Positions 1 through 39,140 of a stretch of 39,140 bases of DNA are shown piece after piece; position 1 is the stretch's first letter, and every line of letters starts with the position of its first letter. The position numbers and the translations under genes are program-made. This DNA comes from Agrococcus sp. (GTDB taxonomy: Bacteria; Actinomycetota; Actinomycetes; Actinomycetales; Microbacteriaceae). A model generated the notes under the pieces. The model ran no database searches and was not told the DNA's origin. It was given only the letters and a program-made list of their open reading frames with translations. The DNA lies in assembly GCA_031178105.1 (NCBI GenBank), contig JAPSJX010000012.1, positions 1-39,140 on the forward strand. The letters run 5' to 3'.

Positions 1-1
1 C

Positions 2-637
2 TTACTTGAGCCAGTAGATGACGAGGTACAGGCCGATCCAGACCACGTCGACGAAGTGCCAGTAGTAGGAGATGACGTGCGCGCTCGTCGCCTCCTTGTG
101 CGAGAACCGCTTGACGGCGTAGGCGCGGCCGATCACGAAGAGGAAGGCGAAGAGCCCGCCGGTGACGTGGAGGCCGTGGAAGCCGGTCGTGAGGTAGAAG
201 GCCGAGCCGTACGAGCTGGACGACAGCGTCACGCCGTGGCTGATGAGCACGATGTACTCGAAGACCTGCAGGATGATGAAGACCGCGCCCATGGCGTAGG
301 TGAGGTAGAACCACTCGACCATGCCCCACTTGGCGAACTGGAACCGGCCGCCGGACCGGAACGCCTGGTGGTGCTCCGCCGCGTTCGCGCCCGCCTGGCA
401 CGTGAAGCTCGAGGCCAGCAGGATGATCGTGTTGATCGTGGCGAAGAGCACGTTCAGCTTCTCGGCCTCCGTCGAGAAGAGATCCCCCGACATCGAGCGC
501 AGCGTGAAGTAGATCGCGAACAGGCCGGCGAAGAACATGACCTCGCTGCCGAGCCAGACGATGGTGCCGACCGCAACGGTGTTCGGCCGCCTGATCATCG
601 GCGCCGACGGCGACGGGGAGAGCGCAGTAGTGGACAC
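2..637 (-). CDS. ctaE: Cytochrome c oxidase subunit III (aa3 oxidase)
   Basis: Membrane subunit III of the aa3-type terminal oxidase, which supports proton-pumping subunit I and, in actinobacteria, works in a bcc-aa3 supercomplex. The 211-residue protein has about five hydrophobic segments, the short actinobacterial form. Family signatures seen are an early [13 protein letters not shown] helix, [23 protein letters not shown] and a C-terminal [10 protein letters not shown]. The start is a GTG preceded by a GGGAG stretch. It is divergent from trpD. In this family of organisms qcrCAB usually follows, which would lie off the left edge; that is expectation, not seen. The identification is secure. 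Confidence 0.96.
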
Positions 638-702
638 GCTCCCATCCTAGTGACAGTTCACCGTTGGGAGACGACCTGACGGGCCAGCGCGCCGCGAACA
701 CC

Positions 703-708
703 TAGGCT
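703..708 (+). promoter_or_regulatory. -10 box of a leaderless trpD promoter
   Basis: TAGGCT ends 6 bases before the trpD ATG at 715, and there is no Shine-Dalgarno sequence in between. This is the geometry of actinobacterial leaderless transcripts. No convincing -35 was found. Confidence 0.5.
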
Positions 709-714
709 GGAACC

Positions 715-1767
715 ATGGATCGCCTCTTGACCTGGCCAGTCGTGCTGGAGACGCTGCTGGAGGGCGAGGATCTCGCGATCCGACAGGCCGAGTGGGCCAT
801 GGCGGAGATCGTGGCGGGGCGCGCGACGGAGGCCCAGACGGGCGGCTTCCTCATCGCCCTGCGCAGCAAGGGCGTGGTCGCCGAGGAGCTCGTGGGCTTC
901 CGCGACGCGGTCCTGGAGGCCGCCGTGCCGCTGCCCGGCGACACGCGGGTGGTCGACATCGTCGGCACCGGCGGCGACCGCCAGCACACCGTGAACATCT
1001 CGACGACCGCGAGCATCGTGGTCGCGGCCGCGGGCGTGCCGGTGCTCAAGCACGGCAACCGCGCGGTCTCGTCGTCCTCGGGCGCCTCCGACGTGCTCGG
1101 CGCGCTCGGGCTCGTGCCGGCCGACGACGACCCGGCCGCCGTGCGCCGCATCCTCGAGGAGGCGGGCATCTCGTTCGCTTGGGCGACGCGCTTCCACCCG
1201 GGCTTCCGCCACGCGGGCCCGGTGCGCGCGCAGCTCGGGGTGCCGACCGTCTTCAACGTGCTCGGCCCGCTCGTGAACCCCGCGCGGCCGGAGGTGTCGC
1301 TCGTCGGTGTGGCCGACAAGCGGGTGATCGAGCAGTTCGTCGGCGTCTTCGCCACGCGCGGCGCGACCGCGCTCGTCGTGCGCGGCGAGGACGGCCTCGA
1401 CGAGCTCACGACGACGGGCCACTCGGAGCTGTGGGAGGTCGCTCGTGGCGACATCGTCGAGCATGACCTCGACCCGCGCGAGCTCGGCATCCCGCGCGCG
1501 CAGCTCGACGACCTGCGCGGCGGATCGGCCGAGCACAACGCCGACGTGCTGCGCCGCACGCTCGCCGGCGAGCCGGGCGCGGTGCGCGACATCGTGCTGC
1601 TGAACGCCGCGGCGGCGCTCGTCGCCTGGCGCCTCGACGGCGACGTGCGGCAGAAGGATCGCCCGCTGATCGAGCGGCTCGCGGAGGAGCTGGCGGTCGC
1701 ACGCGCGGCGATCGACTCCGGGGCGGCGACGCGCACGCTCGACGCGTGGCGCGCCGCCGTGCGCTGA
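715..1767 (+). CDS. trpD: Anthranilate phosphoribosyltransferase
   Basis: Catalyses transfer of the phosphoribosyl group from PRPP to anthranilate, the second step of tryptophan synthesis, in the cytoplasm. The 350 residues match the family length. Visible signatures are the PRPP-binding GTGGD loop followed by NISTTAS, the KHGNRAVSSSSG motif, the anthranilate-contacting RFHPGFRHAGPVR region, and NVLGPLVNPAR. It stands alone, divergent from ctaE, away from other trp genes in the window. The ATG at 715 is chosen because a TAGGCT box lies 6 bases upstream, suggesting a leaderless mRNA. Confidence 0.97.
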   Translation: MDRLLTWPVVLETLLEGEDLAIRQAEWAMAEIVAGRATEAQTGGFLIALRSKGVVAEELVGFRDAVLEAAVPLPGDTRVVDIVGTGGDRQHTVNISTTASIVVAAAGVPVLKHGNRAVSSSSGASDVLGALGLVPADDDPAAVRRILEEAGISFAWATRFHPGFRHAGPVRAQLGVPTVFNVLGPLVNPARPEVSLVGVADKRVIEQFVGVFATRGATALVVRGEDGLDELTTTGHSELWEVARGDIVEHDLDPRELGIPRAQLDDLRGGSAEHNADVLRRTLAGEPGAVRDIVLLNAAAALVAWRLDGDVRQKDRPLIERLAEELAVARAAIDSGAATRTLDAWRAAVR

Positions 1768-1771
1768 TCGC

Positions 1772-2725
1772 GTGAGCGGGCAGGTCGCCGAGCATCCGAG
1801 GGCGCAGCGGCAGTCGACGTGGTCGCGCGACGAGGTGTGGCGCAGCTGGCCCCTCGCCTGGGCGGACCGCGCCTCGCGCTCGCTGCTGCTCGTCGCGCTC
1901 GCGCTCGGCGGGCTGCTCGCCTGCTACGGCCTGACGCTGCTGCTGCACCGCCCGCCGTCGCTCACGCCGTCCGTCACGCTCCGCAGCATCGGCGTGCTGC
2001 TGCTGGTGCTCGCGGCCCTCGTCGCCCCGGCGTCGCGCGGCTACCGCGTCGGCGCGCTCTACTGCATCGTGCTCTTCGCGGCCGCGCAGGCCGTGATCGT
2101 GCTCATGCAGTCGACCTCGCTGCTGGGCGCGACGACCTACGGCGCGCTCGACGCGGTCGAGTTCTGCGCCGGTGCGGCGCTCGTCGTGGGCTGGTGCCTC
2201 GTGCGCATGCGGCATCCGCTCACGATCCTGATCGTCGCGCTCGGCTACGCGACCGCGGGCGCCGCCTTCTTCGGCCGGGCGCTCCCTGCACTCCGGGCGC
2301 GGCTCTTCAGCAACCCGTGGCAGGAGACGGCGACGACGCTCGACGAGCTCATCGTGCGCGCGGTGATGCTCGTGCTCGTGCTCGGGCTCGTGCTGCTCGC
2401 GTGGTGGCTCGACGGCTGGATGCGCGCGCTGCTGCCGGTCGCGAACGTGGCGGAGCCGCACGGCTCCGGCCGCGCGTCGCGCACGGGGGAGGGGCAGCGC
2501 CTGCGCTCCGCCGTCATCACGATGCTCGTCGGACTGGATCCGATCGCGCTCACCGTCGCCATCTCGGCCAAGCAGCCGATCGCCCGCGGTCGGCTCTCCG
2601 CCGACGACGACTGGTGGGCGTCGATCGTGCTCGTGGTCGCGACAGCCCGCATGACCCTCGTGGTCGTCGCGATCGCGGCAGCCGTGATCTGGCTGAGCGA
2701 CCCCGTCTACCGCGCGCAGCTCTGA
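1772..2725 (+). CDS. Polytopic membrane protein of unknown function
   Basis: A 317-residue protein starting with GTG only 4 bases after the trpD stop, so it is probably cotranscribed with trpD. It has roughly seven hydrophobic segments. The first is near residues 37-57, the next two are around 70-115, and one very Leu/Val-rich helix follows the sequence TLDELIVRAVML. A charged loop of about 35 residues (GSGRASRTGEGQRL) precedes the last two helices. I do not recognise a family or a catalytic motif, and no function is proposed. A strong hairpin follows the stop codon. Confidence 0.8.
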   Translation: MSGQVAEHPRAQRQSTWSRDEVWRSWPLAWADRASRSLLLVALALGGLLACYGLTLLLHRPPSLTPSVTLRSIGVLLLVLAALVAPASRGYRVGALYCIVLFAAAQAVIVLMQSTSLLGATTYGALDAVEFCAGAALVVGWCLVRMRHPLTILIVALGYATAGAAFFGRALPALRARLFSNPWQETATTLDELIVRAVMLVLVLGLVLLAWWLDGWMRALLPVANVAEPHGSGRASRTGEGQRLRSAVITMLVGLDPIALTVAISAKQPIARGRLSADDDWWASIVLVVATARMTLVVVAIAAAVIWLSDPVYRAQL

Positions 2726-2762
2726 CCGACGGACCGCGCCCCGGATCGACGGACGGACGACG

Positions 2763-2788
2763 GAGGGGGCGGCCGCAGCCGCCCCCTC
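2763..2788. terminator. Perfect 11-bp hairpin between convergent genes
   Basis: Two 11-base arms (GAGGGGGCGGC and its exact complement) enclose a 4-base CGCA loop. It lies between the stops of the convergent membrane-protein gene and glpK, so it can serve both strands. There is no T-run, which is usual for actinobacterial terminators. Confidence 0.75.
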
Positions 2789-2816
2789 GGCGCCGATCGA
2801 TGCGGGCCGCGTCCGG

Positions 2817-4328
2817 TCAGGACACGTCGTCGTCGACCCAGTCGAGCGTCTTCTGCACGGCCTTCTTCCAGTTGCGGTACGTGCGGTCGCGCGCCTCCTG
2901 GTCCATCTGCGGCTCCCAGCGGCGGTCCTCCTGCCACTGCTCGCGCAGCTCGTCGAGCGACGACCAGAAGCCGACGGCGAGACCGGCGGCGTAGGCAGCG
3001 CCGAGCGCCGTCGTCTCGGCGACCACCGGGCGGATGACGGGCACGCGCAGCAGGTCGGCCTGGAACTGCATGAGGGTGTCGTTGGCGATCATGCCGCCGT
3101 CGACCTTGAGCTCCGTGAGGTCGACCCCCGAGTCGGCGTTGACCGCGTCGACGACCTCCGCCGTCTGGAACGCGGTCGCCTCGAGCGCGGCTCGCGCGAT
3201 GTGACCCTTGTTGACGTAGCGCGTGAGGCCGACGAGCGCGCCCCGCGCATCCGGCCGCCAGTAGGGGGCGAAGAGCCCCGAGAACGCCGGCACGAAGTAC
3301 GCGCCGCCGTTGTCGTCGACCGACTTCGCGAGCTGCTCGACCGCCGGCGCGTCTGGGATGAGGCCCAGGTTGTCGCGCAGCCACTGGATGAGCGATCCCG
3401 TCACCGCGATCGACCCCTCGAGCGCGTAGTGGGTGGGCTCGTCGCCGATCTTGTACCCGACCGTCGTGAGCAGCCCGTTCTTCGAGTGGACGATCTCCTC
3501 GCCCGTGTTGAAGATCAGGAAGTTGCCCGTGCCGTAGGTGTTCTTCGCCTCGCCCTGGTCGAACGCGGCCTGACCGAACGTCGCCGCCTGCTGGTCGCCG
3601 AGGATGCCCGTGATGGGCGTCTCGCGCAGCAGCGACTCGGACGCCGCGACGCCGAACTCGCCCGATGACGACTTGATCTCGGGCAGCATCGAGCGCGGCA
3701 CGCCGAAGTCGGCGAGGATCGCGTCGTCCCACTCGAGCGACTCGAGGTCCATGAAGAGCGTGCGCGACGCGTTCGTCACGTCGGTCGCGTGCACCCCGCC
3801 GTTGACGCCGCCCGTGAGGTTCCACAGCACCCAGCTGTCGGTGGTGCCGAACAAGAGGTCGCCTGCCTCCGCCGCCTCGCGCGCGCCCTCGACGTTCTCG
3901 AGGATCCACACGATCTTCGTGCCCGAGAAGTAGGTCGCGAGCGGCAGGCCGACCTTCGACTTGTAGCGGTCGGTGTCGCCGTCGGCGAGCCGGTCGACGA
4001 TCTTCTGCGTGCGGGTGTCCTGCCACACGATCGCGTTGTAGACGGGCTCGCCGGTCCGCCTGTTCCAGACCACGGCGGTCTCGCGCTGGTTGGTGATGCC
4101 GATCGCCTTGACGTTGTGGCGCGTCACGTTGGCCTTCGAGAGCGCCTGGCCGATGACCTCGCGCGTGTTGTTCCAGATCTCCTTCGGGTCGTGCTCGACC
4201 CAGCCCGCCTGCGGGAAGATCTGCTCGTGCTCGAGCTGGCCCGTCGAGACGATGCTCCCCGAGTGGTCGAAGAGGATGGCACGAGTCGAGGTCGTGCCCT
4301 GGTCGATCGCGATGACGTAGTCGTTCAC
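2817..4328 (-). CDS. glpK: Glycerol kinase
   Basis: Phosphorylates glycerol with ATP to glycerol 3-phosphate in the cytoplasm. The 503 residues match GlpK length. FGGY-family features include the N-terminal [16 protein letters not shown] phosphate-binding loop, [15 protein letters not shown], the [14 protein letters not shown] segment, and LKVDGGM near the C-terminus. The GTG start at 4328 is preceded by GAAGGAG, and the reading frame remains open far upstream only because of GC bias. It lies 38 bases after glpF on the same strand, forming a glycerol uptake and phosphorylation operon. No glpD is present in the window. Confidence 0.97.
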
Positions 4329-4366
4329 CGGGACTCCTTCGTTCAGTGATGGATGTGGTGGAGCGA

Positions 4367-5146
4367 TCAGACGGCGAAGCCGGAGACGCCGGCGATGAGC
4401 GCGGGAGCGGACAGGCCCGCGATCACGCCGCCGATGATGGGACCGGCCACCGGGACCCAGGCGTAGCTCCAGTCGCTCGCGCCCTTGCCCTTGATCGGCA
4501 GCACCGCGTGCGCGATGCGGGGCCCGAGGTCGCGCGCCGGGTTGATGGCGTAGCCGGTCGGCCCGCCGAGCGAGGCGCCGATGCTGACGACGAGGAGGGC
4601 GACGGGCAGGGCGCCGAGCGCCGCGAGGCCGCCGGGCACGCCGTCCTCGGTGCCGTTCTGCGCACCGAAGCCGATGACGACGAAGACGAGCACGAAGGTG
4701 CCGATGATCTCGGTGACGAGGTTCCAGCCGTTGTGGCGGATGCCGGGACCGGTCGAGAAGGTGCCGAGCTTCGCGCCCGGGTCCTCCTCCACATCGAAGT
4801 GCTGCTTGTAGGCGAGCCAGCACAGCACGGCGCCGATGAAGGCACCGAGGAACTGCGCCGCGAGGTACACGGGCAGCAGGCCCCAGTCGACCTCGGTGCC
4901 GCTCGCGAGGTCGCGGGCGAGGAGCCCGAAGGTCACCGCCGGGTTGAGGTGGGCGCCGGAGTACGCCGCCACGATCACGCCGGCGAAGACCGCGAGGCCC
5001 CAGCCGAAGTTGATCATCAGGAAGCCGCCGCCATAGCCCTTGTTGCCCTTGAGCACGACGTTCGCGACCACGCCGCATCCGAGCAGGACGAGCATCGCCG
5101 TGCCCACCAGCTCTGAGAGGAAGACCAGACCGAGGTTGGGTTCCAT
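4367..5146 (-). CDS. glpF: Glycerol uptake facilitator (aquaglyceroporin, MIP family)
   Basis: Inner-membrane channel for facilitated glycerol diffusion. The 259 residues carry both half-helix motifs: [11 protein letters not shown] in the first half and [14 protein letters not shown] in the second. The NPARD form with Asp after the second NPA is characteristic of glycerol-conducting rather than water-specific channels. The ATG at 5146 is preceded by GCAGGGAC. It is the first gene of the glpF-glpK operon and is divergent from dhaKLM across a 175-base intergenic region that contains a palindrome. Confidence 0.95.
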
Positions 5147-5179
5147 AGTCCCTGCTTTCTCGTCCACGGGCGCCGTCGC

Positions 5180-5205
5180 CCGTACCGCCCATCCGGGTGG
5201 TACGG
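5180..5205. promoter_or_regulatory. Palindrome in the glpF-dhaK divergent promoter region
   Basis: Two 11-base arms (CCGTACCGCCC and GGGTGGTACGG) around a 4-base ATCC centre differ from perfect symmetry at one pair. A TATCGT hexamer on the minus strand at 5211-5216 could be the glpF -10 box, which would put the palindrome over the glpF start site. It is a plausible operator for glycerol or dihydroxyacetone control, or a 5'-UTR hairpin. No local regulator gene is next to it. Confidence 0.5.
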
Positions 5206-5321
5206 CACACGATAGTGGTGGCCGCGGCCGGATCCGAGAGATCTTCGATGGGCGTGATCGAGATTCCAGCCACCGGGGCGTAGCGTGAGCGCAACCGGCC
5301 CAGCAGAAGGAGAGGCGCACT

Positions 5322-6326
<1,005 letters not shown>

Positions 6327-6342
6327 CGGCGCCGTGGCCGGG

Positions 6343-6972
6343 ATGGACGGCGCCGGGCTCGACGGTGCGTGGACGAGGCGCTGGATCGAGGCGGTCGCCG
6401 CCGAGGTCGCGCGCCGCAAGCAGGAGCTGACGGCGCTCGACCGCGCGATCGGCGACGCCGACCACGGCGAGAACCTCGACCGCGGGTTTCGGGCGGTGCT
6501 CGGCAAGCTCGAGGCGCTCGACGACGATGCGACGCCGGGCGCGGTGCTGAAGCTCGTCGCGACGACCCTCATCTCGACGGTCGGCGGCGCCGCCGGACCG
6601 CTCTACGGCACCGCGTTCCTCAAGGGCTCGATGGCGGCGGGCGACCGCGCTGCGCTCGACGCGGCCGCCCTCGTCGAGGTGCTGACGGCGGCGCGCGACG
6701 GCATCGTCGCCCGCGGCAAGGCGGAGCCCGGCGACAAGACCATGGTGGATGCGTGGACCCCGGCCGTCGACGCCGCGGCGGCTGCCGGCGACGACGTGCG
6801 GGCTGCCCTCCAGGCCGCCGCGGCCGCGGCCGCCGAGGGTGCCGCCGCGACCGAGCCGCTCGTGGCGCACAAGGGCCGCGCCTCGTACCTCGGCGAGCGC
6901 GCCGTCGGCCATCGCGACCCGGGCAGCGAGTCGACCTCGCTGATGCTGCGCGCCGCGGCGGACACGGCGTGA
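6343..6972 (+). CDS. dhaL: Dihydroxyacetone kinase, nucleotide-binding subunit DhaL
   Basis: Carries the Mg-ADP/ATP that is rephosphorylated by DhaM and transfers phosphate to DhaK-bound dihydroxyacetone. The 209-residue protein shows the Mg-binding [13 protein letters not shown] motif near the N-terminus, the [14 protein letters not shown] segment, and [12 protein letters not shown], all typical. The ATG at 6343 is chosen; an in-frame GTG 9 bases upstream is an alternative with better spacing from a GGGGACGG stretch. The stop overlaps the dhaM start by 4 bases (GTGA), indicating translational coupling. Confidence 0.94.
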
Positions 6973-7622
6973 GCGTCGGGCTCGTCATCGTCTCGCACTC
7001 CGCGCGCATCGCCGAGGGGGTGGTCGAGCTCGCCGCCCAGATGGCGCCGACCGTGACGATGATCGCCGCCGGCGGCACCGACGACGGCGGCATCGGCACG
7101 AGCTTCGACCGCGTGCAGGCGGCCCTCGGCGAGGCGGACTCCGGCGCGGGCGTCGTGGTGCTGTGCGACCTCGGCTCCGCCGTGCTCACTGCCGAGACGG
7201 CCATCGACTTCGCCGAGGCGCCCGAGCGCATCCGCATCGCCGACGCGCCGATCGTCGAGGGCGCGGTCGCCGCCGCGGTCGCCGCGGAGGCAGGGGGATC
7301 GATGGCCGAGGTGGTCGCCGCAGCGCAGCCGCCGGCCGCCCCGTCTGCCGCGGCCCGGGAGGACCGTGCCGCGGCGACCCTCGAGATCGTGCTCGAGAAC
7401 GAGCACGGGCTGCACGCGCGGCCCGCCTCCGAGCTCGTGCGCACGGCGAGCCGCTTCGACGCCGCGGTCACCGTGAACGGCGTCGACGCGAGGAGCCTGC
7501 TGCGCGTGCTCGCGCTCGGGCTGGACCGAGGCTCGACGATCCTCGTCGAGGCGACCGGGGCGCAGGCCGACGACGCGATCGACGCCATCGGCGCCCTCGT
7601 GCGCGAGGGGTTCGGCGAGTAG
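6969..7622 (+). CDS. dhaM: Dihydroxyacetone kinase phosphotransfer subunit DhaM (EIIA-HPr fusion)
   Basis: Relays phosphate from the PTS to DhaL-bound ADP. Residues 1-105 form the mannose-family EIIA domain, with the phospho-accepting His10 in VIVSHSARIAEGV. A linker rich in Ala and Pro follows. Residues 137-217 form an HPr domain with the active histidine at 149 in GLHARPAS. The Enzyme I-like domain found at the C-terminus of E. coli DhaM is absent, so PEP-dependent phosphorylation must come from a separate EI outside the window. The start codon overlaps dhaL. Confidence 0.94.
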   Translation: MSVGLVIVSHSARIAEGVVELAAQMAPTVTMIAAGGTDDGGIGTSFDRVQAALGEADSGAGVVVLCDLGSAVLTAETAIDFAEAPERIRIADAPIVEGAVAAAVAAEAGGSMAEVVAAAQPPAAPSAAAREDRAAATLEIVLENEHGLHARPASELVRTASRFDAAVTVNGVDARSLLRVLALGLDRGSTILVEATGAQADDAIDAIGALVREGFGE

Positions 7623-7907
7623 CTACCGCGCGACGTGCGCCGCGAACTCGTCCGCGGTGACGCGTGCGGCGACGAACGAGCACTGCGGGAGGATGCGCCT
7701 GCCCTCGGCGATCGTGCGCCGGAGCGCCTCGTCGACGAGCGTGGCGCCGATGCCGCGGCCGCCGAACGCCGGGTCGACCTCGGTGTGCGGGAAGCCCCGC
7801 ACGCCCTCGCCGTCGCGGTAGTCGGCGAAGCCGGCGAGCGCACCGTCCACGTGCGCCTCGAAGCGCTGGGCCTGGGGGTTGTCGACGATCTCGATCTGCT
7901 CGGTCAT
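7623..7907 (-). CDS. Small GNAT-type N-acetyltransferase (YjdJ-like)
   Basis: A 94-residue minimal acetyltransferase. The sequence VDPAFGGRGIGATLVDEAL is the acetyl-CoA pyrophosphate-binding loop (R/Q-x-x-G-x-G/A). A RILPQCSFVAARV strand near the C-terminus, with a Cys, matches the small YjdJ/Gcn5-related group, whose usual tail is C-x-F/Y. Its stop codon abuts the convergent dhaM stop with no gap. The acceptor substrate is unknown. Confidence 0.8.
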   Translation of the reverse strand: MTEQIEIVDNPQAQRFEAHVDGALAGFADYRDGEGVRGFPHTEVDPAFGGRGIGATLVDEALRRTIAEGRRILPQCSFVAARVTADEFAAHVAR

Positions 7908-7968
7908 GACTGCACGCTACGCCTCGAGCCTGGACGGCGAGCGGGCGGGATGCGGCATGCTTGGGGCC

Positions 7969-8865
7969 ATGCAGCTGGACCCGCGTCGCATCCTCATCTT
8001 CCGCACGGTCGCGCGGGAGGGGTCCGTGTCCGGCGGCGCTCGCGCGCTCGGGTGGACGCAGCCCGCCGTGAGCCAGCACATCCGCCTCCTCGAGGAGGAG
8101 GTCGGTCAGGCGCTGCTGCTGCGCTCGTCGACGGGCGTGACGCTCACCGAGGCCGGCGCGCGACTGCTGCGCCACGCCGACGGCATCGCGGGGCTGCTCG
8201 GCTCGGCGGAGGCGGAGCTGCGCTCGCTCGCGGAGGGCGCCGGCACGGTGACGATCGCGGCGTTCCCGTCGGCGCTCGCCGACTTCGTGCCCCGCGCGAT
8301 CGCCGCAGCGCGCCTGGCGGTGCCGGGCCTGACCGCGCGCGTCATCGAGCTCGAGCCGCCGGAGGCGATCGAGGCCGTGCTCGCCGGTGACGCCGACGTC
8401 GCCGTGGCGTTCGAGTACGACGAGCTCCACGACGACGTCCAGCTCACCCGCATCGAGCTGGGCGACGACCCATCGTGCGTCGTGCTGCCGCGCGACCACG
8501 AGCTGGCCGACGGGTCGCCGGTCGAGCTGTCGGCGCTCACGAGCGCGGACTGGGTGGGTGGCTGCGAGCGCTGCCGCAGGCACCTCGAGTCGCTCGCCGC
8601 CGACGCCGGCTTCGCCCCCGCCATCCAGTTCGAGACCGACGACTTCGTCGCCGCGCAGTCGTTCGTCGCCGCGACCGGCTCGGTCGCGCTGCTGCCGACG
8701 ATGGCGCTGCGGGTGCTCACGCGCGACGACGTGGTCGTCGCGCCGCTCTCGGACGGCTCAGGCCGGACGGTCTCGCTGCGGCACCGGCACGGTGCCGAGC
8801 GGGTGCCGGCCATCAGCACCGTCCTCGGCGCGATGCAGCAGCTCTGGGGCGAGCGCGAGCGCTGA
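7969..8865 (+). CDS. LysR-family transcriptional regulator
   Basis: A 298-residue regulator. The N-terminal winged helix-turn-helix spans about residues 8-65 and contains GSVSGGARALGWTQPAVSQHI. A substrate-binding, PBP-like domain follows from about residue 88. The ATG at 7969 lies 6 bases after CATGCT, a possible -10 box, suggesting a leaderless start. Its last 108 bases are overlapped on the opposite strand by the racemase-family gene, which is convergent. The target genes are not evident; the divergent small GNAT gene is the nearest candidate. Confidence 0.9.
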   Translation: MQLDPRRILIFRTVAREGSVSGGARALGWTQPAVSQHIRLLEEEVGQALLLRSSTGVTLTEAGARLLRHADGIAGLLGSAEAELRSLAEGAGTVTIAAFPSALADFVPRAIAAARLAVPGLTARVIELEPPEAIEAVLAGDADVAVAFEYDELHDDVQLTRIELGDDPSCVVLPRDHELADGSPVELSALTSADWVGGCERCRRHLESLAADAGFAPAIQFETDDFVAAQSFVAATGSVALLPTMALRVLTRDDVVVAPLSDGSGRTVSLRHRHGAERVPAISTVLGAMQQLWGERER

Positions 8866-9570
8866 CCGCTCGCCGAGCGCGATGCGGGCGAGCGCGTCGG
8901 CGTGCGCCGCGCACGAGTCGATGAGCGGCACGCCGGCGTCCTCGGCGTCGACGAGGAGCATGATCTCGGTGCAGGCGAGCACGATCGCGTCCGCGCCCTC
9001 GGCCGCGAGCCCGGCGAAGGCATCGCGGAACGCCGCGCGCGACGCATCCGTCACGAGCCCCTGCGTCAGCTCGTCGAAGACGATCCGGTCGAGCTCGGCC
9101 TGGACGCCGGCCGGAGGCACGAGCGCGGCGATGCCGTGCTCGGCGAGCCGGTCGGCGTAGAAGCGCTCGGACATCACCCACCGCGTGCCGACGATCCCCA
9201 GCGTGCGCGCACCGAGGGGGCGGGCGGCGTGCGCGACGGCGTCGGCGATGTGCACGAGCGGGATGCCGACCGCCTCCGCGACATCGCCGGCGACCCGGTG
9301 CATGAGGTTGGTGGCGATCGCGATCGATCCGGCGCCCGCACGCTCGAGCGCGGCGGCCTCGCGGGCGAGGATCGCGCCGGCGCCCGCCCAGTCGCCCCGC
9401 ACCTGGCAGTCGCGCACCTCGGCGAAGTCGAGGCTCGACAGCAGGATGCGCGCCGACGCGTGACCGCCGCGCGCGGCGGCGACGTGCTCGTTGATCGCGC
9501 GGTAGTACGCCTCGGTCGAGTGCCAGCTCATGCCGCCGAGGATGCCCAGGGTGTGTTCGCGAGTGTCCAT
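8758..9570 (-). CDS. Aspartate/glutamate racemase family protein
   Basis: A 270-residue member of the Asp/Glu/hydantoin racemase superfamily, which interconverts amino-acid enantiomers without PLP. The N-terminal LGILGGMSWHSTEAYY motif is typical of aspartate racemases. Of the two catalytic positions, the second keeps cysteine (VLACTEI), but the first reads IAIATNLMH with no cysteine. A Thr at that place is known in the one-cysteine E. coli YgeA type, from memory. The family usually ends near residue 235. The final 35 or so residues run antisense through the 3' end of the LysR gene and may be a read-through extension. Confidence 0.85.
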   Translation of the reverse strand: MDTREHTLGILGGMSWHSTEAYYRAINEHVAAARGGHASARILLSSLDFAEVRDCQVRGDWAGAGAILAREAAALERAGAGSIAIATNLMHRVAGDVAEAVGIPLVHIADAVAHAARPLGARTLGIVGTRWVMSERFYADRLAEHGIAALVPPAGVQAELDRIVFDELTQGLVTDASRAAFRDAFAGLAAEGADAIVLACTEIMLLVDAEDAGVPLIDSCAAHADALARIALGERSALALAPELLHRAEDGADGRHPLGTVPVPQRDRPA

Positions 9571-9623
9571 GCGTCGATCTCAGCACGCGACCAGACAGTA
9601 GTCCAGCCTGTGTTCGCTGTCCG

Positions 9624-9647
9624 GGCCCATGGTGTTGCTTATGGGCC
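9624..9647 (-). terminator. Inverted repeat after the YhhN-family gene
   Basis: Perfect 7-base arms (GGCCCAT and ATGGGCC) are separated by 10 bases, directly downstream of the stop at 9654 and upstream of the racemase gene. It could be a weak terminator or an operator for the racemase gene. There is no T-run. Confidence 0.35.
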
Positions 9648-9653
9648 GGGTCG

Positions 9654-10361
9654 TCAGTCGATGTCGTCGTCCCCGACTCCCAGCCGCAGGCGCTGCTGGA
9701 GGCTGACCGCCAGCAGCGCCTGCGCGCCCGCGTAGGCGGACAGCACGACGATCGAGCGCAGCGGGTCAGGGATGTCGAGCACGAACAGGCCGAGCCCCAG
9801 GACGAGGACGCTGACCATGAACAGCAGCCCGCCGAGGAGTCCGGGCACATCGATCGCCGCGAACGCAGCGACGACCGCGAGGACGAGCGCGTAGAGGAGC
9901 ACGGGCACCGCGAGGGGCCCGGCCCCGAGCGCGATGATGCCGCCGCTGATCAGACCCACGATCGCGTACGCGATGCCCGCGGGCCCCCAGGCGAGCGAGC
10001 GGCGGCGCGTGGGCCACAGCGCCACCAGGTAGGCGATGTGCCCCAGCAGGAACATCCCCAGCAGCACGATCGTGAGGTCGGTGGTCGCGCCGAGGCCGTC
10101 CCCGAGCCCGCAGAGCACGACCGCGGCGACGTGCCAGCGGCCGACGACGTGGCGCAGGGCACCGATCGCGATGAGCGCGAGCCAGACGGGCGGCAGCATC
10201 GCCCACATCAGCACGAGCCGGAGCTGCTCGAGCAGCCCGGCGTCACCGATCCCGAGCGCGAGCAGCGTCGCGGCGGCGAGGTTCACGGCGAGCAGCGCGC
10301 CCGCGGTCCAGAACCCCAGCCGCAGCGGCCGGGGCAGCGGGACGGCGAGCATGGGCGCCAT
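9654..10361 (-). CDS. YhhN-family (lysoplasmalogenase-like) membrane protein
   Basis: A 235-residue protein with about eight hydrophobic helices. Spacing and composition fit the YhhN/TMEM86 family, whose animal members hydrolyse the vinyl-ether bond of lysoplasmalogens. A GDGLGATTDL segment in the middle resembles the conserved acidic GD motif of the family. The ATG at 10361 begins MAPMLAVPLPRP; a second in-frame ATG lies 9 bases further in. The reading frame extends upstream without sense. It is divergent from the thiamine-diphosphate enzyme. The family assignment is moderately sure, the activity unproven. Confidence 0.65.
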   Translation of the reverse strand: MAPMLAVPLPRPLRLGFWTAGALLAVNLAAATLLALGIGDAGLLEQLRLVLMWAMLPPVWLALIAIGALRHVVGRWHVAAVVLCGLGDGLGATTDLTIVLLGMFLLGHIAYLVALWPTRRRSLAWGPAGIAYAIVGLISGGIIALGAGPLAVPVLLYALVLAVVAAFAAIDVPGLLGGLLFMVSVLVLGLGLFVLDIPDPLRSIVVLSAYAGAQALLAVSLQQRLRLGVGDDDID

Positions 10362-10493
10362 CGTTCCACGACCTCGCGTCGGGGCGGGCGCGCCGAGCCG
10401 TGTCGGCGCGACGTGCTGCCCGACGAGCGGCGCGAGGTGCCCGGTCCCGATGCGCGGTCGCCGTCCCGCGACGCCGGACCTGCCTCGGTCGGC

Positions 10494-10499
10494 TAGCAT
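10494..10499 (+). promoter_or_regulatory. Candidate -10 box for the thiamine-diphosphate enzyme gene
   Basis: TAGCAT lies 130 bases before the ATG at 10630. If it is the promoter, the mRNA has a 5' leader of about 120 bases, unlike the leaderless genes nearby. Confidence 0.4.
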
Positions 10500-10505
10500 C
10501 GCTTC

Positions 10506-10629
10506 GTCAGGCGCCCCGAGCGCCGGGTCTCGAGAAATGGGGCCACGCGCGGCCGCGCGCGACACACATGGACCCCATCGACGAGGTTCGTGCAGTGCCG
10601 CCGAGCCTCCCGTCTCCTCCGGAGCACCC
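10506..10629 (+). promoter_or_regulatory. Long, possibly structured mRNA leader
   Basis: The stretch contains a GGCGC-CCCGA-GCGCC hairpin at about 10510-10524. It is followed by TGGGGCCA near 10546 pairing with TGGACCCCA near 10569-10577 (one bulged A), and that pair encloses a CGCGCGGCCGCGCG self-complementary core. The ribosome binding site CCGGAG sits at its 3' end. No thiamine riboswitch core was recognised. GC-rich DNA forms hairpins by chance, so this is tentative. Confidence 0.3.
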
Positions 10630-12303
10630 ATGCCTGACACGCCCATCACCGTCTCCGCCGCGATCGCGGCGGAGCTCGAGCAGCACGCGACCGACGTCTT
10701 CGCCCTCATGGGCAACGGCAACGCGTGGTTCCTCGACGCGGTCGTGCGCCGCGGCGCGATGGCGCTCACCGCCGTCCGCCACGAGGCCGCGACGATCGCC
10801 GCCGCCGACGCGTACCACCGCGCGAGCGGCCGGCTCGCGATCGCGTCGGTGACCTATGGCCCCGGCTTCACGAACGCGATCACGCCGCTCGCCGAGTCGG
10901 CGCGCGCGCGCATCCCCGTCGTGGTGGTCGTCGGTGACCGGCCGACGACCGGCCCGCGCCCGTTCGACGTCGACCAGGCCGGCATCGCGACGGCCGTCGG
11001 CGCGCCGACGATCGTCGTCGGGCGGGGCGATGCGCGCGCGGCCGCACGGCGGGCCGTCGACACGGCGCTCGCCGAGCGCGGCCCGGTCGTGCTCGCGGTC
11101 CCGTACGACGTGGCCCACGCCGAGCTCGAGGGCGAGGGGGACGGCCCAACCGTCCACGCACCTGTCGCCCCGTTCATCGCGCTCGATGCGGAGCAGCTCG
11201 CGGGCGTCGCCGAGCGGCTGCGCGATGCGCGCCGTCCGCTGCTGCTGGCCGGCCGCGGGGCCCACCTCGCCGGTGCCGCGGAGGGCCTGCGGGATCTCGC
11301 AGCGCGGGTCGGCGCTCGCACCGCCTCGAGCGCGCTCGGCAGCGGGGTCTTCGCCGACGCGCAGCGGCACCTCGGCATCTGCGGCGGCTTCGCCTCCGAG
11401 CGTGCCGCGGAGGCGATCGAGCTGGCCGACGCGGTGCTGGTCGTCGGTGCCGGTCTCAACGCCTTCCAGACGCGCTTCGGCGACGCCTTCGCGCCCGACG
11501 CGCACGTCATGCAGGTGGACATCTCGGATGCGGCGACGAACGCGCGCGTCGACGAGCTCGTGCGCGGCGACGCTCGGCTCGTCGCGCAGGCGCTGCTCGC
11601 GCTCACCGAGCCGGGCGACGGCGATGCGGGATGGGCGGAGGCCGGATTCGGTGACGTCACCGCCGTCGGACGAGAGCGCGCGGCCGGCGACGAGCTCGCT
11701 GAGGACGGTCGCCTCGATCCTCGGAGCCTGTTCCACGCGCTCGAGCTGGTGCTGCCGAAGGACCGCGTGATCGTGCAGGACGGCGGCCACTTCATCGGCT
11801 GGGCACCGACGCACCTGTCCGTCGCCGATCCGGAGCGGCTCATCATGGTCGGCACCGCGTTCCAGACCATCGGTCTCGGCCTGCCGAGCGCTGTCGGGGC
11901 CGGCGCTGCGCGGCCGGAGTCGACGATCGTGCTCGTCACCGGCGACGGCGGCGCGCTCATGGGGCTCGCCGACCTCGACTCGGTCGTGCGCACGGTGCGG
12001 CGCGGGGTCGTGGTCGTGTGCAACGACGCGGCGTACGGCGCCGAGGTGCACCAGTACGCGGTGCGCGGCGTCGCCGAGGAGCCGATGCTCATCGAGCAGG
12101 TCGACTTCGCCGCGCTCGGCCGATCGCTCGGCGCGGAGGCGGCCGTCATCGAGCGGCTCGACGACCTCGCGCAGCTCGAGGCGTGGCTCGCGACGGGCGC
12201 CGACGGCGTCTTCGTCGCCGACTGCCGCATCAGCCGGCAGGTGGTCGCGCCCTACATCGTCGAGGTGCGCGAGGCGGCCATGCGCGAGGCGGAGCGCGGC
12301 TGA
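10630..12303 (+). CDS. Thiamine-diphosphate-dependent enzyme, acetolactate-synthase-like
   Basis: A 557-residue three-domain ThDP enzyme. The catalytic glutamate that activates the thiazolium is Glu52 in AVRHEAATIAAADAY. The central FAD/regulatory-like domain spans about residues 190-330. The Mg-ThDP motif begins GDGG at residue 438 and ends at Asn465, the usual 27-residue spacing. The start ATG has GGAG 5 bases upstream. The sequence groups it with the IlvB/benzoylformate-decarboxylase/oxalyl-CoA-decarboxylase superfamily, but no regulatory subunit gene (ilvN) follows, so it is unlikely to be the biosynthetic acetolactate synthase. Substrate unknown. It is convergent with the SGNH-protease fusion gene, with a 10-base gap. 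Confidence 0.88.
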   Translation: MPDTPITVSAAIAAELEQHATDVFALMGNGNAWFLDAVVRRGAMALTAVRHEAATIAAADAYHRASGRLAIASVTYGPGFTNAITPLAESARARIPVVVVVGDRPTTGPRPFDVDQAGIATAVGAPTIVVGRGDARAAARRAVDTALAERGPVVLAVPYDVAHAELEGEGDGPTVHAPVAPFIALDAEQLAGVAERLRDARRPLLLAGRGAHLAGAAEGLRDLAARVGARTASSALGSGVFADAQRHLGICGGFASERAAEAIELADAVLVVGAGLNAFQTRFGDAFAPDAHVMQVDISDAATNARVDELVRGDARLVAQALLALTEPGDGDAGWAEAGFGDVTAVGRERAAGDELAEDGRLDPRSLFHALELVLPKDRVIVQDGGHFIGWAPTHLSVADPERLIMVGTAFQTIGLGLPSAVGAGAARPESTIVLVTGDGGALMGLADLDSVVRTVRRGVVVVCNDAAYGAEVHQYAVRGVAEEPMLIEQVDFAALGRSLGAEAAVIERLDDLAQLEAWLATGADGVFVADCRISRQVVAPYIVEVREAAMREAERG

Positions 12304-12313
12304 GCGGAGGCGG

Positions 12314-14506
12314 TCAGCCCTCCGGAGCGTCGCCCAGCTCGAGCAGCCGGCGGAACAGCTCGAGCACCTCCTCGGGCAGCAGCGGCTCGGCGACCGTGAC
12401 GTCGTAGCGCGTCTCGACGGTCACCCGCCACAGCGGCGCATCGGGGAGCGCATGCCCGTCGAGCTCGGCGAGCCGACCGGATGCCACGAGCGTGTCGAGG
12501 CGCTCCCGGTCGTCGCCGGGGATCACCTCGAGCTCCAGCACCGCCGCGCGCGTGCGCCCCAGCATGCCGCCCGTGCGGGCGACGCGGATCGCCTCCTCCG
12601 GCGAGCCCTCGCCGGCCGGGGGCTCGCCCACGCCGACCGCCGCCCAGGCGTCCCGCACCGCGCGCGTCTCCGCCGCGTCGTCGCCGAAGCGTGCTCGTGC
12701 CGCCTCCACCGTCGCGGTCGCGAACGCCGCGAAGTCGGCGGTGGCGGGCAGGCCGCCGGTCAGCGCATCCATCCAGATGCGCCCCGCCGCCTCCCACGCG
12801 TGACCGCCGATCGCGGTCGCGGCGAGGTGGAACGCCTTGTTGGGGATCCCGGAGTTGATGTGCACTCCGCCGAGGTCGTCGGTCGTCACGACGAAGTCGC
12901 GCATGTGGCCCGGCTGCGGGTCCTTGCCGAGCACCGGGTCGTCGTACGCGGTGCCGGGCTCGGCCATCGAGCGCAGCGCCACCCCCTGCACCTGCTCGGT
13001 GAAGACGCCGGCACCGATGAGCCAGTCGGCCTCAGCGGCCGTCTGGCCGAGCGAGTGCTGCTTCACGAGCGCCCCGAGCACGTCGGCGATCGACTCGTTC
13101 AGCGCACCGGGCTGATCGCGGTAGACGAGATCGGCGGTCGACGAGATGACGCCGTGGCCGAGCTCGTGCCCGATCACGTCGATCGACTGCGTGAAGCCGG
13201 CGAAGACCTCCCCGTCCCCGTCGCCGAAGACCATCCGCTCGCCGTCCCAGAAGGCGTTGTCGTAGCGCGTGCCGTAGTGCACGGTCGCGAGCAGGGGCAT
13301 GCCGGCGTCGTCGAGCGAGTCGCGGCCGAACGCATCGTGCAGCATCCGCCAGGCGAGGCCGAGGCCGTCGAACGCCTCGTCGGCCGCCGGGTCGCCGGTG
13401 GGCTCGTCGCCCTCCCACCGCACTGCCGTGCCCGGCAGCGTGGTCGTCCCCTTCGCGTCGCTCACCGTGCGGTCCGGGGCAGCCTCGCCGGGCACGAGCG
13501 TCGGGCGGGCCGCCGCGCCGCCGGGCCGCGGAGCCTCAGCACGGGCGGCTCGCGCGACGCGGCCCACTCGGAGGTCGCCGTCGAGCCGGAGCGTGCGCTC
13601 GGCGACGGCGGAGGCCGCGGTGGGCGCCGCGGCGATCCGCTCGAGCAGGAAGGGCGGCACGATGCCGTGCCGCGCGGTGAGCGCGTCGGCGGCGAGCTCG
13701 GACGGTGCCGGGGCGGCCGGGCCGAGCTCGCCGTCGACGAGCGGGGCGATGAGGCTGGACCAGACGAAGTAGCCGGCGGCCGACGGGTGGAAGCCGTCGG
13801 CGGCGTGCATCGAGGGGTCGAGGATCGCGGGCGTCGGGAGGTGGACGACGCGGGGCTCGCTCGCCGCGACCCGCTGCAGCGCGTCGTCGAGGCTTCGGGC
13901 GTGGCCGCCGATGAGCGACCGGACGGGCTGCGGCAGCCACTCGAAGGTGTCGATCTGCGGCGCGCCGGCGAGTCCGATGACACCGCCGGGGGAGAGATGC
14001 TCGCGGAGCCCGCCGACCAGCGCGCGAACCGTGCGCTCGAAGGCGGCCCGCCCGACGAGCTGCAGCGCGTCGTTCGCGCCGACGAGCAGCAGCACGACGT
14101 CCCAGCGACCCTCGATCGCCGGCAGGTGGCGCTCGAGCACCTGCGCGGCGGTCGAGCCCTCGAGGCCCTCGATGCGCCACTCCACGCGCTGCCGGCGTCG
14201 ACCGGCGAGGCGCCTCGCGGTCTGCACGGCGAGCGTCTCGTCGAGCAGATCCACCCCGACGCCCGTCGCCGTGGAATCGCCGATCGCGAGCACGCGCAGG
14301 GGCGCGCCGTCGCCCTCGCCGACGGCGCCCGAGCGGGCGCCCTGCGGCTCCGGCAGCCACACGAGCGACGACTGCAGCGCCTTGCCCTGCCGCAGCAGCA
14401 CCGGTGCCAGCGCGAACGCAGCGGGCCGGGCGAGGCGGTGGACGGTGCGCTCCACCCGCTTCGACGTCGAGGCGGCGGCCGCGCCGATCCGTGCTGCGAT
14501 GCTCAT
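12314..14506 (-). CDS. SGNH hydrolase - M4 protealysin-like protease - emfourin-like inhibitor fusion
   Basis: One uninterrupted 730-residue ORF with three modules. Residues 68-256 are a GDSL/SGNH esterase: AIGDSTATGVG with Ser78, a GAND block with Asn145, and DGFHPSAAGY giving Asp237 and His240. Residues 280-295 read HGIVPPFLLERIAAAP, matching the short propeptide motif of protealysin-type M4 proteases. Residues 345-625 are the peptidase: HELGH (His447, Glu448, His451), NESIAD with the third zinc ligand Glu471, and GGVHINSGI with His549. Residues 637-730 (RVARTGGMLGR onward) resemble emfourin, the protealysin inhibitor normally encoded by a separate adjacent gene. No clear signal peptide is seen; a weak hydrophobic stretch lies at residues 26-38. 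ATG 14506 is the first start giving the SGNH N-terminus. All catalytic residues are intact. Confidence 0.9.
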   Translation of the reverse strand: MSIAARIGAAAASTSKRVERTVHRLARPAAFALAPVLLRQGKALQSSLVWLPEPQGARSGAVGEGDGAPLRVLAIGDSTATGVGVDLLDETLAVQTARRLAGRRRQRVEWRIEGLEGSTAAQVLERHLPAIEGRWDVVLLLVGANDALQLVGRAAFERTVRALVGGLREHLSPGGVIGLAGAPQIDTFEWLPQPVRSLIGGHARSLDDALQRVAASEPRVVHLPTPAILDPSMHAADGFHPSAAGYFVWSSLIAPLVDGELGPAAPAPSELAADALTARHGIVPPFLLERIAAAPTAASAVAERTLRLDGDLRVGRVARAARAEAPRPGGAAARPTLVPGEAAPDRTVSDAKGTTTLPGTAVRWEGDEPTGDPAADEAFDGLGLAWRMLHDAFGRDSLDDAGMPLLATVHYGTRYDNAFWDGERMVFGDGDGEVFAGFTQSIDVIGHELGHGVISSTADLVYRDQPGALNESIADVLGALVKQHSLGQTAAEADWLIGAGVFTEQVQGVALRSMAEPGTAYDDPVLGKDPQPGHMRDFVVTTDDLGGVHINSGIPNKAFHLAATAIGGHAWEAAGRIWMDALTGGLPATADFAAFATATVEAARARFGDDAAETRAVRDAWAAVGVGEPPAGEGSPEEAIRVARTGGMLGRTRAAVLELEVIPGDDRERLDTLVASGRLAELDGHALPDAPLWRVTVETRYDVTVAEPLLPEEVLELFRRLLELGDAPEG

Positions 14507-14593
14507 CCGCGCCCCCGCTCGTGCCAGGCCCCGGCCGGACGGTCGCCGAGGCGACGCCGATGCTACTCGCGGCCGCTGACCGCGCACGGCGCG

Positions 14594-14881
14594 TCAGCGA
14601 CCCAGCCGCATCCGCACGTCCATCGCGTCGCCGACGCCGACGCCCTCCGCGCGCTGCACCGCCACCTTCAGCGGCAGCAGGTACCCGCCGTCGCGCGGGA
14701 AGAGCGAGGTCGTGAACGTGGTGCGACCGATGGTCGCCTCCACCGGGATCGCGCCCCACCCGTAGGTGAGCTCGCTCGCGCTCTCGTGGATCAGCTCGGA
14801 CTCGTCGGGTGGCACCGGCAGGAAGACGAAGGGCGCGGGGCCTCGCCACTCGATCGCGACCGCGCTGAAGTCGAGCTCCAT
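14594..14881 (-). CDS. DUF1905 domain protein
   Basis: A 95-residue single-domain protein. The opening residues FSAVAIEWRGPAPFVFLPVP, then YGWGAIPVEATIGRTTFTTSLFPRDGGYLLPLK, follow the DUF1905 pattern (W-G..p..v...G...f..sl...dG.y.lplk..vr). The function of the family is unknown. It sits between the divergent DsbA-like gene and the SGNH-protease gene, and may share a transcript with the latter, 87 bases downstream. Confidence 0.85.
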   Translation of the reverse strand: MELDFSAVAIEWRGPAPFVFLPVPPDESELIHESASELTYGWGAIPVEATIGRTTFTTSLFPRDGGYLLPLKVAVQRAEGVGVGDAMDVRMRLGR

Positions 14882-14937
14882 GCCCGCACGCTACCGCCGC
14901 GGCGCCCGGCGCCGCGCCGTAAGGCCCGTGGCGCCGA

Positions 14938-14943
14938 TAGCCT
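14938..14943 (+). promoter_or_regulatory. -10 box of a leaderless promoter (DsbA-like gene)
   Basis: TAGCCT ends 6 bases before the ATG at 14950, with no ribosome binding site between them. Confidence 0.5.
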
Positions 14944-14949
14944 GGCTCC

Positions 14950-15600
14950 ATGCAGAAGCAGGCGATCATCAGCATCGCGACCGTCGTCGGCGCGCTCCTC
15001 CTGATCGTCGCGGTCGCCCTCGCGGTCGTGCGGCCGTGGGAGCGGGCCGAGCCCGCGGGCGATGCCGCGAACGTGCCGCTCGTCGACGAGAGCACGCACA
15101 TCCTCGACGACGCTGGGGAGGGAGCACCCGTGCTCGTCGAGTTCTTCGACTACGAGTGCCCGTCGTGCGGCCAGTTCCACCCGGTCGTGGAGGACCTGCG
15201 CGAGCGCTATGCCGGCGAGGTCACCTTCGCGGTGCGCTACTTCCCGCTCGCCATGCACCCCGACGCGGTGCCGGCGGCCCTCGCGGCCGAGGCGGCTGCG
15301 CAGCAGGACGCGTTCGAGGCCATGCACGTGCTGCTCCTCGAGCGGCAGCAGCAGTGGTCGGGCAGCGACGATGCCGCGGCCGCCTTCCGCGGCTACGCCG
15401 AGGAGCTCGGCCTCGACCTCGCCGCGTACGATGCGGCGATCGTCGATCCGGCGACGCTCGAGCGCGTCCAGCTCGACGCGGACGCCGCTGCCGCTCTGGG
15501 TGCGTCCTCGACGCCGACCTTCTTCGTCGATGGCGAGATGCTCGAGCTGCAGCGCTACGAGGACGTCGAGGCGGCGCTCCGGGCCGCGCTCGAGGGGTAG
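14950..15600 (+). CDS. Membrane-anchored DsbA-like thiol oxidoreductase
   Basis: A 216-residue extracytoplasmic thioredoxin-fold protein. Residues 7-27 form an N-terminal membrane anchor. The active site is CPSC (Cys70, Cys73) after VLVEFFDYE, and the cis-proline loop is SSTPTFFVDG near the C-terminus. This is the DsbA/BdbD type that oxidises or isomerises disulfides in exported proteins. A DsbB/VKOR partner is not present in the window. The following lipoprotein gene starts 57 bases downstream in the same direction. Confidence 0.9.
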   Translation: MQKQAIISIATVVGALLLIVAVALAVVRPWERAEPAGDAANVPLVDESTHILDDAGEGAPVLVEFFDYECPSCGQFHPVVEDLRERYAGEVTFAVRYFPLAMHPDAVPAALAAEAAAQQDAFEAMHVLLLERQQQWSGSDDAAAAFRGYAEELGLDLAAYDAAIVDPATLERVQLDADAAAALGASSTPTFFVDGEMLELQRYEDVEAALRAALEG

Positions 15601-15657
15601 CGCCGCGCCCCGCGCGAGCGGGGTGATCGCGTCGCGCTGCGGTGGCAGGATGACCGC

Positions 15658-16530
15658 GTGCGACGACGTGCGATCCGGCCGGCCGCGGCGGCCGTGTGCG
15701 CCGCGCTGGCGCTCGTGGGCTGCGCGACCGCACCGCCGGCCGCGGAGCCGCCGAGCGCCGTGCCACCGAGCGCCGTGCCGATGCTGCTCGAGGTCCTCCA
15801 GCTGCGCGGCGACGTCGCCGGCGGCTTCGTCGAGCTGCGGGTGACGAACCAGCGCGCGGATGAGCTCGTGATCGAGCGCGCCTCGTACGGCTCCAGCGCG
15901 TGGACCGCGACGATGGTGCGCGCCGACGAGGCGCGCATCCCGCCGGGCGCGCGTCGGAACCTGCGCCTGCAGCTGCCCGAGCCCACGTGCGCGGAGGGCC
16001 CGATCGAGCACCGGGCGACGCTCGAGCTGGCGGACGGGACGGTCGTCGAGGGCGAGCCGCAGGACCCGCACGGGCAGCTCGACGCGCTCGACGACCTCGT
16101 TTGCGAGGCGCGGGCGTTCGCGAGGGATGTGGCGAGCATCCGGTGGCTCGAGCCCGGCAGCCCCGCAGACGCCTCGGGGCCGGCCGTGCTGCGGCTCGAG
16201 GTGTCTCCCGCGGCGGGCGCCGGCGAGGTGCTCGGCAGCGTCGACGAGATCGCGGCGACCGTGCTGCTCGCTCCGGCGGATGCGCAGGGCGCGCGCCTCG
16301 AGGCGCTGCCGGTCGCGCTCCAGGTCATCGCGGGCGCAGCCCCGACCGTCGTCGACGTGCCGCTCGTCCCGGGCCGCTGCGACCTCCACGCCGTCGCCGA
16401 GGACAAGCAGGGCACGATCTTCCGCATCCGCGCGACGGCAGCCGGCGAGCCGGTGGACCTGCTGCTGCCGGTGCCCGACGCTCAGCGCGACGCCCTGCTC
16501 GGCTGGGTCGTCGCGCGCTGCGCCCGCTGA
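15658..16530 (+). CDS. Putative lipoprotein of unknown function
   Basis: A 290-residue exported protein starting with GTG. The signal peptide ends in the lipobox LVGC, so Cys22 would be lipidated. A short Pro/Ala linker follows. The rest reads as two beta-rich halves with paired cysteines: one in the sequence LPEPTCAEGP, one in DLVCEARAF, one in PGRCDLHAV and one near the C-terminus (VARCAR). I do not recognise the domain. It lies downstream of the DsbA-like gene, which could form its disulfides; that is inference. Confidence 0.75.
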   Translation: MRRRAIRPAAAAVCAALALVGCATAPPAAEPPSAVPPSAVPMLLEVLQLRGDVAGGFVELRVTNQRADELVIERASYGSSAWTATMVRADEARIPPGARRNLRLQLPEPTCAEGPIEHRATLELADGTVVEGEPQDPHGQLDALDDLVCEARAFARDVASIRWLEPGSPADASGPAVLRLEVSPAAGAGEVLGSVDEIAATVLLAPADAQGARLEALPVALQVIAGAAPTVVDVPLVPGRCDLHAVAEDKQGTIFRIRATAAGEPVDLLLPVPDAQRDALLGWVVARCAR

Positions 16531-16538
16531 CGACGAGG

Positions 16539-16565
16539 ACCTGCCGCCCCGGGGTCGGCGCAGGT
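16539..16565. terminator. Hairpin between convergent lipoprotein and thioesterase genes
   Basis: ACCTGC and GCAGGT arms enclose an inner CCCC-GGGG pair, in the 40-base gap between two convergent stop codons. There is no T-run. Confidence 0.4.
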
Positions 16566-16570
16566 GCGGC

Positions 16571-17356
16571 TCAGCCGCGCGGGCTCGGGCGGACGGTGAG
16601 GGTCTGCATCGCGAGGCCTACGTGCCCGCGCTCGTCGTGCAGGGCAGCGGCGGTGATGCCCTGGCCGGTGGCACCGAAGGCGACGGTGGTGTCGAGCCCG
16701 AGCCAGGGGCCGGCGGGCTCCCGCAGCAGGTGCACCGTGAGGTCGAGGTTCGGGAACATCCACGCGTCGGGTGTCGCGCGCACGGCGACGCCGTTGACGA
16801 CGTCGACCAGCCCCAGCCAGCGCGCGAGCGGACTCGCGGCCTCGCCCTCGAGCAGCTCGAGCGGGCTCGTCACCCACGCGGTGCTCCTGCCCGGAGCGGC
16901 ATCGCCGGCCTGTCGCAGCTCGAGCGACCGCACGAAGCCGCCGCCCCAGGCGGGATCGAAGGCGGCAGCATGCGCCTGCTCGGGCGGCGGAAGCGGCGCC
17001 GCAGCACCCCCTGCGACGGCTCCGGTGTCGCAGGCGACGCTGTGCCACGTCCGCGCGACGGCCACGTCTCGACCGGCGATGGATGCGGTGGCCTCCGTCA
17101 GCTCGATCGTGCGGCCCGGACGGCGGGTGTCGACCCGCACCGCGATCTCGTCGAGCGCGAGGAAGCCGAGGATGTCGAACGCGATCCTGCAGAGCACGAG
17201 CGGCGACCCGCCAGCCGCGGCGCGGTGCCGCTCGATCGCGTGCGTCAGCAGCCCGCCGAGCGGGGCGAAGTGCAGCTCGCCCGGCTGCCAGGCGCCGCCC
17301 GCGTGCTCGCTCGGCAGGTAGCGGCCGCCGCCGAGCGCGGTGAGGTAGGCGGTCAC
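16571..17356 (-). CDS. Acyl-CoA thioesterase family protein (double hotdog)
   Basis: A 261-residue protein with the layout of the TesB-like/4HBT_3 thioesterases: two hotdog halves, the first around LHFAPLGGLLTHAIER and RIAFDILGFLAL, the second ending in WLGLDTTVAFGATGQGITAAALHDERGHVG and a TLTVRP strand. Such proteins hydrolyse acyl-CoA thioesters in the cytoplasm. The GTG start at 17356 is preceded by GGAGG and overlaps the upstream stop codon (GTGA), so it is translationally coupled to the gene before it. The specificity is unknown. Confidence 0.82.
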   Translation of the reverse strand: MTAYLTALGGGRYLPSEHAGGAWQPGELHFAPLGGLLTHAIERHRAAAGGSPLVLCRIAFDILGFLALDEIAVRVDTRRPGRTIELTEATASIAGRDVAVARTWHSVACDTGAVAGGAAAPLPPPEQAHAAAFDPAWGGGFVRSLELRQAGDAAPGRSTAWVTSPLELLEGEAASPLARWLGLVDVVNGVAVRATPDAWMFPNLDLTVHLLREPAGPWLGLDTTVAFGATGQGITAAALHDERGHVGLAMQTLTVRPSPRG

Positions 17357-17874
17357 GTGCCCTCCGGGGGATGCAGCAGCAGGTCGGCGAGGTCGTCGAG
17401 GTAGCGCTCGAGCGGCACCGGCGCGTCCGACCCCCACCGCACCCAGGCCCGGCCGTCGCGCACGACGAGCGGTCCGGCACCTCCGACGAGCGATTCGTCG
17501 AGCGGGATCGGCTCGATGCCGTGGTTCACCGTCTCGCCCATCGGGAAGCCGCCCTGGAGCGCGGCCGCGCGGTAGGCGCGGCGCTGCTCGACGGATGCGG
17601 TGTGGTGCTGCGGCCGGCCGGGCTCCGCCACGCGGGTCGAGATGCCCGTGCGCCACACCGCGCCGTCCGCCTGCACGAGCAGCGCGCCCATCCGCCAGGC
17701 GCGGCCGAGCGAGCGCATGCGCGGCCGGCGGGGGATGCCGAGCACGGGCTTGGGCTCGACGTGCTCAGCGAGCGCCTCGTCGCGCCCGCCCGCCGCCGCG
17801 AGGCGCTCCGCGACCTCGCGGAGCGCCGAGCGCGCGTCGTCGATCGCCGCCGCGTCATCGGGGTGCACTGCCAC
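17353..17874 (-). CDS. Conserved hypothetical protein
   Basis: A 173-residue, probably cytoplasmic protein with no membrane segment. It begins with a helical region (DDARSALREVAERLAAAG), followed by a PRRPRMRSLGRAWRMGALLV segment and a QRRAYRAAALQGGFPMGETVN segment. I recall similar proteins of unknown function in Microbacteriaceae but cannot name a family. The start is uncertain: GTG codons at 17874 and 17868 are both possible. It overlaps the thioesterase gene by 4 bases, so the two probably work together. Confidence 0.65.
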   Translation of the reverse strand: MAVHPDDAAAIDDARSALREVAERLAAAGGRDEALAEHVEPKPVLGIPRRPRMRSLGRAWRMGALLVQADGAVWRTGISTRVAEPGRPQHHTASVEQRRAYRAAALQGGFPMGETVNHGIEPIPLDESLVGGAGPLVVRDGRAWVRWGSDAPVPLERYLDDLADLLLHPPEGT

Positions 17875-17931
17875 CGTGGCATCGTACGGGCAGCCTTGGC
17901 GCCGGGGCTTCCGGGCCCGGCGCCGTCGCAC

Positions 17932-17937
17932 TAGCGT
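17932..17937 (+). promoter_or_regulatory. Candidate -10 box upstream of a small ORF and reductase gene
   Basis: TAGCGT lies 37 bases before the ATG at 17975. It would give a short leader containing the GGGGAGG ribosome binding site of the small ORF. Confidence 0.4.
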
Positions 17938-17974
17938 GCGTCGTGCGACGCCCGGGCGCCGCGGGGAGGTCACC

Positions 17975-18046
17975 ATGCCACGACACGTCGGTCCGCGCGA
18001 GGAGCACCTCGCGAGCCGGCTCGCTGCCGGGGGAGCGAGGGGATGA
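17975..18046 (+). CDS. Possible 23-residue leader ORF coupled to the reductase gene
   Basis: The ORF encodes MPRHVGPREEHLASRLAAGG plus ARG. It has a near-ideal GGGGAGG ribosome binding site 5 bases before its ATG. Its stop overlaps the next start as ATGA, the usual sign of translational coupling. The downstream gene also has its own Gly-rich ribosome binding site. It could be a regulatory leader peptide or a small protein. Confidence 0.4.
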   Translation: MPRHVGPREEHLASRLAAGGARG

Positions 18047-19266
18047 CGCCGGAGCGCGACCTCGACCTGACGCTGTTCGGCGCGACCGGCTTCGTCGGCC
18101 GGCTCGTCGCGGAGCACCTCGCGCGCGAGGCGCCCGTCGGGACGCGGATCGCGCTCGCCGGCCGCTCGCGCGAGCGGCTCGAGGCCGTGCGCGACGGGCT
18201 GGGGCCGGTGGCCGCGGCGTGGCCGCTGCTCGACGCCGACAGCGCGGATCCCTCGAGCCTGCGAGCGCTCGCACGGCGGTCGAGCGTCCTCGTCAGCACC
18301 GTCGGGCCCTATCAGCTGCACGGCCTGCCGCTCGTCGAGGCGTGCGTCGCGGCCGGAGCGGACTACGCCGACCTCACGGGCGAGGTGCTCTTCGTGCGCG
18401 AGCTCATCGAGCGCTGGCACGCGCCGGCCCGCGCGAGCGGAGCGCGGATCGTCGTGTCGTGCGGCTTCGACGCCGTGCCCTCCGACCTCGCGGTGCACCT
18501 GCTCCATCGGCGCGCGACGGCCGACGGCGCTGGAGGCCTCACCGATACGACGCTGCGCGTCCTGCACCTCGCCGGAGGGGTGAGCGGCGGCACGATCGAC
18601 TCGATGCGCGTGCAGCTCGACCGCGCGCGAGCGGATCCCTCGCTGCGGCGCGCGCTCGCCGACCCGGGTGCGCTGAGCGCGGGGGCCCACGTCACGCCCT
18701 GTCAGCCCGACGTGCACGTGCCGTTCCTCGACGCGGACACGCGGGAGTGGGATGCACCGTTCGTCATGGCGGGCTACAACACCCGGCTCGTGCGCCGCTC
18801 CGACGCCCTGCTCGGCGGCGCGTACGGCGGGCGCTTCCGCTACCGCGAGGTGCTGCCCACGGGGCGCGGCCTCGGCGGACGGGTGCGGGCCGCGGCCATC
18901 GCGGCAGGTATGGGAGCGCTCGTCGCCGGGATGGCCGCGCCCGGTGTGCGCCGCCTGATCGACCGCGCGCTGCCGGCGCCCGGCGAGGGGCCGTCCGAGG
19001 AGCGCCGGCGGTCCGGGTCGTTCGCGATGGAGACGACGACGCGCACCGAGGCCGGGCGCCGCTACGCCGCGACGGTCGCAGCGCAGGGGGACCCCGGCTA
19101 TGCCGCGACCTCGGTCATGCTCGGCGAGGCGGGCCTCGCGCTCGCGGTCGACGGCGAGCGGTGCAGCCCGGAGGGCGGCATCCTCACGCCGGCGGTGGCG
19201 ATGGGCGATGTGCTCGTGGAGCGGCTGCGCCGCCGGGGCTTCACGCTCGAGGTGCGCGAGCTGTGA
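18043..19266 (+). CDS. Saccharopine dehydrogenase-like NAD(P)-binding reductase
   Basis: A 407-residue member of the saccharopine dehydrogenase/trans-acting enoyl reductase family. The N-terminal Rossmann motif is LFGATGFVGRLVAEHLA, followed by ALAGRSRERLEAV. The segments VLVSTVGPYQLHGLPLVEACVAAGADYADLTGE and IVVSCGFDAVPSDL are typical. Mycobacterial relatives act on polyketide or lipid intermediates, and others are quinone or enoyl reductases; the substrate here is unknown. A segment near residues 285-305 (AAIAAGMGALVAGMAAPGV) could touch the membrane, as in relatives. Its start overlaps a small upstream ORF. Confidence 0.85.
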   Translation: MTPERDLDLTLFGATGFVGRLVAEHLAREAPVGTRIALAGRSRERLEAVRDGLGPVAAAWPLLDADSADPSSLRALARRSSVLVSTVGPYQLHGLPLVEACVAAGADYADLTGEVLFVRELIERWHAPARASGARIVVSCGFDAVPSDLAVHLLHRRATADGAGGLTDTTLRVLHLAGGVSGGTIDSMRVQLDRARADPSLRRALADPGALSAGAHVTPCQPDVHVPFLDADTREWDAPFVMAGYNTRLVRRSDALLGGAYGGRFRYREVLPTGRGLGGRVRAAAIAAGMGALVAGMAAPGVRRLIDRALPAPGEGPSEERRRSGSFAMETTTRTEAGRRYAATVAAQGDPGYAATSVMLGEAGLALAVDGERCSPEGGILTPAVAMGDVLVERLRRRGFTLEVREL

Positions 19267-19335
19267 CCACGCGGCGCAAGAGCGGGCGCCCGCGAGGTCG
19301 AGGCTGCGCCACCGCTGCGTGCACCGCCGGGCGGC

Positions 19336-19818
19336 CTACAGCGGCACGATCCCGGTGTCGCCGAGGTCGGGCTCGCCGTCGGTGACGAGCCCCTTGACGA
19401 GGCTGACCGCCGTCGCGACCTTGCCGGGCGAGTCCCAGTACTCCGCCGTCGAGGCCGTCACCTCGAGCAGGCCGTTGTCGGGGTCGTCGGGCGTGCCGGA
19501 CATGAAGATCTCGGCCGAGGCATCCCACAGCTGCTTGAGCTTCTCGCGGTCGTCGACGTAGCGCGCGGTGCCGGCGAGCGAGACCCAGCCGCTCTTGCCG
19601 GCGTAGTGCACGTTGACGCGCGGGTCTGCCTCGATCGCGGCGACCTTCGACGTGCTGCGCTCGGTGATGAACCAGACGGTGCCGGGCTCGGTGAAGTCCT
19701 GGGTGCCCATCGGCGTCGACACGAGCCCACCATCCATCGAGAGGTAGGCGAGGGAGGCGATGCGCGTCGAGCGCATGATGTCGGCGATGGTCTTCAGCTG
19801 CTCGTCGTATGCGGTCAT
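19336..19818 (-). CDS. Pyridoxamine 5'-phosphate oxidase-like protein (general stress protein 26 type)
   Basis: A 160-residue FMN-binding split-barrel protein. The order MRSTRIASLAYLSMDGGLVSTPMG, VWFITERSTSKVAAIEADPRVNVHYA, GWVSLAGTARYVDDREKLKQLW and AEYWDSPGKVATAV matches general stress protein 26 of Bacillus and its actinobacterial relatives. The tail runs on to GLVTDGEPDLGDTG. The ATG at 19818 is preceded by GGGGAGAA-like purines only weakly. Role is probably flavin- or F420-related reduction or stress response; not established. Confidence 0.87.
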   Translation of the reverse strand: MTAYDEQLKTIADIMRSTRIASLAYLSMDGGLVSTPMGTQDFTEPGTVWFITERSTSKVAAIEADPRVNVHYAGKSGWVSLAGTARYVDDREKLKQLWDASAEIFMSGTPDDPDNGLLEVTASTAEYWDSPGKVATAVSLVKGLVTDGEPDLGDTGIVPL

Positions 19819-19905
19819 GGGGGAGAACCTGCCACGACTGCCTGGAGGAACGCCGGGCCGTCGGGGACCCCCGGCGTCATCTGCGAGCTCCGGGCGGGCC
19901 GCGGC

Positions 19906-19911
19906 TAAGGT
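19906..19911 (+). promoter_or_regulatory. -10 box of a leaderless promoter (GNAT gene)
   Basis: TAAGGT ends 7 bases before the ATG at 19919, with no ribosome binding site between them. Confidence 0.4.
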
Positions 19912-19918
19912 GCTCGGC

Positions 19919-20329
19919 ATGACGACCTTCGAAGACCGCGTGCCGACCGTCGAGGAGCAGCGAGCGGTCGCGGAGGCCGTTGGGTGGCTCGACCACTTCG
20001 ACTGGGCGACGATCGGCAGCTCGCTCGAGCGGTCGCTGCACGGCGTCGTCGCTCGGCAGGGCGACGACGTGGTCGGCGTGGGCAGGCTCGTCGGCGACGG
20101 GGTGCGCTACTGCTACGTGCAGGACGTCATGGTCGATCCGGCTGCATCCGAGCAGGGCATCGCGACCCAGATCGTCGAGCGGCTGCTCGAGTGGGTGCGC
20201 GCGGCGGCCCCGGCCGAGGCCGTCGTCGGCCTGTTCGCGAGCCCCGAGGCGGTCTCGGTCTACGAGGCGCTGGGGTTCCAGGCCGCGGACGGCGACCCGC
20301 TCGGCATGACGCTCAGCGTGCGCGGCTGA
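19919..20329 (+). CDS. GNAT-family N-acetyltransferase
   Basis: A 136-residue acetyltransferase. The segment YCYVQDVMVDPAASEQGIATQIVERLLEWV contains the acetyl-CoA loop in the variant form EQGIAT, and the C-terminal SPEAVSVYEALGFQ is the usual GNAT last motif. The acceptor is unknown. It is convergent with the SDR gene, and the two overlap by 17 bases at their 3' ends. Confidence 0.85.
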   Translation: MTTFEDRVPTVEEQRAVAEAVGWLDHFDWATIGSSLERSLHGVVARQGDDVVGVGRLVGDGVRYCYVQDVMVDPAASEQGIATQIVERLLEWVRAAAPAEAVVGLFASPEAVSVYEALGFQAADGDPLGMTLSVRG

Positions 20330-21152
20330 GCATCGCCTCGCTGCGCTGCCACAGGAGGTCGACGAGCGTGTCGGCGTGCACGAGCGGATTCGTCTGCTCC
20401 GGCGTCGCCGGATGTCGCTCGGTGTAGAACGTGCCCGGCTGCCACGTCGTGCCGGGCGTGCCGTCCACGAAGAAGGTCAGGTTCTCGCCGCCCTGCTCGG
20501 GCGAGATGAGCAGCAGGCGGGCGAGCGGCGTGCGGTAGACGAGGCGGAGGATGCTCGTGCTGCCGGTGGCGAAGCTCGTGCGCACGTTGCCGGGATCGAA
20601 CGCGACCGCGCTGATGCCTGCCTCCCCGTACCGCGCCTGCAGCCCGCGGGCGTGCAGGATGTTGGCGAGCTTCGCATTGCCGTAGGCGCGGTTCGGGCCG
20701 AAGGAGCGCTCGCCATCCAGGTCGTCGATGTCGAAGCGCGCGAGCCGCCGCGCGGCCGAGCTCGCGGTGTTGACGACGATGCCCTCGCCGGCCTGCAGCA
20801 GCGGCAGCAGCAGCTGGGTCAGCAGGAACGGCGCGAGGTGGTTCACCTGGAACGTCTGCTCGTGGCCGTCGACCGTCAGCGCGCGCTTCCCGAGGATGGC
20901 GCCGGCGTTGTTCGCGAGCACGTCGATGCGGTCGACCACCGACCCGAGGTCGTGCGCGAGCGCGCGCACGTCGTCGAGCCGCGCGAAGTCGGCGACGAAG
21001 TGCTGCACGCCGAGCTCGCGCGCGACGGCCGCCGTCTTCTCGGCCGATCGGCCGACCAGGAGCAGGCGGTGCCCGCGCTCCGCGAGCTGGCGGGCGGACG
21101 CCGCGCCGATCCCGTCCGAGGCACCGGTGAGGACGATCGTGCGGGCGTTCAC
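20313..21152 (-). CDS. Short-chain dehydrogenase/reductase
   Basis: A 279-residue SDR. Cofactor motif TGASDGIG is at residues 9-16, NNAG at 81-84, and the catalytic Ser131 and Tyr157-x3-Lys161 are all present. The LVGRSAEKT segment after the second strand, with Arg, suggests NADP preference. The long C-terminal part, with GGENLTFFVDGTPG, resembles retinol-dehydrogenase/WWOX-like bacterial SDRs. Substrate unknown. It overlaps the convergent GNAT gene by 17 bases. Confidence 0.9.
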   Translation of the reverse strand: MNARTIVLTGASDGIGAASARQLAERGHRLLLVGRSAEKTAAVARELGVQHFVADFARLDDVRALAHDLGSVVDRIDVLANNAGAILGKRALTVDGHEQTFQVNHLAPFLLTQLLLPLLQAGEGIVVNTASSAARRLARFDIDDLDGERSFGPNRAYGNAKLANILHARGLQARYGEAGISAVAFDPGNVRTSFATGSTSILRLVYRTPLARLLLISPEQGGENLTFFVDGTPGTTWQPGTFYTERHPATPEQTNPLVHADTLVDLLWQRSEAMLSRAR

Positions 21153-21222
21153 GACCGACCACTGTAGGGCGCTCGCCTGAGGCCGGGGCCCGCCACGGCA
21201 CGGACCGCCGCTCGGGGACCGC

Positions 21223-21228
21223 TAGCGT
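21223..21228 (+). promoter_or_regulatory. -10 box of a leaderless promoter
   Basis: TAGCGT ends 6 bases before an ATG at 21235 that opens a 9-codon ORF overlapping the alpha/beta hydrolase start. Confidence 0.4.
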
Positions 21229-21234
21229 GGGCCC

Positions 21235-21264
21235 ATGTCACGCGCCGCAGCAGAGCACGCGTGA
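21235..21264 (+). CDS. Possible 9-residue leader ORF
   Basis: The ORF encodes MSRAAAEHA, placed as a leaderless start behind a TAGCGT box. Its TGA overlaps the GTG of the hydrolase gene (GTGA). The hydrolase has no good ribosome binding site of its own, so coupling through this mini-ORF is plausible. Confidence 0.3.
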   Translation: MSRAAAEHA

Positions 21265-22016
21265 GGCGCCCGCGCAGGCGCCTCGCGCGCCGGATCGAGG
21301 TCGGAGACCTCACGTTCGGCCTCACGACCGAGCAGGCGCGGCAGGCGAGCGACGGGCCCACGATCGTGCTCGTGCACGGCATCGGCATGTCGAGCCGCTA
21401 CTTCGCGCGCCTGCACGACGCGCTGCTGCCGCACAGCCGGGTGATCTCGCTCGACCTGCCGGGATTCGGCGGGACGCCGAAGCCGCCGAAGGCCGTGGAC
21501 GTCGAGACGATGGCGACGGCGCTCGCCGAGGTCGTGGCCTCGCTCGACGCCGGACCGGTCGTGCTCGTCGGCCACTCGATGGGCACGCAGTGGGTCGTCG
21601 AGCTCGGCCGCCAGCGGCCCGATCTGGTGTCGCGCGTCGTCGTGATCGGTCCGGTGTCCGACGTCGCGCACCGCTCGGCCACGGCGCAGGGGCGCGCCCT
21701 CGCCATGGACACGCTGCTCGAGCCGCCCGGCACGAATTGGATCGTCACGACCGACTACATCCGCTGCGGCGTGCCCTGGTACGTCGCGCAGCTCCGGCCG
21801 ATGCTCAGCTATCCGATCGAGGAGCGCGTCCGGGACCTCACGATGCCGCTGCTGATCGTCCGGGGCGAGCGCGACCCCATCGCGAGCACCCGGTGGTGCC
21901 GGCTCGTGCGCGGCAACGCACCCGTCGCATCGCTCGTCCACATCCCGCGCGCGCCGCACAACGCACAGCGCTTCGCCCCGCGGGCAGTCGCGGCAGCGAT
22001 CCTCGCCCACCGCTGA
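21261..22016 (+). CDS. Alpha/beta hydrolase
   Basis: A 251-residue serine hydrolase. The oxyanion region is VLVHGIGMSS, the nucleophile elbow GHSMG gives Ser106, the acid is Asp205 in RGERDPI, and the base is His233 in PRAPHNAQ. LDLPGFGGTPKP is the typical strand-5 loop. No signal peptide is present, so it is cytoplasmic. The natural substrate is unknown. The GTG start overlaps the stop of a 9-codon upstream ORF. It is convergent with the aminotransferase gene, with a 7-base gap. Confidence 0.9.
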   Translation: MRRPRRRLARRIEVGDLTFGLTTEQARQASDGPTIVLVHGIGMSSRYFARLHDALLPHSRVISLDLPGFGGTPKPPKAVDVETMATALAEVVASLDAGPVVLVGHSMGTQWVVELGRQRPDLVSRVVVIGPVSDVAHRSATAQGRALAMDTLLEPPGTNWIVTTDYIRCGVPWYVAQLRPMLSYPIEERVRDLTMPLLIVRGERDPIASTRWCRLVRGNAPVASLVHIPRAPHNAQRFAPRAVAAAILAHR

Positions 22017-22023
22017 ACCGCGC

Positions 22024-23226
22024 CTACCCGACGAAGTCGGCGAGCGCCTCCAGCAGCCGGTCGATCTCGCGATCGTCGTTGTAGGCGGCGAGGCCCACTC
22101 GCAGGCCGCCGTCCACCTGCAGGCGGAGCGCGCGGAACGGCTCGTAGGCGTAGAACGAGCCGGCGGGAGCGAGGATGTCGCGGGTGGCGAGGTCGCGATA
22201 GGCGTCGACGGCGTCGCGATCGCGGAACGTCAGGAAGAGCGTGGGCGTGCGCTCCGCCGCGACCGAGTGCAGCGTGACCCGATCGCCGAGATCGGCGAGG
22301 CCGGCCTCCACTCGGCCACGCAGGCGGCGCTCGTGCTCGTCGACGGCGTGGTGCGCGGCGACGATGCGCTCGCGGCGGGTGCCGGCGACGGGCGAGAGGC
22401 CCGCGATGAAGTCGACCGCCGCGGTCGCGCCCGCCATCAGCTCGTAGGGCAGCGTGCCGAGCTCGAAGCGCTCGGGCACCGCGTCCGTCGAGGGGAGCAG
22501 CTTGTCGGGCGCGAGGGTCTCGAGCAGGGCCGGCGAGGCGGCGAGCGCCGCGCAGTGCGGGCCGAAGAACTTGTAGGGGGAGCAGACGAAGAGGTCCGCG
22601 CCCATGGCGGCGACGTCGACCGCCGCGTGCGCCGCATAGTGCACGCCGTCGACGTGGACGAGCGCCCCCACCTCGTGCGCGCGCCGAGCGACGCGCGCGA
22701 CGTCGGGCTTCGTGCCCAGCAGGTTGGAGGCGCCGGTGACGGCCACGAGGCGCGTGCGCTCGCCGATCACGTCGTCGAGCCGGGCGAGGTCGAGGTCGCC
22801 CGTCGCGGGGTCGAGCTCGAGCCAGCGCACCGTCGCGCCCACGGCGTCCGCTGCCTGGATCCACGGCCGCACGTTGGCGTCGTGGTCGAGCTGCGTCACG
22901 ACCACCTCGTCGCCCGGGCGCCACGTCTTGGCCAGTGCACGGGAGATGTCGTAGGTCAGCTGCGTTGCGCTGCGTCCGTAGACGATGCCCGCAGGATCGG
23001 CGGCGAGCAGGTCGGCGATCGATTCCCGGAAGGCCGCGACGGCGTCGTCGGCGTTGCGCTCGCTCGCGGTCACCGTGCCGCGGTTCGACAGCGGAGCGGT
23101 CAGCGTGCGCGCGATCGCCTCTCCGACCACGGCCGGCGTCTGCGTGCCGCCCGGCCCGTCGAAGTGGGCGATGCCCGAGGAGAGGGACGGGAACTGCGCG
23201 CGGAGCGCGGCGACGTCGAACGGCAT
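22024..23226 (-). CDS. Cysteine desulfurase-like class V aminotransferase (VC1184 type)
   Basis: A 400-residue PLP enzyme. The PLP-binding lysine is Lys219 in VCSPYKFFGPH; the cofactor-contacting Asp193 and His196 are in HVDGVHYAAH. The N-terminal FDGPGGTQTP and NRGTVTASERNADD motifs are those of the cysteine desulfurase-like subfamily related to V. cholerae VC1184, whose function is not settled. No Fe-S scaffold gene is nearby, so a role in Fe-S assembly should not be assumed. The start ATG has GGAGC just upstream. Confidence 0.9.
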   Translation of the reverse strand: MPFDVAALRAQFPSLSSGIAHFDGPGGTQTPAVVGEAIARTLTAPLSNRGTVTASERNADDAVAAFRESIADLLAADPAGIVYGRSATQLTYDISRALAKTWRPGDEVVVTQLDHDANVRPWIQAADAVGATVRWLELDPATGDLDLARLDDVIGERTRLVAVTGASNLLGTKPDVARVARRAHEVGALVHVDGVHYAAHAAVDVAAMGADLFVCSPYKFFGPHCAALAASPALLETLAPDKLLPSTDAVPERFELGTLPYELMAGATAAVDFIAGLSPVAGTRRERIVAAHHAVDEHERRLRGRVEAGLADLGDRVTLHSVAAERTPTLFLTFRDRDAVDAYRDLATRDILAPAGSFYAYEPFRALRLQVDGGLRVGLAAYNDDREIDRLLEALADFVG

Positions 23227-23299
23227 GGGGCTCCTCGTGGCTCGGACGGTTGACCGCGGCCAGGCTACGCGAAGGCAGGCGGATGCCCGGCGGGTCGCC

Positions 23300-23305
23300 T
23301 AGGCT
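23300..23305 (+). promoter_or_regulatory. -10 box of a leaderless promoter (SRPBCC gene)
   Basis: TAGGCT ends 6 bases before the GTG at 23312. Confidence 0.45.
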
Positions 23306-23311
23306 CGTCGC

Positions 23312-23929
23312 GTGGCGCAGCGCGGCATCTACGTGGAGGTCCGCATCGACGCGGACCTCGATGCTGTGTGGATGCGCACCCAGGACCTCGAGAGCCACGG
23401 GCGTTGGGACCTGCGCTTCTCGGAGATCGTCGCGGGGGGCGAGACGCACGGCGGCGCGATGCGCTTCACCTACACGCGCCGAGTGCCGTTTCACATGGTC
23501 GCGGGGACCGGCGTGAGCCTGGGGGAGCGGTCGCGGTCCGGCACGCGCACGTCGGCGCTGCGGTTCTCGACGGCCGATCCGCTGTCGCCCATCCGCGAGG
23601 GAAGGGGCTATTGGCGCTACGCGGCCGACGGCGACGGCACGCGGTTCGTCACCGGCTACGACTATCAGCCGGGTTGGGGGAGACCGCTCGATCTGCTGGT
23701 GCGGCCGCTGCTCGGCTGGGCGACCGCGTGGAGCTTCGATCGGCTCCGGATCTGGCTCGAGCGCGGCGAGGCGCCGGAGCGGTGGCCGCTGCGCAGCGTG
23801 CTCTGGGTCTGGCGCCCGGAGCGTCCGCGAGCGTCGCGCTGCCGCCGAGCGCCTGCCGGCGGCTCGCGGCGGGCCGACCACCTGTGCGGCGCACCCGACG
23901 CGCTCGCGCGGCTGCCGCGTCCGCGATGA
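23312..23929 (+). CDS. SRPBCC-like protein
   Basis: A 205-residue protein. It opens with IYVEVRIDADLDAVWMRTQDLESHGRWDLRF, the strand-helix start of START/SRPBCC ligand-binding folds, and ends the domain with a C-terminal helix (LLVRPLLGWATAWSFDRLRIWLERG). The last 40 residues are Arg- and Pro-rich and may be disordered. The stop overlaps the next start as ATGA, so it is coupled to the DUF4166 gene. Ligand unknown; likely a lipid or polyketide-type molecule, by family only. Confidence 0.75.
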   Translation: MAQRGIYVEVRIDADLDAVWMRTQDLESHGRWDLRFSEIVAGGETHGGAMRFTYTRRVPFHMVAGTGVSLGERSRSGTRTSALRFSTADPLSPIREGRGYWRYAADGDGTRFVTGYDYQPGWGRPLDLLVRPLLGWATAWSFDRLRIWLERGEAPERWPLRSVLWVWRPERPRASRCRRAPAGGSRRADHLCGAPDALARLPRPR

Positions 23930-24594
23930 CGTCCATCTTCGAGCGGGCCATGGGCAGCGACTTCGCTCGCCTGCACCCGATGCTGCGGCGGCGCTTCGGC
24001 GTCGGCCTCGACGCCGGAGAGGCCTGCATCGGCACCGGGGTGATGACGAGCATCCGCCGGGGCCCGTGGTGGAGCGTGCCGTTCCTCGAGATCGGCAGGA
24101 TGCGGAACATCCTCGTGCCGGACGTCGCCGACGACGTGCCGTTCCGCATCGAGAACTACCCGTACCGCGACCCGCTCGGTCGGGAGACCGTGACCTTCGT
24201 GCGGGAGTACGACATCCGCGGACAGCGGCGGCGGTTCGATGCGACGATGATCCTCGCAGGCGGCCGCATCGTCGACTACCTCGGCACGCATCAGCACCTC
24301 GCCGTCGACCTCGACCTCGCCGTCGACGACGAGGGCGGCCTCGTGCTCACCTCGGATGCGCAGCGCTTCTACGAGGGACCGGTCGGCTTCCGCTTCCCGA
24401 TGTGGTCGAGCGGCCGCGCGCGGCTGCGCGAGCGGTTCGACGACCGAGACGGCAGGTTCCACGTCGACCTCGAGGTGCACAACGATCGGCTCGGGTTCCT
24501 CTTCGGCTATCGCGGGTCGTTCACATGCGAGTGGGTGCCGGCGATGGAGGCCCCTGCGAGGCTGCGGCCGCGCCGCCACGAGGCGCGCATGTGA
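23926..24594 (+). CDS. DUF4166 domain protein
   Basis: A 222-residue protein. It begins SIFERAMGSDFARLHPMLRRRFG, the standard opening of the DUF4166 family, followed by PFRIENYPYRDPLGRETVTFVRE and RFDATMIL, and a C-terminal FLFGYRGSFTCEW strand. In other genomes this domain is found alone or fused to saccharopine-dehydrogenase-like or epimerase domains. It is translationally coupled to the SRPBCC gene (ATGA overlap). Function unknown. Confidence 0.82.
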   Translation: MTSIFERAMGSDFARLHPMLRRRFGVGLDAGEACIGTGVMTSIRRGPWWSVPFLEIGRMRNILVPDVADDVPFRIENYPYRDPLGRETVTFVREYDIRGQRRRFDATMILAGGRIVDYLGTHQHLAVDLDLAVDDEGGLVLTSDAQRFYEGPVGFRFPMWSSGRARLRERFDDRDGRFHVDLEVHNDRLGFLFGYRGSFTCEWVPAMEAPARLRPRRHEARM

Positions 24595-24626
24595 GCGCCG
24601 AGCGCCGATGGCTGAGCCGCGGAGGT

Positions 24627-26159
24627 TCAGCCGTTGCCGCCGCCTCCGCCGTTGCCGCCTCCGTTGCCACCGCCGTTGCCACCGCCTCCGCCGTTGCCGC
24701 CGCCGTTGCCACCGCCTCCGGCGTTGCCTCCGGCGTTGCCGCCGGCTCCGCCGTTGCCGCCGCCGTTGCCGCCGGCTCCGGCGCCGCTGCCCGTGCCGTT
24801 GCCTGCGCCGCCATTCCCATTCCCGTTGCCGCCGTTCCCGGTCGTCCCCGTACCGGCTCCGGGCTGCTGCTCAGCCGGCTGGTCCGCCACGGGCTGCTCG
24901 ACGGCCGGCTGCTCGACGACCGGCTCCTGGACGACCGGCTCATCGACGATCGGTTCCTCGACGACCGGCTCCTCGACCGCCGGCGTCGTGATCGCGGGCG
25001 GCGGCGTCACCGCGACCGCCGGCGACGACTCCGTCGGTGCGACCTCCGGCGTTCCGGTCGGCGCGCCCTGGAGGTTCAGCGCGACGACCGTCGCGAGCAC
25101 TGCGATCGTCGCACCGACGCCGCCGAGCAGCACCCACGGGCGTCGGCGCGACCGGCGTGGTGCGCGAGCGGGCGCCGTGTCCGCTGTCGACGACGCGGCG
25201 TCGGCCGCTGGGCTGTGCAGCAGCGTGGGGGTCGTCGCTGCGCCGACCGCCGCGGCGGCCGTCGCGGTCGCCCCACCGGCGAGCAACGGTGTCCGGACCG
25301 CAGCCTCCTCCAGGCGGTCGAGCACCTGGCCCGCCGACGGGCGCGCGTCGGGGTCACGAGCCGTCATGGCCGTGAGCAGCGACTTCCACTCGTAGCCGAG
25401 CGAACCGGGGATCACCGGGTCGCGAGCGAGCCGCGCGCTGAGCGACTCCAGCATCGTCCCCGGGAACTCGCGCGCTCCGGTGAGGGCCTCGAGCAGCACG
25501 AGCCCGAGCGAGTAGATGTCCGACGCCGGACCGACGCGCGCGCCCGTCGCCTGCTCGGGACTGAGGTACGCCGCGGTGCCCAGCACCGTGCCCGTCGCCG
25601 TGAGGCGGGCGGCATCCACGAGCGAGGCGATGCCGAAGTCGGCGAGCTTGGCGTCGAACTCGCGGCCCGGGAGCGGAGACGGCGCGAGCAGGATGTTGGC
25701 GGGCTTCAAGTCCCGGTGGACGACGCCGTTCGCGTGCACGACCATGAGCGCTTCGGCGAGGTCGCTCGCCATGCGCGCGACGTCGGGCTCCGGCGGCGGG
25801 CCGAGGGAGAGCCGGGCGGCGAGCGTCGGTCCGTCGACGAGCTCCATCACGAGGTAGGTCACAGCGCGACCCTCGAGCTCGGTGGTGCCCGCGTCGAACA
25901 GCGTCACGAGCGCGCGATGGCTCAACGACGCGAGCAGGTCGATCTCCGACCGGATGCGCTGCAGCTCGCCGTCGTCGGCGCTCGAGGGGCCGAGCACCTT
26001 GAGCGCCACCTCGCGCCCGAGCACCTCGTCGGTCGCGCGATGGACGAGCGCCATCCCGCCGGATCCGAGCAGCCCGCCGAGCCGATACCGTCCGACGAGC
26101 ACGCTCCCAGGCTGGAGCGGATCCGCTGCCTGCATGGCTGCCTCCACCGTCGCATCCAT
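24627..26159 (-). CDS. Membrane Ser/Thr protein kinase with Gly/Asn-rich extracytoplasmic tail
   Basis: A 510-residue Hanks-type kinase. The kinase domain spans residues 25-285: glycine loop LGSGGMA, VALK (Lys54), HRDLKPAN (Asp150, Asn155), DFG at 174-176 and an APE-equivalent SPEQ. A juxtamembrane linker ends in RRSRRR, and one transmembrane helix lies at 341-362. Outside the membrane there is a Thr/Pro-rich stretch, then acidic repeats of the type VEEPVV/VEQPVA at 395-428, then about 75 residues built almost only of Gly and Asn. It lacks PASTA domains, so it is not the PknB that senses muropeptides. The tail resembles low-complexity wall-spanning linkers, but its function is unknown. Confidence 0.92.
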   Translation of the reverse strand: MDATVEAAMQAADPLQPGSVLVGRYRLGGLLGSGGMALVHRATDEVLGREVALKVLGPSSADDGELQRIRSEIDLLASLSHRALVTLFDAGTTELEGRAVTYLVMELVDGPTLAARLSLGPPPEPDVARMASDLAEALMVVHANGVVHRDLKPANILLAPSPLPGREFDAKLADFGIASLVDAARLTATGTVLGTAAYLSPEQATGARVGPASDIYSLGLVLLEALTGAREFPGTMLESLSARLARDPVIPGSLGYEWKSLLTAMTARDPDARPSAGQVLDRLEEAAVRTPLLAGGATATAAAAVGAATTPTLLHSPAADAASSTADTAPARAPRRSRRRPWVLLGGVGATIAVLATVVALNLQGAPTGTPEVAPTESSPAVAVTPPPAITTPAVEEPVVEEPIVDEPVVQEPVVEQPAVEQPVADQPAEQQPGAGTGTTGNGGNGNGNGGAGNGTGSGAGAGGNGGGNGGAGGNAGGNAGGGGNGGGNGGGGGNGGGNGGGNGGGGGNG

Positions 26160-26210
26160 GGTACCTGCGCCGTGCCTGGATGTACCCCGGACGTCGATCG
26201 GTCGTGGGGC

Positions 26211-26969
26211 CTACCCGAGCTTCACGATCCGCTGCGCGATGCGCATCCGGTCCGACGAGGCGTCGCGGATCTTGCCGGTGCTCACCGCCTCCTCGACGGT
26301 GGCGATGAGCTGCGCGCGGCGCGCCGGGTCGAGCGCCCCGGATCCGAGCGCGGCCTCCGCCGAGAGCAGCGCGTGGAACTGCTCGAAGTCGGACGCCGCG
26401 TGCAGGATCGCGCTCTCGAGCACCGGCAGCGACGCCGCCTCCGGTCGTCCCTGCATGAGGGCGAGCGCAGTGAGTCGGTTGCCCTCACCGCGGGTGTCGA
26501 AGAGGAACTCGATGGTCTCGCGGGAGACGTCGTCCTCGACCGCTCGGCGCCGGGCCGTCTCGACGATGCGCTGGTTGAGATCCTGCGCGCGCTCCCGGCT
26601 GCTGGGCCGGAGGCTGCGCACGCGCTCGTACTCCGCCGCCAGCGGCTCGACGGTCGCGACGAGCGCGGCGGCGCGCTCGCTGAGCTGCGCGGCCCGGTCG
26701 CGATCGCCGCGCTCGACCGCGGCGGCCGTCTCGGCCTGGAGCCGCACGAGCTCCAGCTGCAGCTCGACAGGGCCGGCCTTGACCGAGACGATGCGCTCGA
26801 TGAGCACGCCGAACGCGAGCAGCGCCGCGCCGACCACGGTGAGCGCCGCCGCGCCGGCGTCGTTGGAGCTGACGAACACCGCGGTCGCGCCGCTCGCGAG
26901 CGCGGCCGTGCCGAACGCGAGCAGGACGGCCTTCATCGCCCGATAGGGCTTCGAAGGAGCGTCGGCCAT
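26211..26969 (-). CDS. Membrane-anchored helical protein of unknown function
   Basis: A 252-residue protein with two N-terminal transmembrane helices (about residues 12-32 and 40-60). A long helical, probably coiled-coil region follows at about 65-135, rich in Glu, Arg and Ala, and then a helical C-terminal domain (TGKIRDASSDRMRIAQRIVKLG at the end). No family is recognised. It follows the metallophosphoesterase gene by 16 bases on the same strand and precedes the kinase gene by 51 bases, so the three may be cotranscribed. Confidence 0.7.
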   Translation of the reverse strand: MADAPSKPYRAMKAVLLAFGTAALASGATAVFVSSNDAGAAALTVVGAALLAFGVLIERIVSVKAGPVELQLELVRLQAETAAAVERGDRDRAAQLSERAAALVATVEPLAAEYERVRSLRPSSRERAQDLNQRIVETARRRAVEDDVSRETIEFLFDTRGEGNRLTALALMQGRPEAASLPVLESAILHAASDFEQFHALLSAEAALGSGALDPARRAQLIATVEEAVSTGKIRDASSDRMRIAQRIVKLG

Positions 26970-26985
26970 GCGTGGACGATAGTCC

Positions 26986-27504
26986 TCAACGCGGGGTGGG
27001 GACCAGCGTCACCGCCCCCAGCCGGCCCGCAGCCACGATCGCCGTCATCACCGTGCCGACCGGCTGTCGCCGACGGTCGGTGGGCGAGCCGGGATTGAGC
27101 AGTCGCAGGCCGCCCGGCGTCGTGGAGTCCCAGGGGATGTGCGAGTGCCCGAAGACGAGCACGTCGCACGGGTCGTCCGATGCGTGACCGAACCGCTCGT
27201 CGCAGCGACGCTCCCGCCCGGCCGACCCGCCGGTCTCGTGCACGACCGCGAGGCGCACGCCCTCGACGTCGACGCGCGCGACCTCCCCGAGCCGATCCCA
27301 CAGCGCAGGGCCGTCGTTGTTGCCGGCGACGCCGACCAGCCGCTTCGCGCGCCCCTCCAGCTCGTCGAGCAGCGCGACGTCGACCCAGTCCCCGGCATGG
27401 ACGACGACGTCCGCCTCGTCGACGAGCCGCCACACCTGCTCCTGCAACGCCTTCGCGCGCTTCGGCAGGTGGGTGTCGCTGAGCAGCAGCAGCCGGGTCG
27501 TCAC
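26986..27504 (-). CDS. Metallophosphoesterase, YfcE type
   Basis: A 172-residue calcineurin-like phosphoesterase with the full metal-binding set: SDTH at residues 9-12, HAGDW (Asp39), AGNND (61-64), HETGG and FGHSHIPW. The small size and motif spacing match YfcE/MJ0936-type phosphodiesterases that bind two metal ions. The physiological substrate is unknown. The cupredoxin gene lies 24 bases upstream in the same direction. Confidence 0.93.
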   Translation of the reverse strand: MTTRLLLLSDTHLPKRAKALQEQVWRLVDEADVVVHAGDWVDVALLDELEGRAKRLVGVAGNNDGPALWDRLGEVARVDVEGVRLAVVHETGGSAGRERRCDERFGHASDDPCDVLVFGHSHIPWDSTTPGGLRLLNPGSPTDRRRQPVGTVMTAIVAAGRLGAVTLVPTPR

Positions 27505-27528
27505 CGTCTCAGTCTGTCGCCGGCCGCG

Positions 27529-28014
27529 TCAGCCGGTGACCTCGACCTGCCCGCTCATGCTCCCGACGTGCGGGTCGCAGACGAACAGGTAGGTGCCCGG
27601 CTCGAGCGAGATCTCGACCGTGGACTCGTCGACGCCGCCGACGTCCGTGCCGACGTCGACACCGCCCGGCCCGGTGAGGTGGAAGTTGTGCGCGGCGGAG
27701 CGGTCGGCGAACGTCAGCGTGTAGTCGCCCGCCGGGAGGGTGGTGACGGGCGCGCCGCTCTCGTCCTGCAGCTCGATCTCGTACGCATCGGGGTCCTCGG
27801 AGGTGCCCACCATACCGATCAGCGCGGTGCCCGCCGCGGCAGGCTCGCTCGACGCGTCGGTCTCGTCGGTCATCGCCGTCGCGCTGGGCGCGGCGGCCGC
27901 GCTCGACGCGACCGGCTCGGCCGACGGGGTCGCGCCGGTGCTCCCGCTGCATGCGGCGAGCGCCAGGCCCGCGGCGGCGATCAGTGCTGCTGCGGTCATG
28001 CGTGTGCGGGTCAT
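27529..28014 (-). CDS. Cupredoxin (plastocyanin-like) lipoprotein
   Basis: A 161-residue exported copper protein. The signal peptide ends in the lipobox LAAC, followed by a Ser/Ala/Thr-rich linker. The cupredoxin domain has candidate copper ligands in HNFH and in CDPHVGSM (Cys, His, Met). It could carry electrons or store copper outside the membrane. The ATG at 28014 is chosen over the one at 28026 because GGAGG lies 6 bases upstream of it. Confidence 0.88.
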   Translation of the reverse strand: MTRTRMTAAALIAAAGLALAACSGSTGATPSAEPVASSAAAAPSATAMTDETDASSEPAAAGTALIGMVGTSEDPDAYEIELQDESGAPVTTLPAGDYTLTFADRSAAHNFHLTGPGGVDVGTDVGGVDESTVEISLEPGTYLFVCDPHVGSMSGQVEVTG

Positions 28015-28086
28015 TCCGGCCTCCATCGTTCAGCGTGGGTTGCGGCGAGCGTAGTGGCCCCTCCCGCTGCGCCACCAAGGCGCTGC

Positions 28087-29025
28087 CTATGGGTTCGACG
28101 CGGGTCGCGACGGCGGCGCGCCGGCCCGCTGCAGCCGCGCGAGCCGATCCCGCGCCCAGTCCTGTGCCCGCTTCCCCTCGCCCGACGCGAGCGCCCGACC
28201 GGCGATGGCGAGCACGATGCGCGTGCCGGTCACGACGGGGAGCGGCGAGCGCCGCAGGCCCAGGAGGCGGCGGTACGGACGCGGGATGGTCGCGACGGCG
28301 CCCTCGAAGAGCAGCCGATAGCCGATGCCCGCGGCGCCCGGCAGCACCGGGCGTCGCAGGAACGACACGACCTCGCGGACGCGCTCATCGCCTCGCAGCT
28401 CGCCGCGTTCGAGATAGCCGCGGAGGCGGCGGCGCAGCTCCGCCTCGGTCGTCGGCGGATCCCCGACCCGCATGAGCCGGCCCGCCCGCGCCCACTCCTC
28501 GACGTAGGCGTCGGCACCGCCGGGGATGCGTCCACCCCGCGTGCGGACGCCCCACACCTGCTGGCACGTGAGGAACGCGTCGGTGAACGCCAGGTGCACC
28601 CACTCCGCGAGCGCCGGGTCGCCCGCGCTGTAGCTGCGCTCGGCGCCGGCGCCATCGACGTAGTCGCCCTCCACCCGCCGGTGGAAGCGCGCGACCCGCG
28701 CCGTCTCACGGTCCGCCTGCGCGGTGGAGCCGTACGTGACGCACACGACCCAGCGCACGGTGCCGGAGAGCCGCCGGAGCGGATCCTGCCGGTAGGTCGA
28801 CCAATCGTGCACGCCCGCCATCGCACCCGGGTGGAGCGCCTGGAGGAGCAGTGCCCGGATGCCGGCGACGAGCGTCGCCATGCTGCCGTGCACCGTCCAC
28901 GCGGCGCCGTCCGCTGCGAAGTAGCCCGCATCGTCGCCCTCCGCGAGCTCCCGCACCCAGGCGGGCGAGCCGTCGGGGTCACCGGCGAGCGCCGTCAGGA
29001 GACGCGCGCGGAGCGACTGCGCCAC
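28087..29025 (-). CDS. Oxygenase MpaB family protein (DUF2236)
   Basis: A 312-residue protein of the MpaB/latex-clearing-protein-like family of heme-binding proteins. It shows the conserved ALHPGAMAGVHDWSTYRQDPLRRL region, the RWVVCVTYG segment, RRVEGDYVDG, and LAWVHLAFTDAFL-type helices (here ALAEWVHLAFTDAFL). The GTG start at 29025 begins VAQSLRARLL; upstream sense-free coding extends because of GC bias. Substrate unknown. A short ORF ends just before it. Confidence 0.87.
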   Translation of the reverse strand: MAQSLRARLLTALAGDPDGSPAWVRELAEGDDAGYFAADGAAWTVHGSMATLVAGIRALLLQALHPGAMAGVHDWSTYRQDPLRRLSGTVRWVVCVTYGSTAQADRETARVARFHRRVEGDYVDGAGAERSYSAGDPALAEWVHLAFTDAFLTCQQVWGVRTRGGRIPGGADAYVEEWARAGRLMRVGDPPTTEAELRRRLRGYLERGELRGDERVREVVSFLRRPVLPGAAGIGYRLLFEGAVATIPRPYRRLLGLRRSPLPVVTGTRIVLAIAGRALASGEGKRAQDWARDRLARLQRAGAPPSRPASNP

Positions 29026-29029
29026 TGCC

Positions 29030-29146
29030 TCAGCCCCGCCGCTCGCGCTCGTGCGCGAGCACGCCCTCGGCGATGTGCTGCAGCACGCCCATCCGCCTCT
29101 CCGATGCTCGGTCGGTGAGCCAGCGTCGCACGCGGGGCTCGCGCAC
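29030..29146 (-). CDS. Possible small protein upstream of the MpaB-family gene
   Basis: A 38-residue ORF from GTG 29146, or 20 residues from ATG 29092 (MGVLQHIAEGVLAHERERRG). It ends 4 bases before the MpaB-family start. There is no clear ribosome binding site and no homology recognised. It could equally be a non-coding leader. Confidence 0.25.
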   Translation of the reverse strand: MREPRVRRWLTDRASERRMGVLQHIAEGVLAHERERRG

Positions 29147-29196
29147 CGCAACGCGGCCGGCCGGCGCTCGGCGCCTACGCTGGCGGGGGAGGGCTG

Positions 29197-29586
29197 GTGG
29201 AGCACATGAAGTTCGAGCGGTTCTGGCGGGAGCGCCGGCTGTGCATGCTGGCATCGCCGCGCCCCGACGGCTCGATCCACCAGGTGCCCGTCGGCGCCAC
29301 GTTCGACGCCGAGCTGCGGCTCGTGCGCGTGATCACCTCCGGGTCGAGCTACAAGGCTCGGAACCTGCGGGCGCACCCGGGCAGCAGGGTCTCGGTCTCG
29401 CAGGTGGAGGGACGCTGGTGGAGCACCGTCGAGGGTCGCGCGACGGTCTCGGGCGAGCCGGACCGGGTGGCCGAAGCCGTGCGTCGCTACGCCGAGCGAT
29501 ACCGCCAGCCGCGACCGAACCCGGAGCGCGTGGTGATCGAGATCTCGGTCGACCGGCTGCTCGGGAACGTCGACGGACCGCGCTGA
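29197..29586 (+). CDS. PPOX-class F420/FMN-dependent oxidoreductase
   Basis: A 129-residue split-barrel protein. It contains LCMLASPRPDGSIHQVPVGATFD, SGSSYKARNLRAHPGSRVSVSQV, a GRWWSTVEGRATVSG strand and RYRQPRPNPERVVIEI, the pattern of Rv1155-like PPOX F420-dependent enzymes. The GTG at 29197 has GGGGGAGGG 5 to 6 bases upstream; an ATG 9 bases further in is the alternative. Substrate unknown. Confidence 0.85.
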   Translation: MEHMKFERFWRERRLCMLASPRPDGSIHQVPVGATFDAELRLVRVITSGSSYKARNLRAHPGSRVSVSQVEGRWWSTVEGRATVSGEPDRVAEAVRRYAERYRQPRPNPERVVIEISVDRLLGNVDGPR

Positions 29587-29671
29587 CGCGGGCGCCACGC
29601 CGGGTCGCCCTTTACTTCGGGGTGCAGACGGAGCACGGTTGGCCACACGTCACCCGATCATCGGAGCCACC

Positions 29672-30241
29672 ATGTACACGAACCTCCTCGCCCGCTCAGT
29701 CCACGACCTCACCGCCGCGGCGTGGTTCGGTGGCTCGCTCATGGGGGCGATCGGCCTCAACGGCGCGACTGCCGAGGCGAAGGACCCCACCGAGCGCACC
29801 AGGCTGTCGAGCCGCGGATGGATGCGATGGGCGCCGGTGCAGACCGGAGCCTTCGCCGGGCACCTGGCGTCGCTCGTGCCCATCCTCTGGAAGAACAAGG
29901 GGCGCTATGCCAGCCAGGACGGCGTGATGCGCTGGACGTGGATCAAGGCCGGCGTGACGCTCGCCGGTGCCGGCATCACGCTGTACTCGAGCATCCTGGG
30001 CAAGAAGGTCGACGCGCTCTCGGAGGAGGGCGCGGTGGGCGCCACCGAGCCGTCGGCCACCGCGTCGCCCGAGCTGCAGTCGGCGCAGCAGCAGCTCAAG
30101 GTGCTGCAGTGGATCATCCCGGTCTTCGCCGGCACGGTCATCGTGCTGGGAGCCAAGCACGGCGAGATGCAGCGGCCCGAGAACGTGAAGAAGGGGATCC
30201 TGCAGTCGCTGCCGCTCATCGGCAAGGCTGGTCGCAGCTGA
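29672..30241 (+). CDS. Membrane protein of unknown function
   Basis: A 189-residue protein with hydrophobic segments at about residues 14-30 (AAAWFGGSLMGAIGL), 60-73, 92-108 (IKAGVTLAGAGITLYSS) and 144-162 (LQWIIPVFAGTVIVLGA). CGGAG lies 5 bases before the ATG. Conserved-looking proteins of this type occur in actinobacteria, but I cannot name a family. It stands alone between the PPOX gene and the pterin-dehydratase/VOC gene. Confidence 0.75.
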   Translation: MYTNLLARSVHDLTAAAWFGGSLMGAIGLNGATAEAKDPTERTRLSSRGWMRWAPVQTGAFAGHLASLVPILWKNKGRYASQDGVMRWTWIKAGVTLAGAGITLYSSILGKKVDALSEEGAVGATEPSATASPELQSAQQQLKVLQWIIPVFAGTVIVLGAKHGEMQRPENVKKGILQSLPLIGKAGRS

Positions 30242-30283
30242 CGCGGCATGAGATCCGGGCGCCGCGCCGTAGCTCGCCGGGCG

Positions 30284-30289
30284 TAGTCT
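30284..30289 (+). promoter_or_regulatory. -10 box of a leaderless promoter (pterin-dehydratase/VOC gene)
   Basis: TAGTCT ends 7 bases before the ATG at 30297, with no ribosome binding site. Confidence 0.45.
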
Positions 30290-30296
30290 CCCGCCT

Positions 30297-31001
30297 ATGG
30301 ACATGCTGAGTGGCGGCCAGATCGCCGCAGCGGAGCTCGTGGACTGGCGCAAGCTGGGGCAGGGCCTCCATGCTCGGTACCTCGTGCGCGACTTCGCCGC
30401 CGGCGCGCGCTTCGTCGTCGCGGTGGGGGAGGCGGGCGACGCGCTCGGCCATCATCCGAGCGTGACGATCGGCAGAACCTTCGTCGACCTGAAGCTCATC
30501 AGCGACGACGCCATCTACCGCGACGGCGGGGGCACCGAGCACGTCGTCGGATGGGTGACCCAGCAGGACGTGGACCTCGCGCGCCAGATCACCGAGATCG
30601 CCGCCGACCACGGACTCGACGCCGACCCGGCGTCGGTCAGCCAGCTGGAGCTCGGCCTCGATACGGCGCGCTCGGCCACGATCGCTCCGGTGTGGGCCGC
30701 GCTGCTGACCGGCAGCGCGGAGTCGCAGGGGCGCGGGTCGCCGAGCGACGAGATCCGGGATGCCGGCGGCCGGGTGCCGAACCTGTGGTTCGGCGACGCC
30801 GTCGAGGGGCCCTCGCGCCAGCGGTTCCACCTCGAGGTCTACGTCGCACCCGAGGTCGCGGCGGAGCGCATCGCCGCCGCTGTCGCGGCGGGCGGCACCG
30901 TCGTCGACGACAGCGACGCGCCCGCGCTGACCGTGATCGCCGACCAGGACGGCAACACGGGCGTCATCTGCGTCGACGTCTCAGCAGCGAAGCAGGACTG
31001 A
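30297..31001 (+). CDS. Pterin-4a-carbinolamine-dehydratase-like domain fused to a VOC domain
   Basis: A 234-residue two-domain protein. Residues 15-105 resemble pterin-4a-carbinolamine dehydratases, with HHPSV (His52, His53) and a final helix VTQQDVDLARQITEIA. The following loop is longer than usual and the common THxxGG motif is altered, so catalysis is uncertain. Residues 125-234 look like a vicinal-oxygen-chelate (glyoxalase-like) domain, with RVPNLWF and DQDGNTGVICVD. Such fusions are known in actinobacteria; their role is unclear. A broken second copy of this gene lies at 31355-31551 and 33651-33835. Confidence 0.85.
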   Translation: MDMLSGGQIAAAELVDWRKLGQGLHARYLVRDFAAGARFVVAVGEAGDALGHHPSVTIGRTFVDLKLISDDAIYRDGGGTEHVVGWVTQQDVDLARQITEIAADHGLDADPASVSQLELGLDTARSATIAPVWAALLTGSAESQGRGSPSDEIRDAGGRVPNLWFGDAVEGPSRQRFHLEVYVAPEVAAERIAAAVAAGGTVVDDSDAPALTVIADQDGNTGVICVDVSAAKQD

Positions 31002-31137
31002 GCCGCAGCGCGGCGCGTCCCGCAGCGGTGCCACCTGCCACCGCGCGTCCGGGGTCGGTGCGACGGCCTCGAAGGTGACCCCCTCCTCCGGTGACCAGAC
31101 GAAGCTGCCCTGCATGGCCGGATCCGTCTCGGGGAAG
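30705..31137 (+). repeat. Left copy of an imperfect direct repeat
   Basis: This stretch covers the VOC half of the fusion gene, its stop, the spacer and a piece of the flavoprotein gene's 3' end. It is repeated at 33651-34027 with small substitutions and internal deletions on each side. The left copy lacks about 56 bases around the flavoprotein stop, and the right copy lacks about 105 bases of the VOC coding region. Confidence 0.85.
31047..31137 (-). pseudogene. Remnant of the flavoprotein gene 3' end
   Basis: About 91 bases closely match 33937-34027, the C-terminal coding end of the intact flavoprotein gene. Translated on the minus strand it gives FPETDPAMQGSFVWSPEEGV, as in the intact gene apart from a neighbouring change. 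There is no start, no stop and no upstream part. Confidence 0.85.
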
Positions 31138-31262
31138 CGGCAGGCCGGTGATCTCGAAGGGGCCGGTGGCGGGGAGCGGGTCCAAACTCAGTGACACGAT
31201 GCGCCGGCCGTCGCGGTTCACCGATGGATCCGCGAGGTGCGGGCCCGGCCCTCGTGTCCTTG
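31138..31262. other. Unassigned segment between gene fragments
   Basis: About 125 bases with no match elsewhere in the window. The minus strand reads RRIVSLSLDPLPATGPFEIT without a usable start, which looks like the 3' end of some coding sequence I do not recognise. Confidence 0.35.
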
Positions 31263-31350
31263 ATGAGGAGGTGCACTTACTACGGCGGCCGCTCGATCGC
31301 CGTCATCGCCGATGAGCTGGGCATCCCCGAGGGAACGGTGAAGTCGCGCC
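31263..31350 (+). pseudogene. Fragment of an ECF sigma factor (region 4)
   Basis: In frame it reads YYGGRSIAVIADELGIPEGTV followed by KSRR. This is the helix-turn-helix of sigma region 4 that contacts the -35 element (compare the usual G-IPEGTVKSR). Region 2 is missing, and the frame runs straight into pterin-dehydratase-like DNA in another frame. It is a remnant, not a working gene. Confidence 0.75.
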
Positions 31351-31354
31351 GATC

Positions 31355-31551
31355 GGCCACCACCCGACTGTCTCGATCGGCGACGGGTACGTCGACCTCG
31401 AGCTCATCAGCGAGGACGCCGTCTACCGCGACGGCCAGGGCACCGAGCACGTCGGCGGATGGGTGACCCAGCAGGACGTCGACCTCGCGCGACGCATCTC
31501 CGGGATCGCCGCAGATCATTCGCTCGACGCCGACCCGTCGGTCAGCAGCAT
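31355..31551 (+). pseudogene. 5' part of a second pterin-dehydratase/VOC copy
   Basis: It translates as HHPTVSIGDGYVDLELISED, then AVYRDGQGTEHVGGWVTQQD and onward to LDADPSVSS, nearly collinear with residues 52-115 of the intact gene at 30297. The first 50 codons are missing, and the match stops abruptly at about 31551, where foreign sequence begins. Confidence 0.85.
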
Positions 31552-31780
31552 CACGCGGAGGGGTTCATCTACGCGCCCCTACAGGGGATAGACGGGGACG
31601 GGCAAGCCCAGGGGAAGCAAGAGGGTAGAGCCCCCAACACAGGCATACCCACTTTGGAAGAATGAATGTCGGTTTTGTCCTCCAAGGTCACCGACATGAG
31701 TCTGTGGAGCTGCACAGCGTAGAGCTCGAACTCCCACGCCAACGCAACCCCGACCTCAACCATCCTAAAGAAACTGTCGT
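31552..31780 (+). other. Upstream region of the inserted cell-wall-binding gene
   Basis: About 230 bases of distinctly lower GC than the flanks, with no coding sequence recognised. It contains an inverted repeat at 31667-31696 (TGTCGGT and ACCGACA arms, 16-base spacer). Only a weak purine stretch (AAAGAAA) precedes the ATG at 31781. Confidence 0.5.
31667..31696. promoter_or_regulatory. Inverted repeat upstream of the cell-wall-binding gene
   Basis: Perfect 7-base arms TGTCGGT and ACCGACA are separated by 16 bases, about 85 bases before the start codon. It is a possible operator or a leader hairpin. Confidence 0.35.
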
Positions 31781-33601
31781 ATGCTCAAAAAGCTCCTTGC
31801 CATGACAGCCGCTCTCGCGGTGACTGTCACTGGTCTCACCCTCGCCCCCACCGCAGCGGTAGCGGACACAACGGTTGCAGGTATGACCGCCACCCGTATC
31901 GCTGGAGCTGACCGTTACGCGACAGCCGCCGCCGTCTCCCGGATAGCAAACGCTGACCCGGCAAGCGTCCACACGGTCTACCTGGTCACAGGTGCGAACT
32001 TCCCTGACGCTCTCTCCGTAGCGCCAGCAGCAGCACGCCCGGGCTATGGCATCATCCTCACCCCAGGTGAGATCTTCACGCAGGAAGCGATCAACGAGCT
32101 TCGGCGCTTGGACCCGAAGCATGTCATCCTCGTCGGTGGTAACACTTCAGTGTCCAGCAACCTTGTCCCTAGGTTGAGAGATTTCCTTCCAGGTGCTGCT
32201 GTGAGCCGTATCGCTGGAGCTGACCGGTATGAGACCAGTGTTCTCATCGCAAAGCATGCGTTCCCTGACGCGAGAGAAGCCTTCATCGCTTCTGGTGAGA
32301 ACTTCCCTGACGCTCTTTCCGCAGCACCAGCCGCTGCTCTTGCGAACGCTCCCGTCATCCTGGTTCCACGGAACTCCACAACAGCCGTCACCGCTGCCTG
32401 GCTGCGAGAAGAACGTCTTGCTCGCGTGACCATCGCTGGTGGCACCCCATCTGTTTCCGCTGCCGCCGCTCAGCAGATCACTGCCGCAGCCCCAGGAACT
32501 GCTGTGACGCGTATCGCCGGTTCTGACCGGTATGAGACGAACCGTCTGCTGGCGAAGGTCGGTGCGAACGGCCCCCGCGAGCGAGTGTTCCTCGCTTCCG
32601 GCCAGAACTTCCCTGACGCTCTGGCTGCTGCCGCCGCAGCCCCGAAAGTTGGTCCACTCCTGCTGACACCTTCCAGCTGCTTGCAGCAGGGAACGTTCGA
32701 CATGTTGGATGACACATACTCTCCTTCCCGACTGTATGTGCTCGGTGGCACCACAACTCTCTCCGGGTCTGTCTTCAACCAGGGCATCTGCGGCAGCTCC
32801 CCCTCGGCCCTCACCGGCTTCCCCTCCGCGGCCACCACCGGCGTGCCCGAGGGCGTCACGCTGACTCCGTACACCGGGCCGTGCACGATCCAGAAGGAGA
32901 ACGTCGTGATCGACGCAAAGGTCATCAACTGCGACATGCGGGTGCTCTCGCCAGGCCTGGTGATCACCAATTCGATCATCAACGGCCGCATCTACAGCGA
33001 CGACGCCGGGAGCTTCAACGGCTCGTTCTCGATGACCGACAGCGAGGTGCGGGCACCGCAGTCCACAGGGACGGGCGTGGGCGACGTCAACTTCGTCCTC
33101 ACGCGCGTCGAGGTCACCGGCGGCAGCCGCTCGGTGAACTGCGGAGCCTGCACGGTCCAGGACTCCTACCTCCACGGGCAGTACAGCGACCTCCGCGGCA
33201 TCGACCACGAGTCGGCGATCCGGATGGGCGCCGGCAGCTCCATCCTTCGCAACACGATCACCTGCGACGCGCAGCCCGTGGAGCCGGACGCTGGATGCTC
33301 GGCTGCGCTCACCGGGTACGGTGACTTCGGCATCGTGGAGAACAACACCATCGACGGCAACCTCATCGACGGCGGCCCCGCCGGCTCGATGGGATACTGC
33401 GCCTACGGCGGCTCCACGCCCGGGAAGCCCTTCTCCGAAGGGGTCAACAACATCCGGTTCACCAACAACGTCTTCAGGCGCGGCCCCAGCGGCAAGTGCG
33501 GGATCTGGGGCCCCATCGTCGCGTTCGACTCCGCGGCACCGGGCAACGTGTGGAGCAACAACACTTGGGACGACGGGACGCCCGTGCCACCGGCGAACTG
33601 A
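31781..33601 (+). CDS. Secreted cell-wall-binding repeat protein with a beta-helix-like C-terminus
   Basis: A 606-residue exported protein. The signal peptide is residues 1-28 (MLKK basic start, cleavage near AAVA/D). Residues 35-335 hold three cell-wall-binding type 2 repeats, each with RIAG[A/S]DRY and G.NFPDAL and a (L/I)(V/A)GG[NT] motif; in clostridia such repeats anchor S-layer proteins non-covalently. Residues 350-606 form a Cys-containing domain with Asn/Ser/Thr-rich short strands (VVIDAKVINCDM, ITNSIINGRIYSDD, NNTIDGNLID, RFTNNVFRRG) typical of right-handed parallel beta-helices, as in polysaccharide-binding or cleaving proteins. Codons change from AT-tolerant to strongly GC-rich near residue 336. 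It interrupts a pterin-dehydratase/VOC copy. Confidence 0.9.
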   Translation: MLKKLLAMTAALAVTVTGLTLAPTAAVADTTVAGMTATRIAGADRYATAAAVSRIANADPASVHTVYLVTGANFPDALSVAPAAARPGYGIILTPGEIFTQEAINELRRLDPKHVILVGGNTSVSSNLVPRLRDFLPGAAVSRIAGADRYETSVLIAKHAFPDAREAFIASGENFPDALSAAPAAALANAPVILVPRNSTTAVTAAWLREERLARVTIAGGTPSVSAAAAQQITAAAPGTAVTRIAGSDRYETNRLLAKVGANGPRERVFLASGQNFPDALAAAAAAPKVGPLLLTPSSCLQQGTFDMLDDTYSPSRLYVLGGTTTLSGSVFNQGICGSSPSALTGFPSAATTGVPEGVTLTPYTGPCTIQKENVVIDAKVINCDMRVLSPGLVITNSIINGRIYSDDAGSFNGSFSMTDSEVRAPQSTGTGVGDVNFVLTRVEVTGGSRSVNCGACTVQDSYLHGQYSDLRGIDHESAIRMGAGSSILRNTITCDAQPVEPDAGCSAALTGYGDFGIVENNTIDGNLIDGGPAGSMGYCAYGGSTPGKPFSEGVNNIRFTNNVFRRGPSGKCGIWGPIVAFDSAAPGNVWSNNTWDDGTPVPPAN

Positions 33602-33610
33602 CAGTCAGGT

Positions 33611-33648
33611 AAAGCCTCCATCCTGGTTCACTCCCGGGTGGAGGCTTT
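33611..33648 (+). terminator. Terminator after the cell-wall-binding gene
   Basis: Perfect 10-base arms (AAAGCCTCCA and TGGAGGCTTT) lie 9 bases after the stop codon and end in TTTC. It closes the inserted segment exactly 3 bases before homology to the VOC gene resumes. Confidence 0.85.
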
Positions 33649-33650
33649 CA

Positions 33651-33835
33651 CTGACCGGGAGCGCCGAGTCCCAGGGCCGCGGGTCGCCCAGCGACGAGAT
33701 CCGGGAGCGTCGGGGCGCGTGCCGAACCTGTGGTTCGTCGACGACAGCGAAGCGCCCTCGCTCACCGTGATCGACGACCAGGACGGCAACACGCGCGTCA
33801 TCTGCGTCGACGTCTCAGCGGCGAAGCAGGACTGA
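33651..33835 (+). pseudogene. 3' part of the second pterin-dehydratase/VOC copy
   Basis: It matches the VOC end of the intact gene from 30705: SAESQGRGSPSDEIR in one frame, then RVPNLWFVDDSEAPSLTVID and VICVDVSAAKQD in another. A one-base deletion after the DEIR codons breaks the frame, and about 105 bases of the domain are missing at a short GTCGACGAC homology. Confidence 0.88.
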
Positions 33836-34027
33836 GCCGCCGCACGGCGGGTCCCGCAGCGCCACCCGCGCCGCTACTCGACGAGCTTGCCCGCGACCGA
33901 GTCGTCGATGCCGGCCTCCGCGAGTCCGCGGAAGCTGTCCGGGATCGGTGCGACGGCCTCGAAGGTGACCCCTTCCTCGGGTGACCAGACGAAGCTGCCC
34001 TGCATCGCCGGATCCGTCTCGGGGAAG
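33651..34027 (+). repeat. Right copy of an imperfect direct repeat
   Basis: Partner of 30705-31137. Here the flavoprotein end is intact and the VOC part is damaged, the opposite of the left copy. This is the expected result of a duplication followed by complementary decay, or of partial replacement by recombination. Confidence 0.85.
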
Positions 34028-35622
34028 TCGGCGCGGTTGTGGCAGCCGCGCGTCTCGCGTCGCGCGAGCGCGCACTCGAGCGTCGCCCGCGCCGCGAGCA
34101 GCGATCCGAGCAGGTCGAAGGCGTGCGCGAGGTCGTCGAAGCCGGCGATGTCGGGATGAGCGGTGACCTGCTGTGCGCGCTCCTCGAGACCCGTGAGCGC
34201 GTCCAGCGCAGCGAGCAGGCCGCGCTCCGTGCGCACGACCCCTGCGTGCTCGGACATGAGGTTCCGCGTCTCGCGCTGCAGCCGGCGCGCGGACTCGTCG
34301 CCGCCGTCCCGCAGCAGCGCCGCGATCTCCCCGCGAGCGACCTCCACCGCCGCGGGATCGCGGCGCACCTCGGTGCGCGCGGCCACGTAGGCCGCCGCAT
34401 GCTCACCGGTGATGCGTCCGTAGACGAGCAGCTCGATGAGCGAGTTGCCGCCGAGGCGGTTCGCGCCGTGCAGGCCGGACGACGCCTCGCCGATCGCGTA
34501 CAGCCCGTCCACGCCGGTGCTGTGATCGCCGGCCTCGACCCACACGCCGCCCATCGAGTAGTGCGCGGTCGGTGCGATCTCCATCTTCGTCGTGGTGATG
34601 TCGAGCATCTGCAGGTCGATGAGCGTGCGGTACACCCTCGGCAGCTGCTGCAGGATGCGCTCGCGCGGCAGGTGCGAGACGTCGAGGTAGACGCCGCCCT
34701 TCTCCGTTCCGCGCCCCTCCGCGATCTCCGTGAAGCCCGCGAGGGCCACCCGGTCGCGGGTCGAGAGCTCCATGCGCTCGGGGTCGTAGCGCTCCATGTA
34801 GCGCTCGCCGAGCGCGTTCGTGAGGATCCCGCCCTCGCCGCGCGCGGCCTCCGACACCAGGGTGCCGGCCGCGTCGTCCGGCTCGAGCAGGCCGGACGGG
34901 TGGAACTGCACGAGCTCTGCGTCGCGGATCCTCGCCCCAGCGAGCGCAGCCAGCCGGAACGTGTCGCCGGTGTTCTCGTCGCGGCGCGAGGACGTGTGTC
35001 GCCAGATCCGGGTGTGCCCGCCGGCGGCGAGGATCACGGCATCGGCGTGGATCTGCACGGGCGTGCCGTCGACGATGTCGAAGCCATAGGCGCCGAAGAT
35101 CGAGCCGTCCGCGACCAGCAGTCGCGTGATGTAGATCGTGTCGATGATCTGCACCTGCAGGGCGGCGGCACGCCGCATCAGGGTGCGCTGCAGCTCGAGG
35201 CCGGTGTAGTCGCCGGCGTAGGCCGTGCGGCGGTACGTGTGAGCGCCGAAGAAGCGCTGCGAGATGCGACCGTCCTCCTCGCGAGCGAAGGGCATGCCCC
35301 ACTCCTCGAGCTCCTCGATCGCTCGGCGGGCACCCTTCGTGACCGTCTCGACGATGGCGGGGTCGGCCAGGAAGTACGACTCGCGCACCGTGTCGGCGGC
35401 GTGCTGCTGCCACGTGTCCTCGGGGTCCATCGTCCCGAGCGCGGCGTTCATGCCGCCTGCCGCGAGGGTCGTGTGCGCGTCGTGCTTGCGACGCTTGCCG
35501 ACGGCGAGCACCTGCACGCCCCGCTGCGCGAGCTCGATGGAGGCGCGGAGTCCGGCGCCGCCGGTGCCGACGACGAGGACGGAGGTGGAGAGGATGCGCT
35601 CTGATGCGTGCGGTGCGGTCAT
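33874..35622 (-). CDS. Succinate dehydrogenase/fumarate reductase-type flavoprotein
   Basis: A 582-residue FAD-dependent oxidoreductase of the SdhA/FrdA/NadB family. The dinucleotide motif VVGTGGAGLRASIE is at residues 17-30; DAHTTLAAGGMNAALG has the histidine (His50) at the place of covalent FAD attachment in SdhA. Others are ELVQFHPSGL, EIAPTAHYSMGGV and GLYAIGEASSGLHGANRLGGNSL. No iron-sulfur or membrane-anchor subunit is nearby, so it may be a soluble fumarate reductase-like or L-aspartate oxidase-like enzyme. The ATG at 35622 is favoured, though GGAGG sits only 1 base before it; an upstream start at 35673 is possible. It is divergent from a LysR gene. Confidence 0.87.
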   Translation of the reverse strand: MTAPHASERILSTSVLVVGTGGAGLRASIELAQRGVQVLAVGKRRKHDAHTTLAAGGMNAALGTMDPEDTWQQHAADTVRESYFLADPAIVETVTKGARRAIEELEEWGMPFAREEDGRISQRFFGAHTYRRTAYAGDYTGLELQRTLMRRAAALQVQIIDTIYITRLLVADGSIFGAYGFDIVDGTPVQIHADAVILAAGGHTRIWRHTSSRRDENTGDTFRLAALAGARIRDAELVQFHPSGLLEPDDAAGTLVSEAARGEGGILTNALGERYMERYDPERMELSTRDRVALAGFTEIAEGRGTEKGGVYLDVSHLPRERILQQLPRVYRTLIDLQMLDITTTKMEIAPTAHYSMGGVWVEAGDHSTGVDGLYAIGEASSGLHGANRLGGNSLIELLVYGRITGEHAAAYVAARTEVRRDPAAVEVARGEIAALLRDGGDESARRLQRETRNLMSEHAGVVRTERGLLAALDALTGLEERAQQVTAHPDIAGFDDLAHAFDLLGSLLAARATLECALARRETRGCHNRADFPETDPAMQGSFVWSPEEGVTFEAVAPIPDSFRGLAEAGIDDSVAGKLVE

Positions 35623-35655
35623 GCCTCCACGGTACGAACGCACGAACGATACGTC

Positions 35656-35691
35656 CAATGCATTGTGCGACATGCTTTCATGTCGATATCG
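35656..35691. promoter_or_regulatory. Stacked palindromes in the flavoprotein-LysR intergenic region
   Basis: Three symmetric elements follow each other: CAATGCATTG at 35656-35665, GACATG-CTTT-CATGTC at 35669-35684 and CGATATCG at 35684-35691. The region is AT-rich for this genome and lies immediately before the LysR start. It is the likely operator and promoter region for both genes. Confidence 0.6.
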
Positions 35692-35698
35692 TATTGCC

Positions 35699-36661
35699 GT
35701 GAAGCTCGATCAGCTGCGCTCCTTCGAAGCGGTCGCGCGCATCGGCCACTTCACGAGAGCGGCCGAAGAGCTCTACCTCGCGCAGCCGTCGCTGAGCCGG
35801 CAGATCGCCTCGCTGGAGGCAGAGGTCGGGACGGAGCTCCTCCGCCGGGCACCTGCCGGCGTGACCCTGACGGCGGCGGGGGAGGTGCTGCTGCCGATCG
35901 CGCGCCGCATGCTCGCAGACGCCGGCGCCGCCCGGCAGCAGCTGGACGAGCTCGCGGGGCTCGCCCGCGGCAGCGTTCGGCTGGGCGCGCCGCCCACGCT
36001 GTGCGTGTCGCTCGTGGCCGATGTGCTCGCGGCATATCGCGCAGCGCATCCCGGCATCGAGCTGCACATCACCGAGGCCGGGTCGCGCTCGCTCGTGCAG
36101 GCGATGGACGAGGGGGCGCTCGACCTCGCGCTCGTGGTGACGCGCGGCGCGCAGTCGACCGCGCCGGCGACGGAGCTCGTGCCGCTGCTCTCGGAGGAGC
36201 TCGTCGTCATCTCCTCGGCCGAGGCAGGAGGGGACGCAGGGGAGCGGGGCCGCCCGCTCGGGACCGGGGTGACGCTGGTGCAGCTCGCGACGATGCCGCA
36301 GGTGGTGTTCAACCGCAGCTACGACCTCCGCGTCGCCACCGACGCCGCGTTCGCTGCGGCCGGACTCGCACCGACGATCGCGGTCGAGGGCGCGGAGATG
36401 GATGCGGTGCTGCGGTTCGTGGAGCGGGGGATCGGGGTGGCGGTCGTGCCCGCGATGGTGGTGATCGATCGTCCTGGGCTGCGGAGCACGCGGCTCGTGC
36501 GCCCGCAGCTCTCGCGCACCGTCGCCCTCGCGCGACGCACCGACGTCGGCCCATCCGCAGCTGCCGCGGCCATGCAGCAGGTGATCTTCCAGACGGTGGA
36601 TCGCCTCGCCGCGCCCGGCACGGAGCTGGCGGAGCGGGTGTCGGTCGTGGCGCGCGCGTAG
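35699..36661 (+). CDS. LysR-family transcriptional regulator
   Basis: A 320-residue LysR protein. The winged helix-turn-helix is at residues 3-60 (FEAVARIGHFTRAAEELYLA then QPSLSRQIASLEAEVGTELL). The effector-binding domain runs from about residue 88 to 295. The GTG start at 35699 gives the canonical KLDQLRSFEAV opening. It is divergent from the flavoprotein gene, with palindromes between, the classic arrangement for control of that gene and itself. The effector is probably the flavoprotein's substrate or product, an inference. Confidence 0.93.
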   Translation: MKLDQLRSFEAVARIGHFTRAAEELYLAQPSLSRQIASLEAEVGTELLRRAPAGVTLTAAGEVLLPIARRMLADAGAARQQLDELAGLARGSVRLGAPPTLCVSLVADVLAAYRAAHPGIELHITEAGSRSLVQAMDEGALDLALVVTRGAQSTAPATELVPLLSEELVVISSAEAGGDAGERGRPLGTGVTLVQLATMPQVVFNRSYDLRVATDAAFAAAGLAPTIAVEGAEMDAVLRFVERGIGVAVVPAMVVIDRPGLRSTRLVRPQLSRTVALARRTDVGPSAAAAAMQQVIFQTVDRLAAPGTELAERVSVVARA

Positions 36662-36684
36662 CCATCGAGCGCTGCCGGAGGTCG

Positions 36685-36741
36685 ATGCGCAACCCGTTCC
36701 GACATAATGTGCATTATCGGCGCTTCGTGCAGGAGCGCTGA
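36685..36741 (+). CDS. Possible 18-residue ORF with a strong ribosome binding site
   Basis: The ORF encodes MRNPFRHNVHYRRFVQER. GGAGG lies 4 bases before its ATG, just after the LysR stop. The coding stretch contains the palindrome ATAATG-TG-CATTAT. It may be a real small peptide or a chance ORF over a regulatory site. Confidence 0.25.
   Translation: MRNPFRHNVHYRRFVQER
36699..36720. promoter_or_regulatory. AT-rich palindrome downstream of the LysR gene
   Basis: CCGACATAATGTGCATTATCGG contains perfect 6-base arms ATAATG and CATTAT around TG, flanked by CCGA and CGG. In a genome this GC-rich, such an element stands out and looks like an operator or a -10 region, yet no gene starts just downstream on either strand except a tiny ORF. 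Confidence 0.45.
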
Positions 36742-36770
36742 GAGGCAGCCAGTGGCCCTGCGGCGCGCGG

Positions 36771-37274
36771 TCAGCCAGCGGCCAGCTGCTCCAATCGCGC
36801 CCCGGTGAGGCGCTGCGTCGTCCACTCGCCGAGCGGTTCCGCGCCGATCGAGCGGTAGAAGCCGATCGACGGCTCGTTCCAGTCGAGCACCGTCCACTCG
36901 AAGCGCCGGTACCCGCGGTAGACGCACTCCGCCGCGAGCGTCGTCATGAGGGCTCGGCCGTAGCCGCGGCCGCGCTGCGCCTCGTCGACGTACAGGTCCT
37001 CGAGCCAGATGCCGTGCGTGCCGGTCCAGGTCGAGTAGGTCAGGAACCAGATCGCGATGCCGACGAGCGACCCGTCGCGCTCCACGACGTGGGCGAAGGC
37101 ACGCGGCTCGTCGCCGAAGAGCGTCGCGGTGAGCAGCTCCGCGGTGTTCTCGACGGCATCCGGCTCGCGCTCGTAGACGGCCAGCTCGTGGATGAGGGCG
37201 ATGATGCCCGGCTCGTCGCCGGGGTGCGCGGCGCGGAGGATGGCGCCGTCGGGCAGCGTGCGGGAGGTCACCAC
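36771..37274 (-). CDS. SAT-like GNAT acetyltransferase
   Basis: A 167-residue acetyltransferase. The segment FLTYSTWTGTHGIWLEDLYV, then EAQRGRGYGRALMTTLA (acetyl-CoA loop RGRGYG) and WTVLDWNEPSIGFYRSIGAE, follows eukaryotic-type spermidine/thialysine acetyltransferases (SAT1/SAT2) closely in order and spacing. Polyamine or thialysine-like amine acetylation is therefore likely but unproven. Two consecutive GTG codons at 37274 and 37271 could start it. Confidence 0.88.
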   Translation of the reverse strand: MVTSRTLPDGAILRAAHPGDEPGIIALIHELAVYEREPDAVENTAELLTATLFGDEPRAFAHVVERDGSLVGIAIWFLTYSTWTGTHGIWLEDLYVDEAQRGRGYGRALMTTLAAECVYRGYRRFEWTVLDWNEPSIGFYRSIGAEPLGEWTTQRLTGARLEQLAAG

Positions 37275-37311
37275 GGGATCCTACGGCCGGGCTCTCCCCG
37301 CGACGACGAGC

Positions 37312-37836
37312 TCACGACGCGGCGGTGGCCGGGTCGTCGTGCTCGTCGCGGTGCTCGATCGCGGCGGACATGCGCTCGAGGAAGCCCGCGACCGCGTGCC
37401 GCTCGGCCTCCCCCATCCCGTCGATGACGTCGATCATCCGCCGGTGCATCGCACCGAGCGTCTTGCGCACCTCGTGGTCGGTGTCGGTGGTGGGCACGAC
37501 GATGGTCGCGCGTCGGTCGTCCGGATGCGGCTCCCGGCGCACGTGGCCGCTCTTGACGAGCCGGTCGACGAGCGCGGTCACGGAGGGCGAGGCGAGCTGC
37601 AGGGCCGTCGCGAGGTCGCGCTGCCGCATCGACTCGCCGCGGCGCTGCGCCTGCAGCAGCAGGCGCAGCGCGAGCAGGTCGGTCTCCCCCATGCCCATCG
37701 ACGACCGGGTCCGAGCGCGCATCGCGCCCTCGGCCGCACGGTATCGCCGCAGCAGGTTCAGCACGTCGACGCTCGAGGGCGCGCTGTGCTCCGGGTACCA
37801 GTACCCGCTCGACTGCGCTGCTGCTGCTGTCGTCAT
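37312..37836 (-). CDS. MarR-family transcriptional regulator
   Basis: A 174-residue regulator. The winged helix-turn-helix is in the sequence MRQRDLATALQLASPSVTALVDRLVKSG, followed by the wing HVRREPHPDDRRATIVVPT. Flanking helices (EGAMRARTRSS at the start, EVRKTLGAMHRRM at the end) form the dimer interface. The ATG at 37836 is chosen. It is divergent from a small unknown gene, and a 21-base imperfect palindrome covers its -10 region, suggesting autorepression. Confidence 0.92.
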   Translation of the reverse strand: MTTAAAAQSSGYWYPEHSAPSSVDVLNLLRRYRAAEGAMRARTRSSMGMGETDLLALRLLLQAQRRGESMRQRDLATALQLASPSVTALVDRLVKSGHVRREPHPDDRRATIVVPTTDTDHEVRKTLGAMHRRMIDVIDGMGEAERHAVAGFLERMSAAIEHRDEHDDPATAAS

Positions 37837-37864
37837 CGCACGACTCTCTCTCGACTGCTGTGCA

Positions 37865-37885
37865 AGCATACCGCTCCGGCGTGCT
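37865..37885. promoter_or_regulatory. Candidate MarR operator between divergent genes
   Basis: AGCATACCG-CTC-CGGCGTGCT has 9-base arms matching at 7 positions. On the minus strand it includes TATGCT, a likely marR -10 box. It also abuts TACATT at 37885-37890, a likely -10 box for the small gene at 37927. Binding would block both promoters. Confidence 0.5.
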
Positions 37886-37926
37886 ACATTTCGGTCGTCG
37901 AACTAACCATCGAAGGAGCAAGGCTG

Positions 37927-38247
37927 ATGTCGCAGACCCTGGTGCCCGGCACGGACTCCTCCGACGGCGCGTCGAACCACCCCGTCACGTGGGTGTCGCC
38001 CAGCAGCGACCTGTGGGTCGCATCGCACATCGAGCCCGATGGCGTGCACTTCCTCGGCTTCGTCGAGCGCAGCCTCGGCGACTACATCGCGGTCGACGGC
38101 TCGGGCGCTTCGAAGGGTCGCCACCCCGATCTCGCGTCGGCGAAGCGGGCGGTCGACGGCGCGTTCGAGCCGACCTCGACCGCCGCGCGGCGGTGGAGCG
38201 AGACGGGCGCCCCGGTGCTCACGGTCCGGGCGCTGCGCTCGCGCTGA
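37927..38247 (+). CDS. Small protein of unknown function
   Basis: A 106-residue soluble protein. A GAAGGAG site lies about 8 bases before its ATG. The central part reads LWVASHIEPDGVHFLGFVER and SLGDYIAVDGSGASKGRH, like a small beta-sheet domain, followed by a helix SAKRAVDGAFE. I do not recognise a family. It is divergent from, and probably controlled by, the MarR regulator. Confidence 0.75.
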   Translation: MSQTLVPGTDSSDGASNHPVTWVSPSSDLWVASHIEPDGVHFLGFVERSLGDYIAVDGSGASKGRHPDLASAKRAVDGAFEPTSTAARRWSETGAPVLTVRALRSR

Positions 38248-38265
38248 GCGCCGGCGGCAGCGCTC

Positions 38266-39140
38266 CTAGCCGAGCGCGCCGAGGAGGTCGTCGGCGAGGT
38301 CCTCGATGTGCTCGATGCCGACCGAGAGGCGGATGAGGCCCTCGGGGATCGTCGGGGCCTCGGTCGCCCAGCGGCGTCGGCGCTCGAGCGTCGACTCCAC
38401 TCCCCCGAGGCTCGTCGCCGGGATCCACAGCCGCACCCTTTCGACGACGCGATCCGCGGCCTCGGCATCCGCGAGCACGACGCCGAGCACGGTGCCGAAG
38501 CCGGGGTCGCGCACCTCCACGACGCCCGGCGCACCCCTGAGACGGTGCGCCAGCTCGCGCGCGTTCGCCTCGGCACGCTCGAGCCGGACCGACAGCGTGC
38601 GCAGGCCCCGCAGCGCGAGGAACGCCTCCATCGGGCCGGGGATCGCGCCGTGCAGGCTGCGGTGCTGACGGATGCGGTCGGCGAGCGCGTCGTCACCGGC
38701 GACGACCGCGCCCAGCACGACGTCGCTGTGGCCGGCGATGAGCTTCGTGGCCGAGTGCACGACCAGGTCGGCGCCGAGGTCGAGCGGCCGCTGCAGCAGC
38801 GGCGACGCGAACGTGCTGTCGACCGCGCTCAGCACGCCCGCCGCGCGGGCGGCGGCCGCGAGCCGCGGGATGTCGGCGATCTCCAGGGCCGGGTTCGTCG
38901 GCGACTCGAGCCACACGAGCGACGCCCCCGGCATCGCGGCCTCGACCGCGTCGGGGTCCGCGATGTCGACGCGGCGCACCTCGAAGCGGCCGGAGCCGGC
39001 CTCTGTGTCGCGCTGGGCGAGGGTGCCCTGGTATGCGTGCCGCGGCACGACGACGGCGCCGCCGTGCGGCACGAGGCTCAGCACGGCGCTCACGGCGGCC
39101 ATGCCGCTCGCGAAGCTGAGGCACGTGCCGCCCTCGAGCG
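38266..39140 (-). CDS. Cystathionine gamma-synthase-family PLP enzyme (5' end beyond window)
   Basis: A trans-sulfuration enzyme, missing its N-terminal part beyond the right edge. The visible 291 or so residues begin LEGGTCLSFASGMAAVSAVL, which is the conserved G-SGMAA region. VWLESPTNP, SAVDSTFASP and the PLP-lysine motif SATKLIAGHSD follow, and SLGGVESTLE is the C-terminal substrate-contacting loop. The family includes cystathionine gamma-synthase, gamma-lyase, beta-lyase and O-acetylhomoserine sulfhydrylase; the sequence here does not decide among them. Confidence 0.9.
   Translation of the reverse strand, partial: LEGGTCLSFASGMAAVSAVLSLVPHGGAVVVPRHAYQGTLAQRDTEAGSGRFEVRRVDIADPDAVEAAMPGASLVWLESPTNPALEIADIPRLAAAARAAGVLSAVDSTFASPLLQRPLDLGADLVVHSATKLIAGHSDVVLGAVVAGDDALADRIRQHRSLHGAIPGPMEAFLALRGLRTLSVRLERAEANARELAHRLRGAPGVVEVRDPGFGTVLGVVLADAEAADRVVERVRLWIPATSLGGVESTLERRRRWATEAPTIPEGLIRLSVGIEHIEDLADDLLGALG

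Follow-up and report, generated by a model that had tools for sequence, protein, structure and literature searches.

A predicted self-cleavage site at the joint of an SGNH hydrolase–protealysin–emfourin fusion in Agrococcus

How can one polypeptide carry a hydrolase, a protease and that protease's own inhibitor? The question is raised by a gene in the window, the 39,140-nucleotide stretch of Agrococcus sp. DNA (contig JAPSJX010000012.1 of assembly GCA_031178105.1) analyzed here. A first-pass annotation had noted an uninterrupted frame of 730 codons at this place, naming no strand. The frame is real and lies on the minus strand, running from 14506 down to 12314 (730 codons and a stop). The G+C content of the region is about 75%, which leaves the antisense frame on the plus strand open as well, for all 731 codons of 12314-14506, so frame length is weak evidence here. 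The frame is judged genuine by comparison: the same stop-free three-module frame is present in 14 of the 24 genomes of the genus, and its codons are under constraint. We give an even chance to the reading that the gene encodes a genus-specific, tri-modular pro-enzyme, with an SGNH esterase, a protealysin propeptide, an M4 protease and emfourin in that order. The features of the locus are as follows.

12314..14506, minus strand: coding sequence of the SGNH–protealysin–emfourin fusion, 730 amino acids plus stop, ATG start
14309..14506, minus strand: N-terminal stretch, residues 1-66, with a predicted long basic amphipathic helix at 2-47; tentative (block pLDDT 51-67)
13721..14308, minus strand: SGNH hydrolase module, residues 67-262, with Ser78, Asn145, Asp237 and His240 (PF13472 and fold match)
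13673..13720, minus strand: linker 1, residues 263-278, variable and probably disordered (from pLDDT and pN/pS)
13652..13672, minus strand: predicted self-cleavage site R279-H-G|I-V-P-P285, with the putative cut between G281 and I282 (from alignment to protealysin)
13508..13663, minus strand: protealysin-type short propeptide with PPL motif, residues 282 to about 333 (phmmer alignment to 2vqx)
12629..13507, minus strand: M4 protealysin-like metalloprotease, residues about 334 to 626, with HELGH 447-451, E471 and H549
12587..12628, minus strand: linker 2, residues 627-640, variable (pN/pS 0.93; pLDDT 63 for residues 631-640 of the full-length model)
12341..12586, minus strand: emfourin module, residues 641-722, with an R-T-G-G-x-x-G signature at 644-650
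14594..14881, minus strand: DUF1905 gene (Pfam PF08922), directly upstream of the fusion and a conserved neighbor

The identity of the three modules, first proposed from the letters of the DNA, was borne out by separate Pfam matches, all above their cut-offs: Lipase_GDSL_2 (PF13472) at residues 74-246 (E 6.3e-18, 66.3 bits, cut-off 32.9), Peptidase_M4 (PF01447) at 364-454, Peptidase_M4_C (PF02868) at 458-626, and Emfourin (PF20242) at 642-721, with 38.1 bits in the whole fusion protein and 42.1 bits for the module alone against a cut-off of 27. The C-terminal residues 637-730, on which the proposed inhibitor depended, thus do match emfourin. Both catalytic sets were also numbered correctly, since Ser78, Asn145 and Asp237/His240 of the hydrolase and HELGH 447-451, Glu471 and His549 of the protease are all present in the protein. 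Across the fused proteins (14/14), GDSL, M4, M4_C and Emfourin were matched at a best E of 2e-10 or better (Pfam, E≤1), and the M4 catalytic residues (HExxH, Glu, His) are invariant, as are S78, N145, D237, H240 and G117, the last of which we take to be the glycine of SGNH block II. Among PDB sequences, the closest phmmer match was the protealysin precursor 2vqx (E 7.5e-103), in an alignment that begins at residue 276. NCBIfam returned two protease families only, both far under cut-off, and no name covering the whole protein. The seven Pfam families listed at E≤1 for the fusion protein did not include the FTP/PepSY long-propeptide family, and no signal peptide was seen by eye at the N-terminus.

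Each module has a known relative, from which it differs in how it is connected. With the protealysin of Serratia proteamaculans (2vqx), the fusion shares the M4 catalytic residues, the PPL-motif propeptide region and the position of the first self-cut site; seven residues precede that cut in protealysin, according to the available text of PMC6778150, whereas a 281-residue SGNH part precedes it in the fusion. The inhibitor of protealysin is a separate protein (PMC9505478, available text), while that of the fusion is attached. Emfourin (M4in, PF20242, 6zyg) has in common with the fusion module the R-[ST]-G-G signature and an above-cut-off profile match, and the fold match is weak; emfourin is elsewhere a separate operon partner, and in the fusion a variable linker of 14 residues ties it to the protease. 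Finally, TesA, EstL5 and CrmE10 share the fold and the SGNH residues of the hydrolase module, a predicted esterase, but were solved as separate chains and do not have its 66 extra N-terminal residues.

Structure prediction agreed with these assignments to different degrees. The AlphaFold2 model of the full-length protein (61 alignment rows) had a mean pLDDT of 83.9 and a pTM of 0.54; its SGNH part is based on thin data, with 3 of the 61 rows spanning the whole of it, and residues 265-279 fell below a pLDDT of 50. The protease part superposed on 2vqx with Z 43.8 and an rmsd of 1.0 over 286 residues, and the SGNH part matched SGNH esterases at fold Z 15-17. A model of protease plus emfourin (56 rows) reached a mean pLDDT of 90.5 and a pTM of 0.71. 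Its local confidence is good, but we judge this pTM insufficient to assign emfourin a fixed place on the protease, and occupation of the protease cleft by the inhibitor is putative. The pairing of protealysin with emfourin is supported by Pfam and PDB sequence matches and more weakly by fold: in Foldseek, the next match after 26 M4 chains was emfourin 6zyg, a weak one (E 0.015, prob 0.99, TMt 0.35, rmsd 8.7). A profile of 25 emfourin modules gave 6zyg as its only match at E≤1 (E 0.21); single-sequence PDB searches did not retrieve it, and the VIA-align lists held no emfourin chain. At the other end of the protein, the predicted helix 2-47 was basic and amphipathic in 4/14 proteins checked, with moments up to 0.72 in the window protein and 0.86 in L014, and it is a possible membrane-surface anchor.

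Two elements had gone unremarked in the first-pass annotation: the PPL-motif propeptide, which is a first latency device, and the coincidence of protealysin's first self-cut with the SGNH|protease junction. According to the available text of PMC6778150, protealysin makes its first, intracellular self-cut just before the PPL motif (Arg-Ser|Val-Ile-Pro-Pro) and loses only those few leading residues. In the fusion, the PPL motif reads IVPPFLL (residues 282-288) and lies between SGNH and protease. Aligned on 2vqx, the bond cut in protealysin corresponds to G281|I282, at the end of the SGNH module and its drifting linker, and R279, G281, I282, V283, P284 and P285 are invariant in 14/14 fused proteins. 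The P1 residue is Gly, in contrast to Ser in protealysin. In a survey of 110 loci, a few of them duplicates, 6 lacked the motif, and P1' was I in 92, F in 6 and V in 6 of the remaining 104. The end of the propeptide was estimated from the mature N-terminus of protealysin as given in the available text of PMC7311988. The Pfam family PLN_propep (PF16485) matched 0/14 fused proteins at E≤1 and 3/10 other protealysin-like frames at E≤1e-3, all under cut-off. In four Microbacterium loci (L052, L062, L069 and L101), the motif is IVPAYLL, IVPGYLL or IIPAYLL, and the second proline is missing.

From these features we propose, with equal weight for and against and by analogy with protealysin, that the fusion is a self-resolving polyprotein. 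Made without a signal peptide, it would remain intracellular, like protealysin. Next, the pro-protease would make the protealysin-type first self-cut before the PPL motif, at G281|I282, freeing the esterase and leaving a chain of propeptide, protease and emfourin. The protease would remain latent under the propeptide and under an emfourin attached in cis in a 1:1 ratio, and it would become fully active only once both were removed, as might happen on cell lysis. The release of the esterase is predicted because the protealysin-type cut site is exactly the SGNH–protease junction; the site is, moreover, invariant (14/14) and directly follows a variable linker with pLDDT below 50. For the more specific claim, that the first propeptide cut of a latent protease releases the N-terminal esterase and that the in-cis inhibitor holds the protease off until a later trigger, we put the chances a little short of even. 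The experimental basis for the cut comes from the protealysin of a distant Gram-negative, as far as the available text of the source goes, and emfourin is reported to bind protealysin 1:1 at its active-site region (PMC9505478, available text). Since emfourin is an inhibitor of protealysin, its presence in cis might prevent the first cut as well. The hydrolase had been proposed as cargo, activator or lipid sensor of the protease; because protealysin's first self-cut falls at the SGNH|protease junction, released cargo is now the likelier of these roles.

Constraint within the genus follows the module boundaries. The fused proteins of the 14 genomes are 71-88% identical to the window protein (P0002), and they include the two named full-length matches, from Agrococcus baldri (L032 and L033, which by coordinates coincide with G019 and G010). 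Over 13 of the 14 fused sequences (the near-duplicate L013 was dropped; Nei-Gojobori counts without codon-bias correction), pN/pS was 0.46 for SGNH, 0.34 for M4 and 0.33 for emfourin, 0.60 for both the propeptide and the N-terminus, and 0.92 for linker 1 (over residues 256-279) and 0.93 for linker 2. The mean identity of linker 1 was 36%. Thus, constraint is on the modules, and the two linkers drift almost freely.

Could the protease instead be started separately, from within the fused gene? The window protein has no in-frame ATG, GTG or TTG in the SGNH–protease junction. Between the end of SGNH and IVPP, such codons are lacking in 8/14 fused genes and present in 6/14, and we rejected an internal protease start as a general rule.

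Relatives in the genus show the same parts in other arrangements. In G005 and G006, SGNH and protease–emfourin are adjacent genes, the stop codon of the first overlapping the start codon of the second as ATGA, the usual sign of coupled translation. In G011, they stand at distant loci and both halves remain open; DUF1905–SGNH lies on one side of the break (L114) and protease–emfourin–TPP on the other (L018), and this locus is torn apart by a rearrangement between SGNH and protease. By eye, the protease half in L018 abuts an apparent truncated comF gene, and its sole start within the 45 codons checked is a GTG, four codons before the IVPP site. Three further genomes of the 24-genome survey (G009, G021 and G023) possess protease–emfourin but gave no match for SGNH. 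In G020 there is an emfourin piece only, at a contig end in a locus of 1,713 bases, which was counted as uninformative; G015 has only a weak SGNH relative (31%), and G003 and G012 gave no match in this survey. In the 14 fused loci, the gene order is DsbA-like (divergent), DUF1905, fusion; DUF1905 adjoins SGNH in all of them, as it does in the three genomes where SGNH is split off; and a convergent TPP-enzyme gene follows in 13 of the 14 fetched stretches, the exception (L011) being perhaps too short. The protease–emfourin genes of G009, G021 and G023 are also found beside DsbA-like and DUF1905 genes.

The length of sequence ahead of the cut site varies widely among these arrangements, from 3 residues (MHG) in G009, G023 and probably G021, through 11-12 in the split G005 and G006, to 281 in the fusion, and by sequence this leader looks dispensable. 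The simplest reading would be that whatever precedes the site is removed. In the loci of the three short-leader genomes (L019-L021, for G023, G021 and G009 in this order), the nearest ATG gives M-H-G-I-V-P-P and so leaves three residues ahead of the expected self-cut, although in G021 there are further in-frame starts upstream.

Rather than being cut, the chain might remain whole, as a stable bifunctional protein in which the attached SGNH places or regulates the latent protease, for instance by keeping it at lipid membranes with the help of the amphipathic N-terminal helix. Conservation of the SGNH catalytic residues in every fused protein would fit such a protein, as would the basic and amphipathic character predicted for the helix, and of the 17 genus genomes that possess both SGNH and protease, 16 have the two fused or adjacent. 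However, the linker drifts almost unconstrained and terminates at a self-cut site of known type, the helix is of low confidence, and the parts are neighboring but separate genes in two species and stand at distant loci in another. We regard a stable bifunctional protein as unlikely, though it deserves consideration. Nearly as much weight, and still a minor one, goes to a near-neutral operon fusion, in which ATGA coupling and read-through fusion are interchangeable and the two enzymes have unrelated jobs and share only their expression. The ATGA overlap in both adjacent-gene species, the near-neutral linkers and the alternation of split and fused states are in its favor, but 14 genomes stay fused, and in the eight fused genes with no common start codon in the junction there is therefore no separate protease start by such a codon. 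This account overlaps our main hypothesis if self-cleavage occurs.

The self-resolving polyprotein also bears on how the arrangements may have arisen. As such a polyprotein, the fused form and two ATGA-overlapping genes would be interchangeable without loss of either enzyme. In both the protease–emfourin tree and the SGNH tree, the split genes of G005 and G006 nest among fused genes. The protease tree requires three changes, and its shortest reading is one gain and two losses (G011 not counted). A gyrB tree requires four, one of which is owed to the uninformative G020, and places G009/G021/G023 and G012/G015 outside the fused crown. This tree holds 22 of the 24 genomes and is rooted at the midpoint; G000 had no match over the cut-off and G003 gave only pieces. 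A search with rpoB found 28 of 30 genomes, with G000 missing, and gyrB was taken for the tree instead. Parsimony, applied to trees with open nodes, suggests a direction from fused to split. The joining of protease and emfourin probably came before the addition of SGNH, because the sister lineage (G009, G021 and G023) has the former without the latter. Agrococcus thus offers a natural series for the passage from operon to polyprotein, with the protease–inhibitor pair only, the ATGA-adjacent genes, the fusion, and the parts rearranged away from each other.

How much of this architecture is particular to the genus? The added SGNH is the rare part, whereas protease and emfourin in one chain are not unusual: of 80 loci, 25 carry both in one stop-free frame, 54 in separate frames, and in 1 no emfourin was found. 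Two of the 25 are from Agrococcus, and the others are 23 of the 78 non-Agrococcus loci (within L034-L111), in Knoellia, Janibacter, Terrabacter, Phycicoccus, Micropruina and other genera. We take most of these non-Agrococcus fusions to belong to Intrasporangiaceae and Micropruina. Judged from sequence, protease–emfourin fusion is a wider theme of the Actinobacteria. These two-module chains are like the fusion in having protease and emfourin in one stop-free frame but have no SGNH match, either in the chain or in flanks of up to 5 kb (E≤1e-3). Among 10 long upstream frames, from 10 of the 78 non-Agrococcus loci, Pfam found no other N-terminal partners of protealysin-like proteases (E≤1e-3). In one non-Agrococcus locus (L111, Brevibacterium sp. 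W7.2), the emfourin profile matches downstream of the protease in two pieces parted by an insert.

The triple chain itself was seen only in Agrococcus when the full architecture was searched for more widely. No such chain outside the genus was found in 297 genomes of the order (94 genera, E≤1e-18, 3 candidates scored per genome), where the full-length matches were G000 and G018, both of the window's genus, or in 396 genomes of the phylum (237 genera, E≤1e-20, 2 candidates scored per genome), where G000 alone was full-length; with 3 and 2 candidates scored, a divergent triple fusion could escape these searches. Nor is the triple fusion described among the titles and abstract openings of the literature matches listed. 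The modules and the protease–emfourin pairing were known already, and new relative to the matches listed is the three-part chain with a predicted cut site at its joint.

The in-cis chains are also relevant to the view of emfourin as an immunity protein. A toxin/immunity model has been proposed for Serratia (PMC9505478, available text), and by extension the fusion might be an antibacterial effector, with the protease as a competition toxin and emfourin as its built-in immunity domain. Protealysin and emfourin do share an operon, and protealysin cleaves FtsZ and RecA without emfourin (same source, available text). A covalently attached immunity domain, however, would travel with the toxin and give siblings no selective protection, and the scanned neighbors are DUF1905, DsbA-like and TPP-enzyme genes; we consider this explanation very improbable. 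An assembly or sequencing artefact, or a chance frame in such G+C-rich DNA, has a negligible probability and is ruled out, even with a window assembly that is 65% complete in 126 contigs and an open antisense frame, by the codon-level constraint and the recurrence of the frame in other genomes of the genus, four of the 14 fused ones being single-contig assemblies (G001, G002, G016 and G017).

What protealysin-like proteases and emfourin do seems not yet settled, and an inhibitor joined covalently to its protease speaks for a latency device in these Actinobacteria. If the self-resolving polyprotein is real, emfourin would be in these lineages a built-in safety catch, not an immunity protein. 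Elsewhere in the window, the translations at 2817-7660 appear by eye to be a glycerol kinase and apparent subunits of a PTS-dependent dihydroxyacetone kinase.
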